Shown one piece after another: positions 1 through 64,000 of a DNA stretch of 64,000 nt. This DNA comes from Massilia frigida (lineage in GTDB: Bacteria; Pseudomonadota; Gammaproteobacteria; Burkholderiales; Burkholderiaceae_D), in assembly GCF_011682175.1 (NCBI RefSeq), contig NZ_WHJG01000028.1:1-64000 (forward strand), read 5' to 3'. Made by a program: the position numbers and the translations under genes. The notes under the pieces were generated by a model. The model was not told where the DNA came from. It was given only the letters and a program-made list of their open reading frames with translations, and made no database searches. How positions within the stretch are numbered: position 1 is the stretch's first letter; every line of letters begins with the position of its first letter.

Positions 1-1106
1 TGCGCTGCCGCTCCTGCGGAAAGACCTCGCGCATCGAGGTCCCATGGTCGCGCCCTGGCAGTCATTTCACTCTACTGTTCGAGGCTCTGGCCATGTCCTT
101 GTGCCAAACAATGACCGTGGCCGAGACTGCCCGGCTGCTGCGTGTGACGGCGCATCGCCTGTGGCGCAGCGCCGGCCATTACGTCGCGGTGGCGCGCGGC
201 AAGGATGACATGAGCGAGGTGAATCTCATCGGAATCGACGAGACCAGCCTTCGGCGCGGTCACCAGTACGTAACGGTCGTTCACGACTTCGATGCCAAGC
301 GCCTGCTGTTCGCCACCGAAGGCCGCGACCACGAGACGGTGGGCGCTTTCAAGGCCGATCTGATCGCCCATGGAGGGCAGCCGCAGCGGATCGAGCACGT
401 CTGCATCTGCATGGACATGGGCCAGGCCTACATCAAGGGCGTCACTGAGCAATTGCCGCAGGCCCAGATCAGCTTCGACCGCTTTCACGTGATCGCCTTG
501 GCCAACGAAGCGATGGACAAGGTACGCAAGCTGGAAATGGCGGAGCAGCCGCGCGTTGTTCGCAGCGCCTTGGGCACCGAACGCAAGACCGTCCGTGCGT
601 TGATGTGGGGCATGCGCCGCGACGCGCACAGCTGGACGGCGCTCCAGCGCGACACGATGTATCTCTTGCAGCGTTCCCGGCTCAAGACCGCAAGGGCGTG
701 GCGCCTGAAAGAAGCATTGCGGGACACCTATCAGCACGCCGTGGCCGCCAACAGCGCGGAAGCGGCGCAGGCGGCGCTGGAGCGTTGGATATCGTGGGCC
801 CGCCGAAGCCGACTCGAGCCGTTCAAGAAACTGGCGCTGACGCTGCGCGAGCGCCTGCCAGGCGTCGTGCGCGGCATGCTCGATGGCCGCAGCAACGCCT
901 ATGTCGAAGCGATGAACGGCATGCTTCAGCAAGCCAAGCGAGCAGCGCGCGGCTTCCGGACCGCCGCCAACTTCATCGCTATCGCCTATCTGCGCATGTC
1001 CAAACTCGCTCATTTACCCGTCAATCCCTTGCAGGCCGCCGTGAAGCGGTCGGTTTCAATTAGGCGATACCGTGGCGGTCGTCAAGTTTCACCGAAAACG
1101 TCATAG
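1..1106 (+). CDS. ISL3 family transposase, 5'-truncated by the window edge
   Basis: The frame is open from the first bases of the window. The part before the internal ATG at 93 encodes a CxxC pair (CRSC) like the end of the N-terminal zinc finger of ISL3 transposases, so the true start lies outside the window. The visible part carries an ISL3-type DDE core, with GIDETSLRRG near the start, a central CMDMG segment and the late motif EAMNGMLQQAKRAARGFR. The enzyme would act on the element's terminal repeats. The frame ends inside the presumed right terminal repeat. No frameshift is visible, so it may be active. Family assignment is by motif recognition. Confidence 0.85.
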   Translation, partial: RCRSCGKTSRIEVPWSRPGSHFTLLFEALAMSLCQTMTVAETARLLRVTAHRLWRSAGHYVAVARGKDDMSEVNLIGIDETSLRRGHQYVTVVHDFDAKRLLFATEGRDHETVGAFKADLIAHGGQPQRIEHVCICMDMGQAYIKGVTEQLPQAQISFDRFHVIALANEAMDKVRKLEMAEQPRVVRSALGTERKTVRALMWGMRRDAHSWTALQRDTMYLLQRSRLKTARAWRLKEALRDTYQHAVAANSAEAAQAALERWISWARRSRLEPFKKLALTLRERLPGVVRGMLDGRSNAYVEAMNGMLQQAKRAARGFRTAANFIAIAYLRMSKLAHLPVNPLQAAVKRSVSIRRYRGGRQVSPKTS

Positions 1107-1110
1107 AGCC
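1081..1110. repeat. Probable right terminal inverted repeat of the ISL3 element
   Basis: About 30 bases, starting with gtcaagtttcaccgaaaacg and ending in tcatagagcc, close the transposase gene. Read inward they begin GGCTCTATGACG, which resembles ISL3 ends. The left end is outside the window, so neither the repeat match nor the expected 8-bp target duplication can be checked. The boundary is inferred. Confidence 0.45.
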
Positions 1111-1311
1111 GAAATTGCCGCATCCTTGCTGGATTTTTTTATCGAAAATGATATTGGAAATAAAATTGCAAAGGTAAAGAATTCCCTGAGAGAGGCAATT
1201 GAAGCCGACCTTGATGATGAATCAGGCATCAACGAACTTGAGCGAATGTATGAACACCGACTAGCCGATCCATCCTCAACCGTAAGTGAGCCCAACCCGG
1301 GGAAGGCTTAA
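1111..1311 (+). pseudogene. Possible 3' remnant of a gene interrupted by the ISL3 element
   Basis: An open frame runs from the presumed IS end to a TAA at 1309-1311 and encodes about 66 residues, beginning EIAASLLDFFIENDIG and rich in acidic and helix-forming residues. It is visibly richer in A+T than the surrounding DNA. A GTG at 1072, inside the IS terminus, could start a 79-residue protein in the same frame. I do not recognise the family. Because the frame crosses the IS boundary without its own promoter or ribosome site, the simplest reading is the tail of a disrupted gene, but a genuine small gene is not excluded. Confidence 0.35.
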
Positions 1312-1765
1312 GAATGGACGCCCGCCATGGTGCCCTCCCAAAGCAGGTTCACCAAGCAGTTCGCCGAAGCCGCCGATGAGGCGCCCCAACCGGTCAAGTC
1401 AACGGCGCGCAAGCGGAACCGCCCGGATACGCCGGCCTGCATGTCCAAGTCGCCATCCTGGCGTGGCACCTGCCACGTCCGCACTCTACGCGATCCGTCG
1501 AGGCGTTCTGACGCCCGCAGTCCGTCCGGACTGCCCAAAATATGGTTGGGTGCCTATAAAACGGTTGGGAAGCGGCCCGGCCTGACATCAAGAACCTCGT
1601 CCGCCGACATCGCGACCGGCAGTTAGGCGGAATTTACCGGTAATTCGAGGTGCCCTCTTGTCGTGGCATCTTTCAACGGCGCTCTCATAGAAATCAATAG
1701 CTTATGCGGCCAACTATCGAACTCGGGCCACCAGCGAGACTTGCTGGCGGCATTCAGGCCGAATA
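1312..1765. other. Stretch without a supported gene
   Basis: Short open frames exist on both strands (for example 1327-1626 on the plus strand) but have Ser/Arg/Pro-rich, shadow-like composition, no clear ribosome site and no recognisable domain. I see no repeat, terminator or RNA gene here. Confidence 0.5.
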
Positions 1766-2275
1766 TCAGTTGATCGCCGATCGATTTTCCAGGCGTGGCG
1801 CACGTTGCAGGAGCGTCGCGTAGATTTCTTCAAATACCCCTGCGCCCACATTTAGCTCAGCGACTGTGGCGTTTCCTGCGGTGGTGTGGATGCGTAGCAG
1901 GCGGTTGGGTGCGCTTAGTTCAACCATCACCTGCGTAATTTGTGCATAACTGGCGGTCACGGTTTGCTTTCTGAACGCGGCAATCATCGGAATCGAGATT
2001 TCTGTCGGCGTCAATCTGATTTTTGGTACAGCTCGTATCTGCGTCAGGACCAGCTCCGCTAAAAAGATCAAGCCTAGCAGACCCGCAGCCACCGACAGCA
2101 CCCACAATATGATATTGAGCATTTCCGGCGATAAGTTGGTGCGCCGCGTCGCTATGCCCGACGTATTCGTCATCGCCATATAGGCGCAGGTGCCTGCGAT
2201 GGCGCCAGTGAAAAGAATTCCAATCAAATGATGTGCCAGCTTAGGCGCAACAACATATTCTTTCGTATCTTGCAT
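1766..2275 (-). CDS. Hypothetical two-helix membrane protein with PH-like C-terminal part
   Basis: 169 residues. Two hydrophobic helices are visible, about residues 14-35 and 52-78. They are followed by a soluble part of alternating short beta strands (IRLTPTEISI, ITQVMVELS, LLRIHTTAGNATVAEL) and a final helix, the layout of small bacterial PH-like membrane proteins. A ribosome site AAGAAGG lies 7 bases before the ATG. The gene stands alone next to an IS-derived region. I do not recognise a named family, and the PH-like reading is an inference from strand pattern only. Confidence 0.65.
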   Translation of the reverse strand: MQDTKEYVVAPKLAHHLIGILFTGAIAGTCAYMAMTNTSGIATRRTNLSPEMLNIILWVLSVAAGLLGLIFLAELVLTQIRAVPKIRLTPTEISIPMIAAFRKQTVTASYAQITQVMVELSAPNRLLRIHTTAGNATVAELNVGAGVFEEIYATLLQRAPRLENRSAIN

Positions 2276-3009
2276 GCTAGTGCCTTCTTGGATGAACTTG
2301 AAATAGGGCGGCGACCTGAGCCAGGCACTCGTTATGGCGCAAGGATTCCATGAAAAGCATACTCACTCAGCACGTGGGTTTCTTTGGTTCGGGCGGCGCC
2401 AAGTCATGCGCGGTGGTGCAGGTCGTGCAACTGCCATGAGCCATATCGTTATACACATCTTTTTCCCCTCAGCGGTACTTGAGTCCGGAGCGGCACTGTG
2501 CATGGAGTTTTGCTCGAAAATTAAGCAAAAACGTGGCTACTGGCCATCAGACTCGCCACTTCTGCGTTGGCGCGTGCCGGGGACGACCCATGCAAGACCA
2601 CTGCAAGTCACTGATTTCATTCATGAAAAAAAATGTGTATAACGATATGGCCATGAGCCGTCGATAATCGCTACCAGACGCGCAGTCCCGATCTCGATCT
2701 CGGCAGTCCACCCCGGGCCGGTTTTTATCGATTGTACTCGACTGCGTTTGCTCCTCGCCGGCGGCTTTCAGTGCGCCGGCCATCAGGCGCGCATGCGTCA
2801 GCGCGCGCTCGTCGATCGGGTACGTGAACAACGCTCATCAGGTCCACCCGGACGATGCGCGCCAGGTGCGCTTCGCACACTTCACGATAGAAACCGGCGC
2901 GCGCTCCGTCATCAGAAAGCGTGCGCGCCCGCCTTCCTGGCCGTCGAGTTTGCCCGCCCTTGGCGCCCTTCAAGAATATGGGCACCAGACAGTTCGGATG
3001 AGCCAGTTC
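2276..3009. other. Gene-poor stretch of about 730 bases
   Basis: No supported gene. It contains the inverted-repeat pair listed at 2441-2650. The minus strand at about 2725-2985 has open frames whose plausible protein segments lie in different frames (FYREVCEAHLARIV, then FTYPIDERALTHARL), which could be a decayed gene, but I cannot name one. Confidence 0.5.
2441..2650. repeat. Inverted-repeat pair bounding about 210 bp (MITE-like)
   Basis: CCATATCGTTATACACAT at 2441-2458 is matched exactly in inverted orientation by ATGTGTATAACGATATGG at 2633-2650, an 18-bp perfect pair. A run of T or A lies just inside both arms. The interior has no convincing gene. This resembles a non-autonomous mobile element or an IS remnant. 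Only the arms are directly observed. Confidence 0.5.
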
Positions 3010-3654
3010 CTACGCCTCACCGCTACGCCACGCCACGATATCGGCCACCGACAGCACCGGCAAATCCCGGTCCGCCGCAAACCGTTCGATCTGCGCCCCG
3101 CGCATCATGCTCCCGTCGGCGTTCATCAGTTCGCACAGCACGGCGGCCGGGCGCAAGCCCGCCAACACCGCCAGGTCGACCGATCCCTCGGTATGGCCGC
3201 GCCGCGCCAGCACGCCACCGGCCTTCGCCGCCAGCGGAAACACATGGCCCGGGCTGACCACGTCCCCCGGCTGCGCATCCAGCGCAATCGCCGCGCGGAT
3301 GGTGGCCACCCGGTCCGCCGCCGACACCCCCGTCGTCACCCCTTCCCTCGCCTCGATCGACACGGTGAACGCGGTCCCATGCCGGCTGCCGTTGCGCGCG
3401 CTCATGGGAACCAGCGCCAGTGCGCCCACCGTTTCCGGCGGCAGGCACAGACACACGATACCGCTGCATTCGCGGATCATCAGCGCCATCGTTTCCACCG
3501 TCAGCCGCTCGGCTGCCACGATCAGGTCGGCCTCGTTTTCGCGATCGTGATCGTCCATCAGGATCACCGGCACGCCAGTACGCATGGCCTCAAGCGCGGC
3601 ATGGATGCGGTTGGCCAGGGCGCTGGCAGGAAAGGTAGCAGTATGGTCCAACAT
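3010..3654 (-). CDS. ribB: 3,4-dihydroxy-2-butanone 4-phosphate synthase
   Basis: 214 residues, the usual length for the monofunctional enzyme. RibB converts ribulose 5-phosphate to 3,4-dihydroxy-2-butanone 4-phosphate plus formate, the four-carbon precursor of the riboflavin ring. The signature [12 protein letters not shown] (metal-binding acidic loop), the [12 protein letters not shown] segment, [15 protein letters not shown] and [11 protein letters not shown] are all present in the expected order. There is no C-terminal GTP cyclohydrolase II domain. GGAG lies about 10 bases before the ATG. The gene follows the MFS transporter by 31 bp on the same strand and is probably cotranscribed with it, away from any other rib gene. 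No FMN riboswitch is visible in the short intergenic space. Confidence 0.93.
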
Positions 3655-3685
3655 AAAATATGACTCCGTTAAAGTAAAAAGATAA

Positions 3686-4873
3686 TCAGGCAGGACGCGT
3701 GGTCAGCAGGCGCAGCGCCACGCAGGCCGATGACGCCACCGCCAGCGCGCCCGCCAGGTACACGCTGCCGACATCCCAGCGCATGGCCACCAGCCCCGCC
3801 AGCGGCCCGCTGACGGCCAGCGAGATATCGAGGAAGGCAACGTATGCCCCCATGGCGGAGGCGCGGCTGTCGGGCGGGGCGCGGCGCACCGCTTCCACGC
3901 CAAAGCCGGGAAACGCGAGCGAATAGCCAAACCCGGTGATGGCGGCGCCAACGCAGGCCAGCAAGGCCGTCGGCGCACTCCACATCAGCAGCTGGCCGGC
4001 CGCTTCGATCAGCACGCACACCAGCGCCACCCTGGCGCCGCCAAGCTGATCGGGCAGGTGTCCGAACAGCAGCCGCGCACCGATAAAGGCGGCGCCGAAG
4101 GAGGTGAACGCCAGCGCGGCATCGCCCCAGCCCTTGGCCGAGAACAGCAGCGCCACGAACGCCGTGATCGCGCAAAAGCCCATGCTCGACAGCGCCAGTC
4201 CCAGGCCGGGCAGCCACACCGCGCGCAGCACTTTATAGAACGGCACCCGCACCCTGTGCGACGGCGCCAGCGCCGGCACACGCGCCATAATGGCCAGCGC
4301 CAGCAAGGGAATGATCACACTGGCCAGCGCAATGCCGCCAAAGCCAAAACGGCCGTACACGAACACGCCCAGCGGCGCGCCGGCGGCATACGCGCCATAT
4401 ATGGCGATGCCGACCCAGGCCATGACCTTGCCCGCATTCTGCGGCCCGGCCAGGCCCACGCCCCAGCCCAGCGCCCCGGTCACCACCAGGCTTTCGGCAC
4501 AGCCGAGCAGCAGCCGCGCGCCAATCAGGATCGCCACCGCGCCGTAGCCTGCCGGCGCGCCCAGCGACGCGAGATACGCCAGGCCCGAACAGGCGCCCAG
4601 GCCCAGGCCGATCACCACGGCGCGCTTGGCGCCGCGCGTGTCGACCATGCTGCCGGCCCAGGCGCGCGTCAGCAGCGCGGCGACAAACTGGCTGGCGATG
4701 ACGGTCCCGATCACCAGCGGGCTCATCGACAAAGCCGACTGCAAATGCAGCGGCAACACCGGCAGCGCCAGCCCCAGGGTCAGGAAGCCGACGAACACCG
4801 TCAGCGTAATCGGTAATAATTCAAGAAACAGGCTGCGCGGCGCGCTGGCCGCCGCATTCGAAGGGGATTGCAT
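3686..4873 (-). CDS. MFS transporter, YhhS-like
   Basis: 395 residues with twelve predicted membrane helices, and the family motif between helices 2 and 3 in the form [13 protein letters not shown]. The order of segments ([81 protein letters not shown]) matches the YhhS/arabinose-efflux-like branch of small-molecule exporters. It would sit in the inner membrane and act as a proton antiporter. It is transcribed divergently from the TetR gene across a duplicated operator, which suggests repression by TetR, and it leads into ribB. The substrate is unknown; a flavin precursor or a stress metabolite would fit the pairing but is inference. Confidence 0.88.
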
Positions 4874-4894
4874 GGAGATGCCTCACATAAAAAC

Positions 4895-4935
4895 GAGTAA
4901 ATGCTCGCGATATGAGAGAATACGAGCAATTACTC
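4895..4935. promoter_or_regulatory. Probable TetR operator, two inverted copies
   Basis: GAGTAAATGCTCG (4895-4907) and CGAGCAATTACTC (4923-4935) are inverted copies matching at 12 of 13 positions. Each half is itself a GAG-N6-CTC dyad. The pair fills the short gap between the divergent MFS and TetR starts, where a TetR-family protein normally represses both itself and its target. Confidence 0.7.
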
Positions 4936-4965
4936 ATATTGAAAACTCGCATTCCAAGGAGCACC

Positions 4966-5604
4966 ATGCGCCCTCTTCCCACGCCCCGCAAAGCGCCGCG
5001 CCAGGCGCGTTCCCAGCACATGGTCGAGCAGATTTTGCAGGCCACGGCTCGCATTCTCGAAGAACGCGGCTACGCCGGCATGAACACCAACGCGGTGGCC
5101 GGGCGCGCCGGGGTGAGCGTGGGATCGCTCTACCAGTATTTCCCGAACAAGGATTCGCTGATCACGGCGCTGCACGAGCGCCATGGTGCCCAGATGTACG
5201 CCGCCATCGACGCGATCCTCGACGGTGAAGCGCCGCGCACCCTGCGCGGGCACCTGGCGGCCATGGTCCACGCGTGGCTGGTGGCGCACCAGGTCGAACC
5301 GGAACTGCACAAGGTGCTGGAAAAGGAGTTTCCCTTCTTCGATGCACCGACCCAGGACAGTCCAGCGGACAATAATTCCTTCCAGCGCATCCTGGGCCTG
5401 CTGGAACGGCACAAGGACGAGATCGGCCAGCCCGACCCCGACCTGGCCACCTGGATGTTGCTGCGCATGATGGAGTCGCTGGTGCACGCCGCCGTGATGG
5501 ATGCGCCGGCGCGCTTTGCCGGCGCCGACATCGAACGCAGCATCGTCGACGCGCTGGAAGGCTTCCTGCGCGCCGGCGCCGCCCGTCAAGGCGCGCTGGC
5601 GTAG
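4966..5604 (+). CDS. TetR family transcriptional regulator
   Basis: 212 residues from the ATG at 4966, chosen because AAGGAG lies 5 bases upstream. An ATG at 4912 would add 18 residues but falls inside the operator. The N-terminal helix-turn-helix is typical (ILEERGYAGMNTNAVAGRAG, then VGSLYQYFPNKDSL, about residues 28-66), followed by a helical ligand-binding domain. It is divergent from the MFS-ribB unit and most likely represses it until a ligand binds. Its 3' end overlaps the convergent metallopeptidase gene by 19 bp. Ligand unknown. Confidence 0.92.
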   Translation: MRPLPTPRKAPRQARSQHMVEQILQATARILEERGYAGMNTNAVAGRAGVSVGSLYQYFPNKDSLITALHERHGAQMYAAIDAILDGEAPRTLRGHLAAMVHAWLVAHQVEPELHKVLEKEFPFFDAPTQDSPADNNSFQRILGLLERHKDEIGQPDPDLATWMLLRMMESLVHAAVMDAPARFAGADIERSIVDALEGFLRAGAARQGALA

Positions 5605-6845
5605 CCGCTGTCGGCCAGGAAGCGCTTGACATCCTTGATGTTGAGAATATCGACAATCGCCTGGCGCTTGTCCTTGGCCTGCTGGTAATAAGCTTCGGTA
5701 ATCCGGAAGCCCATGAAGTAACCCAGGTCGGCCGGGCGTTCGCCATCCGGTGCGCCGCTGTACAGCCAGCGCTTGACATCGACGCCATCCATTGCCGCCA
5801 GGAATTCTTTTTTCAGCTGCGCTTCGTGGGCGTAGCCGTAGCGATAAAGATGGGCATTGAAATTGCCTTTCGCCACCAGCGAGGCGAGGAAATCGCAGGA
5901 ACCTTCTTTGATGGCATGACCAGGCAGGGTTTGCGGATCGAGCTGCTGCTGGAAGTGCATCAGTTCATGCGTGACGATCGAGGGCAGCATGTCGATGTCG
6001 GCCGTGCCCGTTTTCAGCCAAGCGTCGAGTTCGCCGACCGGCACATCCGGGCCGCGCCCGTACATCTCGGTCCCGATCAGCAGGCCGTCGGGCGAGGCGG
6101 TGCCGCCGGAGCGCAGGCCGCCGATCACAAAGTAAATGTCGGGAAACACCGCCGCCGCGTACAGCGCCTGGAAGCGGCGCAGGCCGGCGCGGATTTCCGG
6201 CTCGAACGCGGCGGCGCGCGAGGTGGTGGCGCGGATGGCGCGGTCATATGCGGGATGCTTGCCGATGCGGCGCACCAGTTGCTCGCCGCTGCCGATGCGC
6301 CTGTGCACAAAGCCATGCAGGCCGACAGTGCCGCTGTCGAGATACTCGCGCTCCATCAGCGCGGCCGGGTCGGCGGCCATGCCAAGCCGATCGTCGACGG
6401 ACCAGAAACGCGCAATATCACTGGTGATGTAGCGGAACGTGTCGGGACTGGCATGGGCGGCGCGGTAAGCGAGGTCATTGGCGCGGGCGGCGGCCACCAC
6501 GCGCGCCCGGCGCGGATCGGCGCACAGGGGCGCAACATCGGCATCTTCTTCCAGCACGTCGAGCATGCGCAAGCGGCGCTGCGCAACGCCCTGCTCAAGG
6601 ATGGCGAACGCCTGCTCCGTGCGCCCGAGCCGGGCGGCGCTGGCTGCATACGCATAGTCCATCATCATGCTGGCGTAGCCGCTGTCGGCCGCCTTGCGAT
6701 AGGCGTCCAGCGCTGCCTGATGGTCCTGCTTGTCGCGCGCCACATCGCCCGCGTTGGATCAGGCGCGTCCGGACGTTTGCGCCCGCGCCGGGCCGGCCAG
6801 CGCCGCCCCCAGCAAGATGGCAAGCAATACTGCGGTTTTTTTCAT
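5586..6845 (-). pseudogene. Secreted DUF2268-like zinc peptidase with in-frame TGA after the signal peptide
   Basis: The ATG at 6845 opens MKKTAVLLAILLGAALAGPA, a clear signal peptide with cleavage after ARA. Codon 29 is TGA (complement 6759-6761). The same frame then continues without interruption to 5586. Downstream are a TPR-like segment (about residues 37-75) and a DUF2268-like domain with zincin motif HELMH (His293, Glu294, His297), followed by EGSCDF, which may supply the third ligand. Without the stop the product would be a 419-residue periplasmic or exported metallopeptidase. With it, translation could restart at the GTG at 6743 and would give an unexported protein. This is a genuine nonsense mutation or a sequence error; I see nothing supporting stop-codon recoding. 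Confidence 0.7.
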
Positions 6846-6946
6846 GAATCGACCTGGGCGTTATTGATGAGAACGCCATTATCGCAACGCGGGCGTCGTG
6901 CCGGAATCACCAAGCGACAGAGTGCCGAATCAGGGGAACAAACCGT

Positions 6947-7513
6947 TCAGGACTTGCCCGCGCCCGCCGCGCGGCCGCTATCGTTGAGCCGGATCGTGGT
7001 CGCCAGTCCACGGCTCAGGTCCGCCAGGGTGTCGGCATCGTCGAGGTTGAAATGGATATCCAGGTCGTCATGGCTCATCACCCAGATGGTCCCGAAAAAA
7101 GCGCCGAACTGGCCGATCAGGGGCGCCACCAGCGCTTCGTTAACGGGAACGCCGGTTTGCGCCATCCACGCAAAATACCGGTGCGGCTTGAGCAGCAACT
7201 GGGTTTTGCGGTACGAAAAGCACAGCCCGCATGGGCTGTCGGAGCGGGGAAAGCGCCGGCCTTCAAACGGCCCCAGCACGCCCACGGTGGCGGCCCAGGT
7301 CAGCTCGTCCAGGTCGTCATTGTCGAAAATGCTGATGCCGGCCGACTGTGCCGAGCAGCGCAGCAGCGCCTCCTCGCAACGCGCGCGCAGGATGTCGCGC
7401 AGGCTTGCGCCATCCTGCGGCACTGCACGCGGCTCAGCGCGCGTTGCCATCCGCGCCACCCCACGCGGGCGGCGCTCAAGTTGCTCGGTAACAATAATCT
7501 CGGAGAGTGTCAT
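6947..7513 (-). CDS. GAF domain protein
   Basis: 188 residues from the ATG at 7513; the frame is open further upstream but that extension looks non-coding. The body is a single GAF domain, with GISIFDNDDLDELTWAATVG, the SPCGLCFSYRKTQLLLKP segment (two Cys in the loop where many GAF domains bind small ligands) and APLIGQFGAFFGTIWVMSHD. No output domain is attached, so it may be a free-standing sensor or an fRMsr-like protein; the exact catalytic Cys set of fRMsr cannot be confirmed. It is divergent from the cyanophycin-type operon, with a 264-bp gap carrying an inverted repeat. Confidence 0.75.
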   Translation of the reverse strand: MTLSEIIVTEQLERRPRGVARMATRAEPRAVPQDGASLRDILRARCEEALLRCSAQSAGISIFDNDDLDELTWAATVGVLGPFEGRRFPRSDSPCGLCFSYRKTQLLLKPHRYFAWMAQTGVPVNEALVAPLIGQFGAFFGTIWVMSHDDLDIHFNLDDADTLADLSRGLATTIRLNDSGRAAGAGKS

Positions 7514-7624
7514 GCCATTCCCGGTAGGTGGCCGCAAGTGACCTGAATACCAAGCATACGCCCATTTTCCCATCTTGACGAATCGCAAACATAACCATTT
7601 TTCCAAGTGTTTCACATACCATTG

Positions 7625-7695
7625 GTGTAAGGCAAAGCGGCCACTGCCGCAAGGTGCGCCATGAGCGGAACAGCCGCGTAATCGTTGTCTTACAC
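7625..7695. promoter_or_regulatory. Inverted repeat between the GAF gene and the cyanophycin-type operon
   Basis: GTGTAAGGCAA (7625-7635) and TTGTCTTACAC (7685-7695) match in inverted orientation at 10 of 11 positions, 49 bp apart. They lie about 110 and 80 bases before the two divergent starts. This is a candidate operator; no named regulator can be assigned. Confidence 0.35.
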
Positions 7696-7777
7696 AAGCA
7701 CAGCTCGGCCACCGATACGAGGCGCGTGGGGCGGCAGCGATAATGAGGCCTCTCTCAAAAGCACCTTACCCGCGCCC

Positions 7778-9256
7778 ATGTCCACGATACAAAACACTGC
7801 GTTCGCCGCGCCACCCGTCATCGCCGCGCGCCCCTGCGCGCCGGCCACGACCAGTTGCCGCGCGCTGTACGATACCCTCTCGCAGGCCGAGGTGCCTGCC
7901 AGCGCCAGCGCCGACGCCCAGGCCTACCTGGTCGGCCAGCTGGCCCGCGCCGCCGCGCAGCCTTGCGACCTGCCCGACTCGCCGGCCGGGCTGGACGCCT
8001 GGATCGCGCCGCGCAACGCCGCCATCGGCGCGCAGTACCAGCAATACCTGGCCGGCCGCCGCGATGGGGCCGCGCGCCGTTTCTTCACCAGCAAGGCGCA
8101 CGCGCTGTACTTCCTGCGCTGCGTGGCGCCGACCAAACTGGTGGACGGCGCCTGGCTGTATGGCGCCCTGCTACGCTGGCAGGAAATCGACTTCCGTCCG
8201 CTGGTCAAGACCTACGTCGAAGAACTGGGCGACGGCCTGCCCGACAAGAACCACGTGGTGCTGTACCAGCGCCTGCTCGACAACCACGGCTGCGCCGAAT
8301 GGGGCGACCTCGATGGCGCCCACTTCACCCAGGGCGCGCTGCAACTGGCGCTGGCGCACGCGGGCGAGAGCTTCCTGCCCGAGATGATCGGCTATAACCT
8401 CGGCTACGAACAACTGCCCCTGCACCTGCTCATCACCGCCTACGAATTGAACGAGCTGGGAATCGATCCGTATTACTTCACCCTGCACATCACGGTCGAC
8501 AACGGCTCGACCGGACACGCGCGCGACGCGGTCGACGCGCTGCAACGGCTCATGGCGCGCGCCGCCGAGCCGGCCGCGTTCTATCGCCGCGTGCGCGAAG
8601 GCTACAAGCTCAATGAGCTGGGCGAAAACACCAACTCGGTGATCGCCTCCTTCGACCTCGAAGAAGAACTGGTGCGCATCCTCGCGGCCAAGGCCGTGAC
8701 CGGACAGAATATGCACAGCGACTACTGCCGCGTGGCCGGCAAGACCATCAACGCCTGGCTGGCCGACCCGGAACAGATTGCCGGCCTGCTGCGCGCCTTC
8801 GAAAGCACCGGTTGGATAAAACGCGGCGCCGCGCCCGGGGAAAGCCGCTTCTGGGGCCTGCTGCAAGGCGACCATGCCGAGATGTTCGGGGTCTTTTCAA
8901 GCTACGAGCAGCAGGTGCTGGCCGACTGGATCGCCTTCCCCGCGCACGCCGCCGACGGCGCCAGCGCCGCGCCGCGCGTAGCCTCGTTCCGCGCGCGCCA
9001 GCGCGCACTGGCGCCGGCCCGCAGTGCGCCGCCGAAAGCCCATGGCGCGCGCGCCCTGATCCGCTATCCGTACGCCGGCCAGGCCGGCGAGCACGAGGCC
9101 GAAAACGACCAGCTGCGCCGTCTCGAACAAGCCGTCGCATTGGCGCCATCGACCAGCGCCGCCATGAAACTGCTGGTGGCGCACATGGCGCCGTCCAGAC
9201 ACCACACCGCCACCGGCCTGATGGCAACGCGCATGTTCGTGCGCCTGCTCGGCTGA
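7778..9256 (+). CDS. Iron-containing redox enzyme, haem-oxygenase-like fold
   Basis: 492 residues from the ATG at 7778; the frame is open upstream but without a good start. The central part matches the haem-oxygenase-like iron enzyme family (Pfam Haem_oxygenas_2): ESFLPEMIGYNLGYE, then ELNELGIDPYYFTLH and HITVDNGSTGHA, giving candidate metal ligands His237, Asp241 and His247, and the late MFGVFSSYEQQVLADWI. Relatives with this fold use a diiron centre to activate oxygen for N-oxygenation, C-C cleavage or desaturation of amino-acid-like substrates. It is first in a four-gene operon with an NPPY methyltransferase, cyanophycinase and cyanophycin synthetase, which suggests it modifies an amino acid or the peptide polymer. 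The reaction is unknown. The first 150 residues or so lack a recognised domain. Confidence 0.8.
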   Translation: MSTIQNTAFAAPPVIAARPCAPATTSCRALYDTLSQAEVPASASADAQAYLVGQLARAAAQPCDLPDSPAGLDAWIAPRNAAIGAQYQQYLAGRRDGAARRFFTSKAHALYFLRCVAPTKLVDGAWLYGALLRWQEIDFRPLVKTYVEELGDGLPDKNHVVLYQRLLDNHGCAEWGDLDGAHFTQGALQLALAHAGESFLPEMIGYNLGYEQLPLHLLITAYELNELGIDPYYFTLHITVDNGSTGHARDAVDALQRLMARAAEPAAFYRRVREGYKLNELGENTNSVIASFDLEEELVRILAAKAVTGQNMHSDYCRVAGKTINAWLADPEQIAGLLRAFESTGWIKRGAAPGESRFWGLLQGDHAEMFGVFSSYEQQVLADWIAFPAHAADGASAAPRVASFRARQRALAPARSAPPKAHGARALIRYPYAGQAGEHEAENDQLRRLEQAVALAPSTSAAMKLLVAHMAPSRHHTATGLMATRMFVRLLG

Positions 9257-9278
9257 CCAACACACCCACAGGAACCGC

Positions 9279-10289
9279 ATGAGCGCCTCCATTATCTCCA
9301 TCGACGGCCACCGGCTCGACCAGGCGCCGCCGATCGCCATCGCCAGCGAGCGGCGCAGGGCCGCGCTGCACGCGCTGGGCTGCGGCCTGAAGCAGCACGG
9401 CTACGCCTTCACCACCGTCACCCCGCTCACGCACAGCCGCGTCAACGCGCGTCTTGCCAACGGCTGGGCGCATGACCTGTCCGGCATTTTCGGCTGGAGC
9501 CGCGCCTTCAAGCCGGCCGTGGTCAACGCCACCCTGATGGACCTGATGCACGAAGCCGACGTGCTCAACCACGACAACGGCATGCTGCGCAGCGTGCTGC
9601 GCGCCTCCACCCTCGACGGCCAGCTGTACCTGCATTCGGCCTACCCGACCAATGCCGCCGACGCCGTGTTCTTCGGCCCCGACACCTACCGCTTCGTGCG
9701 CGCCATGCGTGCCTCGCTGGCGGCGCGCAGCGCCCCGGTCAAGCGCGCGGCGGACATCGGCTGCGGCGCGGGACCCGGCGCCATCACGATCGCCCTGGCC
9801 CATCCGGGCGCCAGCGTATTCGCAGCCGACATCAACCCGGCCGCGCTGGTGCTCACCGACATCAATGCGCGCATCGCCGGCGTCGACAACCTCACCCCCG
9901 TCGAGAGCAACCTGCTGGCCAGCGTCGACGGCCAGTTCGACCTGATCGTCGCCAACCCGCCCTACCTGATCGACCGCGAACAGCGCGCCTACCGCCACGG
10001 CGGCGGCGACCTGGGCGCCGGGCTGTCGGTGGCCATCGTCGACGAGGCCATAAAGCGCCTCGCGCCCGGCGGCACGCTGATGCTGTACACCGGCGCGGCC
10101 ATCGTGGCCAATGCCGATCCCTTCCGCCAGGCGGCCGAACCGCGCCTGCGCGCCGCCGGTTTTCACTGGACCTACGACGAAATCGACCCCGACGTGTTTG
10201 GCGAAGAACTCGACGAAGCGCCGTACGCGTACGCCGACCGGATCGCGGCGGTGTGGCTGTGCGCCACCCGTCCCGACGGCGGCGCATGA
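9279..10289 (+). CDS. Class I SAM-dependent methyltransferase of the PrmC/NPPY type
   Basis: 336 residues; GGAA lies a few bases before the ATG, 22 bp after the preceding gene. The SAM-binding motif I is ADIGCGAGPGA (residues 158-168), an acidic strand follows (FAADINPAAL), and the catalytic motif is NPPY (226-229). NPPY is typical of enzymes that methylate planar amide or amine nitrogens, such as glutamine N5 or adenine N6. About 150 N-terminal residues precede the Rossmann domain and may bind substrate. Its stop overlaps the start of the cyanophycinase gene (ATGA), so the two are translationally coupled. A role in methylating the operon's peptide product is inferred; a housekeeping protein or RNA target is the alternative. 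Confidence 0.85.
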   Translation: MSASIISIDGHRLDQAPPIAIASERRRAALHALGCGLKQHGYAFTTVTPLTHSRVNARLANGWAHDLSGIFGWSRAFKPAVVNATLMDLMHEADVLNHDNGMLRSVLRASTLDGQLYLHSAYPTNAADAVFFGPDTYRFVRAMRASLAARSAPVKRAADIGCGAGPGAITIALAHPGASVFAADINPAALVLTDINARIAGVDNLTPVESNLLASVDGQFDLIVANPPYLIDREQRAYRHGGGDLGAGLSVAIVDEAIKRLAPGGTLMLYTGAAIVANADPFRQAAEPRLRAAGFHWTYDEIDPDVFGEELDEAPYAYADRIAAVWLCATRPDGGA

Positions 10290-11143
10290 GCGGGCCGGCC
10301 CAAGCCGGCACGCGTCGCGCCAGCCTGCTGATCATCGGCGGCGGCGAAGACCGCGAACACGACATGCAGATCCTGGAGCGCTTCGTCGCCCTGTGCGGCG
10401 GGCCGGACAAGCGCATCGTGGTGCTGACGGCGGCGAGCCGCGTGCCCGCCAAAATGTGGACCATCTACGACGCCGCGTTCGGCGGCATGAACGTCGGCAG
10501 CCGCAAGCCGGTGCACGTCGCCAGCCGCCTTGAGGCCAACGACGCCGCCATGGCCGCCGAGGTGGCCATGGCGGACGGCATCTTCCTGACCGGCGGCGAC
10601 CAGAAACGCTTGCTGGCCCAGGCCGGCGGAACCCGGCTGGACGAAGCGCTGCACGCGGCCCTTGCGCGCGGCGCCTGCATCGCCGGCACCAGCGCAGGGG
10701 CGTCTGCCATGTCGGCCCACATGCTGGCCGACGGCAAAGCCGACCTGCATCCGGAAAAAGGCGCGGTCAGCCTGGGCGCCGGCCTCGGCTTCTTGCCGCG
10801 CGTGGTGATCGACCAGCACTTCTCGCAGCGCCACCGGCTGGCGCGCCTGCTGACCGTGGTCGCGCAAAACCCGTATCTGCTCGGCGTGGGCATCGATGAA
10901 GACACGGCGCTGCTGATCGAGGCCGGCGGCAGCATCGAGATCCTGGGCGCCGGCGCCGTCACCGTCGTCGATGGCCGCCACATGGTCTCGAACGTGGCCG
11001 ACATCCGCAACCGCGCGGTGCCCGAAATGGTGGATGTGCGCCTCCACCTGCTGCCATCCGGTTCCCGCTACGGCGCGGCGGGCGACAGCGCCACACCAGC
11101 CGCCTTCAGCGACTTTTTGAACATCGTTACCAACATCGCGTAA
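10286..11143 (+). CDS. cphB: Cyanophycinase (peptidase family S51)
   Basis: 285 residues. Cyanophycinase is an exo-acting serine peptidase that releases beta-Asp-Arg dipeptides from cyanophycin. The nucleophile elbow is GTSAGAS (Ser136), with DQHFSQRHR (His178 region) downstream and the GGGEDRE and FLTGGDQ segments of the family present. No signal peptide is visible, so this is the intracellular form. The start overlaps the methyltransferase stop by four bases, and the synthetase gene starts 5 bp after its stop. Making and degrading enzymes in one transcript point to turnover of a storage polymer, or to trimming of a polymer that the two upstream enzymes modify. Confidence 0.92.
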   Translation: MSGPAQAGTRRASLLIIGGGEDREHDMQILERFVALCGGPDKRIVVLTAASRVPAKMWTIYDAAFGGMNVGSRKPVHVASRLEANDAAMAAEVAMADGIFLTGGDQKRLLAQAGGTRLDEALHAALARGACIAGTSAGASAMSAHMLADGKADLHPEKGAVSLGAGLGFLPRVVIDQHFSQRHRLARLLTVVAQNPYLLGVGIDEDTALLIEAGGSIEILGAGAVTVVDGRHMVSNVADIRNRAVPEMVDVRLHLLPSGSRYGAAGDSATPAAFSDFLNIVTNIA

Positions 11144-11148
11144 ACAAC

Positions 11149-13758
11149 ATGAACATCATCGAACAGCGCATCCTGCGCGGCCCCAATCGCTGGTCCCGGC
11201 TGGCCTGCCTGCAAACCATCGTCGATGCCGGCGAACTGGCGGGCATCGTCCCCACTGACATTCCCCATCTTGCCGATGCACTGCATGCACAATTGCCCGG
11301 CATGGCCACCCGGCGCGGCTACGCAAGCCTGGCGCACGCGGTCGAACAGGTGGCGCTGGAACTGCAAAACATGGCCGGTACGCCGGTCAGCCTTGGCTTG
11401 ACCAGCAAAGTCGATGCGACCCAGTGGCGCATCGTAGTCGCTTACCAGCGCGAGCAGGTCGCCGTCGAGGCGATGGCCCTGGCGCTCGACATGGTGCGGG
11501 CAATGGCGCGCGGCGAAGCGCACGACTGGAGCGAACGCCTGGCAGCGCTGCGGGAAGTGGCCGAACGCGGCGCCATCGGCACCAGCACGGCCGCCGTGGT
11601 CAACGCGGCGCTCGCGCGCGGCATTCCGGCACTACGCCTGACCGACGAAGCCAATCTGTTCCAGCTTGGCTGGGGCAGCCGCCAGAAGCGCCTCCAGGCC
11701 ACCGTCACGGGCGACACCTCCACCATCGCGGTCGGCATCGCCAGCGACAAGCAGCTGACCAAGTCCCTGCTCGACCAGGGCGGTATTCCGGTGCCCAAGG
11801 GTGGCGTGGCCACCACGGCCGATGACGCGCTGGCGCTGGCAACGCGCCTGCGCTTTCCCGTCACCGTCAAACCGCTCGACGCCAACCAGGGCAAGGGCGT
11901 CACCACCGAATGCGCCGATGCCGCCACGGTGCGCACCGCCTTCGATTTCGCGCGCCAGTACGGCCGCCGCGTCATCGTCGAACGCTTCATCGAAGGGCGC
12001 GACTACCGGCTGCTGGTCACCGGCGGCAAGCTCGCCGCCGCCTCGCTGCGCCGCCCTCCTTCGGTCACCGGCGACGGCGCCTCGACCGTGCGCGAACTGG
12101 TCGATCTTGAAAACCGCAATCCGGCGCGCGGCGAGGGCCATGCCAACATCCTCACCCGCCTGCGCCTCGACGAACTGGCGCTGGCACTGCTGGCGAAACA
12201 GGGCTTCACAGCCGATTCGGTGGTGCCGGCCGGCGCCGAGGTGCGATTGCGCGGCAACGCCAACCTGTCCACCGGCGGCACCGCCGAAGACGTCACCGGC
12301 AAGGTGCACCCATCCACCCGCGAGATGTGCATCCGCGCCGCCCAACTCATCGGACTGGACGTGGCGGGCATCGACGTGATCTGCGCTGACATTTCGCTGT
12401 GCCTGCGCGAGCAGCGCGGCGCCGTGATCGAAGTGAACGCCGCTCCCGGCATCCGCATGCACGAATACCCGAGCCACGGCCAGGCGCGCAACGCCGGCGA
12501 CGCGATCGTGGAGGCGATGTTCGGCGACAGTGACGGCCGCATTCCCGTCATCGCCGTCACCGGCACCAACGGCAAGACCACGACCTCGCTGATGATCGCG
12601 CACGCCGCGCGGCTGGCCGGCCTGCGCACCGGGGTGACCACCACCGAGGGCGTCTTCATCGACGGCCACCGGATCATCGACGGCGACTGCGCCGGCTACC
12701 ATTCGGCGCGCACCCTGCTCGCCACCCCGGGCGTCGATATCGCCGTGCTGGAAACGGCACGCGGCGGCATCTTGAAGCGCGGCCTGGCCTTCGACCGCTG
12801 CGCGGTGGCGGTGGTGCTCAACGTCTCGGCCGACCATCTGGGGCTCGACGGCGTCGAGACGGTGGCCGAACTGGCGGCAATCAAGGCGGTGGTGGCCAAT
12901 AGCGCCGCGCGTGCAGTGGTGCTCAATGCCGACGACCACCTGTGCGTGGCGATGAGCGCCCAGGTATCGGCCGATGTGGAACGCATCTTCTTTTCCATGG
13001 ACCCGGACAACCCGGTCCTGCTGCGCCACCTCGGCAACGGCGGACGCGCCGCGTACTTCCAGGACAATGCGCTGATCCTGGAAGACGGCTCGCGCAGGCT
13101 GGAACTGCTGCGCGCCGAGCGCATGCCGGCCAGCCTGCACGGCCACGCGCGCTACAACGTCGCCAATGCGCTGGCGGCGGCCGCCGCCCTGATGGGGGCC
13201 GGCTTCACCCCTGCGCAGACCGTCGCGGCGCTGTCCACCTTCGTGTCCGACCGCGACAGCAATCCGCTGCGCTCGAACGTCTACAGCGCGCGCGGCGTGA
13301 CCATCGTGGTCGATTACGCACACAACCCGGCGGCCTACGCGGCCATGGCGTCGATGGCGCAGTCGCTCTCTAGCGGACGCCGCATCGCCGTACTCACCTG
13401 CCCCGGCGACCGGCGCGACGCCGACCTGCTCGACATCGGCCACACCTGCGCCGAAGGATTCGACGAACTGTTCGTGTACGAAGCCGATCCGCGCGGACGC
13501 GCCAGCGGCGAGACGGCGCGCACCATTCTCGATGGCGCGCGCCGCGCCGGGAAACAAGAACACCTGCTGCACGCCATCGTGCCGGTCAGCGATGCCTTCA
13601 CGGCGGCGATGGAGCGCTGCCAGCCGGGCGACGTGCTGGTATTCGCCTGCGGATCAAGCGCCAGCGCGCTGCGCGAAACGGCGCGCTACGTCGATTCGCC
13701 TGCGGCTGCGCCTGCTCCCGCGCCATCAGTACATCAGGCGACCGTCCCGCTTGAATAA
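11149..13758 (+). CDS. cphA: Cyanophycin synthetase family ATP-grasp/Mur-ligase enzyme
   Basis: 869 residues, the length of full CphA1 enzymes. CphA adds Asp to the polymer backbone and then Arg to the Asp side chain, one ATP each. Domain order is as expected: an N-terminal domain opening with LRGPNRWS, an ATP-grasp domain (VTVKPLDANQGKGVTT, RRVIVERFIEGRDYRLLV, IEVNAAPGIRMHEYP; about residues 200-460), and a Mur-ligase domain with P-loop GTNGKTTT (from residue 472), ETARGGILKRGL and NVSADHLGL. The Mur segment around GDCAGYHSAR differs from the forms I know best, so the amino acids used should not be assumed. A Pro/Ala-rich tail ends the protein. The 3' end overlaps the convergent substrate-binding protein gene by 33 bp. 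No second cphA copy is present. Confidence 0.9.
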   Translation: MNIIEQRILRGPNRWSRLACLQTIVDAGELAGIVPTDIPHLADALHAQLPGMATRRGYASLAHAVEQVALELQNMAGTPVSLGLTSKVDATQWRIVVAYQREQVAVEAMALALDMVRAMARGEAHDWSERLAALREVAERGAIGTSTAAVVNAALARGIPALRLTDEANLFQLGWGSRQKRLQATVTGDTSTIAVGIASDKQLTKSLLDQGGIPVPKGGVATTADDALALATRLRFPVTVKPLDANQGKGVTTECADAATVRTAFDFARQYGRRVIVERFIEGRDYRLLVTGGKLAAASLRRPPSVTGDGASTVRELVDLENRNPARGEGHANILTRLRLDELALALLAKQGFTADSVVPAGAEVRLRGNANLSTGGTAEDVTGKVHPSTREMCIRAAQLIGLDVAGIDVICADISLCLREQRGAVIEVNAAPGIRMHEYPSHGQARNAGDAIVEAMFGDSDGRIPVIAVTGTNGKTTTSLMIAHAARLAGLRTGVTTTEGVFIDGHRIIDGDCAGYHSARTLLATPGVDIAVLETARGGILKRGLAFDRCAVAVVLNVSADHLGLDGVETVAELAAIKAVVANSAARAVVLNADDHLCVAMSAQVSADVERIFFSMDPDNPVLLRHLGNGGRAAYFQDNALILEDGSRRLELLRAERMPASLHGHARYNVANALAAAAALMGAGFTPAQTVAALSTFVSDRDSNPLRSNVYSARGVTIVVDYAHNPAAYAAMASMAQSLSSGRRIAVLTCPGDRRDADLLDIGHTCAEGFDELFVYEADPRGRASGETARTILDGARRAGKQEHLLHAIVPVSDAFTAAMERCQPGDVLVFACGSSASALRETARYVDSPAAAPAPAPSVHQATVPLE

Positions 13759-14838
13759 GGCGATGTCGACGAATTCGGACATGGTGCTCTTGCGGTCGGA
13801 CGACTGGAGCGTCATGCCGCCGATGTCGAACGGGGTATGGCTGGCAGCCATCGTCTGCAGGCCGCCGCGCCCGGCCGCCTCCATCTGGATCACCTTCACC
13901 AGCGTCTTGGCGACGGCGAAGCCTTCGAGCGTGATGGCCGATACCGGCTCGTCGCGGAATTTTTTCATCATGTCGATGTGCTCGGACTGAAGCCTCGATG
14001 CGGTACTGCCCGGATTGGGCACCACCTGCGAAAACACGGTCCACTCGGTGGCGCGGGCACCGGCGATTTCGCTCAGCGTGGCCAGGTTGATCAGCGAGGT
14101 ACCGGCGACAAAGGTGCTCGCATCATGCTTGCGGAAAGCCTTGAGGAACTGCGAGGCACCGATGGTATCGGCGATCATCAGTACCACCTTCGCACCCGAG
14201 GCACTCAACTGCCTGGCGTCGGCCTCGATATTGGCCGACACGCGCACGGTGCCGGCCAGGGTCATGCCGCGCTTGCGCACTTCCTCGGCCACCATCTGGT
14301 AGGTTTTCTGGTTTTGCGGCGTGTCCTGGAGGACGATGCCGATTTTTTTAAGTCCCAGCTTGTCGAAGTAACCGAGGATGAACTGGCACTCGCGCTCCAT
14401 GCTCGGACGCCAGAAGATCACGCGCCCGCGCGGCGCGGCGAAAGCGTCGGTCAGCGGTGCAAACAGCACGTGGCGCGAGTCGGCAAAGGCCGGCGCGGCC
14501 AGGATCGCCTGGGTCGATTCGGGTCCGATGGCGCCGAGCAGGTAGTGGGCGCGGTCCTGCTGGATCAGGGTAGCGGCCAGCCTGGCCGATTCGGCCGCCA
14601 CGCCGCGGTCGTCGCGCACGGTGTAGACGATCTTCCTGCCGTTGATGCCGCCCTTGACGTTGATGCTGTCGAAATAGGTGGTGATGCCGGCCACGTAATC
14701 GCGGCCGATACTGCCATTCGGACCGGACAAATCGATGGCGTGGCCGATCACGATCTGCCCGGCGGCGCCGGCGTTTGTCGCCAGCAGGGTTAAACAGACG
14801 CTCATTGCCAGCCACAGGGCACGGATACAGGACTTCAC
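13726..14838 (-). CDS. ABC transporter substrate-binding protein, branched-chain amino acid type
   Basis: 370 residues from a GTG start. A signal peptide ends near TNAGA, and the mature part begins QIVIGHAIDLSGPNG, the classic opening of Leu/Ile/Val-type periplasmic binding proteins (Peripla_BP_6). VRDDRG, GAIGPESTQAIL and GIVLQDTPQNQKTYQ continue the fold. No permease or ATPase gene lies beside it, so it either serves a remote transporter or acts as a sensor subunit. It is convergent with the cyanophycin synthetase gene and divergent from rtcB. Ligand unknown; relatives bind amino acids, amides or aromatic acids. Confidence 0.85.
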   Translation of the reverse strand: MKSCIRALWLAMSVCLTLLATNAGAAGQIVIGHAIDLSGPNGSIGRDYVAGITTYFDSINVKGGINGRKIVYTVRDDRGVAAESARLAATLIQQDRAHYLLGAIGPESTQAILAAPAFADSRHVLFAPLTDAFAAPRGRVIFWRPSMERECQFILGYFDKLGLKKIGIVLQDTPQNQKTYQMVAEEVRKRGMTLAGTVRVSANIEADARQLSASGAKVVLMIADTIGASQFLKAFRKHDASTFVAGTSLINLATLSEIAGARATEWTVFSQVVPNPGSTASRLQSEHIDMMKKFRDEPVSAITLEGFAVAKTLVKVIQMEAAGRGGLQTMAASHTPFDIGGMTLQSSDRKSTMSEFVDIALFKRDGRLMY

Positions 14839-14964
14839 GGTCGACTCTCGGGGGTGAAAACCGCGATGGTACGCAACAGGTATGACAGGGCGATGACTTG
14901 CTGCAACTATGATTTCGTTTTCACCTCGATCATATCGAAATGACCATGGTTGCCGGCATCCTGC

Positions 14965-15038
14965 TATAATTTCCCCTCTTCGTTGTATTGGCTGCTGCCT
15001 CTGAAGAAACCACCTTTTCGAAGGTGCGTTTTTCTTCG
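14965..15038 (+). promoter_or_regulatory. rtcB promoter -10 box and terminator-like leader hairpin
   Basis: A perfect -10 box TATAAT lies at 14965-14970. The leader then contains CACCTT-TTCG-AAGGTG (15011-15026), a stem closed by a UUCG tetraloop. Outer pairing of GAAGAAA (about 15003-15009) with the later TTTCTTC extends it, and a T run follows directly. The structure has the form of an intrinsic terminator but lies between the likely transcription start and the rtcB ATG at 15057, with no plus-strand gene upstream for it to terminate. Confidence 0.55.
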
Positions 15039-15056
15039 TCCCTTGAAAGCAGCCAA

Positions 15057-16484
15057 ATGAGCACTACAGTATCGGCCAAACGCCTGGCCAAAGCCCTTGC
15101 CTCCCACCATATCTTCGCCGAACGCGAAGGCAATATCCTGCGCGTGCAGTCGACCTTGCGCTCCGACGTGCGCGCCGAAATCCTGCTGCCCGACAGCCTG
15201 CCGCTCGAAGCGAAGGCGGTCAGCCAGCTGCTGGCGTTCGCCGGCATGCGCCATCCGCATGGCGGGCATGTCTGCCGCGCCTGCGCCACGCCCGACTTCC
15301 ACCCCGGCGCGCCGGTCCCGGTCGGCAGCATCCTCGTCACCAACCATGACTTCGTGGTGCCCGAATCGATCGGGCGCGACATCAACTGCGGCATGCGCCT
15401 GCACGTGCTCGACGTGCCGCTCGAACGCTTTTTGGCGCACAAGGAGCGCCTGGTGGCGCTGCTCAGGGGCGACCTGCTGGAAGCGGCGCGCAACGTGCCG
15501 ACCACGCCGGCGGCCATGACGGCGCTGTTTTCCGACGGCCTGGGTGCCTTCTGGCGCGCCATGCGCAACACGCGCGAAGGCCTGTTCGCGCACATCGACT
15601 TCGCCCAGGTCGAAGCGGAGACGGGGCGCCTGTTCGCGGCCTCGCACATCGCCGGCAACGCGCACTATGCGCCGGAAGCACTGCAGGATACGCGCCGCGG
15701 CCTGCTGCGCGACCCCGGCCTGGCCACGCTCGGCGCCGGCAATCACTTCTGCGAGTTTCAATATGTGTCGCAGGTGCTGGACCGCCACCGCGCCTTTGAA
15801 CTGGGCGTGCGCCCGGGCCAACTTGCGCTGATGGTGCACAGTGGCTCGCGCGACGTCGGGTCGTACATTGGCACGCGCTGGATGGACCGCGCCAAGGCCG
15901 AGTGGCCCTCCGGCGTGAAGCATCCGGAGTCCGGCCTGTATGGCCTGTGCGGGCCGCTGGCCGCCGAATACCTGACGGCGATGCACGCCGCCGCCCACTA
16001 CGCCGATGCCAACCGGGCGCTGATCGTGGAACTGGTGCGCCAGCGCATCCGCCAGGTGTTCGGCGACCAGTCGATGCCGCTGGTGTGCGACGTGCCGCAC
16101 AATATTGTGCTCAGCGAAGCGGGCGGCAATGTGCACCGCAAGGGCGCCACGCCGGCGCATGCGGGGCAGCCGCTGCTCATTCCCGGCTCGATGGGCGACG
16201 ATTCGTATCTGCTCGACGGACTCGGTCATGAACGCTGGGCCAGTTCGGCCAGCCATGGCGCCGGCCGCGCGGTGTCGCGCATGGAGATGGCGTGGAAGTC
16301 GAAACATGACGCGGGCACGGGCAGTGCGCGCCAGTTCGAGTGCATCACGCTGCGCGAGGAACGCCGCATCGAAGAGGCGCCGGGCGCCTACAAGCCGATC
16401 GGGCCGGTGATCGAATCGCAGGTGGAAGAAGGACTGGTACGCCCGATCGCCAAGCTGTCCCCGTTGCTGACCTTCAAGGCGTGA
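15057..16484 (+). CDS. rtcB: RtcB family RNA ligase
   Basis: 475 residues from the ATG at 15057. RtcB joins RNA ends bearing 2',3'-cyclic or 3'-phosphate to 5'-OH ends, using GTP and manganese, in tRNA healing and RNA repair. The metal and active-site motifs are in order: DINCGMRL, GAGNHFCEF, VHSGSRDVGSYIG, HRKGATPA, PGSMGDDSYLL and SHGAGR, whose His (about residue 399) is the guanylylated residue in characterised enzymes. Neither rtcA nor an archease gene is adjacent, so it is a solitary RtcB. A hairpin with a U run in the leader may attenuate its expression. Confidence 0.92.
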   Translation: MSTTVSAKRLAKALASHHIFAEREGNILRVQSTLRSDVRAEILLPDSLPLEAKAVSQLLAFAGMRHPHGGHVCRACATPDFHPGAPVPVGSILVTNHDFVVPESIGRDINCGMRLHVLDVPLERFLAHKERLVALLRGDLLEAARNVPTTPAAMTALFSDGLGAFWRAMRNTREGLFAHIDFAQVEAETGRLFAASHIAGNAHYAPEALQDTRRGLLRDPGLATLGAGNHFCEFQYVSQVLDRHRAFELGVRPGQLALMVHSGSRDVGSYIGTRWMDRAKAEWPSGVKHPESGLYGLCGPLAAEYLTAMHAAAHYADANRALIVELVRQRIRQVFGDQSMPLVCDVPHNIVLSEAGGNVHRKGATPAHAGQPLLIPGSMGDDSYLLDGLGHERWASSASHGAGRAVSRMEMAWKSKHDAGTGSARQFECITLREERRIEEAPGAYKPIGPVIESQVEEGLVRPIAKLSPLLTFKA

Positions 16485-16577
16485 ACGTGGCGCTGAACGA
16501 TGCGCCGCCGCGTTCAAACCGTGGCGTCGCGGCGCGAGCGGCGCAGGACCGGCGAGCCAGCTGCCCGCCGGCCGTTT

Positions 16578-17021
16578 TTACTGGACGGTCAATTGCTTGC
16601 CGCCGCTGCCCGGCCTCTTGGGCAGGCTCAGTTCGAACACGCCGTCGCGGCAGGTGGCGCTTGCTTTCTCTTCGTCCACCTGCTGGGGCAGCGTGAAGCT
16701 GCGGTATTGCTGCCCCTGGAAACGCTCGCGCCACACGCTGCTGCCTTCCGTGTGCTCGTGCTCCTGGCTGACATCGGCGCTGATGGTGACTTCATTGCCA
16801 TCGATGCACACCTTGACGTCTTCCTTTTTGACACCGGGCATGTCGGCCCGCACCACGAAAGCCTGGTCGGTCTCGGTCACATCCATGCGGATGCGCTCGC
16901 TGTCAAACGCGCGCAGGGGACGCATCAGGTCGAAGGTGTTGAAAAGGCTGTCGAAACTGCGGAACGGGTCCATCCGACTGCTTGGACCCACGGGGTCGAA
17001 ACGGGTGAGATGACTGGCCAT
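16578..17021 (-). CDS. Small heat shock protein, Hsp20/alpha-crystallin family
   Basis: 147 residues. The alpha-crystallin domain runs from about residue 45 to the end: RMDVTETDQAFVVRADMPGVKKEDV, VCIDGNEVTISADV, then FTLPQQVDEEKASATCRDGVFELSLPK in the expected order. It is an ATP-independent holdase that binds unfolding proteins in the cytoplasm. AAGGAG lies 6 bases before the ATG. It neighbours phaB and a universal stress gene; Hsp20-like proteins are often associated with PHB granules and with low-oxygen stress sets, but no FNR box is visible at this start. Confidence 0.93.
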   Translation of the reverse strand: MASHLTRFDPVGPSSRMDPFRSFDSLFNTFDLMRPLRAFDSERIRMDVTETDQAFVVRADMPGVKKEDVKVCIDGNEVTISADVSQEHEHTEGSSVWRERFQGQQYRSFTLPQQVDEEKASATCRDGVFELSLPKRPGSGGKQLTVQ

Positions 17022-17281
17022 CGCGTTCTCCTTCAGTTGGGTTGTTCGGATTGCGACCCGGCGACCGCGCTTCTGCTGCCGCCACGCCGCGTCAGGTATC
17101 CGATCATAAGCGCGCTATCGTCGCGCTATCTGAGCCAGCTCAAACGCGTGCCACTTCGTCGTGCTGCGCTTTTACGCCCGCGCAATACGGCAATCGGACA
17201 GGCCATGGCTGCGAACGCACCATCACCGCGCGTGGCTGGCCGTTCCACGACATGCGCATGCATGCCGCCATGCCACCGTGC

Positions 17282-17433
17282 GCTAGGGTGTGTCTGACTG
17301 ATCGGCGCGGAGAGGATCTATTTCGATAACGTTGTAGCGTCATTCCCGCGCAGGCGGGAAGTCGGGTCTGGCAATGCCAGAGACGACGGGAAAATTGCGG
17401 CTTTCTCTTCGATTCAGTCAGACACACCCTAGC
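17282..17433. mobile_element. MITE-like element with 20-bp terminal inverted repeats
   Basis: GCTAGGGTGTGTCTGACTGA (17282-17301) is repeated exactly in inverted orientation at 17414-17433. The 112-bp interior has no gene but two hairpins, TTCCCGC-GCAG-GCGGGAA (17343-17360) and TCTGGC-AAT-GCCAGA (17367-17381). The first resembles the widespread CATTCCCGC-type repeats of proteobacteria. CTAG at both outer ends may be the duplicated or palindromic target. The right end supplies the stop codon of phaB (complement 17429-17431). Confidence 0.75.
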
Positions 17434-18151
17434 CCATGAATTGCCCGCCATTGACGTCGAAAGTGGCGCCGGTGATGAATCCGGCGTCGTCGGACGCGAG
17501 AAACGCCGCCATGCGGCCAATATCGGCCGGGGCGCCGATCTTGCCAACAGGAATGCCGGCGACAATGGCGTGCAGCGTGTCGGGCGCGAGCGCGGCGACC
17601 ATGCCGGTATCGCAGTAACCGGGGGCGATGGCATTGACCGTGACATTTCTTGACGCATTTTCCAGCGCCAGCGCCCTGGTAAAGCCGAGCACGCCCGCCT
17701 TGCTGGCGGCGTAGTTGGTCTGGCCCGCCTGACCCTTGCGTCCGTTGACCGAGCTGATGTTGATAATGCGGCCGAAACGGCGCTCGCGCATGCCGCCGAC
17801 CACCTGGCGCGTCATGTTGAACATCGAACCCAGATTGGTGTGGACCACGTTCCACCATTGTTCGGAGGTCATTTTGTGCAGCATGGCGTCGGCCGTCACG
17901 CCGGCGTTATTGACCAGAATATCGACCGGCCCAAGCTCGTACGCCACTTTCAGCACGCCCAGCCGGCAGGCGTGAAAATCGCCGACGTTCCACTGGTAGG
18001 CGGGGATCGCGGTCTCGTCGGTGAAGCGCTGCGCCGCGTCGGCGTCGCGCAGGCAAACCACCGCAAGGCGGTGGCCGGCGTCGCGCAGGGCCAGCGCGAT
18101 GGCCCGGCCCAGCCCGCGCGTGCCTCCGGTGACCAGGGCGAGTCGTTGCAT
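17429..18151 (-). CDS. phaB: Acetoacetyl-CoA reductase (PhaB-type short-chain dehydrogenase)
   Basis: 240 residues. PhaB reduces acetoacetyl-CoA to (R)-3-hydroxybutyryl-CoA with NADPH for polyhydroxybutyrate synthesis. The cofactor motif is VTGGTRGLGRAIA, followed by NVGDF, NNAGVTAD, and the catalytic ISSVNGRKGQAGQTNYAASKAG (Ser, Tyr, Lys), which closely follows known PhaB enzymes. It lies 16 bp after a universal stress gene on the same strand and is probably cotranscribed with it, under a possible FNR box. The stop codon TAG lies inside the right terminal repeat of a MITE-like element, so the last codons may have been set by that insertion. Confidence 0.9.
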   Translation of the reverse strand: MQRLALVTGGTRGLGRAIALALRDAGHRLAVVCLRDADAAQRFTDETAIPAYQWNVGDFHACRLGVLKVAYELGPVDILVNNAGVTADAMLHKMTSEQWWNVVHTNLGSMFNMTRQVVGGMRERRFGRIINISSVNGRKGQAGQTNYAASKAGVLGFTRALALENASRNVTVNAIAPGYCDTGMVAALAPDTLHAIVAGIPVGKIGAPADIGRMAAFLASDDAGFITGATFDVNGGQFMG

Positions 18152-18167
18152 GGCATGGCTCCCCGGG

Positions 18168-19013
18168 TCAGGCCGCCATGAATACCGGCAGCGTCATGGA
18201 CTTGAGGACCGTGCGGGTGGCGCCACCGAGCAGCAGTTCGCGCAGGCGCGAGTGGCCGTAGCAACCCATGACCAGCAACTGCGCCCCGCGCTCGCCGGCC
18301 AGCGCCAGCAAGGCCGCGCCCGCGTCGCCGGCGCTGTCGCGCTGTAGCAGCTCGGCCCGTACCCCGTGGCGCGCCAGGGTCTGGCCGATGGCCGTGACCG
18401 GGCGCAGCTCGCCGCCGGCGTCGGACTCCAGCGCCACAGTGTCGAAGATCGCCACGTCGACCGCGCTGGCACGCCGCAGCAGCGGCAGTGCGAAGCGCAT
18501 GGCGCGCGCCGCTTCACGGCTGCCGTTCCAGCCGAGCAGGATACGCCGCAGCGGCCAGGCCGGCGCCTGCGCGCGCGGCACCATCAGCACCGGCGTGCCG
18601 CTGTTCTTGGCCACCTCGGCCGCCAGCCGGGGCGACGGCAGCGAGGCGCCCTGCACCGCGTCGGCCTGGTTCAGGACGCACAGGTCGCAGTAGCGCGCCA
18701 GCGCACTGAGGCTGTAGCGCGGCTCGTCGTCGACGGCGCGCCGTTCGCTGCCTGCCAGCGTGAACCCGGCCGCCACCCGCTCGAACTGGTCGAGCACGCG
18801 CGCGGCGCGCCCGCGCAGGGTGTCCAGAAAGGGGGCCATGGACGGACCGGCGTCGTTCACCGTGACCGTCTGGCGCAGGAAGCGCGACACGCCGCTGCTG
18901 GCCAGGCCAATAAGGTGGGCCTGTTCCGCCTGCGCCAGCTCGGCCGCGAACGCGTAGCCTACCCCGGCATTTTGCACGTCGTCAACGTGCACCAGGACCG
19001 GCTTGTAACTCAT
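18168..19013 (-). CDS. Universal stress protein, tandem UspA type
   Basis: 281 residues, two UspA-like halves. The second half carries the ATP-binding signature GxxGHSRLRELLLGGATRT near the C-terminus and an intact IILLGWNGS-like strand start (RRILLGWNGSREAARA); the first half is degenerate. Cytoplasmic. GGGGAGG lies 7 bases before the ATG. It leads into phaB 16 bp downstream. An FNR-like half-perfect box lies 45-58 bp upstream, which suggests induction at low oxygen, as for the paralogue at 59841. Confidence 0.9.
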   Translation of the reverse strand: MSYKPVLVHVDDVQNAGVGYAFAAELAQAEQAHLIGLASSGVSRFLRQTVTVNDAGPSMAPFLDTLRGRAARVLDQFERVAAGFTLAGSERRAVDDEPRYSLSALARYCDLCVLNQADAVQGASLPSPRLAAEVAKNSGTPVLMVPRAQAPAWPLRRILLGWNGSREAARAMRFALPLLRRASAVDVAIFDTVALESDAGGELRPVTAIGQTLARHGVRAELLQRDSAGDAGAALLALAGERGAQLLVMGCYGHSRLRELLLGGATRTVLKSMTLPVFMAA

Positions 19014-19057
19014 GATGAAACCTCCCCTGCCGCAACGGCACGGCCCACCATCACTGT

Positions 19058-19071
19058 ATGACGTGGATCAA
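19058..19071 (-). promoter_or_regulatory. FNR/ANR-like box upstream of uspA-phaB
   Basis: On the minus strand the sequence reads TTGATCCACGTCAT: a perfect left half and a right half with three of five consensus bases. It sits 45 bp before the uspA start. Weak alone; supported by three better boxes near 60-63 kb. Confidence 0.4.
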
Positions 19072-19148
19072 GCGAGGGTTTGAGCGGCATCAAGGTGCGC
19101 GGCCGAACCAAACGGCGCGCGCGCTGACGCTTGCCCTTGGCCGTGGGC

Positions 19149-21431
19149 TTACGGGGCCATCACCTTGTCCGGCGTCATCGGCGTGCTGCGCACGCGGCGG
19201 CCGGTGGCGTGATAGATCGCGTTGCAGACCGCCGCCGCCACGCCCACCTGGCCGATTTCTCCCACGCCCTTGGCGCCCAGGCGGCTGACGATGCGGTCGT
19301 CCTCCTGCACGAACACGACGTCGATGTCGTGGATGTCGGCGTTGACCGGCACCTGATACTCGCCCAGGTTGTGGTTCATGAAGCGGCCGAGGCGGTCATC
19401 GGACTGGGTTTCTTCGTGCAGCGCCTGGCCGATCCCCCACACCACGCCGCCAATGATCTGGCTGCGCGCCGCCTTGGCGTTGATGATGCGCCCGGCCGCG
19501 ATGGCGCTGACCACGCGCGTCACGCGCACCGTGCCGAAGGCTTCATCGACGCGCACTTCGACAAACACCGCCGAGTGCGTGGCGCGCAGGTAGTTTTTCT
19601 GCTTGAGCACATTCGGCAGCATCATGTACTTTTCTTCCAGCCGCCCGGCGCCATCGAACGCCACGATCGCCGCCAGCGGCAACGCATGGCCTGGGTGGGC
19701 GCGCAGGCGCAGCGCGCCGCCGGCGAATTCGGCATCCTCGAAGCGCGCCTTGGCGAACGGCGAATCGGGCATCTTGCGGGCCAGCTTGAACAAGCTCTTT
19801 TGCAGCTTCCCGCACACGCCCTGCACCGCCGAACCGACCGTGGCCACGTGCGAGGAACCGCCTTCGACGGGTGCGACCGGCAGGGTCGAGTCGCCCAGCT
19901 GGAAGCGCACCCGTTCGAGCGGCATGCCCATGGCGTCGGCGGCGATGATGCACATCGCCGTGTAGGTGCCGGTGCCGATGTCGGTGGCGGCGCTGCTCAC
20001 CACCAGGTTGCCGTCGGCGTGCAGCACGGCGCTGGCGCGCGCGAACATCTGCATCGCGTCCCACATGCCGCTCGCCATGCCCCAGCCGATCAATTCGTGG
20101 CCTTCGCGCATGGAGCGCACCTCGCCCGGCCGCTGGTGCCAGCCGAAGCGCGCCGCGCCCTGCTCGTAGCAGGCGCGCAGTTCCTTGGTCGAATACGGCA
20201 AGCCGTCGGTCGGATCGAGGTCGGCGTAGTTTCGCAGGCGCAGCGCAAGCGGGTCCATCGTCAGTTCGTACGACAGTTCATCCATCGCCACTTCGAGCGC
20301 ATGCACGCCGTGGGCGGCGCCCGGCGCGCGCATGTCGATGGGGCTGAAGCGGTCCAGCGCCACCAGCTTGTAGCCGAGGCGGATATGCTCGCAGGCGTAC
20401 AGCTGGCCCGACCAGTTGACCACCGCTTCCACGTAATCCTCGTTGCGCGAGGTTTCAGCCAGCGCTTCGTGGATGATGGCCGTCAGGGTGCCGTCCGGAC
20501 GGGCACCGAGGCGCACGCGCTGGACGGTTTCGGGACGGTGCCCGAAGCTGAACATCTGCTGGCGCGTGAGCACCACCCGCACCGAGCGTTCCAGCTTGAG
20601 CGCGGCCATCACGGCCAGCGCCAGCTGGTACTGCGGACGCAGGCCGGAACCGAAGGCACCGCCCACGTACGGATTGCGCACCGTGACCTTGTCCTTGGAC
20701 AGCCCGAACACGTGCGACACATACCAGCGGCTGTTCTGCGAGCTCTGGGTCTTGTCGTAGATGGTCAGGTGGCCGTCAACGCCGCGCACCACCGTCGAGG
20801 CGAACATTTCGAGCGGGTTGTGGTGTTCGACGCCGCTGTAATAGTCGCCTTCCATCTTCACCAGCGCACTGTCCCAGACTTCATCGGCGAAGCCTTTCGG
20901 CTCGGGCGGCGGCGTGTAGCCGGCCTTCAGGCGGCTCGGCTTGTGGCTGCGTTCGAGATGGTCGAGCAGGCACGTTTCGTGCGCTTCAGCCTCGTACGCG
21001 ATCTCGACCAGCGAGGACGCGTAGCGCGCCGCCTCGAACGTGGCGGCCACCACCAGCGCCACCGGCTGGCCGCTGCTGTGGATCTTGTCGTCGTAGAGCG
21101 GGCGGAAGGGCGAGCCGCCGGGCGCCGTCATATCCTTGTAAAACAGGTCGAAGGAGCGGATGCGCGGACGGTTTTCGTGGGTGATCACCTCGATCACGCC
21201 GGGCACGGCGAGCGCCTTGCGCGCGTCGATGGCGGCGATGCGCCCTTTGGTGATGGTGCCGCTGACGACCACGCCGTACAGCAAAGCGTCGGCCGGGTGT
21301 TCGGCGGCGTAGCGCGCCTGGCCGGTGACCTTGTCGCGGCCATCGACGCGCGAGACGGCCATGCCGATGGTAACCGGGCCGGTGCCTTCGTCGGCGGCCG
21401 GGGTGCGCAGTGCGGCAATGAGATCGGTCAC
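19149..21431 (-). CDS. paoC: Aldehyde oxidoreductase molybdenum-binding subunit, PaoC-like
   Basis: 760 residues from a GTG that overlaps the stop of paoB (GTGA). This is the large subunit of the xanthine-oxidase family, holding a molybdopterin (in PaoABC the cytosine dinucleotide form). It shows the aldehyde oxidase a/b hammerhead N-terminus ([17 protein letters not shown]), [17 protein letters not shown], the [15 protein letters not shown] cofactor loop and the late [13 protein letters not shown] with the catalytic Glu. PaoABC oxidises aromatic and other aldehydes in the periplasm or cytoplasm. No insertase gene (paoD/xdhC type) follows in this operon. Confidence 0.9.
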
Positions 21432-22462
21432 AGTGGCTCCTTGCCGGCGCTGGCGGCCGCTGCATGCATGTTGTCGATGGTGCCGGCGGCGGCCTGTTCG
21501 AGGGCGCGCACCACGGCGCGGCGCGCCATCGGTATCTTGAAATCGTTTTTTCCATGGCCGCGCGCGCCGGCCAGCAGCAGCCCGGCGCAAGCGTCGAAGG
21601 CGGCGCTGCCCGGACGCTGGCCAAGCAGCAGCTCCTCGGCGGCCGCCACGCGCCACGGTTTGTGGGCCACGCCGCCCAGGGCCACGCGCGCGGCGCGCAC
21701 GGCACCGTCCGGACCGATGTCGAGCGCCGCGGCGCAGGAGACCAGCGCGAACGCGTACGAGGCGCGGTCGCGGAACTTGAGGTAGGCCGAGTGAGCGGCG
21801 AACTGGCCGGCCGGCGGCAGTTCGATGGCGGTGATCAGTTCGCCGGGCAGGAGCGTGTTGTCGCGCTCGGGATTGGCGCCCGGAAGCCGGTGGAAATCGG
21901 CAAAGTCGATACGCCGTTCGCCCTGCTCCGATCCGGCGTGGACCACGGCGCCCAGGGCCGCCAGTGCCACGCACATGTCGGACGGGTGGGTCGCGATGCA
22001 GTGCTGGCTCGCGCCCAGGATGGCGTGCTGGCGCGTCAGGCCGCCGATGGCGGAGCAGCCGCTGCCCGGCAAGCGCTTGTTGCAGGGCACGGCGGTATCG
22101 TAAAAATAGTGGCAGCGCGTGCGTTGCAGCAGGTTGCCGCCGTCGGTGGCCATGTTGCGGATCTGGGGCGAGGCGCCGGCCAGGATCGCCGCCGACAGCA
22201 GCGGGTAGCCGCTGCGCACCAGCGGGTGGTAGGCGGTGTCGGCATTGCGTGCGGTGGCGCCGAGCAGCAGGCCGCCCTGCGCCGTGGGCGCGATGGCGGC
22301 CAGCGGCAGGCTGTTGATGTCCACCAGCGCCGCCGGGCGCATGACGCCCTCTTTCATCAGGTCGATCAGGTTGGTGCCGCCGGCGATGAAGGCGGCGTTG
22401 CCGGCGGCCAGGCGCAGCGCATCCGCACTGGCCTGCGGCGCGTGGAAGGTGACCGGGTTCAT
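21428..22462 (-). CDS. paoB: Aldehyde oxidoreductase FAD subunit, PaoB-like
   Basis: 344 residues. FAD-binding medium subunit: [19 protein letters not shown] begins the flavin fold, and a loop with Cys117, Cys127, Cys136 and Cys155 ([21 protein letters not shown] region) matches the additional [4Fe-4S] cluster characteristic of PaoB. The CO-dehydrogenase flavoprotein C-terminal domain follows. It transfers electrons from the iron-sulfur subunit to the acceptor. Both ends overlap the neighbours by four bases, so the three genes are translationally coupled. Confidence 0.9.
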
Positions 22463-23013
22463 GCGGGCACCGTGCCGGGAATGTAGGGGCGCTCGGGATG
22501 GTCCTGCTGTTCGGCCAGGCCCATCACCTGCGTGACGGCGGCGACAATTTGCGGATAGGCGCCGCAGCGGCACAGGTTGCCGCTCATCAGTTCGCGCACC
22601 TCGGCCACCGTGCGCGCCTCGCCTTCGCGCATCAGGCCGATGGCCGAACATAGCTGGCCCGGCGTGCAGTAGCCGCACTGGAAGGCGTCGTGATCGATGA
22701 AGGCTTGCTGGAGCGGATGCAGCTGGTCGCCATCGGCCAGCCCTTCCACCGTGACGATGTCCTTACCGTTTTGCATGACCGCCAGGGTCAGGCAGGCATT
22801 GATGCGCTTGCCGCCAACGAGCACGGTGCAGGCGCCGCACTGGCCGTGGTCGCAACCCTTCTTGGTGCCGGTCAGGCCCAGGCGCTCGCGCAGCAGGTCG
22901 AGCAGGGTGACCCAGGCTTCGACCTCGCATTGGCGCTGCTCGCCATTGATGCGCAGGCTGATCGGATAAGTGGCGGCGGCCGGCGTGCGCGCCGCAGTGG
23001 TGTGTGCGTCCAT
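22459..23013 (-). CDS. paoA: Aldehyde oxidoreductase [2Fe-2S] subunit, PaoA-like
   Basis: 184 residues from the ATG at 23013. Two [2Fe-2S] clusters are readable: plant-ferredoxin type Cys54, Cys59, Cys62, Cys74 (CDHGQCGAC) and the all-helical cluster Cys113, Cys116, Cys148, Cys150 (CGYC, CRC). An open upstream extension contains no twin-arginine motif, unlike the exported E. coli PaoA, so this enzyme is probably cytoplasmic, unless the start is misjudged. It is the first gene of paoABC. Confidence 0.9.
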
Positions 23014-23155
23014 GGATGTCGACTCGGCTTGGGTGGACGCTAACTTTATCCAGAGTGCACTTTTTTGTCTGTTAGCGAACGTACCTTCGTAACTTGCGGT
23101 CATCCGTTTTTGTGTCGCGCCGGTCACATTGGCATACGACGGCGCGCCCCCCGGC

Positions 23156-23386
23156 TCAGTCGCAAGCATCCTTGGCGCTGTTGTTTAAATGGAACTGCTC
23201 CCAATCGGTAAGGCGGCGCGTGGCCGCGCCCTGGAGCACGCGCTCGGCCACGGCGGCGGGAATGTCCGAGGCGCGGAAATACGCCAGCGCCACCTGGCGG
23301 CTGAGGGTGCGGTCGTAGGTGACGCCAAGGTCGACCAGTAAAGACAAACCGCTGTTGTCACACTGGCGGCGATCGGGAGCATTCAA
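23156..23386 (-). CDS. Small hypothetical protein
   Basis: 76 residues from a TTG start, with a mostly helical, natural composition (TLSRQVALAYFRASDIPAAVAERVL). It would lie upstream of paoA on the same strand, 143 bp from its start. I do not recognise it. The codon pattern is compatible with coding, but no strong ribosome site is seen. Confidence 0.45.
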   Translation of the reverse strand: MNAPDRRQCDNSGLSLLVDLGVTYDRTLSRQVALAYFRASDIPAAVAERVLQGAATRRLTDWEQFHLNNSAKDACD

Positions 23387-23608
23387 TGGTCAGCCTTTCT
23401 GGTCGGATTTGACTACCCTTTTTTACAGTAACCGAGATTGATCGCGTTCACAAATAGTGCTTTGCTATTGATGTTTTCCCGATTCGAAATGCACAACAGT
23501 TTTCTTGACACCATTGGTTCCGTTGAGCGCCGGATTGTTGCGCAACTGTGTTGGCGAGCTTGATGTGGCAATGATAAATTGGCGACTTTTGGTTATAGAG
23601 GAGGCGGC
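23387..23608. other. Divergent intergenic region
   Basis: Relatively AT-rich spacer between the small minus-strand gene and the plus-strand hypothetical at 23609, with T-rich segments that could hold promoters for both. No defined operator is seen apart from a short TTGCGCAA palindrome near 23536. Confidence 0.4.
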
Positions 23609-23977
23609 ATGGAACGCTATGAGCGCCACTTCGTATCCCAGCGAATTGGCAGGGCGATAGGGGCGGTGAACTTTGACGGGGCTGGCTTGGGGGTGGTGGA
23701 AATCACGGCAACGGGCGCGCCGCTCCGGATGTCGTTCGCGTTCACCTTATTGGATCTTCCGGATGAGCAGGAGGCAACGGTGGCGCTGGCCGAGCTGCTG
23801 TTGCGGACGGCAATTTCTCAGATACACAAGGAGATATCAAAGCCCATGGCGCAGACCGGGCCTGGCGAGCGCCGCCTGTCGGCCGTCTACGCGCCATGGA
23901 TTGGCGACCTGGAGATGGCGCCGTACGGCGGGGCCACCGCAGGCTTTGCCTTGCACGGAGCAAGGAAGAACACATAG
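23609..23977 (+). CDS. Hypothetical protein
   Basis: 122 residues from an ATG with GAGGAGGCGGC immediately before it, a strong ribosome site. Composition is natural, with strand-like segments (GVVEITATGAPLRMSFAFTL) followed by a helix (TVALAELLLRTAISQIHKEI). No membrane segment or known motif. It is convergent with the MalT-like regulator operon, 27 bp apart. Function unknown. Confidence 0.65.
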   Translation: MERYERHFVSQRIGRAIGAVNFDGAGLGVVEITATGAPLRMSFAFTLLDLPDEQEATVALAELLLRTAISQIHKEISKPMAQTGPGERRLSAVYAPWIGDLEMAPYGGATAGFALHGARKNT

Positions 23978-24004
23978 CGGCATTGGGGCCAGCCGGCAGC
24001 GGCC

Positions 24005-26764
24005 TCAGATGAGCCGCAATTCGCGCGCGCGGGCGATCGCGGCCGTGCGACTGCTGACCAGCAGTTTTTGATAGATATTGCGCAGATACCATTTGACGGT
24101 CCCCTCCGAGATGGCCAGCTGCACGGCCACATGCCGGTTGTCCAGCCCGCACTGCAACAGTTTCAGGATCTCGACTTCGCGCTGGCTCATTTTCACGGCC
24201 GTGCCGAGCCCGCCGCAAAATGGCGGATTGCTGGCCGGGGCGGCATTGCAGGCACTGAACAAGGCGTCCAGATAGTCTTGCGCCGCCGGCCAGCTGCCGC
24301 GCCGGCGCAATTGCTCCAGCACCGCGCGCACCTCCGGCCCCTCGTCCACGATCGAACGCGACAGGCCACCGGCGGCGCCCAGGGCAACCGCCGTTTCCAG
24401 CACGGCGCAAGCATCGTCCATCCTTCCGGTTTGCTGCAGCAACACGCTTTTCAGCGCCAGCAGCCGCACCGTCAGGCGCACGCGCTGCTGCTTGCGGGTC
24501 TGCGCCAGCAAGTCGTCAATAGCCAGCCCCAGCCCCTGCAAGCGGCCGGTGGCCAGGCGCAGGCGCAGTTCGATCAGCACCAGCTCGGACGAGCGCGCGA
24601 GAGCACCCGCCTCGCCCGGCTGCGCCGGATCGATCCCGGCGCCGCGCCCGACCTTGAGCGCCTCGTCGATGCGCCCTTCCTGCAGGTAGACGCGCACGCG
24701 CTCGGCCTGCAAGGCCACGGTCAGGCGCGGCAGGCCGCGCTCGCGGCCCAGCGCAATGCCATCGCCCAGGCAGGCATCGGCGGCGTCGCCCTGGTGATCG
24801 AAACGCAGCACGCGCGAGGAGGTCAGGAAGGCGGCCACGAAATTGGTCACCAGGCCGTACTTGGACGACATGCCGAAGGCGCTGGCCAGCACCTTGCGCG
24901 CCAGGTCGACATGGCCGCATTCATAGGCCGCATCGGCTAGCTGGATGCCGGTATTGGCGGCGATGATCGAATACGTCCCCAGCTCGCGGCAGTTTTCCTG
25001 GTACAGGCAAGCGAGTCCCTGTTCGGCCTCGCGCGCCTGGCCGCGTTCGAGCGCGATTACATCGCGCATGCGGCGGCAGCCGGCCACGCCCGCATAATAA
25101 TCGCAGCGCTCGTAAAATGCCTGCGCGCTCGCGCCCAGCGCCAGCGCCTCGCGGTAATCGTGTTCGATAAAGGCGAAACAGGCCGCCGCCAGCTTGACGC
25201 GCGCGACGTCGATCGGGTTGCCGCTGCGCTCCCATTGCGCGCTCCAGGTCCGCTTGCTTTCGCGGACGCGCTCGACCCGGTTGCTAAACACATGGAACAT
25301 ATACCAGCAGATCTGCAAGTCGCCCAGGATGGCGGCATCGATCGCATCCTTGCCTTCGTAGATGCTGACCGCATAGCGCAGCGCCAGGTCCGACTCGATC
25401 GCCAGCAGCGCACTTTGCGCTTCGCGCAGGCGCCCGCTCCACATCACCGAACGCACGTACGACAGGCGCAGCGTGATGCGCTCGAACAGGGTCTCCTCCG
25501 GCAGGCGCTGATACCAGCGGATCAACTGATCGTGGTCGCCACGGCGCTGGGTAACATCTTCGACGCAGCGCTCGATCAGGTCGGCTGCCAGCGCCAGGTC
25601 GCCCGACTGGAAGGCGCAGCCGATGGCCTCGTCGCGCAAGCCATGGCGCGCGAACCAGGCGCTGGCCGCGCGGTTGGCCAGGCAGGCCTGGTCGGGCGCG
25701 CCGGCGGCGGTGGCGCCGCGCAGATAGTCGGACAGCAGATGATGGTAGCGGAACCACTGCCCGCCATCGTCGAGCGCAATCAAGAACAGGTTGTGCGCGC
25801 GGATCCACGCAAGCGTCGCGCCGGCATCGTGCTGGCCGAGCGCTTCGCTGCACAGCGCCAGCGAAAAACGGTCGAACAAGGCGGTCAGGCTCAAAAAGCG
25901 CATGACGCCAGCGGGCACCTGCGATAGCACCGCTTCGAGCAAGTAGGCGCTGACGTCGCGGTCGGTGCCGGAAAAGTCGTCGATGAAGCCGGCGCCGCGG
26001 CCATCGGCCTGGAGGGCCATCGCCACCAGCTGCAAGCCGGCGGCCCAGCCCTCGGTGCGTTCGAACAGGGTGCGCACCTGCTCCGCGCTCAGCGCCGGCA
26101 GTCGGGCGGCGTGCAGGAAGCACGCCGTTTCGTCCAGGGTCAGACTCAGTTCGGCGCTGCCGATGTCGGCCAGCACCTGCTGCCGACGCAAGCCATCCAT
26201 GGCCGCCGGCAGGCAGTAGCGGCTGGCGACCAGCACGCGCAGGCAATCCGGGCTCACGCCCAGCAGCCAGGCCAGCAGCGCGTGGATAGCGGGGTTGTCG
26301 ATCAGGTGATAATCGTCGAGGAACAGCGCCAGCGGCGTGGCGCGCGCCGCCAGGTCCTCGCACACCGAGCACAGAATCGCCTTGAGCGCGTCGACATTGG
26401 CCTCGTTCACGTCGGCCAGCCGGCACTGGCCCAGGCCGGGCAGCGCACGCTGGAGCGCTTCGATCACATACTGCAGGAAGCGCGCCGTCTCGTTATCCTG
26501 CGCATCCAGGCTCACCCAGCAGGTGGCGCAGCCGTCGGCGTCGAGCGCGCGCGCCAGCTTGAGCAGCGAGGTGGTCTTGCCGAAGCCGGCCGGCGCGCTC
26601 AGGCACACCACGCGGCGCTCCAGGGCCGCCGCCAGCACCAGGTCGAGGCGCGCCAGCGCCACCAGTTCGCCCGCCACCTGCGGCCGCCGGAACTTGGTCT
26701 CGATGAAGCGCCCGTCCGCTCGCGGCGCGCACGGCATCGTCGGGGCGGGATCGGGCGCGGCCAT
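24005..26764 (-). CDS. MalT-like ATP-dependent LuxR family regulator (second of two)
   Basis: 919 residues. N-terminal P-loop SAPAGFGKTT (residues 56-65) of the STAND-type NTPase, the long TPR-like central helical repeat region, and a C-terminal LuxR helix-turn-helix (REVEILKLLQCGLDNRHVAV, then SEGTVKWYLRNIYQKL) in the last 65 residues. Such LAL regulators oligomerise on inducer and ATP binding and activate target promoters. The gene starts 5 bp after the stop of a clear paralogue, an evident tandem duplication and operon. Inducer and targets unknown; the adjacent divergent regulator and T6SS operon make the T6SS a candidate. Confidence 0.9.
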   Translation of the reverse strand: MAAPDPAPTMPCAPRADGRFIETKFRRPQVAGELVALARLDLVLAAALERRVVCLSAPAGFGKTTSLLKLARALDADGCATCWVSLDAQDNETARFLQYVIEALQRALPGLGQCRLADVNEANVDALKAILCSVCEDLAARATPLALFLDDYHLIDNPAIHALLAWLLGVSPDCLRVLVASRYCLPAAMDGLRRQQVLADIGSAELSLTLDETACFLHAARLPALSAEQVRTLFERTEGWAAGLQLVAMALQADGRGAGFIDDFSGTDRDVSAYLLEAVLSQVPAGVMRFLSLTALFDRFSLALCSEALGQHDAGATLAWIRAHNLFLIALDDGGQWFRYHHLLSDYLRGATAAGAPDQACLANRAASAWFARHGLRDEAIGCAFQSGDLALAADLIERCVEDVTQRRGDHDQLIRWYQRLPEETLFERITLRLSYVRSVMWSGRLREAQSALLAIESDLALRYAVSIYEGKDAIDAAILGDLQICWYMFHVFSNRVERVRESKRTWSAQWERSGNPIDVARVKLAAACFAFIEHDYREALALGASAQAFYERCDYYAGVAGCRRMRDVIALERGQAREAEQGLACLYQENCRELGTYSIIAANTGIQLADAAYECGHVDLARKVLASAFGMSSKYGLVTNFVAAFLTSSRVLRFDHQGDAADACLGDGIALGRERGLPRLTVALQAERVRVYLQEGRIDEALKVGRGAGIDPAQPGEAGALARSSELVLIELRLRLATGRLQGLGLAIDDLLAQTRKQQRVRLTVRLLALKSVLLQQTGRMDDACAVLETAVALGAAGGLSRSIVDEGPEVRAVLEQLRRRGSWPAAQDYLDALFSACNAAPASNPPFCGGLGTAVKMSQREVEILKLLQCGLDNRHVAVQLAISEGTVKWYLRNIYQKLLVSSRTAAIARARELRLI

Positions 26765-26769
26765 CGTGG

Positions 26770-29523
26770 TCAGAGCAGGTTCAGGCTGCGCGCCCGCGCC
26801 ACGGCGCCGCTGCGGTTGCGCACGGCGAGCTTGGCGAAGATATTATGCAGGTGCCACTTGACCGTCCCTTCCGAGACGAACAGCAGCGCGGCCAGCTCGC
26901 GGTTGGCCAGTCCGCGTTCGGCCAGTTTGAGCACCTGCACCTCGCGCGGCGACAAGGCATGCGCCTCGGGCGCCGCGGCCGGCTCGGGCGCTTCGGGCGG
27001 CGCATGCTGCGCCGGTGCGCCGCAAGCGGCCAGCAGCTGCGCCAGGTAGTCCGGCGACACCAGCCGCACATCGCGCCGGCGCGCATGCGACTGCCACGCG
27101 CCGTGCCCGGCGACCATGGCGCGCACCGGCTCGCCCTCGTCGGCAATCGAGCGGCACAAGCCGCCCTCCTCGCCGATCAGCAGCGCTTCATGCAGCGCCG
27201 CTCCCGCTTCCTCGTGCTCGGCGCGCGCGGCATGGTAGCGCGCTTGCAGGCACAGGAGCTTGACCAGCATGCGCAGCCGGCCCTGCGAGCGCGCGCGCGC
27301 GCTCAATTCCTGCATGCGCGCGGCGATGGCGCCGCCATCGGTGCCGCCCTGCGCCAGGCGCAGGCGGATGCGCGCGATGCCGACCGCGACTTCCTCGGCC
27401 TCGGCGCGCCCGTGCGCGGCCGGCCCGGCCACGGCATCGATGGCGTCGAGCGCGCACTCGTGGCTGGCGGCGAGCGCCACCTCGCCCTGGCGCAGCGCCA
27501 GCCGGATGCGCTCGGCCATCAGGTTGCGCGCCAGGCGCACCTGCTTGCAGTGCAGCGCGCTGGCGACGCCGTTGGCCAGCACCGCGTCGGCGGCGCCGGG
27601 CTGGCCCTGCACGCACAGCAGGCGCGCGCGGGTCAGATACGCGGCCATGTAGTCTTCCAGCAGGCCGAAGCCGTGCGGAATCACGCCGCCCTCGCCCTGC
27701 GCCAGCGCGACCGCATCGGTGGGAATCGTCAGCGCGCTGTCGAGCGCCGCGGCGGCCGCGTCGATCTTGTCGAGTTCATACGCCGCCTGTGCCAGGTGCA
27801 CCCCGGTGTGCGAGGACACCATGGAGTCGGCGCCCAGGCGGTCGCGGTTGGCGACGTACAAGGCCGCCAGCACCCGTTCGGCCTCGCGCGCCTGCCCCTG
27901 TTCGAGCCGGATGATGCTGATGAAGCGCTCGGTCCACACCACGCCCGAATAAAAATCGGCGGCCGCGTAAAAGGTTTCGGCGCTCTGGCAGGATTGTTCG
28001 GCGACGGCGTAATCGTGCGCCACGAAGGCGCTGTAGCCGATCGCGATGTGCGCGCGCGCGATGTCGGACGGCTGCGCCGACGGCCCCCAGCGCACCAGCC
28101 ACGCGCGGCTGCGGCTGGCCGCCAGCGCGGTCTTGTCCTGGAATGCGTACAGCAGGCACCACAGCATCTCCATGGTGCACAGGGTGGCGGCGGCAGCGGC
28201 CACCGGCGGGCCGCTCCCCAGGTCGTATTCCAGTTCGGCCAGCGCGCTTTCGGCCTGCTCGAAGCGGTTGTTCCAGATGCTCGACCGGATGAAGGTCAGG
28301 CGCAGCTGCACGCGCTGGGCCAGCAGGCGGTAAGGCACGGCCGACATCCAGCGCAGCAGCGTATCGAAACCGGCGCGGGCCCGAATGAGTTCATCGACGC
28401 AGGCCGCGATCAGGTCGACCGCGCGCGTGCTGTCGTCGCCGGCCAGGGCGTAGCGGATCGCTTCATCGTTCTCACCGGCCCGTTCGCACCAGTGGCTGGC
28501 GGCGCGGTAGTCGGCGCGCGCGGCCGCGCCATCGGCGTTCAGGTAGCGCGTGCGCAGATACTCGCCCAGCAGGTGGTGATAGCGGAACGACTCGCCGCGC
28601 CGGTCCAACGCAATGAGGAACAGATTGTGCGCGGCGATCCAGTCGATCAGTTCGGGCGCGTCGCGCAGCCCCAGCGCGTCCTGGCACAGGCGGCCCGAAA
28701 AACGGTCGAACAGCGCGGTGCGCGACATGAACTGGTCGACCTGGGGCGGCAGGCGCGCCAGCACCGCTTCCATCAGGTAGGACGCGATATCGTGCGCGCT
28801 GCCCGAAAAATCGTGGATGAAGCGTTCGCGGTCGGCGGCGTTTTGCAGCGCGATCGCCGCCAGCTGCAGTCCGGCCGCCCAGCCTTCGGTGCGCTCGTAC
28901 AGCACGCCGCAGGCGGCGCCATCGAGCGCGCCGGCGCCCACCACGTCCATGAAGGCGCAGGTTTCCTCGCGCGTCAGGCTGAGGTCGGCCGCGCCCAGGT
29001 CGGCCACGCCGCCGCACAGGCGCAAGCGGCTCAGTTTCAGGGGAATCCGGCTGCGCGAGCCGATATACAAGGTCAGCTGGACCGGGCTGACCGCCAGCAG
29101 CCAGTCCATCAGCTCGTGCACGGCCGGATTGGCGATGACATGGTAGTCGTCGAAAAACAGGGCCACGTCGCAGCTCTGGTGGGTCAGGCGGTTGCACATG
29201 GCCAGCAGCTGGCCGCGCCCGCTGGCGTGCGCCGTGGCGCTCGCGCCGGCCGGATGGGCGGCTGCCAGCGCGGTCGTGAGGTGCTGCAGGAAGCGCTCGA
29301 CATCGTTATCGGCTTCGTCCAAATTGATCCAGCAGCTGCCCACCGCACGCGCCGCCAGCGCCGCCATCTGATGCGCCATCGTGGTGCTCTTGCCGAAACC
29401 GGCCGGGGCGACCAGGCACACGATACGGGCGCCAGCAACCGCCGCGATGCGCTGGTGCAAACGCGGAACGGGAAGAAACCGGACGGGCAGCACCGGCGGA
29501 TGGAATTTTGCGTCTGTTGGCAT
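26770..29523 (-). CDS. MalT-like ATP-dependent LuxR family regulator (first of two)
   Basis: 917 residues from the ATG at 29523; an in-frame upstream start adds a poorly coding hydrophobic stretch and is less likely. P-loop VAPAGFGKST (residues 39-48), central helical repeats and a C-terminal LuxR domain (SPREVQVLKLAERGLANREL, SEGTVKWHLHNIFAKLAVRNR). It is the paralogue of the downstream gene, with the same domain order and many shared segments. It is divergent from the OmpR-type regulator at 29890 across about 370 bp of AT-rich DNA. Confidence 0.9.
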   Translation of the reverse strand: MPTDAKFHPPVLPVRFLPVPRLHQRIAAVAGARIVCLVAPAGFGKSTTMAHQMAALAARAVGSCWINLDEADNDVERFLQHLTTALAAAHPAGASATAHASGRGQLLAMCNRLTHQSCDVALFFDDYHVIANPAVHELMDWLLAVSPVQLTLYIGSRSRIPLKLSRLRLCGGVADLGAADLSLTREETCAFMDVVGAGALDGAACGVLYERTEGWAAGLQLAAIALQNAADRERFIHDFSGSAHDIASYLMEAVLARLPPQVDQFMSRTALFDRFSGRLCQDALGLRDAPELIDWIAAHNLFLIALDRRGESFRYHHLLGEYLRTRYLNADGAAARADYRAASHWCERAGENDEAIRYALAGDDSTRAVDLIAACVDELIRARAGFDTLLRWMSAVPYRLLAQRVQLRLTFIRSSIWNNRFEQAESALAELEYDLGSGPPVAAAAATLCTMEMLWCLLYAFQDKTALAASRSRAWLVRWGPSAQPSDIARAHIAIGYSAFVAHDYAVAEQSCQSAETFYAAADFYSGVVWTERFISIIRLEQGQAREAERVLAALYVANRDRLGADSMVSSHTGVHLAQAAYELDKIDAAAAALDSALTIPTDAVALAQGEGGVIPHGFGLLEDYMAAYLTRARLLCVQGQPGAADAVLANGVASALHCKQVRLARNLMAERIRLALRQGEVALAASHECALDAIDAVAGPAAHGRAEAEEVAVGIARIRLRLAQGGTDGGAIAARMQELSARARSQGRLRMLVKLLCLQARYHAARAEHEEAGAALHEALLIGEEGGLCRSIADEGEPVRAMVAGHGAWQSHARRRDVRLVSPDYLAQLLAACGAPAQHAPPEAPEPAAAPEAHALSPREVQVLKLAERGLANRELAALLFVSEGTVKWHLHNIFAKLAVRNRSGAVARARSLNLL

Positions 29524-29889
29524 GAAAAGGGCGTGCAAAAACACAAGTCGGACGGCGCGTCTCGCCACAGCAAAAACGTGAACAATCACGTCTGGTTTTG
29601 TGACAATTGCATTACATATTAACCGAAAAGCATCTAATGAATAGCGTGGATTGTTACTTTTTCACTGCCCCGGCGTGCTTGGCACGCTTAATTTCTCAGA
29701 AGAAAAATTCTTAATAAACACATACATTTTCACCGGGAATCGATTTGACCGATTGGCAAGAACGAACCTAACTTTCGATAGGTAGCCAGCCTCCCGCTTC
29801 ATGCTTTGATGTGTTGACCGGCGCCTTTCGTGCCCGGTGCGTCGGCCAAGAGACAGCCGCCGAAGCCACAATCATGACAAGGAGTATTT
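29524..29889. other. AT-rich divergent promoter region
   Basis: 366 bases between the MalT-like pair and the OmpR-type regulator, clearly richer in A+T than the genes on either side. It holds a short dyad GCGTGC-TTG-GCACGC (29673-29687) and AT tracts suitable for promoters. No gene is seen. Confidence 0.45.
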
Positions 29890-30750
29890 ATGCGTATACA
29901 TATACATGTTGGCGGAAAACAACTATATGAGAACTGCATGGTGAACATCCGTGAGTTTCGGTCGGCTGCCACGAGCAACGAGCTGCTCGCCTTCAGCGGG
30001 CTGGACATCTCGGCGCTGAACCCGCACGGCGGCAGCGCCGACTTCCTGTGCGATGCCAGCCTGTCCAACGTGGTGCTGGTCGACAGCCGCGAATATCGTC
30101 TGCTCGACGCCCTGGCCCCGGCCCAGCGCATGGCGCGCGGCATGGCCGACCGCCGCCTGTGGCCCGCACCCCTGATCCTGGCGGTCGACGCCCACCAGAG
30201 CCCGCCCAGCGCCACCGATGCGGGCATGCTGGCCGCCGACTGGGTGTTCGCGCCGGTCAGTCCGACCGACCTGCTGCGCCGCGCCGCGCTGCTGCTGCAC
30301 CGCTTGCAAATGCCACCCGGCAGCGCGCCCGAGACGCCCACGCCCACGCCGCAGCCGGCATACCCGGCCGGACCGGCGCTGTCGCTGCATGCGGCCTCGC
30401 TGTCGGTGGGTTACCAGGGCCGCTCGATCCGCCTGAGCCGCACCGAATTCATGCTGATCGACCTGTTTCTCAGCCGCACGGGCGGTGTGGTTTCCTTCGG
30501 GGAACTATCCGAATTTTTCCAGACCCACGGCAAGGCCGACACGCGCAGCAATATTCGCGTGGGGATTTTTGAGCTGCGCCTGAAACTCGAACAACTGAGC
30601 GGCTCCGCGCTGGGCCTGGTCAGCATTTACCGCCAGGGCTACGCCCTGCGCCACACCAGCGGCCGCGCCGCGCAGCAGTACGGCGCTCCGCTCACAGCCG
30701 CGTCAGGCAGCGGCTGGCCTCGACAATCTCGCGCCGAAACGGGTTGTTGA
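29890..30750 (+). CDS. OmpR-type winged-helix regulator with degenerate receiver domain
   Basis: 286 residues; AAGGAG lies 6 bases before the ATG. The C-terminal winged helix (about residues 160-255) is clear: IRLSRTEFMLIDLFLSR, a recognition-helix region ADTRSNIRVGIFELRLKLEQL, and the wing IYRQGYALR. The first 140 residues have the size of a receiver domain, but the usual acidic pocket and phospho-acceptor pattern cannot be made out, so it may be phosphorylation-independent. A tail of about 30 residues runs 59 bp into the 3' end of the convergent tssM gene. Its position between the MalT-like pair and the T6SS operon suggests a regulatory role there. Confidence 0.78.
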   Translation: MRIHIHVGGKQLYENCMVNIREFRSAATSNELLAFSGLDISALNPHGGSADFLCDASLSNVVLVDSREYRLLDALAPAQRMARGMADRRLWPAPLILAVDAHQSPPSATDAGMLAADWVFAPVSPTDLLRRAALLLHRLQMPPGSAPETPTPTPQPAYPAGPALSLHAASLSVGYQGRSIRLSRTEFMLIDLFLSRTGGVVSFGELSEFFQTHGKADTRSNIRVGIFELRLKLEQLSGSALGLVSIYRQGYALRHTSGRAAQQYGAPLTAASGSGWPRQSRAETGC

Positions 30751-33700
30751 CACTGCTGGCCTTCAGCTCGTACCTGAAGGCCAGCCCATCGATGTCGAAA
30801 CTGAGCTGGAAACGGTCGGCCTGCGCGGTTTTTTCCAGGCGCCCCAGGTCGAGCATGTGCAGCCAGGCCCATGATCCCTCGGTGTGCAAGCCGCTCCCTG
30901 CGGCCGCGCCGGCCAGCAGCCGCACCTGCTCGCTGCCTTTGCCCCCAAGCACCTGGAAACGCATCGCGGCGCCCGTCGCGGCTGTCCCGTGACTGAGAAC
31001 CTGGCCCTCGATATCGAGCACGGCCCTGGCCAGCGCCGGGTCGGCGTCGAGCGGGCGCAGCGAAAAGCGCATCGCCACCCGCGTGCCGCCGTCGGCAAAC
31101 CAGGTATCGCGGATGCGCGCCGCGCGCTGGAATTCGTCCAGCACCGCCTGGCTGAGCCCGAGGCGGCTGCTGGCGCCCGCGCGCAGGCGCCAGCGCCCCG
31201 ACCCGGTCTCGACATGCGGCGCCAGATGCGTGGTGAAGAAACTGTCGACCAGGCCGCCGGCGCCATAAAAATTGCCGAAGTCTTCGGCGCTGGCGTCGAC
31301 GCTGGCGCCGCGCACCAGCGGGTAGCGTCCCTCGATCGCGCTGCGGCACAGCTGCGCCGGCCCGGCTTGCCATAAGGCGTTCAGGCGCGCGTGTTCGTTG
31401 TCGAGCGTCAGGCCGGCCGCGCTGGCATGCGCCGTCATCAGCAGGGCCGCCATGGGCGTGGGCAAGCCCTCCCCCTGTTGGCGCAGCCCGGCCAGCGCGG
31501 GGCCGTCCGGCATCGGCTGGCCGCTTTGCTGCGCCAGGCCGACCGCGGCCAGCTCGGCGGATGCCTGTTTCAAGGATTCCATCAGGCGCTCGAACTCGCT
31601 GACCTTGTCCGCGCCCGCTGCCAGCAGGCGCTGCAGGCGCGCGAAATGCAAGTCGACCGGGTGCGCCGGCGGCGTGGCGGCCAAGGGCGCCGGCGCGGCC
31701 GACAGCGCCGCCTGGACCCGCGTGCTGGTCATCCGCACCACCTGTTGCAGGGCGAAGCCGGCGGCGGGGGTGGCGACGCCGCGCCCGGCGCCCGCCAGGC
31801 GGGTCTGGGTGGCCGCGGCCTGCAACAGTTTGCGCAGCGGCGATTCGCTCCCCGCCAGCGCGTTGAGGCTGCGCACGGCGGCGTCGACGCTGTCCACCGG
31901 CGCCAGGGCGATATCGGCCAGCAGCGCGTCCCACTGGGCGATGTAGTCGTCGGCATACAGGCGCAGCACGGCGGCCTTCAAGCCGGCCTCGCGCCGCTCC
32001 AGCACCCAGCCGTCGGCCGCTTCGGCAGCCACGGCCTGGTCGAGCAGGCCCAGGAAGGCCGTGTTGCCGGCCACGGTGTACATCCCGCCGATGCCGCGCG
32101 TGAATGGCAAGCCGCTGCGGCGCACCAGCACCTGGCTCAAACCCGGACCGCCGAGCGCGGCCAGGTCCAGGTCGGGCAGCCCGGCCAGGGCCGGCGCCTG
32201 GCGCAGGCGCTTGTAGACGCGCTCGCTGAGCGGCAGCGCGTCCAGCGACTGGCGGGTGGCGGCGATCAGTTGCGGGTCCAGCCGCACCGACGCGCCGTCC
32301 AGCGTGCGCGCCGAGAACAAGGCGGCCAAGTGGCGCGCGGCCGGCGCGGCGCCGTCGAGATGGCGTTCGGCCCAGCCGCGCAGGGCCAGCGGATCGCGCT
32401 GGCGGGGCTGGCCCAGCATCAGGTAGGCGCGCAGCAAGTCGTAGCGGGCCTCGCTTTCCTGCGCGGCGCTATCCTGCGCGGCGCTATCCTGCGCGGCGCT
32501 ATCCTGCGCGGCGCTATCCTGCGCGGCGCTGTCCTGCGCGGCGCCACGGCGCAGTTCGGTTTCCATGCGCTCCTGCACGCGCGGCAGCAAGGCGCTGCGC
32601 AGCAGGCGGCGGTAGGCCTGGTCCGCCGCCGCGCCCAGGCGCTCGCCCTGATACAAGCCGAGCCGCATCAGCGGCGGGATGCCGGCGCCGGCGTCCGGCA
32701 CGGTGCCGACGGCATCGAGCAGCGCCAACGGCGCCTGGAGCGTGCGGTCGGCCGCAACCACGGCACGCGCCGCGCGCTGCGCCTGCACGGCCTGGCGCGC
32801 CGCCTGCTGCACGTAGGCGCGGTTACCGGTGAAGCTGCGCGCCAGGCCGGCCGTGCCCGCGAGCAGGATCAGGGCGCTGGCCGCCAGCGCAATGCGCCCG
32901 TGCAAGCGCCGGCGGCGGGCGCGCGCGGCGCTGTGCGCCTTCAGGCCGCTCTCCTGGAATACCAGGTCACGCAGCAGGCGCGTCAGGAAATAGCTGCGCG
33001 CGCCCGGACCGAAGCCGGCATCGGCCGGCGCCGCGCTGGCAAAATAAGCCCCGCGCAGCATCAGTTCGTCGCCAAACTCGCTGGGCTGGAAGGCCTCGTC
33101 CAGGAACGCGTGCAGCGCGTCGCCCAGGGCGGAAAACTGCTGCGGGAAGCCGAACAGCAGCGCGCGCCGCGTGTCGTCGCCTTCGCCCTGCATGCGTTCG
33201 ATCAGACGCGAACGGATCTGGTGTTCGAGCGCGCCGAAGCGCGCGCCGGCATCCACGCCGGCCGCTTCCGCCCCGAGCGGGAAGCTCATGCCCCACACCT
33301 GGGTGCGGTCGTGCTCGCCCAGCGCGTCGAACCAGGCGCCGAAACCGGGCAGCAGGTCGCACTTGCTGACCACCACATACAGCGGCACCACGACCCCGAG
33401 CTGGCGCTGCAATTCATCGACGCGCGCGCGGATCGCGTGCGCCTGCGTGCGCCTGGCCGCCGCGCCCTGGGCCAGCATGGCGGCGGCGCTCAGCACCACG
33501 ATCACCCCGCCCAGCGGACACTGGCGGCGCTTGCGGCGCAGCAGATCGAGCACGCCGGCCCAGGCGGCGCCATCGTCCGTGCTGTAGTGGCCGGGGGTAT
33601 CGAGCAGCAGCGCGGCGCCGTTGACCCGCCATTCGCAGCGCGCGGTCGGCGCCAGGGTGCGCCCGGCGCGTGCCTGTGCCAGCGCCATGGTCAGGCCCGA

Positions 33701-34105
33701 CTGTTCCAGCATGCTGGTTTTACCGCTACCGGGGCCGCCCAGCAGCACGTACGATGGCAGCGGCGCCGCCCAGCGTCCGCGCCCCTTGCGGCCCAGGGCC
33801 AGGGCCGCGCGCAAGCGCTGTGCCAGCAGGCGCCGATCGGCCTCGGCGGCCAGTTGCCCGGGTTCCGGCGGACTCGCTTGCGCGCGCCGCGCCAGCGCCG
33901 CCCGGCCCCAGCGCACGCCCAGCCAGACCAGCCAGGCGGCCAGCAGCGCCACGATCGCCAGCGCCCGCGAGCGCGCCGATGCGAACGGCACGGCGCCATT
34001 GAATGCCAGCAGCGGCGCCTGGGTCCAGATCAGCACGCCTACCAGCACCAGCGCGATGAGCGCTAGGCCAGCCGGCGAGACAAGAAAGCGCAGCAATCGT
34101 TTCAT
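30692..34105 (-). CDS. tssM: Type VI secretion membrane complex protein TssM (IcmF)
   Basis: 1137 residues. TssM spans the inner membrane and, with TssL, anchors the baseplate. Two N-terminal membrane helices (residues 8-25 and 41-60), a cytoplasmic GTPase-like domain with Walker A GGPGSGKTS near residue 120, a third helix near 405-425 and a long periplasmic domain follow the family plan. Residues 520-549 are a tandem AAQDS repeat. The start overlaps the tssL stop by four bases (ATGA). It normally meets the outer-membrane lipoprotein TssJ, which is not encoded in this locus. It is the last gene of the minus operon; its 3' end overlaps the convergent regulator gene. Confidence 0.93.
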   Translation of the reverse strand: MKRLLRFLVSPAGLALIALVLVGVLIWTQAPLLAFNGAVPFASARSRALAIVALLAAWLVWLGVRWGRAALARRAQASPPEPGQLAAEADRRLLAQRLRAALALGRKGRGRWAAPLPSYVLLGGPGSGKTSMLEQSGLTMALAQARAGRTLAPTARCEWRVNGAALLLDTPGHYSTDDGAAWAGVLDLLRRKRRQCPLGGVIVVLSAAAMLAQGAAARRTQAHAIRARVDELQRQLGVVVPLYVVVSKCDLLPGFGAWFDALGEHDRTQVWGMSFPLGAEAAGVDAGARFGALEHQIRSRLIERMQGEGDDTRRALLFGFPQQFSALGDALHAFLDEAFQPSEFGDELMLRGAYFASAAPADAGFGPGARSYFLTRLLRDLVFQESGLKAHSAARARRRRLHGRIALAASALILLAGTAGLARSFTGNRAYVQQAARQAVQAQRAARAVVAADRTLQAPLALLDAVGTVPDAGAGIPPLMRLGLYQGERLGAAADQAYRRLLRSALLPRVQERMETELRRGAAQDSAAQDSAAQDSAAQDSAAQDSAAQESEARYDLLRAYLMLGQPRQRDPLALRGWAERHLDGAAPAARHLAALFSARTLDGASVRLDPQLIAATRQSLDALPLSERVYKRLRQAPALAGLPDLDLAALGGPGLSQVLVRRSGLPFTRGIGGMYTVAGNTAFLGLLDQAVAAEAADGWVLERREAGLKAAVLRLYADDYIAQWDALLADIALAPVDSVDAAVRSLNALAGSESPLRKLLQAAATQTRLAGAGRGVATPAAGFALQQVVRMTSTRVQAALSAAPAPLAATPPAHPVDLHFARLQRLLAAGADKVSEFERLMESLKQASAELAAVGLAQQSGQPMPDGPALAGLRQQGEGLPTPMAALLMTAHASAAGLTLDNEHARLNALWQAGPAQLCRSAIEGRYPLVRGASVDASAEDFGNFYGAGGLVDSFFTTHLAPHVETGSGRWRLRAGASSRLGLSQAVLDEFQRAARIRDTWFADGGTRVAMRFSLRPLDADPALARAVLDIEGQVLSHGTAATGAAMRFQVLGGKGSEQVRLLAGAAAGSGLHTEGSWAWLHMLDLGRLEKTAQADRFQLSFDIDGLAFRYELKASSVNNPFRREIVEASRCLTRL
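32458..32545 (-). repeat. 15-bp tandem repeat inside tssM
   Basis: Four exact copies of cctgcgcggcgctat (32458-32517), a fifth with one change (32518-32532) and a partial sixth. Each unit encodes five residues (AAQDS register), so gain or loss of copies keeps the frame. It lies in the periplasmic part of TssM. Confidence 0.92.
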
Positions 34106-35427
34106 CGGGTTCCCTCCTGGTGGTCGCGCGACAGGATGATCACCACGCGCCGGTTGCGGGCGCGGCTGGCCGCGCTGTCGTTGGGCACCAGCGGCGCGCT
34201 ATCGCCGCGCCCCTGGGCCGTGAAGCGCTCCGCCGATGCCGCGCGCGCCGCCAGCAGCGCCGCGACCGTGGCCGCGCGCGCGCCCGAGAGCGCCTGGTTC
34301 GACGGAAAGCGCGGCGAGGCGCTCTTCACGTCGTCGGTATGGCCGATCACCAGCACCCGCCCCGGCAAGGGTGCCAGCGCGCCGGCGATGCGGTCGAGCA
34401 ACGGCAGGAATGGCGCGGCGACGTCGGCGCTGCCGGAGCCGAACACGCCCTCCCCGTGCAGCACGATGGTCGACTGGCCGGCGCCATCGGTGACGCTGAT
34501 CAAGCCGCGTTCGACGTCGGGCGCCAGCAAGGCGGCCAGGCGCGGCGCGGCCGCGACCGTTGCAACAGGCGGCGGGGGCGCGCCATCGGGCACGTTCAGC
34601 GCGGCCAGGCTGGCCGCGACCGGATCGGCGCTACGCTCGAGCGCCAGGCGGGCGCCAACGCCCAGTACCAGCAGCGTGGCCAGCATCGCCGCCAGCGTGA
34701 GCGCCAGCACGCCCGGACGCGCCGCAGGGCGCGCCACAGCCTGCGCCTGCCAGTCGGGCGACAAGGCCATCTCGCCGGCGCCTCTTTGCTTGCGGATCAA
34801 GAGCTGCAAACGCTGGCGGATGGTGTCGAGCCGCGCCTGCCCGCCATCGATGACGCGGTAGCGCCCTTCCAGCCCCAGCGCCAGGCACAGGTACATCAAT
34901 TCCAGCAAGTCCAGGTTGGCGTCCGGGTCCTGGCACAGCTTCTGCAAAATCAGGAAAAACTTTTCGCCGCCAAACGCTTCATTGTGGAAGTGCACCAGCA
35001 GGCTTTGGCTGGCCCAGACGCCATTGCCGCCCCACGCCGTGCTTGAGATCGTTTCATCGAGCAAGGTGCACAGGCAATATTGCGCCCCCGCCACCGTGGC
35101 CGGCGCGCTGCCGTGGCGCGCGGCCTCGGCGGTAAAGCGCTGCATCGCTTGCAGCAATTGCTGGCGCAGCGCGGGCAGGTCGACATGGGCCGTGGCGGCG
35201 CGCGCCTGGAGTGCGAACGCCAGCAGCGGCGTGGCCAGCCCGACCAGGGCATTCGGCCAGCGCGGCGCATCGAACGCGCGCGTGCCCGGCGCGAACGCCA
35301 GCGGCGCCTGCTTCCCCGCCACGGCGGCCTTGGCCATGCGCACGCGCCGCGGTGCGCTCTCGTCGCCAAGCAAGACGGTCTGTTCCCAGTCGGGCGGCGT
35401 TGCGCCCTCTCTATCGATTTGCAACAC
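34102..35427 (-). CDS. tssL: Type VI secretion membrane complex protein TssL with OmpA-like domain
   Basis: 441 residues. An N-terminal DotU/TssL cytoplasmic domain (AAGTQ-like ARHGSAPATVAGAQYCLCTLLDE, WASQSLLVHFHNEAFGGEKFF), one membrane helix near residues 230-252, and a C-terminal OmpA/MotB-like peptidoglycan-binding domain (VLVIGHTDDVKS, LSGARAATVAALL, GRGDSAPLVPN, ASRARNRRVVI). This is the extended, evolved form of TssL, which can hold the cell wall itself. Together with TssM it forms the inner-membrane base of the secretion machine. It lies 12 bp after tssK. Confidence 0.93.
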   Translation of the reverse strand: MLQIDREGATPPDWEQTVLLGDESAPRRVRMAKAAVAGKQAPLAFAPGTRAFDAPRWPNALVGLATPLLAFALQARAATAHVDLPALRQQLLQAMQRFTAEAARHGSAPATVAGAQYCLCTLLDETISSTAWGGNGVWASQSLLVHFHNEAFGGEKFFLILQKLCQDPDANLDLLELMYLCLALGLEGRYRVIDGGQARLDTIRQRLQLLIRKQRGAGEMALSPDWQAQAVARPAARPGVLALTLAAMLATLLVLGVGARLALERSADPVAASLAALNVPDGAPPPPVATVAAAPRLAALLAPDVERGLISVTDGAGQSTIVLHGEGVFGSGSADVAAPFLPLLDRIAGALAPLPGRVLVIGHTDDVKSASPRFPSNQALSGARAATVAALLAARAASAERFTAQGRGDSAPLVPNDSAASRARNRRVVIILSRDHQEGTR

Positions 35428-35439
35428 GGTATGCCTTTC

Positions 35440-36774
35440 TCAGGAGCGGATCGCCCAGAACGCCATCTGCAAGCCGGGAAAGTCGCCCGCCACATGCATG
35501 GCGAAGCCGGCCGAGCTGCTCAACTGCTGCCAGGAGTCGCTGCCGTGCTCCAGTTCGAAGTAGGTAAAACCGGCGTGGAAGGGCAACTGGCGCGGCGCTA
35601 CCGCCAGCGGGCGCAGGCCGATGCCGGGCAATTGCAGGTTGACCAGGTCGCGGATGCCTTCCACCGAGCCGATCTTGATCTGGCGCGGCAGCATCAGCCG
35701 CAGCGTCTCGGCCGGCATCTGGGCGTTGACCGCCAGCACGAAGGTGGCCGACTTGACCAGCTCCGGGTCGCGCAGCAAGGCCACGCGGATGCCGTACTGG
35801 CGCTCGTCGAGCGCCAGCGCCACCGCCTGCGTCTCCAGCACCAGCGACAGCGCCTGGCGCAGGTCTTCGATCAGCGGCGCGAAACTGGCGTGCAGATCGT
35901 CGTGGCGGTAGGCCGGGTAGCGTGCCGCGCGCCGCTCCCCTGCCCCGAAACTGCGCAATTCGCCCGCCAGTTGCAGCGCGGCGCGGTAAAATGCTTCCGG
36001 GTGCAGCAGCGGCGTCGCCGCCAGGTGGGCGAACAGCGGATCGGCGCGGTTGATCACTTGCAGCATCAGGAAGTCGGCAATCTCGGCCGCGCCCGCCGCG
36101 CCCGGCTGGCCCAAGCGCTGGGCCAGCGCATCGCCGCGCTGGCGCAGCAAGCCGAGCAGCTCGTCGGCAAAGCCGCGCAAATAAGGCGCCACGCGCAGAT
36201 CGAGCGACGGCGGCTGGTAATCGGGATCGAGCACCAGCTGCTTGTCGGGGCGGCGCTCGATCACGCGCGCCACGCCGAGGCAGGCATGGGCGCTGGCTGC
36301 GTCCGATGCCAGCATCAGGCGCAGCCGCAGCTTGCCGACCTGGACCAGCGCGCTGCTGTCCAGGCCGGTGCTATCGCGCACTTCCTGCCCGGCCGTGGCA
36401 TGGCGCGCGTAATTGTCGGCGCCGGCGCCGTCCATGGTGACTTCGTCGACGCCTGGGCGGCGCAGGGGCACGGCCAGCACCACCAGCAGGTCGCGCGCAT
36501 CCTCGGGGATGTCTAGCGGCAGCGGCAGGTCTTCGTCACAGGGCAAGCTGAACACGGTTCCATCCGGCATGACAGCGGCGCAGGAGCTCAGCGCGATGCG
36601 GCCGGATGCGAGCTGGGTGACGTCGATGGCCAGCCGCGAGAAGCCATGGCCATACGGGCCCAGGGCGCGCACGCGGGCGTCGAGCTGGTGTTGCAGATAG
36701 CGGTCGTGCTGTTGCAGATGCTGCGGTTGCAGCAGCATGCCCTCGGACCAGACGACTTTACGGTTGCATGACAT
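35440..36774 (-). CDS. tssK: Type VI secretion baseplate protein TssK
   Basis: 444 residues. It opens with the family hallmark VVWSEGMLLQPQHLQQHDRY, the shell domain resembling phage receptor-binding proteins. TssK trimers link the TssFG wedge complex to TssL and TssM. The length is normal. It sits between the FHA gene and tssL, the place where tssJ is often found in other clusters; the 39-bp gap here excludes a tssJ. Confidence 0.95.
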   Translation of the reverse strand: MSCNRKVVWSEGMLLQPQHLQQHDRYLQHQLDARVRALGPYGHGFSRLAIDVTQLASGRIALSSCAAVMPDGTVFSLPCDEDLPLPLDIPEDARDLLVVLAVPLRRPGVDEVTMDGAGADNYARHATAGQEVRDSTGLDSSALVQVGKLRLRLMLASDAASAHACLGVARVIERRPDKQLVLDPDYQPPSLDLRVAPYLRGFADELLGLLRQRGDALAQRLGQPGAAGAAEIADFLMLQVINRADPLFAHLAATPLLHPEAFYRAALQLAGELRSFGAGERRAARYPAYRHDDLHASFAPLIEDLRQALSLVLETQAVALALDERQYGIRVALLRDPELVKSATFVLAVNAQMPAETLRLMLPRQIKIGSVEGIRDLVNLQLPGIGLRPLAVAPRQLPFHAGFTYFELEHGSDSWQQLSSSAGFAMHVAGDFPGLQMAFWAIRS

Positions 36775-36813
36775 GGTTCAGGTTCCAGGGTAGTCGTGTG
36801 GAAGGGGCGCCGT

Positions 36814-38001
36814 TCAGCGGTCGCCCTGCATTTTGCGCAGCCGCGCATCGTAGGCGGCGGCGAACGGCGCGCCGAACAGCTGCTCGAAGTCGTGCCGCGC
36901 CGCCAGCGCCAGGTTGTCGTGGGCGTGCACGGCGTGCGTCCACAGGCGCGCCTCGCACTGCGACGGCAGCAGCCGGGCGAGCGCGCCGGATGGCCCGGCG
37001 TCGGCGGCGATGCGCACCGGGTCGAGACGGGCGATCACGCCCGCCAGGGCGGCGCGCAGGCCGGCCTCGATCGCCGCCTCGTGGCAGCGCACGCCGTCGA
37101 AGGCGCTGGCGATGGCCTTGTCGGCGCCCATGGCGCCAATGTCGGGCGCGAACAGCAGGTGCGCCAGCGCGCTCTCGGCATCGGGACAGGCCAGCAAGGG
37201 ATTGCGCGTGTCTTGCGGCGGCGATTGCACCTCGTAGCGCGCGTCGCGGCGGCTGGCGGCGCGCGCCTTGAGCACGGCCATCGCACCGGCGGTGGCCTGG
37301 CGCAGCATCACGCCGGCCAGGTGGGCCAGTTCGGCCGGCGCCGCCGCCGTTGCGGTGTCGGACAGGCCCATGCCGGTCAACAGGGCATGGAGTACGGCCT
37401 GCGCGCCGCCATCGGCGGGAGGCGTCACATCGGCCAGCGGATCGTAGTCGTCGGGGATCAGCATGCGCGGCGCGCTGCACAAGCGCACCTGGTCCATCGG
37501 GATCGCATGCGCGGCGACGTGGTCGAATTCGGCGGCGCCGCTGTCGGGGGTGCGCCAGCCGTCGGTCAGCAGGCCAAGCGGGTCGTCGCCATCGGCCACT
37601 GAGGACGCGCCGATCAGGTCCAGGATATTGGTGCTGGCGGCCGCCTGCTCGGCGCCGTCCAGCATGGGCATGGCGAAGTTGGCTGGCGGCGCCAGTTCGA
37701 CAGCGAGCACGTAGTCGCCGATGGCCAACTGGTCGCCATCATTGAGCGGCGCGGATTCGCCGCTGGCGAGCGGGCGGCCGTTGATGGCGCTCGGGTTGCG
37801 GCCCACGTCGGTCAGGCTGTAGCGGCCGGACTCGACAACGATGCGGGCGTGCTCGCGCGAGATGGTCTGGCCGGGGTCGGGCAGCGCCACAGCGCAGCCG
37901 GGCGCGCGGCCCACGCTGGCGCCGGCGTGGCCGATGCAAAACGTGGCCGGCGGCACGGGAGGCTGGCCGTGGTGGCTGAGAATGCGCAAGGTCAGTGGCA
38001 T
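36814..38001 (-). CDS. tagH: FHA-domain T6SS-associated protein (TagH-like)
   Basis: 395 residues. The N-terminal 100 residues form a forkhead-associated phosphothreonine-binding domain (ASVGRAPGCAVALPD, ISREHARIVVESGRYSLTDVGRNPSAING). The C-terminal half matches the VasC/type VI FHA domain seen only in T6SS clusters. In some systems it is phosphorylated by PpkA and triggers assembly, but no PpkA kinase or PppA phosphatase gene is present in this window, so its partner is unknown. Confidence 0.88.
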   Translation of the reverse strand: MPLTLRILSHHGQPPVPPATFCIGHAGASVGRAPGCAVALPDPGQTISREHARIVVESGRYSLTDVGRNPSAINGRPLASGESAPLNDGDQLAIGDYVLAVELAPPANFAMPMLDGAEQAAASTNILDLIGASSVADGDDPLGLLTDGWRTPDSGAAEFDHVAAHAIPMDQVRLCSAPRMLIPDDYDPLADVTPPADGGAQAVLHALLTGMGLSDTATAAAPAELAHLAGVMLRQATAGAMAVLKARAASRRDARYEVQSPPQDTRNPLLACPDAESALAHLLFAPDIGAMGADKAIASAFDGVRCHEAAIEAGLRAALAGVIARLDPVRIAADAGPSGALARLLPSQCEARLWTHAVHAHDNLALAARHDFEQLFGAPFAAAYDARLRKMQGDR

Positions 38002-38011
38002 CTTGGGCGCC

Positions 38012-40003
38012 TCAATTGATCTTGACCAAAGCGCCTTCGATCGACATGATCGCGCCCGATTTGATGCTGGCCATGGCGCCCGACTTGACGGTCAGGTTGG
38101 CGTCGGCCTGCACCAGCACTTCCGGCGCCTTGATCGTGATCTTGCCCGGTTCGATCTTGATGCTGCTGGCGCCGACCTTCAGTTCGATCGAGGAATTGGC
38201 TTCGAGGACGATGCTTTTACCCGCCGACACGGTCTGGTCGCCGCCGATGTCGACCGCCTGCTTGCCGCCGACGTCGAGCTTCTGGTCGGCCTTGATGTTC
38301 ACGCACTGGTCCTTGCCGATCTCCAGCCGCTGGTCGTTGCCGACCTTGCACTGCTGGTCGTGGCCGATCTCCAGTTGCTGGTCGTTGTGGATCGAAATCG
38401 ACTGGTCGCCCTTGTCCTTCTTATCAAAGCCGACCTTGAGCGTGTCGTTGTTCTTGACCACGCGCAGATAGTCTTTTTCGGCCTGCACGAAAATCTCCTC
38501 GGCGTCCTTTTTGTCGTCCAGCCGGATCTCGTTGAAGCCGCTGCCATCGATGCTGTGCGACTTGATGGTCGAGCGGCTTTGCTGCTGCGGCAGGGTGTAC
38601 GGCGGCATGGCGTCGCTGTTGTAGACGCAGCCGGTGACCAGCGGGCGGTCCGGATCGCCCTCGAGAAAGTCGACCACGACCTCCATGCCCACGCGCGGAA
38701 TGAACATCGCGCCCCAGCCCTTGCCGGCCCACGCCTGCGATACGCGCACCCAGCATGAACTCTTGTCGTCGTCCTGGCCGTCGCGGTCCCAGTGGAACTG
38801 AACCTTGATGCGGCCGTATTTGTCGGTCCAGATTTCCTCGCCCGGCTTGCCGACCACGATGGCGGTCTGCGGCCCTTGCACGCGCGGCCTGGCGATGTGC
38901 GGCAGCGGGCGGTAGCCCTGATCGGCGCCGATGGCACTGAAGCGGCACAGCGCGCGCAGCGGACGCGAGATGGCGGAGGAAGCGTAGTCGTCGCCTTCGA
39001 TGGTGAAGTCGGTCGCGGTGACGAGGTAGGCGCGGTTCTGGTCCGCGCGCGGATGGCCGCTCAAACCGAACAAGCCACCCGGGTACAGGCCCCGTGCATT
39101 GGTCGCCGCGCTCACTTGCTCGCCCTGCCCGTGCACGCTTTCCATGCGCCCCAGCGCCAGTGCTTCGCCTTCCTGGGCGGTGGCGTGGGTGCCGGGATAG
39201 TCGAACAATTCGTACAGGGGCTGGGTGGAGGCGGCCGCGCGCGCCCGCACCAGCAGGCTGCCGCTGGCGCTGGCGGCGGCCTTTTCGAAGTCGTAGTCGT
39301 TGAGCACATAGGCGCCGGAAGCGATTTCGCCCGCCGCCGACCAGGTCTGCACGCTTTCGCGGTCGGCGGCGTTGGCGCCGCTCTCGCCGCAAAAGGCCAG
39401 CGCGCCATAGCCGGCGATGGTGCTATGCGCGGCATAGGAGTCGGCCAGTACCATCGTGTGATGGCCGCTAGCGTGGGTGAAGTAGAAGTAGATGCCGGCG
39501 TGTTCGAGCAGGCGGCAGACGAAATCGAAGTCGGTTTCGCGGTATTGCACGCAGAACGGCAGCTTGGCGTACTCGCCGCTCAAGCCCTTGGACGACAGGT
39601 CGGCCAGGCCGCCATAGACGGCCGCGCCGCAGACTTCCTTGACGATCTCGATGACGCTGCGGTTCTGGAAAATGCGGCAGTTCGAGGAGCGCTTGAGAAG
39701 CCACAGCCAGGGGTGGACGGTGGCTTCGTAGACGGCGAACTTGTCGTTCCAGCCGCTCATGCCGAAGCGCGTGACGATGCCGTTCCAGTGGCGCGTCTTG
39801 CCACCCGCAAGTTTGAGGCGCACGGTGAGCGACTTGCCCAGGACTTCATCGATCCTGATGGCGTGATTGGTGCTGAACAGCTGCAAGCGGTATTCCGGCA
39901 GACGGCCCAGCCGCTCGGTTCCATTCATGCGATGGAACAGCAGCGTGTCGGCACCCAGCGGGGTGCTGACGGAAACGTCTCGGTTCTCTTGCGTGTCGAG
40001 CAT
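38012..40003 (-). CDS. tssI: Type VI secretion spike protein VgrG (TssI)
   Basis: 663 residues, with AAAGGA just before the ATG. Phage gp27/gp5-like body: LPEYRLQLFSTN at the start, the VgrG signature region HFTIEGDD, an OB-fold (EIWTDKYGRIKVQFHWDRDG, WVRVSQAWAGKGWGAMFIPRVGMEVVV), then the beta-helix spike with repeated LEIGHDQQ, VGNDQRLEI and KADQKLDVGG units. There is no C-terminal effector extension, so it is a structural spike that would carry cargo through the adjacent PAAR-like protein. Confidence 0.95.
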   Translation of the reverse strand: MLDTQENRDVSVSTPLGADTLLFHRMNGTERLGRLPEYRLQLFSTNHAIRIDEVLGKSLTVRLKLAGGKTRHWNGIVTRFGMSGWNDKFAVYEATVHPWLWLLKRSSNCRIFQNRSVIEIVKEVCGAAVYGGLADLSSKGLSGEYAKLPFCVQYRETDFDFVCRLLEHAGIYFYFTHASGHHTMVLADSYAAHSTIAGYGALAFCGESGANAADRESVQTWSAAGEIASGAYVLNDYDFEKAAASASGSLLVRARAAASTQPLYELFDYPGTHATAQEGEALALGRMESVHGQGEQVSAATNARGLYPGGLFGLSGHPRADQNRAYLVTATDFTIEGDDYASSAISRPLRALCRFSAIGADQGYRPLPHIARPRVQGPQTAIVVGKPGEEIWTDKYGRIKVQFHWDRDGQDDDKSSCWVRVSQAWAGKGWGAMFIPRVGMEVVVDFLEGDPDRPLVTGCVYNSDAMPPYTLPQQQSRSTIKSHSIDGSGFNEIRLDDKKDAEEIFVQAEKDYLRVVKNNDTLKVGFDKKDKGDQSISIHNDQQLEIGHDQQCKVGNDQRLEIGKDQCVNIKADQKLDVGGKQAVDIGGDQTVSAGKSIVLEANSSIELKVGASSIKIEPGKITIKAPEVLVQADANLTVKSGAMASIKSGAIMSIEGALVKIN

Positions 40004-40036
40004 GGGGTCCTTTGCGAAGTCGGTGCGCTCGCGCGT

Positions 40037-40426
40037 CTAGGGAATCATCGTCTTGATGGTCCCGGCGGTGGTGAAGGCGATCGCCCCGCCCCAGTTGCAC
40101 AGGCACTTCGACAAGTTGTCGAGCGCCGGCATATTGCCCAGCAAGACCGTCGGTGCGCCCGTGACCCAGGGCGCGCTGGTGACGGGGATGCAGGGCATGG
40201 GCGTGAGTGCGCCCAGCGCGGCGGCGGTGGCGGCGGCCACCATCGGGTTGGCCATCGAATTGCACATGCCGAAAGGCGGAATGTTCACGATCGGGATGTG
40301 GTCCATGATGTTGGCCGCCGGCGGACCTTCGGCCAGCACCTTGTTCTTGGGGAGTACCACGAGGGTCGACGGCGCGACGCCGAAGGTGCAGGTCATCATC
40401 GCGCCCATGGAAACCTGGCTTGCCAT
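40037..40426 (-). CDS. PAAR-like DUF4280 spike-tip protein
   Basis: 129 residues. Pattern typical of the DUF4280 PAAR-like family: MMTCTFGVAPSTLVVLP, AANIMDHIPIVNIPPFGMC, LTPMPCIPVT, WVTGAPTVLLGNMPALDN and KCLCNWGG. It is predicted to cap the VgrG trimer and sharpen the spike. Its start overlaps the tssE stop (TGATG). There is no toxin fusion and no effector gene between it and vgrG, so any cargo is encoded elsewhere or is bound non-covalently. Confidence 0.85.
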   Translation of the reverse strand: MASQVSMGAMMTCTFGVAPSTLVVLPKNKVLAEGPPAANIMDHIPIVNIPPFGMCNSMANPMVAAATAAALGALTPMPCIPVTSAPWVTGAPTVLLGNMPALDNLSKCLCNWGGAIAFTTAGTIKTMIP

Positions 40427-40923
40427 CAGCTTCTTTCGATCAAATGGACGGTGCCGCGTTCGAGATCGAGCTCCGTCTTGAGGAACAGGTGTTCGGGAAA
40501 AGGCTGGCCCCACAGTTCGGCGCAGATGTCGAACAGGATGGTGTTGCTGGCGTTGGCGGCGGAAGCGACCGCGCTGACCGACACCGAATTGCGCAGCAGG
40601 CGCGGCTCGAAATCCCAGATCGCCTGGCGGATGCCTTGTTCAAGACCGGCCAGATCGAGGCCGTCGACGCTGACGCCGGAAATATCGGGAATGCCGTAAT
40701 TGAGGACGCTGTCGTGCACATGGCGCGGCACGCCGCTTTGGGCGCGCGGGAACAGGCGGCTGGCGTTGAGCAGCCAGGTCAGGTCGCGCAGCACGGCGCG
40801 GCGCAGGCCGGCCATGCACAGTACGCGCTGCTCGCGCGGCTCGGATGCCTGGTCCGGCGCGAGGTCGGTCAGGCGGTCGAGCAGCGAGGGCTGCAAGCGC
40901 TCGCGGGGTGCCAGTTCAGGCAT
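40426..40923 (-). CDS. tssE: Type VI secretion baseplate protein TssE
   Basis: 165 residues from the ATG at 40923, with GGGAGC about 8 bases upstream. gp25-like baseplate wedge protein: LQPSLLDRLTD near the N-terminus, then VLRDLTWLLNASR, SVLNYGIPDISG and IRQAIWDFEPRLL, the family core that contacts the sheath start. It lies between hcp and the PAAR-like gene in the minus operon. Confidence 0.92.
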   Translation of the reverse strand: MPELAPRERLQPSLLDRLTDLAPDQASEPREQRVLCMAGLRRAVLRDLTWLLNASRLFPRAQSGVPRHVHDSVLNYGIPDISGVSVDGLDLAGLEQGIRQAIWDFEPRLLRNSVSVSAVASAANASNTILFDICAELWGQPFPEHLFLKTELDLERGTVHLIERS

Positions 40924-40999
40924 GGTTCGGTGCTCCCAACAGGTCAGATGCCACTTCAGCCGCACTCCCGGGACCGGGTGGCCCGGGAGTGCGCTCTCC

Positions 41000-41506
41000 T
41001 TATGCTGCCGCTTTTCCGTTCGCGTCGTTGCCGGCGATATTCCAGGTCAATTCGCCTTTATTTTTAGTATCGCCTTTCTGATCCTGGACGAAGTACTCGA
41101 CCTTGACTTCGCCAAAGTGCAAGGATACGTTTTCGGTCAGGCGGTCTTCGCCGCCGCTGCCGCCGGTCGAAATCGACGTGACCAGTACCCTGGACATGGT
41201 GATTTTCAGATAAGGCTTCTGGCCCTCGCCGGCCTTGCGCACCAGCAGCGTGCACACGGGGATGTGCGAGCCCTTGGTCAGCGCGATCATCAGTCCCGTC
41301 GATGCGGTATCGAGGTACTTGGTGAACGACAGGTCCTGCGCCGACGCCTTGCCGGAGCCGCCGCCGCCGCCGCCGTGGAAGGAACCGGAATTCTGCAGTC
41401 CCCAGCCCCACGCCAGGATGTCGACGTCGCCCAAGGGGCCCTGCACTTTGTCGTGGCACTCCCCCTTGATGTTATCGCCCAGGTTCAGGAACATATCTAC
41501 AGCCAT
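41000..41506 (-). CDS. tssD: Type VI secretion tube protein Hcp (TssD)
   Basis: 168 residues. Hcp hexamers stack into the inner tube. DMFLNLGDNIKGE at the start, then DILAWGWG, KYLDTASTGLMIALTKG, ITMSRVLVTSISTGG and VSLHFGEVKVEYFVQDQ, the usual order. A Gly/Ser loop (HGGGGGGSGKAS, about residues 44-55) is an insertion typical of the evolved loop region. Intact length. Confidence 0.95.
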   Translation of the reverse strand: MAVDMFLNLGDNIKGECHDKVQGPLGDVDILAWGWGLQNSGSFHGGGGGGSGKASAQDLSFTKYLDTASTGLMIALTKGSHIPVCTLLVRKAGEGQKPYLKITMSRVLVTSISTGGSGGEDRLTENVSLHFGEVKVEYFVQDQKGDTKNKGELTWNIAGNDANGKAAA

Positions 41507-41593
41507 TTTTCACTCCTTATGATGCCGGCGCTTGCCGGCGTTGTGCTACAAAAGGACCAGGCGCCATGCCCGGTTCACGCTCCCTGCCAAACC

Positions 41594-43096
41594 TTATGCG
41601 CCTGCCGCCGATGGCAGCTTGGAGACCAGCCGCAGCGACACGGTCAAGCCCTCCAGCTGATAGTGCGGGCGCAGGAAAAACTTGGATGTGTAGTAGCCCG
41701 GATTGCCTTCGACTTCTTCCAGGATCACCTCGGCGTCCGACAGCGGTTTCTGCGACTTGGTGCGCTCGCTGGAATTGGCCGGGTCGCCATCGACATAGCG
41801 GTTGATCCAGTTGCTCAGCCAGCGCTCCATCTCGTCGCGGCCCTTGAAGGAACCGATCTTGTCGCGCACGATGCACTTGAGGTAGTGCGCGAAGCGGCAG
41901 GTGGCGAACAGGTATGGCAGGCGCGCCGCCAGGTTGGCGTTGGCGGTCGCATTCGGATCGTCGTATTCGGCCGGCTTGTGCAGCGACTGGGCGCCGATGA
42001 AGGCGGCGAAGTCGGTGTTTTTCTTGTACACCAGCGGCATGAAGCCATTGGCCGCCAGTTCGGCCTCGCGCCGGTCGGAAATGGCGATCTCGGTCGGGCA
42101 CTGCATGGCCACGCCGCCGTCGTCGGTCGGGAAGGTATGCACCGGCAAGCCCTCGACCGCGCCGCCCGATTCGATGCCGCGAATGCGCGAGCACCAGCCG
42201 TATTCCTTGAAGCTGCGATTGATATTGACCGCCATCGCATAGGCCGCGTTGGCCCAGGTGTAGTTCTTGCTGCCCGGGGCGCTGGTGTCTTCCTCGAAAT
42301 CGAATTCCTCGACCGGGTCGGATTTGGCGCCGTACGGCTGGCGCGCCAGGAAGCGCGGCATCGCCAGGCCGACGTAGCGGGCATCCTCGGTTTCGCGGAA
42401 CAGGCGCCAGGCGGCATGCTCCGGCGTCTGGAAAATCTTGGTGAGGTCGCGCGGATTGGCCAGCTCCTGCCACGATTCCATCAGCATCACCGATGGTGCG
42501 GCGGCGGCCAGGAACGGCGCGTGGGAGGCTGCGGCCACCTTGGCCATGGCGGCCAGCAGTTCGACGTCGGGCGGGCTGTTGTCGAAGTAGTAGTCGGCCA
42601 CGATGGTGGCGAACGGCTCGCCGCCGAACTGGCCGTACTCTTCTTCGTACATTTTCTTGAAGATCGGACTCTGGTCCCAGGCCACGCCCTTGTACTTCTT
42701 GAGCGTTTTGCTCAAGTCATTTTTCGACACGTTCATCACCCGGATCTTCAGGCTTTCATCGGTCTCGCTGTTGTTGACGAGGTGGTGCAGGCCGCGCCAG
42801 GCGCCTTCCAGTGCCTGGAACTGCGGCGCGTGCAGCACCGCGTTGATCTGGTCGCTCAATTTCTTGTCGAGGGCCGCGATCAGGCTTTCGATGGTGCCCA
42901 GCACATCGTCCGATACCAGGGCGGTGCCGGCCAGGGCTTGCGCGGCCAGGGTGCGCACCGCATTGTCGACCGCTTCTTTCGCCCGGTCGGACTGGGGCTT
43001 GAATTCCTTTTGCAGCAGGGCGCCAAAGTCGCTCATGTCGAGCGTTGCGCCGCCCTGCTGCGCTGGTGCGCTTGTTTCTACGTCTGTCTCTGCCAT
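41594..43096 (-). CDS. tssC: Type VI secretion sheath large subunit TssC
   Basis: 500 residues. It forms the contractile sheath with TssB. Recognised by GAWRGLHHLVNNSETDE, VAWDQSPIFKKMYEEEYGQ, FGGEPFATIVADYYF, RFLARQPYGAKSDPVEEF, FATCRFAHYLKCIVRDKIG and the C-terminal handshake strand EGNPGYYTSKFFLRPHYQLE. It starts 21 bp after tssB. Full length with no disruption. Confidence 0.96.
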   Translation of the reverse strand: MAETDVETSAPAQQGGATLDMSDFGALLQKEFKPQSDRAKEAVDNAVRTLAAQALAGTALVSDDVLGTIESLIAALDKKLSDQINAVLHAPQFQALEGAWRGLHHLVNNSETDESLKIRVMNVSKNDLSKTLKKYKGVAWDQSPIFKKMYEEEYGQFGGEPFATIVADYYFDNSPPDVELLAAMAKVAAASHAPFLAAAAPSVMLMESWQELANPRDLTKIFQTPEHAAWRLFRETEDARYVGLAMPRFLARQPYGAKSDPVEEFDFEEDTSAPGSKNYTWANAAYAMAVNINRSFKEYGWCSRIRGIESGGAVEGLPVHTFPTDDGGVAMQCPTEIAISDRREAELAANGFMPLVYKKNTDFAAFIGAQSLHKPAEYDDPNATANANLAARLPYLFATCRFAHYLKCIVRDKIGSFKGRDEMERWLSNWINRYVDGDPANSSERTKSQKPLSDAEVILEEVEGNPGYYTSKFFLRPHYQLEGLTVSLRLVSKLPSAAGA

Positions 43097-43117
43097 GGTC
43101 GTCGCTCCGTTGTCTGT

Positions 43118-43618
43118 TTATTCTTGCGGCTTGGGCGCCGCGCTCAATGCCTGCATCAGCGCCGGCTCTTGCAGCAGCCGGGCGATCAATTCCTCGGCGC
43201 CGGTCTTGCCGTCCATGTAAGTCAACAGGTTCGACAACTGGGCGCGCGCTTCCAGCAACGCCTTGAGCGGTTCGACATTGCGGGCGATGGCCGCCGGCGA
43301 GAAATCGTCGAGCGAGGAAAACGTCATGTCGATCGCCATGCTCCCTTCGCCGGTCAGGGTGTTGGGCACCTGCAGCACTACGCGCGGCTTCATGGATTTG
43401 AGGCGCTCGTCGAAATTGTCGATATCGACTTCAAGGAACTGGCGCTCGGCCACCGGTGCGAGCGGCTCGGCGGGCTGGCCCGACAGGTCCGACATCACGC
43501 CCATGACGAAGGGCAGGCGCACCGTCTTTTCGCTGCCGTACACCTCCACGTCGTATTCGATCTGCACACGCGGCGCGCGATTACGCCCGATGAATTTTTG
43601 GCTACTCTGACTACCCAC
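43118..43618 (-). CDS. tssB: Type VI secretion sheath small subunit TssB
   Basis: 166 residues from a GTG start. QKFIGRNRAPRVQIEYDVE, LPFVMGVMSDLSG, FLEVDIDNFDERLKSMKPRV and FSSLDDFSPAAIARNVEPL are the family markers. It heterodimerises with TssC, whose gene follows at 21 bp, and the pair is disassembled by TssH (ClpV) after contraction. Confidence 0.95.
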   Translation of the reverse strand: MGSQSSQKFIGRNRAPRVQIEYDVEVYGSEKTVRLPFVMGVMSDLSGQPAEPLAPVAERQFLEVDIDNFDERLKSMKPRVVLQVPNTLTGEGSMAIDMTFSSLDDFSPAAIARNVEPLKALLEARAQLSNLLTYMDGKTGAEELIARLLQEPALMQALSAAPKPQE

Positions 43619-43655
43619 GGTCCACTCCTTGATGATTAGATAAACACTGCAACGT

Positions 43656-44705
43656 TCAGCGCCCCGCCGCGTCTTCGCACGAACCGCTGACGACCAACAA
43701 CTGCCTTACGCCATCGGGCGCGAGGTCCTGCATCGCCTCCATGAAATTCATCGGCACCAGCCGCTTGACGCGGTCGAGCAGCAATGGCACCGGACTCGAT
43801 GGCTCCGACTGCGTGTAGTAGGCGCAGATCCGTTCGAGCATGCGCAGCACGTCGGCGCGGCTGGCGATGGCGCCGTCGGGCGCAGCTCGCGTCACTGCAT
43901 CGGCTAGCCCGGCCACGGCTTGCGGCAGCAGCGCCGCGCGCCGCGCCAGTTCGGCATCGAGAAAATCGAGGCCGCGTTTGAGGGGCCGGGTCAAGGGGGC
44001 CAGATTGAGCGCGTTGACGACGCCCAGCTTGTGCATCAACAGCGCTTCAATCGCCAGCGCCTTGGTGTGCGCCTGGCGCAAGGCGCTGGCTGCCTGCTCC
44101 AGCGGTGCCGGCGCCAGTTCGGCGATGGCGCGTTCCAGGGTCGACATGGTGTGCTTGTCGGTGCCCAACCTTGGCGCGAGGTCGCCATTGGCGATTTCCA
44201 ATTCACGCACCGTCAGCGCGCCAACGCCAGGCAGGGTCAAAAGCAGCATGTCCTTGACGGCGCCGGCGACCGCATCGCCATCGGCCAGCGTGGCCAGGGA
44301 ATTGACGCGCAGGGTCGGGTCCATGTCGTCGGCCGGATCGAGCTGGGGATGGACATCGTCCCAGTGCTCGGTCAACAGCTTGTCGATCAGCGTGACGCCG
44401 TGCGCCAGGCCGCGCAGGCCGTGCAAGGCGAGCGATGCGCGCAGCAGCGGACAGGCGATGCGCAGATCACGGCTACGTTCGAGCAAGGCGGTGGCGAGCG
44501 ACTCGACCGCCTTCCACTCCGGCTCCACGGCCGCCACGATTGTCTTGCCGTACTGGACCTCTGGCTTACCGCGCATGAGTTCTTCGAGTGCAAGAAAGTC
44601 GGCGTCGTATTCCAGGTTCGGCCCGCATGACGTACGTTCGTCATGCGCGCCACCGGTAGCGCCGGCTGGCGTTGGGTGGGTCGCGATGTTGTCGGATTCA
44701 GCCAT
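43656..44705 (-). CDS. tssA: Type VI secretion protein TssA (ImpA N-terminal domain)
   Basis: 349 residues from the ATG at 44705. The ImpA-type N-terminal domain is clear (DADFLALEELMRGKPEVQYG, VEPEWKAVESLATALLERSRDLRIA, HWDDVHPQLDPADDMDPTLRVNSLATL). The shorter helical C-terminus (PLLLDRVKRLVPMNFMEAMQDLAPDG) is the class that caps the growing sheath or baseplate. It is the first gene of the minus operon; a phased AT repeat lies about 100-140 bp before its start. Confidence 0.92.
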   Translation of the reverse strand: MAESDNIATHPTPAGATGGAHDERTSCGPNLEYDADFLALEELMRGKPEVQYGKTIVAAVEPEWKAVESLATALLERSRDLRIACPLLRASLALHGLRGLAHGVTLIDKLLTEHWDDVHPQLDPADDMDPTLRVNSLATLADGDAVAGAVKDMLLLTLPGVGALTVRELEIANGDLAPRLGTDKHTMSTLERAIAELAPAPLEQAASALRQAHTKALAIEALLMHKLGVVNALNLAPLTRPLKRGLDFLDAELARRAALLPQAVAGLADAVTRAAPDGAIASRADVLRMLERICAYYTQSEPSSPVPLLLDRVKRLVPMNFMEAMQDLAPDGVRQLLVVSGSCEDAAGR

Positions 44706-45126
44706 TGAGGGAGATGAAGCACAGTGTTCGGTTAAGTGGTCGGCACACAATGCGTGCCGTCGATGAATCCACGATATCCGCCGCGGCAGCATCCTCCAAC
44801 GATTATTAGAACGATTAGGAATCATTAGAATAATTCGGAACAATGCTTATTAATATTCGGCCCTGCCGCACGGGACAGTAAGCATCGACCTGCCCAGCGA
44901 ATCGGTAAAACCGCGAGCACTTGAGCGCACGACACTAAACACGTAGACAGGCCCCATACGCTCGCATTCCGATTGCTAAATTTCGGACGCAACCTTACCC
45001 GGCGTCATCTGTATGACGATTCATTTATTTTTTCGCGGTTATCACACTACAGGAAACAAGTCACAATCCGCTGCGCGTTGCCCGCTTTCAGCGTGATGCG
45101 TGTGTTCCGCGCTGGAACGCCGTAGA
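44706..45126. other. Upstream region of tssA, no gene
   Basis: 421 bases. The part near tssA carries the phased repeat listed at 44801-44842 and the likely promoter of the minus T6SS operon. The rest shows no open frame worth calling. A small GTTCC-GCGCT-GGAAC dyad near 45100-45115 lies just past the stop of the AT-rich gene. Confidence 0.5.
44801..44842. promoter_or_regulatory. Phased AT repeat array upstream of tssA (copy A)
   Basis: Successive segments of 9-12 bases of the type gattattagaa, cgattaggaa, tcattagaa, taattcggaa, roughly one per helical turn. It lies 96-137 bp before the tssA ATG. A closely similar array lies before tssF in the same plus-strand orientation. It may be a binding array for one regulator acting on both operons. 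Confidence 0.55.
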
Positions 45127-46395
45127 TTATGATGAGAACATTGCAGTTACTTTTGCCGTGATCATTGCAAGATCACGTTGCCCGAATTTATCTGATTTCG
45201 TCGCTTTCAAAGTTTCAACTTCTGATATCCGCTCCTTCGGAATAGTGGATGTAATTGGCTTAAGAAAACCCTTTTGGGGAGCGGGAATCGGCTCGCTATA
45301 GCGGATACTTTCGATGGCTTTTCCCTCGGGAGACGGCAGCCGATGCACGTCCACGAAAGTAATATGTTTTGTATGAAAGTATTCAATTCTTTCCTGGATT
45401 AGTTCGTGCGCGTGCACAGTTTCAATAAATACCACCTTTTGCCCAAGCAAACCCAGTGCATCCATCCCACCGCTCTTCATACCCACATGGACGACGTCGC
45501 AGTTGTACATTGCTGTCATATAATCAAAAAAACCATTTTGCCTGAGCCGCCCCTTGATTGACGGTAGTGCTTCCCAGAATTTCCCCATATCAAACACCTT
45601 ACTTATATTTTTTTTGGTATGGGAAGAAAAACCCGTACCGACCAAGAATATAGCTTTCAGATCCGGGATGTCTTTCAAGAGCTTTTCACATAACTGCTGA
45701 TTTCCGGCCTCTGACGAGTTGTATTGGGGGTTCGCACCACCCTTTAGAGGAACAACTCTGTCCCAAATGCACACAAACTTTGCCTTACCCCTGAAATTGT
45801 CATTACTGAATTGTGACGACTTGAAAAAATCTTCCGAGAATTTCCGGCAAGCGTCTGCATACGCTTGAAAAAGTGGATTGCCGTTTCCGCGTGTAAGTTG
45901 TTGCCACGCCGGCGTGAAAGTTGATCCGCCTTTCATTTTCTTGACGAACTCCGACGCATGCTCCGTAGCCTCCATTGGGCCATATATTTTCTGCTTATTT
46001 TGCCCCATCGATCCAGATGTGGACGCCTCAATTATCTCCCACAGTTTTCTATCCGCCGCTCTCCCTACGTTCTCAAATACCAAAACTGTGACAAATTTCT
46101 GCTCTTGATTACAGAATCGCTCCAATGCGAAACTCAAGTCGAGTAGTACACCTTTGTCATGCTCCTTCTCGAACGGAATTATAAAATTTACTTTTGTATT
46201 GCTTTTCAATGTGGAGATGATTGCCGCATAAAAATGAGGGAAATCGCCAGTTTGCCAGCCGAAATTGCAGTACGTTCGATCAGCGCTTTCGAGCCGGCTT
46301 TTCGCTGCAGGATTCTTGCCACCCCATTCCTTGTATATCATTTCCGGCTGCTTTTTTTCCGTCTTTTTTAAAAAATGTACTTGTAAAAAATCCAT
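45127..46395 (-). CDS. AT-rich orphan gene in the T6SS divergence, possible GT-B-like enzyme
   Basis: 422 residues from the ATG at 46395, chosen because GGAG lies 6 bases upstream. Base composition is much richer in A+T than all neighbours, and it uses AAA, AAT, ATA and TTT codons freely, a sign of recent transfer. No signal peptide or membrane helix. The C-terminal half reads like the second domain of a GT-B glycosyltransferase: AIFLVGTGFSSHTKK, then CDVVHVGMKSGGMDALGLLG and QKVVFIE, similar in layout to the SG.MH.A.ALG.P.V pattern of heptosyltransferases. That is inference, not recognition. It sits between the two divergent T6SS operons with no partner gene; it could be cargo, an accessory enzyme, or an unrelated insertion. 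Confidence 0.7.
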   Translation of the reverse strand: MDFLQVHFLKKTEKKQPEMIYKEWGGKNPAAKSRLESADRTYCNFGWQTGDFPHFYAAIISTLKSNTKVNFIIPFEKEHDKGVLLDLSFALERFCNQEQKFVTVLVFENVGRAADRKLWEIIEASTSGSMGQNKQKIYGPMEATEHASEFVKKMKGGSTFTPAWQQLTRGNGNPLFQAYADACRKFSEDFFKSSQFSNDNFRGKAKFVCIWDRVVPLKGGANPQYNSSEAGNQQLCEKLLKDIPDLKAIFLVGTGFSSHTKKNISKVFDMGKFWEALPSIKGRLRQNGFFDYMTAMYNCDVVHVGMKSGGMDALGLLGQKVVFIETVHAHELIQERIEYFHTKHITFVDVHRLPSPEGKAIESIRYSEPIPAPQKGFLKPITSTIPKERISEVETLKATKSDKFGQRDLAMITAKVTAMFSS

Positions 46396-46774
46396 ATTTT
46401 CTCCGAAATTAAGATCCACAGATATTAATTGCACTTCATATCGCAATAAATATATCAATCACCGTTACAAAAATCTTCTTTACGCCGGCGAATTTAAATT
46501 GATCAAGACATTCCATTAAACTCAAAAGATCCAACTGAATTACGCTGCTAAAAGTCAATTTTCCACCTTCCTCCCTTATTTGCACGGACGATTATCATCC
46601 GCGTCAGCGCCAAATATCAAACACAATTAAAATGATAAGAATAATTAGAATCATTAGAAATAATTAGCATAATTAAGACTCCGTAGTTGAAGGATGGATT
46701 TAAAATATTCGGCGAGCTAGTGCGTGAGCGAATGCGCGAGATCGAAACCCAACAACATCCAGGAGCGCTCTGCC
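46396..46774. other. AT-rich upstream region of tssF and of the orphan gene
   Basis: About 380 bases, strongly AT-rich up to about 46690. It should contain the promoter of the orphan gene (minus strand) and of the tssF operon (plus strand), plus the repeat array at 46633-46674. No gene is supported. Confidence 0.5.
46633..46674. promoter_or_regulatory. Phased AT repeat array upstream of tssF (copy B)
   Basis: Segments gataagaa, taattagaa, tcattagaaa, taattagca, about one per helical turn. The core TTAG-AATCATTAGAA-TAATT is shared with copy A at 44801-44842, differing by single-base indels. It ends about 100 bp before the leader ORF of tssF. Confidence 0.55.
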
Positions 46775-46819
46775 ATGCTGCAATGCAAAATTTGCTGTAC
46801 AGACCGCCACCAATCATGA
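46775..46819 (+). CDS. Short leader ORF coupled to tssF
   Basis: Fourteen codons (MLQCKICCTDRHQS) behind AGGAG at 46761-46765. Its TGA overlaps the tssF ATG (ATGA), so ribosomes finishing it could restart on tssF, which has no good ribosome site of its own. The peptide is Cys-rich (CKICC). It may be a translational coupler or a leader peptide. The frame could also be chance. Confidence 0.4.
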   Translation: MLQCKICCTDRHQS

Positions 46820-48678
46820 ACCCCGCCTTTTTGCGCTACTACAGCCAGGAGCTGCATCACCTGCGCGAGATGAGCGGCGAGTTCGCGCGCGACTATCCCA
46901 AGATCGCCGGCCGCCTGGGCCTCGATGCCTTCGAATGCGCCGATCCCTACGTGGAGCGCCTGCTGGAAGGCTTTAGCTTCATGGCCGCGCGCGTGCAGAT
47001 GAAGATCGACGCCGAATTCCCGCGCTTCACCCAGCACCTGGCCGAACTGGTGTACCCGCAGCTGCTGGCCCCCACGCCGTCGATGGCGGTGGTACAGATG
47101 CAGCCCGATTTGTCCCACCCTGCCCTCGCCGCCGGCGTGACGGTGGCGCGCGGCACGCCCATGCGTAGCGTGCTTGGCAAGGGCGACGCCACCGCCTGCG
47201 AATACCGCAGCGCCCATGCGCTGACCCTGTGGCCGATCGAACTGGTGGCCGCGAATTTTTTCACGCACAGCGGCATGCCCGAGGTGGCGCTGCCGGCCGG
47301 CGTCAAGGCCGGCATCCGCCTGCGCCTGCGCACCACGGGCGGCGTCGCTTTCAAGGACCTGGCGCTCGACACCCTGGCGCTGCATCTGCGCGGCAGCGAC
47401 GCCATGCCGGCCCGCATTCACGAAGCGATGCTGGCCGGGATCGAGGGCATCCTCGTGCTGCCCGCCAACCGCCCGGCGCGCTGGCACAAACTGCTGCCCA
47501 AAAGTGCGTTGCGCCCGCTGGGAATGGAAGAAGACGAGGCGCTGCTGCCGGGCAGCGGCCGCAGTTTCGACGGCTTTCGCCTGCTGCGCGAGTATTTCGC
47601 CTTCCCGCAGCGCTATCACTTCGTCGAAATCGGCCAGCTGCAAGGCGCGCTGCGCTCCTGCGACGACACCGAGATCGAAATCATCGTGCTGCTCAACCGG
47701 ACCGATGCCCACCTTGAGCAAGCGCTCGACGCCAGCCACTTCGCACTCAATTGCACGCCCGCCGCCAACCTGTTCCCACGCCGCGCCGACCGCATCAACG
47801 TGGCCGACGACAAGTTCGAATACCACGTGCTGGTCGACCGCACCCGCCCGCTCGACTACGAAGTGCACCACGTCGAGCGCGTCACCGGGTACGGCAGCGG
47901 TGCCGGCGCCGAGCAGGCCTTCCTGCCCTTCTACTGCGCCAAGGATGGCGGCGGCGAGGGCCGCGCATACTTCCAGATCCGGCGCGAAAGACGTACGCTG
48001 TCGCAGCGCCAACAGCAGTACGGGCCACGTTCCAGTTACATCGGCAGCGAAACGTACATCGCGATTGTCGATGCGGCCGAGGCGCCCTACCGCGCCGATC
48101 TGCGCCAGCTCGGACTGACCTTGTGGTGCACCAACCGCGACCTGCCGCTGTCGATGCCGCTGGGACTAGGAAAAACCGACCTGGTGGCCGATACCGATGC
48201 GCCGGTGACGGCGGCGCGCGTGGTGGCCGGGCCAAGCCGGCCGTTTCCCTCGTTCGCCGAAGGCAGCACCACCTGGCGCCTGATGAACCACCTGTCGCTG
48301 AACTACCTGTCGCTGGTCGACAGCGATCCCGAACATGGCGCCGTCGCCTTGCGCGAACTGCTGTCGCTGTACTGCCAGCCGGGCGACCTGCAAGGCCAGC
48401 GCCAGATCGAGGGCCTGCGTTCGGTGAGCACGGCCACCGTCACGCGGCGCCTGTCCGCGCCCGGCCCCATCGCCTTCGGCCGCGGCCTGCAAATCACGGT
48501 GACGCTGGACGACGCCGCATTCGAGGGCAGCGGCGCCTTCCTGCTCGGCGCGGTGCTGAACCGCTTTTTTGCCCAGTATGTGTCGATCAATTCGTTCACC
48601 GAAACGGTCATTCGCACCGTGGCGCGCGGGGAGATCATGCGCTGGCCCGCCAGCAGCGGCGTATGCGCGATCCTGTAG
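46816..48678 (+). CDS. tssF: Type VI secretion baseplate protein TssF
   Basis: 620 residues from the ATG at 46816, which gives the canonical start NPAFLRYYSQELHHLREMSGEFARDYPKIAGRLGL. ADPYVERLLEGFSFMAARVQ, FPRFTQHLAELVYPQLLAPTPS and the late YVSINSFTETV are further family markers. TssF pairs with TssG in the baseplate wedge. It is first in the plus operon; the next gene overlaps by 16 bp. Confidence 0.95.
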   Translation: MNPAFLRYYSQELHHLREMSGEFARDYPKIAGRLGLDAFECADPYVERLLEGFSFMAARVQMKIDAEFPRFTQHLAELVYPQLLAPTPSMAVVQMQPDLSHPALAAGVTVARGTPMRSVLGKGDATACEYRSAHALTLWPIELVAANFFTHSGMPEVALPAGVKAGIRLRLRTTGGVAFKDLALDTLALHLRGSDAMPARIHEAMLAGIEGILVLPANRPARWHKLLPKSALRPLGMEEDEALLPGSGRSFDGFRLLREYFAFPQRYHFVEIGQLQGALRSCDDTEIEIIVLLNRTDAHLEQALDASHFALNCTPAANLFPRRADRINVADDKFEYHVLVDRTRPLDYEVHHVERVTGYGSGAGAEQAFLPFYCAKDGGGEGRAYFQIRRERRTLSQRQQQYGPRSSYIGSETYIAIVDAAEAPYRADLRQLGLTLWCTNRDLPLSMPLGLGKTDLVADTDAPVTAARVVAGPSRPFPSFAEGSTTWRLMNHLSLNYLSLVDSDPEHGAVALRELLSLYCQPGDLQGQRQIEGLRSVSTATVTRRLSAPGPIAFGRGLQITVTLDDAAFEGSGAFLLGAVLNRFFAQYVSINSFTETVIRTVARGEIMRWPASSGVCAIL

Positions 48679-49673
48679 CGCTCGACGCCCGGTTACAGGC
48701 GGGCGTACGCGGGATGGAGTTCTTCCAGATCCTGCGCCTGATCGAAAACGCCCATCCGGACAAGCCACGCATCGGCGCCTCGCTGCGCGCCGGCGACGAC
48801 GCGGTGCGCTTCGGCCAGGACCCGGTGCTGACATTCCAGGCGAGCGCCGTCGGCGCCTACGTTCCGGCGCGTGCGCGCGTGCTGCCTCGCCTGTCCGTCA
48901 ATTTCTTTGGCATGTTCGGTCCCGGCGGCGCCCTGCCCCTGCACCTGACCGAGCACGCGCGCGAGCGCGCGCGCAATGCTGGCGATACCACCCTGGCGGC
49001 GTTTGCCGACCTGTTTCATCACCGGATGCTCGCCCTGTTCTACCGCGCCCGCGCCTGCGCCGAACCGGTGGTCGGTTTCGACCGGCCGCAGAGCGACCGC
49101 TTTGCCGATTATGTCGGCAGCTTGTGCGGCATCGGTTCACCCGCCATGAAGGGGCGCGACAGCATCGACGACGCCGCCAAGCTGCACGCGGCCGGCCTGC
49201 TGGCCAATCGCGCGCGTCCGGCGGCCGGCCTGGTGACGCTGTTGCACGACTATTTCGGCCTGCCGGTCCGGATCGAGCAGTTCGTCGGCCACTGGATGCC
49301 GCTGCCGGACGACAGCCAGACCCGCATCGGCGCGCCCGAACGCGGCAACCGCCTGGGGCAGTCGACAGTGCTCGGGCGCCAGGTGTGGGATTGCCAGCAC
49401 AAATTCCGCATCGTATTCGGTCCCCTGTCGCTGCACGATTACCAACGCATGCTCCCGGGCGGCGACAGCATGCGGCGCCTGTCCGACTGGGTCAGGCTGT
49501 ACGCCGGCACGGTGCCCGACTGGGACGTGCGCCTGATCCTTGCCAGGGACGAGGTGCCGGGCCTGCGCCTGGGTGCGGCCACGCGCCTGGGCTGGACCAG
49601 CTATGTCACCAGCGCCACGCCCCTGCACGATCCTGATCAACTGCTTATCAACCCCCAGCCCCGCGCGGGCTGA
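48663..49673 (+). CDS. tssG: Type VI secretion baseplate protein TssG
   Basis: 336 residues from the ATG at 48663, inside the end of tssF. EFFQILRLIE, PRIGASLRAGDDAVRFGQDP, FFGMFGPGGALPLHLTEHARER, FADLFHHRMLALFYRARA and QFVGHWMPLP follow the family pattern. It forms the TssF2G1 wedge of the baseplate. tssH follows after 19 bp. Confidence 0.95.
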   Translation: MRDPVALDARLQAGVRGMEFFQILRLIENAHPDKPRIGASLRAGDDAVRFGQDPVLTFQASAVGAYVPARARVLPRLSVNFFGMFGPGGALPLHLTEHARERARNAGDTTLAAFADLFHHRMLALFYRARACAEPVVGFDRPQSDRFADYVGSLCGIGSPAMKGRDSIDDAAKLHAAGLLANRARPAAGLVTLLHDYFGLPVRIEQFVGHWMPLPDDSQTRIGAPERGNRLGQSTVLGRQVWDCQHKFRIVFGPLSLHDYQRMLPGGDSMRRLSDWVRLYAGTVPDWDVRLILARDEVPGLRLGAATRLGWTSYVTSATPLHDPDQLLINPQPRAG

Positions 49674-49692
49674 CTCCGACGAAGGAAAATTC

Positions 49693-52344
49693 ATGGCCGA
49701 CATCAGCCGCGTTGCCTTGTTTGGCAAGCTCAATTCCCTGTGCTACCGGGCGATCGAGAGCAGTACCGTGTTCTGCAAATTGCGCGGCAACCCCTACGTG
49801 GAACTGGTCCACTGGCTGCATCAGCTGCTGCAGCAGGACTGCGACCTGCGCCGCATCGTGGAACACGACGATCTCGATGCGGCGGCCCTGGCACGCGACG
49901 TGACGGCGGCGCTGGACCGGCTGCCGCGCGGCGCCACGTCGGTGACGGACCTGTCGTCCCGGCTCGACGAGGCGGTGGAACGGGCCTGGGTCTACGGCAC
50001 GCTGCTGTTCGGCGACACGCACATCCGCTCCGGCCACCTGCTCATCGGCATGCTCAAGACCGCCAACCTGCGCCACGCGCTGCTGGCCATCTCCAGCCAG
50101 TTCGACAAGCTGCGCGCCGACGACCTGGCCGATGCCTTCGCAAGCCTGCTGGCGCAGTCGCCGGAGGCGCACCTCACCACCAGCAATGGCGTGGACGTGG
50201 CGCCGGGCGTCACCAGCGGCGCCATCGCGCCCGGCCCCTTGGGCAAGAACGAAGCGCTTAAAAAATTCACCGTCGACCTGACCGCGCAGGCGCGCGACGG
50301 CAAGATGGACCCGATTGTCGGGCGCGACAACGAGATCCGCCAACTGGTCGACATCCTCATGCGGCGGCGCCAGAACAATCCCATCCTGGTTGGCGAGGCC
50401 GGTGTCGGCAAGACCGCCGTGGTGGAAGGCTTCGCCCAGCGCATCGCGCGCGGCGACGTGCCGCCGGCGCTGAAGGATGTGCAATTGTTGATGCTCGACG
50501 TCGGACTTCTTCAAGCCGGCGCCAGCATGAAGGGTGAATTCGAGCAGCGCCTGCGCGCCGTCATCGACGAGATCCAGGGCAGCGCCAGGCCGGTCATCCT
50601 GTTCATCGACGAGACGCACACGCTGGTCGGTGCGGGCGGCGCGGCCGGCACCGGCGACGCCGCCAACCTGCTCAAACCCGCCCTGGCGCGCGGCACCCTG
50701 CGCACCATCGGCGCGACCACCTTCGCCGAGTACAAGAAGCATATCGAAAAGGACCCAGCCCTGACGCGGCGCTTCCAGATGGTGCAGGTCGACCAGCCGG
50801 ACGAGGCGCGCGCGCTGCTGATGATGCGCGGCGTGGCCGCAACCATGGAAGCGCACCACCGGGTGCAGATCCTGGACGAAGCGCTCGAGGCGGCGGTCAA
50901 GCTGTCGCACCGCTACATTCCGGCGCGCCAGCTGCCCGACAAGTGCGTCAGCCTGCTCGACACGGCCTGCGCGCGCGTGGCGATGAGCCTGCACGCAACG
51001 CCGGCGGCGGTGGACGACAGCCGCCGCCGCATCGAAGCGCTGGAGACGGAACTGGCCATCGTGGGCCGCGAGCGCGCCATCGGCATCGACACTGGCATGC
51101 GCGCCAACTGCGCCAACGACCTGCTCGGCCTTGAACGGGATCGGCTGGCGCTGCTGGAGGCACGCTGGGGCGCCGAACGCGCGCTGGTCGACCGGCTGCT
51201 GGCCCTGCGCGCCACCTTGCGCGACGGCGCCGCGCAACCATCCGGAGAGAATGAACGCGATGCGATGACGGCGCAGCTCAAGGCCCTGCAACAGGAGCTC
51301 ACGACCGTGCAGGGCGAGCAGCCGCTGATCTTGCCGACGGTGGACTACCAGGCCGTCGCCGCTGTGGTGGGCGACTGGACCGGCATTCCGGTCGGGCGGA
51401 TGGCAAAAAACGACCTCGAGACGACGCTGGGCATCGCGTCCGTGCTGGCGCGCCGGGTGATCGGGCAGGATCATGCGATGGACATGATCGCCAGGCGCAT
51501 CCAGACCTCGCGCGCCGGACTGGATAACCCGAACAAGCCGATTGGCGTGTTCATGCTGGCCGGGACCTCGGGCGTGGGCAAGACCGAAACCGCGTTGGCC
51601 CTGGCCGAGGCCTTGTACGGTGGCGAGCACAATCTCATCTCGATCAACATGAGCGAGTTCCAGGAGGCGCATACCGCGTCCACGCTCAAGGGCGCGCCGC
51701 CGGGCTATGTGGGCTACGGCGAAGGCGGCGTGCTGACCGAGGCGGTGCGGCGCAAGCCCTACTCCGTGGTGCTGCTCGACGAAATCGAGAAAGCCCACCC
51801 CGACGTGCACGAAATGTTCTTCCAGGTGTTCGACAAGGGCTATATGGAAGACGGCGAAGGCCGCGTCATCGATTTCAGGAATACGCTGATCATCCTGACC
51901 ACCAATGCCGGCACCGACGCCATCGCGCAGCTTTGCCGCGACGGCGCCGCCAGGCCGTCGCCGGATGCGATGGCGGCGGCGCTGCGCGGCCCGCTGCTGC
52001 ACGTGTTCCCGCCGGCGCTGCTGGGCAGGCTGGTGAGCATTCCCTATTATCCGCTGGCGCCGGCCATGCTGGAGCAGATCATCCGCTTGCAGCTGGACCG
52101 CATCAAGGCGCGGGTCGAGCAGCGTTACGGGATCCGGTTCGGGTACAGCGATGCGGTGGTCGAGCTGGTGACGCTGCGCTGTACCGAGAGCGAGTCGGGC
52201 GGCCGCATGATCGATGCGATCCTGACCAACTCGATGCTGCCCGATATCAGCCGCCAGTTCCTCACCCGGACCATGGAAGGCAGCGCACTGGCCGACATCG
52301 AGGTCGGGGTTGCGCATGGGGAGTTCGTGTACATCCAGGCGTAG
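49693..52344 (+). CDS. tssH: Type VI secretion AAA+ ATPase TssH (ClpV)
   Basis: 883 residues. ClpV disassembles the contracted TssBC sheath. An N-terminal Clp N domain with T6SS-specific start (LCYRAIESSTVFCKLRGNPYVELVHWL), first AAA+ module with Walker A GEAGVGKT (234-241) and FIDETHTLVGAGG, a coiled-coil middle region, and second AAA+ module with GTSGVGKT (near residue 626), GYVGYGEGGVLTEAVRR and LLDEIEKAHPDV. GAAGG lies a few bases before the ATG. It is the last gene of the plus operon; no vgrG or effector follows. Confidence 0.95.
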   Translation: MADISRVALFGKLNSLCYRAIESSTVFCKLRGNPYVELVHWLHQLLQQDCDLRRIVEHDDLDAAALARDVTAALDRLPRGATSVTDLSSRLDEAVERAWVYGTLLFGDTHIRSGHLLIGMLKTANLRHALLAISSQFDKLRADDLADAFASLLAQSPEAHLTTSNGVDVAPGVTSGAIAPGPLGKNEALKKFTVDLTAQARDGKMDPIVGRDNEIRQLVDILMRRRQNNPILVGEAGVGKTAVVEGFAQRIARGDVPPALKDVQLLMLDVGLLQAGASMKGEFEQRLRAVIDEIQGSARPVILFIDETHTLVGAGGAAGTGDAANLLKPALARGTLRTIGATTFAEYKKHIEKDPALTRRFQMVQVDQPDEARALLMMRGVAATMEAHHRVQILDEALEAAVKLSHRYIPARQLPDKCVSLLDTACARVAMSLHATPAAVDDSRRRIEALETELAIVGRERAIGIDTGMRANCANDLLGLERDRLALLEARWGAERALVDRLLALRATLRDGAAQPSGENERDAMTAQLKALQQELTTVQGEQPLILPTVDYQAVAAVVGDWTGIPVGRMAKNDLETTLGIASVLARRVIGQDHAMDMIARRIQTSRAGLDNPNKPIGVFMLAGTSGVGKTETALALAEALYGGEHNLISINMSEFQEAHTASTLKGAPPGYVGYGEGGVLTEAVRRKPYSVVLLDEIEKAHPDVHEMFFQVFDKGYMEDGEGRVIDFRNTLIILTTNAGTDAIAQLCRDGAARPSPDAMAAALRGPLLHVFPPALLGRLVSIPYYPLAPAMLEQIIRLQLDRIKARVEQRYGIRFGYSDAVVELVTLRCTESESGGRMIDAILTNSMLPDISRQFLTRTMEGSALADIEVGVAHGEFVYIQA

Positions 52345-52461
52345 GCGCTTCGGGCGCGCGGTGGCGGCGATGAAGCGCGCCTGAGCAAACCTCTCGACAT
52401 ACCTCCAATACAGGAGGGAGCAGGCATCGATGCCATGCCACGCTCCCGCACTGGGTGCCCG

Positions 52462-53190
52462 TCATTCCAGCTTGGAGTCTTGGCCACAGGCGTATTTCGG
52501 ATACGGCGCTGGAGCGAGGAAAGTATCGATGGCGGATGTCATTCTGGCCTTGAGTTGTTCACTGCCAGCATCGTGCATATCGTTGTGGCGGGAGCCTTCG
52601 ATGCGGATCACGCAGGTACCGTAGCGGCTCCGCTCTTCCTCGTTCGGCAGGACAGCGGGGTCCGCAGTGGTGTCGCTGGCACGAATTGTCAGGACGTGGA
52701 TGCCAGCTGAGCGGGGCAACGCGACCCGCCGGCTGTCCAGGCTGATCAGGCTGGAAACGCGGTTCGGGTAGTCAGCGGCGAACTGAGCCGAACTGTCTCC
52801 ACCAAGGGAGTGCCCGACGAGGAGCAGGTGGCGCCAATCGAACTGGGGATACCGTAGCGCGATGTCGTCGATCGCGGTGGAGATCGACCGCGAGGCCACC
52901 CGGGCCAATGCTTGTACTTGCTTCGACACTGGGGCGTTCGGGTCCATTTTTACGCCGCCGGCACTGTCTTGCAGGGCGACAACCAAATAACCCTTCCCGT
53001 TAAGATAATTGGTGACGAAGGAGTAATCCGAACCAGAAAATCCATATCCCGGGCTAAGGATTGCTACTGGGCATGGTATCGCATTCGTACAGGCTTGGAC
53101 AATGGCTGGAACGTGAATGTCCACGGGGATGGCAGCCATGGCCATAGGCATGCCAAACAGCAAGGGTATGAGGGAGTACAGAGGGAGCAT
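52462..53190 (-). CDS. Secreted alpha/beta hydrolase
   Basis: 242 residues from the ATG at 53190. A signal peptide (PLYSLIPLLFGMPMAMA) is followed by an alpha/beta hydrolase with oxyanion region LSPGYGFSGSDY, nucleophile elbow GHSLGG (Ser128) and a late His in SRHNDMHD. The layout resembles chlorophyllase or platelet-activating-factor acetylhydrolase-like esterases. Two Cys pairs in the mature part could form disulfides. It is convergent with tssH, 117 bp away; I treat it as unrelated to T6SS because it carries its own Sec signal. Substrate unknown. Confidence 0.8.
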   Translation of the reverse strand: MLPLYSLIPLLFGMPMAMAAIPVDIHVPAIVQACTNAIPCPVAILSPGYGFSGSDYSFVTNYLNGKGYLVVALQDSAGGVKMDPNAPVSKQVQALARVASRSISTAIDDIALRYPQFDWRHLLLVGHSLGGDSSAQFAADYPNRVSSLISLDSRRVALPRSAGIHVLTIRASDTTADPAVLPNEEERSRYGTCVIRIEGSRHNDMHDAGSEQLKARMTSAIDTFLAPAPYPKYACGQDSKLE

Positions 53191-53318
53191 GAAATTCTTT
53201 CTTGATAGGTGGCGGCAATGCTGAATCTGGCGTTGCTGGTGATTTTCTGATGAAAACGAAACGGGAGAAGCTGGAACCCGCACTCGCCAACAGCCTCGTG
53301 CCGGCAGGGCCCGCAGTG

Positions 53319-53765
53319 TCAATAACAGGGCCCGGTGGCGTCGAGGGTGGCGCTATCGGAATGGCCATCGCTCACGGCGCGCAAGGCCCGGACAAAATCG
53401 TCGAGCTGGCTGGGCAGCGCCGTGAGGTAAAGCGTTACCTCACTTGCCACTTCATTGACGGGGAACGCAACGAACCGCGATTGCGCATGCACCGTGATGA
53501 GCAGGTCCGCATGTTGATCGAACTGAAAGCGCGCATGGAACGCGCCTGCGGCATAGGCAGGGCCGAAGACGCCGAAACGCAGGTCATACACTCCGCCGTA
53601 CACGTCGTCCTTGAAACCATCCAGTGCGCGCACGGCATCGCGCAAGCGCTGATGGCCGACATACACCTCGTGACGGAATCGGGACGTGCCGTCGCAGATC
53701 GATATCGTCAATTGCGACATGTCGTCATCCGACCAATTTTTGACAAACTCGATTTTCGCATCCAT
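53319..53765 (-). CDS. Hypothetical soluble protein
   Basis: 148 residues from the ATG at 53765. Natural composition with a strand-helix pattern: KIEFVKNWSDDDMSQLTISI, GHQRLRDAVRALDGF, GGVYDLRFGVFGPAYAAGAFHARF and VASEVTLYLTALPSQLDDFVRALRAV. No signal or membrane segment. The opposite strand has a 194-codon open frame here, but its composition is that of a shadow. Family not recognised; it stands alone between a hydrolase and the TonB receptor. Confidence 0.65.
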   Translation of the reverse strand: MDAKIEFVKNWSDDDMSQLTISICDGTSRFRHEVYVGHQRLRDAVRALDGFKDDVYGGVYDLRFGVFGPAYAAGAFHARFQFDQHADLLITVHAQSRFVAFPVNEVASEVTLYLTALPSQLDDFVRALRAVSDGHSDSATLDATGPCY

Positions 53766-53805
53766 GGCGCCAGCCCTTTCGACTGAGGATAGATAACATG
53801 CAAAA

Positions 53806-53827
53806 AGGCCCGCTGCATGGCGGGCCT
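53806..53827 (-). terminator. Intrinsic terminator of the iron-uptake operon
   Basis: AGGCCCGC (53806-53813), loop TGCATG, GCGGGCCT (53820-53827): a perfect 8-bp GC-rich stem. On the minus strand it is followed by a run of T (complement of 53802-53806). It lies about 67 bp after the TonB receptor stop. Confidence 0.85.
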
Positions 53828-53837
53828 GACTACCTGG

Positions 53838-53878
53838 CCACGCCCTGTTGCCGTCTACCAGACGGCAACAGGGCGTGG
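53838..53878. repeat. Perfect 19-bp hairpin downstream of the TonB receptor gene
   Basis: CCACGCCCTGTTGCCGTCT (53838-53856), loop ACC, and the exact reverse complement at 53860-53878. It begins 15 bases after the TonB receptor stop and lies just ahead of the intrinsic terminator at 53806-53827. No T run of its own, so it is more likely an mRNA 3'-end stabiliser or anti-read-through structure, or a repeat element. Confidence 0.8.
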
Positions 53879-53893
53879 CACCAGCATACGTTA

Positions 53894-56032
53894 TCAGAAA
53901 TCGAACGCCGCCGACAAACGCACGGCACGCGGTGCGCCCAGGTTCACGCGCCCCGTTCCCCACGCGCTTTCAAAGTACTCCTTGTCGGCCACATTGGTCA
54001 CGTAGGCACGCAGCACCACAGGCATTGCGCCAAAGCGCGTCGCGTAACGCGCGCCCAGGTCCAGCGTCGTCCACGAATCAAGCTTCAGGGAATTGTCCGA
54101 CGCCAGCCACTGCGAACCTGTGTAGTTCACGCGCGAACTCAGTTCCAGCCCCGGTACCGCCGCCACCGCGTAATCGACGCCGATGTTGGCCGTCAGGCGC
54201 GGAATACCAAATTGCGCCTTGCCCTGGTTGAGGCCCTTGGCGGTCTTGGTCTGCTCGGCCTTGGTGTACGCGACGCCACCGAGCAAGGTGATGTCCTTGC
54301 CGGCCTTGCCGAACACATTCCACTCCACGCCACGGTTGCGCTGCTCGCCGTCGGTCGTCATGCGGTTGTTCGTTTCGATCAGCGCCGGTTTGCTGATCTG
54401 GAACAGGCTCAAGGTCTGGGTGAGCGTATTCATCGCCCATTTCACGCCAGCTTCGGCCTGTTTGGACTTGTACGGCTTGAACGTTTCACCTTCATTGGCA
54501 TACGGTGCCTTGACGGTGGTGCCGGCGCTCAGACCTTCGACGTAGTTGGCGTACAGGGACACATTCTCGCCCCACGGCTTGACTACCACGCCGGCCAGCG
54601 GCGTGACGGCGGTTTCCTCGTAGTTGCTCAGCTTCTGGTGCACCTTCTGGGCGCGCGCGCCGATGGTGAGCTGCAGCTTGCCGTCCGCGAACCACATCGA
54701 ATCGGCCACGCTGACGGCGCTCATCACGTCGTCGTTGAACTGGCTGTAGGTCGATGCATCCTTCCCGGCCGGCATGGTGATCGGGGTCGGATTGTAGATG
54801 TTGCTGACGATCGGCGCGGTGCCGTTGCCGCGGCTGCCGCCTTCGTAATTCATGACATTGGCTGCCACGGTCACCTTGTGCGCGATGGCGCCGGTGGCGA
54901 ACTGGCCGCGCACGCCCGTCTCGAAGGTGGTGGTTTCGTACTCGCCCCACGAGTTGTAGGCGGTGCCGGTGGCCTTGCCGCTGTCGCCGCCGGACACCGG
55001 CAGCACCGGACGGGTGCCGAAGATGAAACCGTCATACGAGTGCTTGGCCGTGCCGGCCGAGGCGAACGCGCTCCAGCCAGCGCCCAGTTCGACCTGGCCG
55101 CGCACGATCAAGCCCTGGGTTTCGGTGTTGCCGTACACATCGTCGCCGTAAAAGAAGTTGGTCGAGCCATGCGGCGCTTTCGGCACGCTGGTCCAGCCGG
55201 TGATGATCGGCTGCATCGGTGCGCCCTTGCGCACCTTGTTGGTCAGCGAATAGGCGTCCATGTCGACGTTCCAGCCCTTGCCTTGGTAGTCCACGGCCAC
55301 ATGGCCGATCTCGCGCTTCTTGGTCTGGTGGTCGAGCCAGGTTTTGCCGCCGGACAGCACGCCGTTGACGCGCACGCCCAGGGCCTGGTCCGCGCCGAAG
55401 CGGCGCGCCACGTCGGCATGCACGCCGACGTTCGATTTGCTCGACACCGTGGTCGTCACGCGCGTCAGCGGGGTGGCGCCGGCGCGCTTGGGCACCAGGT
55501 TGACCGCGCCGCCCACGTCGCCCGCTGGCGGCAGGCCCATCATCATCGCGCCGGGCCCCTTGAGCACTTCGACGCGCTCGAACAGTTCGGTCGGGGTGTT
55601 TTGCTCAGGCGCCAGGCCGTAAGCGCCATTGATCGCCATCGATCCCGCGCTCACGCCGAAACCGCGGATATTGAAGTTCTCGACGATGTGGCCTTCGTTG
55701 GTGGTGGTGCGTACCGACGGGTCGTTCTTGAGCACGGCGGCGATGGTCTGGGCCTGCTGGTCGGCAATGGTCTGGGAGGTGTAGGCGGTGATGTTGAACG
55801 GCGTGTCCATCACGCTCACGTTGCCGAGTACGCCGAGACGGGCGCCCTTGGCCACTTTGCCGCCGGGCGCGGCCGCTGGAAGGCTGTCGGCTGTTTCAGC
55901 AGCGGCCTTGACAGTGATTTCCTTCATGGTTTCGACAGGCGCCTGGGCCATGGCCGGCAGGGCCATGGTGGCGATCATGGTCATACAGGCCATGGGAATT
56001 GCACGGAAAGCACACACAGGGACAACTCGCAT
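53894..56032 (-). CDS. TonB-dependent siderophore receptor
   Basis: 712 residues. A signal peptide ends near PAMAQA, followed by a plug domain (TPFNITAYTSQTIADQQAQ, FNIRGFGVSAG, ERVEVLKGPGAMMMGLPPAGDVGGAVNLVPKRA) and a 22-strand outer-membrane barrel ending in a terminal aromatic residue (SAAFDF). The FhuA/FoxA-like plug points to a ferric siderophore ligand, with energy from TonB-ExbBD. It is the last gene of a Fur-boxed four-gene operon, its start overlapping the stop of the PepSY gene (TAATG), and is followed by strong hairpins. Confidence 0.93.
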   Translation of the reverse strand: MRVVPVCAFRAIPMACMTMIATMALPAMAQAPVETMKEITVKAAAETADSLPAAAPGGKVAKGARLGVLGNVSVMDTPFNITAYTSQTIADQQAQTIAAVLKNDPSVRTTTNEGHIVENFNIRGFGVSAGSMAINGAYGLAPEQNTPTELFERVEVLKGPGAMMMGLPPAGDVGGAVNLVPKRAGATPLTRVTTTVSSKSNVGVHADVARRFGADQALGVRVNGVLSGGKTWLDHQTKKREIGHVAVDYQGKGWNVDMDAYSLTNKVRKGAPMQPIITGWTSVPKAPHGSTNFFYGDDVYGNTETQGLIVRGQVELGAGWSAFASAGTAKHSYDGFIFGTRPVLPVSGGDSGKATGTAYNSWGEYETTTFETGVRGQFATGAIAHKVTVAANVMNYEGGSRGNGTAPIVSNIYNPTPITMPAGKDASTYSQFNDDVMSAVSVADSMWFADGKLQLTIGARAQKVHQKLSNYEETAVTPLAGVVVKPWGENVSLYANYVEGLSAGTTVKAPYANEGETFKPYKSKQAEAGVKWAMNTLTQTLSLFQISKPALIETNNRMTTDGEQRNRGVEWNVFGKAGKDITLLGGVAYTKAEQTKTAKGLNQGKAQFGIPRLTANIGVDYAVAAVPGLELSSRVNYTGSQWLASDNSLKLDSWTTLDLGARYATRFGAMPVVLRAYVTNVADKEYFESAWGTGRVNLGAPRAVRLSAAFDF

Positions 56033-57669
56033 TACATTTGCTCCATTTGGTTAGAAGGTATTTGGCTTGAATTCGTTTGCGGGGACAGCGCCAGCGGTGC
56101 CGGCTCGCGCCAGACGCTGTGCAGCTCGCCGGAGCGGCCGCGCCGGCGCACGCGCGCCGCCATCCACAGCAGCGCCAGGCCGCCGAGCAGCGACAGGGCG
56201 TCGATGAACAGGTAATCGGTAACGTACGGCTTGCCGATCGGCATGCCGGGGAACACGCCCGCCAGCAGGCTCGTCGCGGGCACCAGCAGGGTCGCCAACG
56301 CGGCGGCAAGCGTGAGCCGGTAGCCGGCCCAGGCCGCGCCCTTCACCAGCGCCGCCAGCAGGCCGGCAGCCAGCGCGGTATTGAAGACGGACAGGCCAAT
56401 GCCGGCCATGTCCAGGCCCAGGCTGGCTTGCCAGCGCAGCGCCACCAGCCCCAGCGGCAATCCGATGACGGCGCCCAGGCACAGCCCGACCGTCAGCGCG
56501 GCCACCCAGCGCACGTGGCGCGGCTGTGCGAGCGGAACGGCCAGCTGGCGGTTCTTTTTCAGCCGCGATTCGATCCATAGCAGGTTGCCGGTGTAGAACA
56601 GGATCGCGCCCAGCACGCCCATCACGGCATACGCCAGGCGCACCGGCACCCCGCCAAAACTGCCAAAGTGCAGTGAGAAGATGGCCGACAGGCTCGCTTC
56701 CCAATTGGTTTGCTGGCGTGGCAGCAAGCTGATGCCCTTGTTCAGCTGGCCGGTGGCGGGATTGAAGTTCATGAAGCCGGCGCGCGGCGCGCGCATGTGG
56801 CCGCTCCAGTCTTCGCCGCCCATGTTCACTTGCGGTTTCGGGCTGTTCAGGCCACGGTAGGTCAGTTCGGTCGGCGTGAAGCTGGCGGACTGGGCCCGCG
56901 CATTGGCCAGCAGGCGCGATGGCGTCACCCAGTCTGCGCTGGCGCCGGGCGCGGCCTTGCCCTTGGCGCCCGGCGCCGCTCCGGCTGGCTTGCCGATGGC
57001 GTGAATGGTGGCGTCCTGTGTGTCGTAGACCCAGTCGTGCAGGCAGAAGCCGGCCGTGGTCAGGGCAATGACCAAGTGGAACGGCAGGCTGGTGATGCCG
57101 ATCAGGTTGTGCGCGTCGAGCCAGAAGCGCTTGACGTTGGCGGTAATGCGCAGCAGCAGCAAATCCTTGAGCAGCGACGGCAGCAGGATGACCACGCCGG
57201 AAATGAGCGCCAGCGCGTACAGCAGCGCCACCAGGCCGATGATCGGCTCGGCCACGGCGCCGGCCAGCGGCAAGCCGCCGTTGCGGTGCACCTCGTCCAC
57301 AAAGTGGCCGGCCGGCGCGGTTTGCGCGGCGCTCGTTTGGAGCCGGCCGTCATTATCGAGCGTCACCTGCCAGCTGGCGCCCTGCTTGTCGGCATAGCGC
57401 ATGCGGCCGAAACCCGGGCGCTCGCGGTCGAGCTCCAGCACCGCGCTGCCGATGGCGTCGTCGCGCGTGGCGAAAAATGCCCGGGCCAGCGCATCGATTG
57501 GCGAACTGGCGCCCTGCTGCGCGCTCGGGACGGCCTCGGCCCAGCGCCCGATCTCGGGCTTGAACATGGTGAACGCACCGGCGTAAAAGGCGATGAACAG
57601 CATCACGCCGCTGACGATGCCGACCCAGGTATGCACCACTTTATAGGTGCGCACGATCTCCGGCTTCAT
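56032..57669 (-). CDS. PepSY-associated membrane protein, siderophore-iron reductase-like
   Basis: 545 residues with about eight membrane helices. The PepSY_TM plan is visible: HTWVGIVSGVMLFIAFYAGAF at the start, periplasmic PepSY-type segment (YADKQGASWQVTLDNDGRLQ), EVHRNGGLPLAGAVAEPIIG, FWLDAHNLIGITSLPFHLVIAL with haem-ligand-like His residues, and further helices. Homologues beside TonB receptors (PiuB/FsqB-like) are thought to reduce or release siderophore iron at the inner membrane. Overlaps both neighbours by 1-4 bases. Confidence 0.85.
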   Translation of the reverse strand: MKPEIVRTYKVVHTWVGIVSGVMLFIAFYAGAFTMFKPEIGRWAEAVPSAQQGASSPIDALARAFFATRDDAIGSAVLELDRERPGFGRMRYADKQGASWQVTLDNDGRLQTSAAQTAPAGHFVDEVHRNGGLPLAGAVAEPIIGLVALLYALALISGVVILLPSLLKDLLLLRITANVKRFWLDAHNLIGITSLPFHLVIALTTAGFCLHDWVYDTQDATIHAIGKPAGAAPGAKGKAAPGASADWVTPSRLLANARAQSASFTPTELTYRGLNSPKPQVNMGGEDWSGHMRAPRAGFMNFNPATGQLNKGISLLPRQQTNWEASLSAIFSLHFGSFGGVPVRLAYAVMGVLGAILFYTGNLLWIESRLKKNRQLAVPLAQPRHVRWVAALTVGLCLGAVIGLPLGLVALRWQASLGLDMAGIGLSVFNTALAAGLLAALVKGAAWAGYRLTLAAALATLLVPATSLLAGVFPGMPIGKPYVTDYLFIDALSLLGGLALLWMAARVRRRGRSGELHSVWREPAPLALSPQTNSSQIPSNQMEQM

Positions 57670-57971
57670 GCGGCACTCCCACCGGCCAGCGCCATGAGGT
57701 AAAAGGCGCCGGCGGCCAGCGCGTTGCCCAGCGCCAGCCAGGTCCAGCAGGCGCGCTTGCTGGACACCAGGAAGACCAGGGCGATCACGCTCACCCACAG
57801 CGGATACACCACCCACATGGCCAGTTGCCCGACCACCGGGCCGGCGTCCAGCCATTGCATCAGCCGGTGCAGCACGCCGCTCAGGGCGATCGCCAGTGGG
57901 TAGCCCAGGACCAGCGCCACCACGCCGTTATGCAGCAGCACCTGGTCGCGTTGCGTGCTGTCCTTAGCCAT
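57666..57971 (-). CDS. DUF3649-like small iron-uptake membrane protein
   Basis: 101 residues with three hydrophobic helices. The order GYPLAIALSGVLHRL, QLAMWVVYPLWVSVIALVFLV and ACWTWLALG fits the DUF3649 family, which recurs between TonB receptors and PepSY proteins in proteobacterial iron-uptake operons. Biochemical role unknown. It overlaps the upstream gene by 8 bp and the downstream gene by 4 bp. Confidence 0.7.
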   Translation of the reverse strand: MAKDSTQRDQVLLHNGVVALVLGYPLAIALSGVLHRLMQWLDAGPVVGQLAMWVVYPLWVSVIALVFLVSSKRACWTWLALGNALAAGAFYLMALAGGSAA

Positions 57972-58230
57972 GCGCCCTCCCCGCGCGGGACTTGCGCAGC
58001 GCGCGCAGCACGCCGACGGCGGGCAAGGCGATCATCCAGACGGTCAGCACCGTGAGGATGGCCGTGAAGGTGCTCGCCTGCGCGGCGAGGATGGCGACCG
58101 CCAGCGGCAGCGGCGCCGCTCCCAGCGCCCAGCCCAGCATGCAAGGCAAGCGTGGTTCGGCCCGGGGCGTGCTGAAATTGCAGCAGACGGCGGACAGCAG
58201 GGTCAGGATCAGGGCAAAGGCAAACGGCAT
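57964..58230 (-). CDS. DUF3325-like small membrane protein
   Basis: 88 residues from the ATG at 58230; a TTG 12 bases upstream is an alternative, but GAAAG lies just before the ATG. Three helices: PFAFALILTLLSAVCCNF, MLGWALGAAPLPLAVAILAA and FTAILTVLTVWMIALPAVGVL. It is the companion of DUF3649 in Fur-regulated operons. First gene of the operon, about 50 bp downstream of the Fur box. Confidence 0.68.
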   Translation of the reverse strand: MPFAFALILTLLSAVCCNFSTPRAEPRLPCMLGWALGAAPLPLAVAILAAQASTFTAILTVLTVWMIALPAVGVLRALRKSRAGRAHG

Positions 58231-58280
58231 ACTGGCTTTCAACTCGCCCGTGGGACTGGGGAGACGGCCGCATCTTACCT

Positions 58281-58302
58281 CAAATGTAAATGATTCTCAA
58301 TA
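58281..58302 (-). promoter_or_regulatory. Fur box for the iron-uptake operon
   Basis: caaatgtaaatgattctcaa with flanking bases matches the AAT-GATAATNATTCTCATT type of Fur site closely, especially AAATGATTCTCAAT. It sits 51-72 bp before the first ATG of the operon, so ferric-uptake repressor with iron would block transcription. Confidence 0.75.
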
Positions 58303-58573
58303 CGATGGTTGAGTAAAATATATCTTTTAGGCGAAATTGAGTTCCGTGCGGGAATTTTGTTATAGATATCAATTCCCATGCCAGGCTGAGAGCGAGGCCA
58401 AGCGCCGCCTTTGCGTCCCCGCAGTTGCTGATCTGGCAGGCCGTGCATCGGGCGCTCCTTCGCACTGTTGCAAAATGCTGACGATGTGCTTCACCGACCG
58501 GGTGGCACATGGACATCGAATTCCTATTCCGGCGACATCCGGGGGTACGCGCGCCGTGCGTGCTCGATACCCC
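58303..58573. other. Spacer without a supported gene
   Basis: No convincing gene. Short open frames extend through it on the plus strand (one at 58509-58793) with weak coding character. No repeat or RNA gene recognised. Confidence 0.4.
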
Positions 58574-58870
58574 TCAGGAAGAACGTGTGGGCAGCTTATC
58601 CCGCCTGACCGCCGCAGCCATTACCGTGCTGATCGAGCTGGTGTCGCTGGCCGTCGAACCATTGCTCAGTTCAGTACTGTTTACCTTGACCCAACTGGTG
58701 TCGACCAGGGAACGGCTGAGCGGGGCCAGGCCTGGCGCCAATGTCAGCATCGGTGCCTGCGCCGTGGCTTCAACTTGCACGGCGATATCTTGATGGATCA
58801 CCGCGTTGCTGCCGTTCGACCTTTCCACGGTGCTTGCCGTTGAACGTGGCAGGCGGTTTGATCGCCAGCG

Positions 58871-58911
58871 CACGGGTGTTCCAGCCGGTGAAATCGGCTG
58901 GAACACCCGTG
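58871..58911. repeat. Perfect 17-bp hairpin
   Basis: CACGGGTGTTCCAGCCG (58871-58887), loop GTGAAAT, and the exact reverse complement at 58895-58911. It lies 37 bases past the stop (58948) of the last readable segment of the decayed minus-strand gene and may be its old transcription end, although no T run follows. Confidence 0.7.
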
Positions 58912-58947
58912 CCTGGGTCACACTGAAACTGCGGATGCCAGCGCTGA

Positions 58948-59746
58948 TCAGCGTGCCGACTGGCAGCGATCGGCGGCGTCGGTAACGATGCGTATCGTCC
59001 GCCTGCCAGCGTTGCCGGTGAACCGGGCGACTGCATGCTGCCAGTTCAGGGCGCTGCCCCTGGTGTTGTCGAAGCGCGCGACCAAGGTGTTGTCGACGTA
59101 GACCGCAATGCGGGTGGCGTACGCATCGTAGCCGATGTCCTTCCCGGTGATCATTTTAACAAGATATTTCCGCGGCGGATCGCCGCTGCCGTCAGGGCAG
59201 ATCAAGCGATTTCAGCAATAAGCGCTCCCACTGTCCGTCCGGCATCGTTCGTTTGAACACTGAGCGCTGTGTATAGGCATACTGAACACCGTCGCCACCG
59301 TCCACCACGCCACGAATTTCGTCAAGGTAACTTTCGCAGTCCGTTTGCGCTGACATAGATCCTCTCAGCAAAACAGGAATAGACCTTGTTGCCGATAGCG
59401 GCGTAAGCGCCGCCCGGCACGGCGATACGGTCGCGCCGCGGATTGAACGGCCCATCCCCGCGCAGCGTCGTATGCAGCTCCTCTTTCGCCCCGACAATAC
59501 GCCATGAACCAAACCGGAAGCCTTCGTCCTCCCAATGCAGTCCCCATCGCGGCTGCGGTAAGCGTGCGGGGTTAAGGTCGTCATCTGCACATCCCCGTTA
59601 GGAAATATCGAAAACGATGTCACCTCATTGATGAAGGGGCGCAGGGGGACCATGGCTATGGCCGGGGCGGCCATGAGCAGGCCGGACACGCGCATCAGCC
59701 AGGCCGATAGCGGCACCTTGTTTCGTTTTATGAGCGTCATGGCCAC
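58948..59746 (-). pseudogene. Frameshifted gene for a secreted protein of unknown family
   Basis: Good protein segments are spread over three frames. From about 59740, a signal-like start (WLMRVSGLLMAAPAIAM) runs to about 59560. From 59549 a second frame reads WGLHWEDEGFRFGSWRIVGA and RDRIAVPGGAYAAIGNKVYS down to about 59340. Then the first frame resumes with SYLDEIRGVVDGGDGVQYAY and MPDGQWERLLLKSLD. At about 59200 a third frame takes over with YLVKMITGKDIGYDAYATRI and VARFDNTRGSALNWQHAVAR, stopping at 58948. At least three indels are needed. The intact ancestor would be an exported protein of about 260 residues. Family not recognised. Sequence error is the alternative. Confidence 0.55.
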
Positions 59747-59760
59747 AAATGTTACACGGC

Positions 59761-59774
59761 TTGATGCACATCAA
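59761..59774 (+). promoter_or_regulatory. Perfect FNR/ANR box upstream of uspA
   Basis: TTGATGCACATCAA matches the TTGAT-N4-ATCAA consensus at all ten defined positions, 67 bp before the ATG at 59841. This is the strongest evidence in the window for oxygen-responsive control. Confidence 0.8.
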
Positions 59775-59840
59775 GTGGCAATTCGAGTAGCAGGGCGTAA
59801 ATTCGATGCGCTGACCTGTCCACTTTCCAAGGAGCTGACA

Positions 59841-60674
59841 ATGTACAAAACCATCCTGGTCCATGTCGATGCGAGTCCACGCCTGGGCGCGCGCGTGGAA
59901 GCCGCCGCGCGCCTGGCCATCGCGAACGACGCCCATCTGACGGGTGTTGCGCCGACCGGACTGTCGGCGTTCATGTTTCCGCTCAGCGCGATGGATGCGG
60001 GCATGCCCCCGATCGCCTTCCCGGTCGCGGAAATCCGTGCCGAGGCCGAGCGTTCGCTGGACCTGTTCGACAGCGTCGCGCGCCGGGCCGGGCTGAACGC
60101 GCCGGAGCGGCTGCTGGTCGACGAGGAAATCGGGGCCGGCCTGTGCCTGCAAGCCAGATACGCCGACCTGCTGGTCGTCAGCCCGGCGGCGGGCGATCCG
60201 CGTCCGTTCGCGCGCCACGATGTCACTCAATACGTGCTGCTCCACTGCGCCCGGCCGGTGCTGGTGCTGCCGGCCGCCGGCGCCATCGGCGCGATCGGAC
60301 AACGCGTGACCGTGGCATGGAACGGCAGCGCCGAGGCGGTGCGTGCCATCACCAGCGCGCTGCCCCTGCTGCGGAAGGCCGTGCAAGTGGACCTGGTCGT
60401 CGTCGCCGGCAAGGACAGCCCGGAACGGTACGGCGAACAGCCAGGCGCCGACATCGCGCTCTACCTGGCGCGGCACGGGGTCGAGGTCGCGCTGAACGTG
60501 GTTCGTGGCGGCGACGACGATGGCGAGTCGCTGTTGTCGTTCGCTGCCGACAAAGGTGCCGACCTGATCGTCATGGGCGCCTTCGGCCACTCCCGCTTCC
60601 GCGAATTCGTGCTCGGCGGCGCGACCCGCACGGCGCTGCGCTCGTCGCCGATACCGTTGTGGATGGCGCATTGA
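59841..60674 (+). CDS. Universal stress protein, tandem UspA type
   Basis: 277 residues from the ATG at 59841, with AAGGAG 6 bases before it. KTILVHVDASPRLGARVEAA opens the first half. The second half (RVTVAWNGSAEAVRAI) ends with the ATP-binding signature GAFGHSRFREFVLGGATRT. It is a paralogue of the protein at 18168-19013, with similar length and ending. Cytoplasmic, probably induced at low oxygen through the perfect FNR box upstream. Confidence 0.9.
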   Translation: MYKTILVHVDASPRLGARVEAAARLAIANDAHLTGVAPTGLSAFMFPLSAMDAGMPPIAFPVAEIRAEAERSLDLFDSVARRAGLNAPERLLVDEEIGAGLCLQARYADLLVVSPAAGDPRPFARHDVTQYVLLHCARPVLVLPAAGAIGAIGQRVTVAWNGSAEAVRAITSALPLLRKAVQVDLVVVAGKDSPERYGEQPGADIALYLARHGVEVALNVVRGGDDDGESLLSFAADKGADLIVMGAFGHSRFREFVLGGATRTALRSSPIPLWMAH

Positions 60675-60684
60675 CGACGGCATC

Positions 60685-60891
60685 ATGCATCAGGCCGAAT
60701 TGAAGAGCGCCCTGCGGTACTTCATCGACAGCTGCGTCGACGACGACGAGGTCAAGCGCAGCGCCACGGCCTGGATCGCGCTCGACCCGGTTCCGGTAAA
60801 AGCGATCCTCGCCAGGATCACGCCGCACATGCGCCCGATGGCCGACGCCGACATCGGCTTATGGCAAACGATCATGCATTTCTACATGTAG
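60685..60891 (+). CDS. Small hypothetical protein after uspA
   Basis: 68 residues starting 10 bp after the uspA stop. Helical, acidic N-terminus (QAELKSALRYFIDSCVDDDE) and a natural codon pattern. No known motif. Probably cotranscribed with uspA; small proteins in this position are common in FNR-controlled stress clusters, but its role is unknown. Confidence 0.5.
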   Translation: MHQAELKSALRYFIDSCVDDDEVKRSATAWIALDPVPVKAILARITPHMRPMADADIGLWQTIMHFYM

Positions 60892-60945
60892 GATCGCCCC
60901 GCACCGCGCTGACAGCGGCAGCGCAGACGGTTCCAGATGCACATC

Positions 60946-60959
60946 TTGATGCACATCAT
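60946..60959 (+). promoter_or_regulatory. FNR/ANR-like box upstream of 61022
   Basis: TTGATGCACATCAT matches nine of ten consensus positions and repeats the same central GCAC as the box at 59761. It is 62 bp before the ATG at 61022. Confidence 0.6.
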
Positions 60960-61021
60960 TTACCGGAAGGCTACGCGGCGCCGACGGTGAATGCCGATCC
61001 ATCCACGCCATCAGGGACAAC

Positions 61022-61489
61022 ATGTCAATCGCGCTTCATGCCAGGCAGCGCGCATGGCGCAGGCCCGGCTTGAGCCGCGAGCATGCCGGCGCGGTGCGCT
61101 TCTATGCGTCCACCCGCTTCGCCGACCTGTTCACCGGCGTCAGGAACGCGCCCCTGTCGCTGGCGGCGCGCCTGCCCGAAGCCACGGGCCTAGCCGATGT
61201 GCAAACCACCATCGGACAGGTGGTGCAGATCGAGCTCGCCGGCGTCACCGAACCCCTGATCGGCCCGCTGATCAGGGTTGACCGGCGCCGTCCGCCGCGC
61301 ATGAACCTGGTCTCGGTGGCGGCCGGGCGCGCCAAGCGTGCAGCCGGCCCGGTGCGCGCCGACGCCGCGATCGAAGCACTGGTCTTGCAAGCGTTCGCCC
61401 AGGCGCGCGCACCTGACGCCGCTGCGTTTGGGCGGGCCAACGATGCCGGGCATGAGTGCGCGACGGCCTGTCCGAAGGTGCGCAAGTGA
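61022..61489 (+). CDS. Hypothetical protein in the FNR-boxed cluster
   Basis: 155 residues with a weak CAGGGA site before the ATG. The middle looks like real protein (FADLFTGVRNAPLSLAARLP, IGQVVQIELAGVTEPLIGPL, MNLVSVAAGRAKRA); the ends are Arg/Ala-rich. Family not recognised. A GTG at 61486 overlapping its stop could start a further 39-residue frame (IVYPPAQLRAGDRVQVREV) that runs into the convergent nuclease gene; the two may be pieces of one truncated gene. The upstream FNR box favours a real transcript. Confidence 0.42.
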   Translation: MSIALHARQRAWRRPGLSREHAGAVRFYASTRFADLFTGVRNAPLSLAARLPEATGLADVQTTIGQVVQIELAGVTEPLIGPLIRVDRRRPPRMNLVSVAAGRAKRAAGPVRADAAIEALVLQAFAQARAPDAAAFGRANDAGHECATACPKVRK

Positions 61490-61591
61490 TCGTCTACCCC
61501 CCGGCCCAGCTGCGCGCCGGCGACCGGGTGCAAGTGCGCGAAGTATCCCAGGCGCCACGCGCTTCCAGCGTGGCAACGTCGAGGCGCGAGA

Positions 61592-62956
61592 TCAGGCCAG
61601 CGTGACGTCGTCCAGATAGCCCGGCACTTCGCACGGCCAGCCGAGCTCCTCCCCGATGCGGCGGCGCAGGGCCTCGGCGGCGGCGCTTTCGCCGTGGGTG
61701 ATGAAGGTGCGCTGCGGCGCATGCCGGATATGCGACATCCAGCCGATCAGTTCATCGCCGTCGGCATGCGCCGACAGATTGGCGATCTGCGCGACCCGCG
61801 CGCGCAGGGGAACTTGCTGCCCGTGGATCTTGATCGACGCGCAACCGGCCAGCATCAGCGCGCCGCGCGTGCCGCCGGCCTGGAAGCCGGCAAACAGGAT
61901 CGTGTTGCGCGGATCGGGGGCGAATGCCTTCAGATGGTGCAGGACGCGCCCGCCGGTGGCCATGCCGCTGGCGGCCACGATGACCATCGGCACCTGGCGC
62001 TCGTTGAGGGCGATCGATTCCTCCACGCTGTTGACGATGGTGGCCGCGTGGCGCATCGCGAAGCATTGCTCGTGGCTGAGGCGGTGGCTGTGCAAGTGCT
62101 TCTGGTACAGCGCGGTCGCATCGGCGGCCATCGGGCTGTTCAGATAGACCGGCAGATGGGCCGGGATTGCGCCCTGCTCCTTCAGGCGGTGCAGGTCGTA
62201 CAGCAGCGACTGCGCGCGCCCGACCGCGAATGCGGGGATGATGGTGACGCCGCCGCGGGCGGCGCTGTCGCGGATAGTCTGGCCGAGCAGCAGCAGCGGG
62301 TCGGCCGGGTCGTGCCGCTTGTCGCCGTAGGTCGCCTCCACCACCAGATAATCCGCCTCGGCGATGGCCGCCGGCGCGACCATGAGCGGGTCGTTGGGAC
62401 GGCCGAGGTCGCCAGAAAACACGATGGTTTTCCCGGCGCAGCGCACCGTGACGATGGCCGCGCCCAGGATATGGCCGGCCAGCGCCAATTGCCCTTGCAG
62501 CTCGCCGGCGATGGCGAACGGCATGTCGAACGGCACCGGCACGAACTGGCGCAGGGCGCGCACCGCGTCAGCCTCTGAATACAGGGGCAAGGCTGGCGCA
62601 TGTCTGGAAAAACCGTGGCGGTTGGCGTAGTTGGCTTCCTCTTCCTGCAGGTGCCCACTGTCCGGCAACAGGATCTTGCACAGGTCGAAGGTAGCCGGAC
62701 TGCAAAAAATCTTGCCGGTGAATCCATTTTTCACCAGCAGCGGCAGGTAGCCGCTGTGGTCCAGGTGCGCATGGGTGAGCACCACGGCGTCGATGCCGGC
62801 CGGATCGACCGGAAACGGGTGCCGGTTGCGCAAGCGCAGTTCTTTGTGCCCCTGGAACAGGCCGCAGTCGACCAGGATGTCATGGCCGCCGGAGCTGAGC
62901 AGGTATTTTGAACCGGTCACGCTGCCGGTCGCGCCAAGGAATTTCAGTTTCATCAC
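61592..62956 (-). CDS. MBL-fold/beta-CASP RNA-processing exonuclease family protein
   Basis: 454 residues. A metallo-beta-lactamase core with HTHAHLDHSG (zinc ligands), SGDLGRPNDP and a later THGES His, plus the beta-CASP insertion (PAFAVGRAQSLLYDLHRL, VYLNSPMAADATALY, VIVAASGMATGGRVLHHL, SAHADGDELIGW). This is the CPSF73/YSH1-like prokaryotic group, which cleaves RNA using two zinc ions in the cytoplasm. Its relatives commonly accompany universal stress proteins in low-oxygen regulons. An FNR-like box lies 53 bp upstream. The ATG at 62953 is an equally possible start. Confidence 0.9.
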   Translation of the reverse strand: MMKLKFLGATGSVTGSKYLLSSGGHDILVDCGLFQGHKELRLRNRHPFPVDPAGIDAVVLTHAHLDHSGYLPLLVKNGFTGKIFCSPATFDLCKILLPDSGHLQEEEANYANRHGFSRHAPALPLYSEADAVRALRQFVPVPFDMPFAIAGELQGQLALAGHILGAAIVTVRCAGKTIVFSGDLGRPNDPLMVAPAAIAEADYLVVEATYGDKRHDPADPLLLLGQTIRDSAARGGVTIIPAFAVGRAQSLLYDLHRLKEQGAIPAHLPVYLNSPMAADATALYQKHLHSHRLSHEQCFAMRHAATIVNSVEESIALNERQVPMVIVAASGMATGGRVLHHLKAFAPDPRNTILFAGFQAGGTRGALMLAGCASIKIHGQQVPLRARVAQIANLSAHADGDELIGWMSHIRHAPQRTFITHGESAAAEALRRRIGEELGWPCEVPGYLDDVTLA

Positions 62957-63008
62957 AAACCTTTCCAGAGTGGATACTGGAATATCGATGAGTTACCGAG
63001 CAAATACC

Positions 63009-63022
63009 TTGACGCAAATCAA
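63009..63022 (-). promoter_or_regulatory. FNR/ANR-like box upstream of the MBL nuclease
   Basis: TTGACGCAAATCAA matches nine of ten consensus positions, 53 bp before the nuclease start. The motif is near-symmetric, so it also reads on the other strand. Confidence 0.6.
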
Positions 63023-63060
63023 AACCGACCGGATTCACGCTGGCGGGCGTGGGACCGCGC

Positions 63061-63483
63061 TTAATTCAGCAGGATCGCCTTGCGGTACGGCGCCATCGGC
63101 GGACGCGGGAATTGCACGCCGGCGTAGGCGCTGCGGAAACAGCTGGCCTTGGCATTCTCGACATCAGTCATGGTCTTGGTGACCTTGCCTTCCGCATCGA
63201 GCACCAGCACGATCGTGACCGGGTACTTCGACTTGCCGTGGCAATTGCCTTTCTGGTCGAGCTTGCGCTCGTTATTGAAGGCGATCGATTCGTTCTCGTA
63301 TTTGGTGGCTTTGGCGTTCGGGAACTGGGCATCGAACTTGGCCATTTCGGCGGAAAAGTCCGGATTCTTCGGCGACGGCGCTTCGACCGCATTCGGGTCG
63401 GCCGGCTTGGTCCCCGTGGTTTCGCAACCAGCCATCAGCACCGCAGCGCACAGCATTGAAATTTTGATTAAGTGTTTACGCAA
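63061..63483 (-). CDS. Hypothetical lipoprotein
   Basis: 140 residues. A signal peptide with lipobox LMAGC (cleavage before Cys20) indicates membrane anchoring. The mature part includes NCHGKSKYPVTIVLVLDAEGKVTKT and ends with PRPPMAPYRKAILLN, which recalls a TonB C-terminal-like fold with a central Cys pair (NCHGK, SCFRS) that may form a disulfide. It lies downstream of the apbE gene on the same strand, 113 bp away. Confidence 0.75.
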   Translation of the reverse strand: MRKHLIKISMLCAAVLMAGCETTGTKPADPNAVEAPSPKNPDFSAEMAKFDAQFPNAKATKYENESIAFNNERKLDQKGNCHGKSKYPVTIVLVLDAEGKVTKTMTDVENAKASCFRSAYAGVQFPRPPMAPYRKAILLN

Positions 63484-63596
63484 GTTATTCTCCGGTGGTC
63501 ATCCTGGAACCAACAGGGCTGGAAGCAGCCGCATGTTGTCGAATCGCCATTGTACGGGGAAGTAACCATTCTTTCATTTTGATTCCCGCACGGAAA

Positions 63597-64000
63597 CTAA
63601 TTCGACGGCGCGCGGCCCTTCGCCTGCTGCGCCGCCGCCAGCCGCGCGCGCATGGCCGGCGTGGTATGCACCGTGCCGTGCGCGTCGATCAGCATCACCT
63701 GGTCCAGGCCCATGCGGGCGGCCATCGCTTCCCAGCCAGCCGGGCCGGTGATGAACAGGGGTTTCGAGTTGCCGTCCGAGCGCAAACCGGCATCCGCGCC
63801 ACCCGCGGTCACGATCGTGACCGACGCCACCAGGTCGATCGGATAACCGCTGCGCGGGTCGATGATGTGCGGGCGGCGCTTGCCATCCTTGAGGAAATAG
63901 CGCTGATAGTCGCCGCTGGTGCCCATCGCTTCGTTGTCGCCCAGGTTCACATGCGCCACGGCGCCGGGGGCGCGCGGGTCCTGGATGCCGACCCGCCACG
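63597..64000 (-). CDS. apbE: FAD:protein FMN transferase ApbE, C-terminal part
   Basis: The frame is open to the window edge and the start lies outside. The visible 134 residues begin WRVGIQDPRAPG and continue SGDYQRYFLKDGKRRPHIIDPRSGYP, the ApbE core with the HIIDPRTG-type motif, then SVTIVTAGGADAG with the metal-binding segment. ApbE attaches FMN covalently to Thr residues of flavoproteins such as NqrB/C and RnfD/G using FAD and Mg2+. The C-terminus is Ala/Lys-rich. Confidence 0.85.
   Translation of the reverse strand, partial: WRVGIQDPRAPGAVAHVNLGDNEAMGTSGDYQRYFLKDGKRRPHIIDPRSGYPIDLVASVTIVTAGGADAGLRSDGNSKPLFITGPAGWEAMAARMGLDQVMLIDAHGTVHTTPAMRARLAAAQQAKGRAPSN

Follow-up and report, generated by a model that had tools for sequence, protein, structure and literature searches.

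An operon on the forward strand of Massilia frigida contig NZ_WHJG01000028.1 (nt 7778–13758 of the 64,000-nt stretch analysed, hereafter the window) groups an iron enzyme (HDO), a methyltransferase (MT), a cyanophycinase (CphB) and a cyanophycin synthetase (CphA), so that cyanophycin storage and enzymes of stress survival look linked. Among the matches listed in literature searches, no account of the four-gene set was found, in agreement with a preliminary description of this DNA that knew of no pathway with such a set, and the link is apparently undescribed there. We consider it likely that HDO and MT form a stress module coupled to cyanophycin turnover and, with the same degree of confidence, that their target is a small molecule and not the polymer. 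That this substrate is arginine-derived is put forward tentatively, and the explanation taken as a whole, with a small-molecule product and arginine as the favoured source, has about an even chance of being correct. The relevant features of the window are the following.

7778..9256, + strand: HDO, DtpC-family iron-containing redox enzyme (PF14518), 492 aa; PF14518 96.2 bits, cut-off 28.9
9279..10289, + strand: MT, class I N-methyltransferase-like protein, NPPY motif from N226, 336 aa; PF05175 54.1 bits, cut-off 23
10286..11143, + strand: CphB, cyanophycinase, 285 aa; TIGR02069 255.6 bits, cut-off 126.6
11149..13758, + strand: CphA, second-clade cyanophycin synthetase, motifs of both catalytic domains present, 869 aa; TIGR02068 952.3 bits, cut-off 850
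8222..8518, + strand: candidate metal ligands of HDO (E149, H159, H237, D241, H247), invariant in 33/33 aligned rows
12682..12711, + strand: GDCAGYHSAR, Mur domain of CphA, from residue 512, clade signature
7598..7670, no strand assigned: site occupied by iaaA (isoaspartyl peptidase) upstream of HDO in close relatives, net 0.93 kb missing from the window

The ORF coordinates confirmed four genes on one strand separated by 22, −4 and 5 bp, and His237, Asp241, His247, NPPY and GDCAGYHSAR were all found at the positions claimed for them. Promoter and terminator scans of the window gave no signal exceeding that of shuffles.

The search for the same gene order that had been proposed beforehand, run at genus level, retrieved it in 8 of 17 genomes, with iaaA upstream in six of these eight operons and a CphA of 608 aa in one of the eight genomes. 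Among 294 sampled genomes of the family, HDO was present in all 47 carrying a second-clade CphA and lay within 10 kb of it in 45, whereas random placement in a 6-Mb genome predicts about 0.3 of 45; in 43 of the 47 the two genes were co-directional and at most 3.5 kb apart. As the sampled genomes are related, the Fisher p for this linkage overstates independence. The conserved functional grouping advanced in the preliminary description is thus borne out, while its default reading of a modified polymer is not (see below). Loss of the first two genes in close relatives, named in advance as evidence against that reading, was encountered only in part, two genomes (G200 and G209) having HDO and CphA with no local MT. 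Environmental Massilia that carry the operon include M. aquatica and M. rubra.

The grouping recurs in Alphaproteobacteria, where a short HDO and the same MT family adjoin CphA, as in the order CphA-IaaA-CphB-MT-short HDO on a Sphingobium yanoikuyae plasmid. In one family outside the class of Massilia (f252, 149 genomes), MT was found in seven of the eight genomes with CphA, within 2 kb of it in five of the seven and with the short HDO between them in four. MT was absent beside the short HDO in the three Novosphingobium/Sphingobium plasmid copies examined beyond pKN1.

By alignment, HDO is a homologue of Acinetobacter baumannii DtpC (35.2% identity over 90% of HDO, E 1e-75), which the available text of a report published in June 2026 presents as a desiccation and oxidative-stress protectant with three essential residues, E143, H153 and H232 (PMC13232832). 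These correspond to HDO E149, H159 and H237, the DtpC ORF having been identified by its residues and by the published 54-bp gap to the next ORF. The metal site of HDO looks intact, which upholds the earlier proposal of metal ligands, and HDO would be in a diiron state. Five invariant candidates are assigned in HDO out of the six-ligand series E, H, E, H, D, H of the N-oxygenases SznF, HrmI and RohS, with a spacing of H-x3-D-x5-H versus H-x3-D-x2-H in SznF. The closest fold neighbours were HrmI, SznF and RohS (E 0.0079–0.038, probability 1.00), none reaching E≤0.001. Against solved structures, the single sequence gave no match at E≤1 and the profile a lone, weak one (E 0.34). Other DtpC-family copies lie near catalase and trehalose-6-phosphate synthase genes on Acinetobacter plasmids, and one carried by a plasmid of Comamonadaceae has YsnF and ferritin-like genes in its vicinity. 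Neither a full-length MT nor a CphA match turned up in three A. baumannii records; since DtpC protects this organism, a joint metabolite may be unnecessary.

The best fold neighbours of MT (GenN, AerE, RsmC and PrmC) bear out the proposal of a methyltransferase directed to nitrogen, and PrmC-type NCBIfam models matched only below their cut-offs (TIGR03534, 71.8 versus 199.1), so that MT falls outside PrmC as these models define it. MT accompanies HDO widely: it was found in 35 of 40 HDO genomes searched, and in a 398-genome sample HDO lay within 1.5 kb of MT in 15 of the 18 genomes with MT, not adjoining it in three. The two genes also adjoin in all 12 Pseudomonas/Stutzerimonas genomes tested, every one of them devoid of a true CphA, which indicates that action on the polymer is not required. 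On a Legionella plasmid, MT is fused to a domain of the DDAH/arginine-deiminase family and adjoins a short HDO.

The CphA of the operon had been regarded as the single synthetase of the organism and its GDCAGYHSAR segment as a sign of substrates other than Asp and Arg. Neither view is supported. An ordinary cphA-cphA' pair, CphA' being a synthetase that has lost Mur activity, is carried by contig C177 of the same genome. When CphA was compared with the substrate and catalytic sites of CphA1, as had been advised, the ATP-grasp and Mur residues K201, K241, R287, R301, N372, S374, D409, E428, R436, K476, D562 and H563 were found to be kept, the exceptions being Q247 and G196 at the equivalents of H267 and E215, where the ordinary CphA of the genome likewise has Q, and S. 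The Asp-site residues tested were conserved in 81/81 sequences, as was R436 in the motif counts. The HDO-linked CphAs form one clade (33 rows) with Mur-domain changes of its own, GY[WHR]SAR and NPLR[ST]N. GDCAGYHSAR as a mark of special substrate in the window's CphA alone was rejected, the pattern being common to the whole clade, members associated with cyanophycinase and isoaspartyl peptidase among them; the PLRSN change was likewise rejected as a change of specificity in itself, because it flanks the retained NPLR arginine, equivalent to the ATP-binding R731 of TeCphA1. At residues 775–784, inspected for a clue to the side-chain amino acid and taken to be the counterpart of the MurE DNPR motif, the ordinary CphA of the genome also deviates from cyanobacterial CphA. 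With the Asp site kept and cyanophycinase and isoaspartyl peptidase present in relatives, ordinary cyanophycin fits, and the polymer predicted from these sequences is most likely plain Asp-Arg cyanophycin.

Some relatives have a CphA without one or the other catalytic domain; in most of them the ATP-grasp motifs are missing, the mirror image of the Mur loss in CphA2 and CphA'. A pair in Massilia solisilvae is a candidate split synthetase.

Three other explanations were weighed. The genes might be chance neighbours, functionally unrelated, as the variation of order and strand among genera could be taken to indicate, together with the absence of CphA from the DNA examined around 24 of the 80 top-ranking HDO loci in the tblastn table; however, rearranged layouts stay clustered, and we judge this reading, to which we leave a negligible probability, refuted by the linkage in 45 of 47 genomes, related as these are, together with the recurrence in f252. 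A less improbable, although still somewhat unlikely, explanation is that HDO alone scavenges peroxide, oxygen or iron, MT having a separate stress role and the cphA neighbourhood arising from induction in the same growth phase. Protection by DtpC in a species whose three records examined gave no full-length MT and no CphA match agrees with it, as do the stress-gene neighbours and the many HDO loci with no adjoining MT, and the authors of DtpC, in the available text, leave a scavenging role possible (PMC13232832). It sits badly with the adjacency of MT to HDO, which involves two HDO types, with the amino or fatty acids that are the substrates of characterised HDOs, and with an operon-level linkage in two classes, which would not be expected from a common growth phase by itself.

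The modification of polymer or precursor first suggested for this operon, in which HDO would hydroxylate and MT methylate arginine, another amino acid or a dipeptide, the second-clade CphA polymerising the modified unit into a new polymer, appears unlikely. The tight operon, the single clade of HDO-linked CphAs with its particular Mur changes and the recurrence in another class speak for it. Yet HDO–MT pairs are common where CphA is lacking, MT lies elsewhere in the genome in most Massilia with HDO and CphA, the same Mur signature is shown by CphAs associated with CphB and IaaA, the ATP-binding arginine is retained, and for the HDO family a stress phenotype has been published, in A. baumannii; the kept Asp site, the cyanophycinase and the iaaA of relatives fit plain cyanophycin.

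In the coupling of a stress module to cyanophycin turnover that we prefer, second-clade CphA and CphB, with IaaA in most close relatives, would be a make-and-break set for cyanophycin, and HDO, as a DtpC-family diiron oxygenase, would act with its partner MT successively on a nitrogen of a small molecule. The product would be a protective metabolite formed under starvation or drying, which presupposes expression under stress in Massilia frigida. Arginine or a derivative would be the favoured substrate, stored as cyanophycin and released by CphB and IaaA, although the clues to arginine are individually weak. A bolder version, which we hold to be rather improbable, makes cyanophycin the arginine battery of an SznE/SznF-like pathway: MT would methylate, and HDO hydroxylate, a nitrogen in the guanidine group of arginine, either freed from the polymer or loaded onto it, to yield a protective N-hydroxy/N-methyl guanidine metabolite for drying and rewetting, HDO–MT would have joined CphA at least twice, and kindred chemistry would lie behind DtpC-type desiccation tolerance. 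Cyanophycin is a known nitrogen store, and the cluster predicts a role for it in survival of drying. The cluster occurs in two bacterial classes and with two types of HDO, and provides a culturable system for tracing what a stress HDO acts on, with arginine and aspartate metabolism as the place to look. The domain losses among synthetases can be tested as well, as a case of a two-headed polymerase divided into half-enzymes.

Among known systems, HDO resembles DtpC in its PF14518 fold type, its 35% identity and its three essential residues, but the A. baumannii gene neighbours katE, whereas HDO stands in a cyanophycin operon with MT and its stress role in Massilia is putative. SznE and SznF of the streptozotocin pathway are an arginine guanidino-methyltransferase and an HDO (available portions of PMC11705231 and PMC13108848); the pairing of methyltransferase then HDO, the E-x9-H spacing shared with SznF E215/H225 and the place of SznF among the best fold matches recall them, while the window HDO has no cupin domain, no biosynthetic cluster and a weak fold score. 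CphA2 is a synthetase with Mur activity lost (PMC9262961, in part), and CphA2 and CphA' share the theme of domain loss with relatives found here; the window's CphA retains both motif sets, and most deficient relatives lack the ATP-grasp motifs instead. The closest parallel to the cyanophycin genes is with the cphA-cphB-iaaA/iadA clusters of a survey in which just 3% of the beta-proteobacterial genomes that have cphA1 were recognised to encode a cyanophycinase, and in whose available text neither an HDO nor a methyltransferase is mentioned (PMC10206079). There as here, CphA adjoins cyanophycinase, with IaaA in close relatives; the window operon differs in having both HDO and MT and a CphA of the second clade, with the ordinary pair elsewhere in the genome.

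The four ORFs of the operon (7778-13758, plus strand) lie as placed in the preliminary description, with gaps of 22, -4 and 5 bp, and the motifs named there match the window sequence exactly. In Pfam/NCBIfam searches, the first product was assigned to the iron-containing redox enzymes (PF14518; HDO, P0001) and the second to PF05175 methyltransferases (MT), also matching PrmC-type models, none at its cut-off, while the third and fourth exceeded the curated cut-offs for cyanophycinase (TIGR02069; CphB) and cyanophycin synthetase (TIGR02068; CphA). The synthetase had been described as single, but an ordinary cphA-cphA' pair is also present on another contig of the same genome, so the window CphA is an extra synthetase.

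HDO was present in 11/17 genomes of the genus and the order HDO-MT-CphB-CphA in eight, one of which (G211) encodes a 608 aa CphA without the ATP-grasp part; two other genomes (G200, G209) carry HDO-CphA with a convergent CphB and no local MT. Six of the eight genomes with the four-gene order have an isoaspartyl peptidase gene (PF01112; iaaA) immediately ahead of HDO. In the window, a net ≈0.93 kb is absent between 7597 and 7671, where close relatives have iaaA, and no copy was found in the genome at E ≤ 1e-15.

Among 294 genomes of the family, HDO (E ≤ 1e-60) was detected in 81 and the clade of CphA to which the window's belongs (E ≤ 1e-225) in 47, all 47 of which also had HDO (Fisher p 9e-33, a value that, the genomes being related, does not count independent events). 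The two genes were within 10 kb in 45/47 genomes, against ≈0.3/45 expected from random placement, and in 43/47 CphA was downstream of HDO, co-directional and no more than 3.5 kb away. The two exceptions to the 10-kb linkage are G211, whose operon CphA falls under threshold, and G695, with the two matches on separate contigs. The remaining 34/81 HDO genomes had no CphA of this clade at E ≤ 1e-225. At least 559 named relatives of HDO were confirmed in a genome-contig scan; in the best 80, which lean towards the window's own group, CphA was found in the fetched DNA of 56, and MT adjoined HDO in 20 of the 24 loci without it. The layout HDO-MT-IaaA-CphB-CphA occurs as a single run in Pseudoduganella flava, lurida and namucuonensis, and HDO-CphA facing CphA-CphB-IaaA in many Massilia. 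An amino-acid permease-like gene, judged by eye, lies upstream of HDO-CphA in many Massilia (e.g. loci L062, L063, L070), with the cluster present in 30 loci. The HDO homologue at L056:7343-8768 (genome G214) is split between two frames, and its surroundings yielded no CphA.

A FastTree phylogeny of 82 full-length CphAs, rooted at the midpoint, gathers the sequences encoded immediately after HDO into a single group (33 rows, support 100) and places the window CphA with those encoded after CphB. Residues were numbered according to PMC9427784 and PMC9262961, the mapping to the window CphA being our own. The reported Asp-binding and ATP residues of both domains are kept in 81/81 relatives of the clade; the H267 equivalent is Gln in the window CphA, in 73/81 and in the ordinary CphA of the same genome, and the E215 equivalent is not conserved. 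In its N-domain, the window CphA has an incomplete HxxEH motif (H63, E66, Q67; the alignment is gappy there), which, on the basis of PMC9262961, would predict primer dependence.

Among 101 CphAs of 550 aa or more, at least five of them duplicates from further copies of named genomes, 82 keep both motif sets, and these are intact in the window CphA. The ATP-grasp motifs were lost and the Mur motifs kept in 15/101, the reverse in 2/101, and the last two are the CphA' of the window's genome and one sequence departing from a single ATP-grasp pattern. Reciprocal losses in adjacent genes of Massilia solisilvae (L080, 11494-16071) suggest a split synthetase. The genome with a copy lacking Mur motifs (L061:12368-14521; G242) holds a second gene without the ATP-grasp stretch, and the relatives with motif losses may be split cyanophycin synthetases. 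Further CphAs lacking ATP-grasp or Mur motifs occur at L053, L073, L075, L079, L086, L092, L097, L099 and L112.

The profile and AF2 model (pLDDT 83.0) of MT point towards N-methyltransferases, namely GenN (gentamicin), AerE, RsmC, PrmC and a carbamoyl N-methyltransferase; AerE acts on asparagine side chains. MT (E ≤ 1e-40) occurred in 18 of 398 sampled genomes of the phylum, with HDO within 1.5 kb in 15 of them, and was present in 35/40 HDO genomes searched. The two adjoin in all 12 Pseudomonas/Stutzerimonas genomes tested, in which no true CphA was found (best E 4e-44 to 5e-42, ATP-grasp part only, probably N-acetylglutaminylglutamine synthetase). HDO-MT is thus a module in its own right. 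In Komagataeibacter and Variovorax it lies beside a protein with weak, under-cut-off ATP-grasp similarity. Genes for a PIG-L deacetylase, a small methyltransferase and a glycosyltransferase form a recurrent set in the neighbourhood of HDO or MT in more than one genus (L088:210-2358, L192:7409-10579, L141:8104-11114); L141 adds an acyl-CoA dehydrogenase, as does L192 when judged by eye.

A second occurrence, outside the window's class, was reached via plasmid relatives of MT: Sphingobium yanoikuyae pKN1 carries CphA-IaaA-CphB-MT-short HDO-dicarboxylate symporter in a single run. In 149 genomes of family f252 (same phylum, another class; probably sphingomonads), MT was found in 15, CphA in 8 and both in 7 (Fisher 1.7e-7, kinship ignored), within 2 kb of each other in 5/7. 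The short HDO (≈300 aa, PF14518) lies between them at four loci (L181, L196, L197, L199); none was found in the fetched stretch of L198. HDO and MT form a divergent pair apart from CphA at L200 and L201, CphA and short HDO occur without MT at L202, and MT stands on its own in the other seven stretches fetched (L203-L209). The short HDO contains E-x9-H and H-x3-D-x2-H and gave no significant blastp match with the long one; the CphA of this second occurrence is 40-46% identical to that of the window.

According to a June 2026 report (PMC13232832), the Acinetobacter baumannii HDO-domain protein DtpC serves survival of drying, redundantly with the catalase KatE, and E143A, H153A and H232A each abolish protection. 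Three A. baumannii records hold a stretch 35% identical to P0001, covering 90% of it. In one, the ORF from the second Met (469 aa) has E143, H153 and H232 and ends 54 bp ahead of a 714-aa ORF, taken as katE; this spacing is the one given for dtpC-katE in PMC13232832. Sequence context and an alignment with homologues from Acinetobacter plasmids match them to E149, H159 and H237 of the window HDO, which with D241 and H247 are invariant in 33/33 aligned relatives. On sequence grounds, the window HDO is assigned to the DtpC family. Its AF2 model (mean pLDDT 83.9) gave no PDB match at E ≤ 0.001; the best, at low TM scores, were the N-oxygenases HrmI, SznF and RohS (E 0.0079-0.038, probability 1.00), and N-oxygenation is the activity we infer. 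Two loci of the window's genome (L023:5873-9592, L024:5967-9746; contigs C197, C110) encode proteins of 1239 and 1259 aa with distant HDO matches, the former combining LodA_N, LodA_C and Haem_oxygenas_2 domains in a single chain, each followed by a LodB-type-looking flavoprotein gene.

In Acinetobacter, plasmid copies of HDO have catalase, DUF421 and trehalose-6-phosphate synthase genes nearby; one plasmid copy in Comamonadaceae has YsnF, YidB and ferritin-like genes as neighbours. Some unlinked MTs, judged by eye, are near small hydrophilic protein-, Mn-catalase- and general-stress-like genes. The A. baumannii records yielded no MT match covering 80% of the protein and no CphA match at E ≤ 1e-40; the protection given by DtpC there counts against MT or CphA being required. 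As for the substrate, arginine is favoured, for reasons each weak alone: the presence of CphA, the N-oxygenase fold neighbours of HDO, and a Legionella plasmid encoding a fusion of a leading DDAH/arginine-deiminase-family domain (two Pfam models over cut-off) to MT, with a short HDO next in line. Against arginine, neither MT nor CphA adjoins the short HDO in any of three further plasmid copies examined from Sphingobium/Novosphingobium.

No report uniting cyanophycin and HDO was found in a partial coverage of the literature, with most subscription papers outside it. Each component is of a known kind; what is out of the ordinary is the conserved union of the parts, the recurrence of that union outside the window's class, and its link to a stress HDO.
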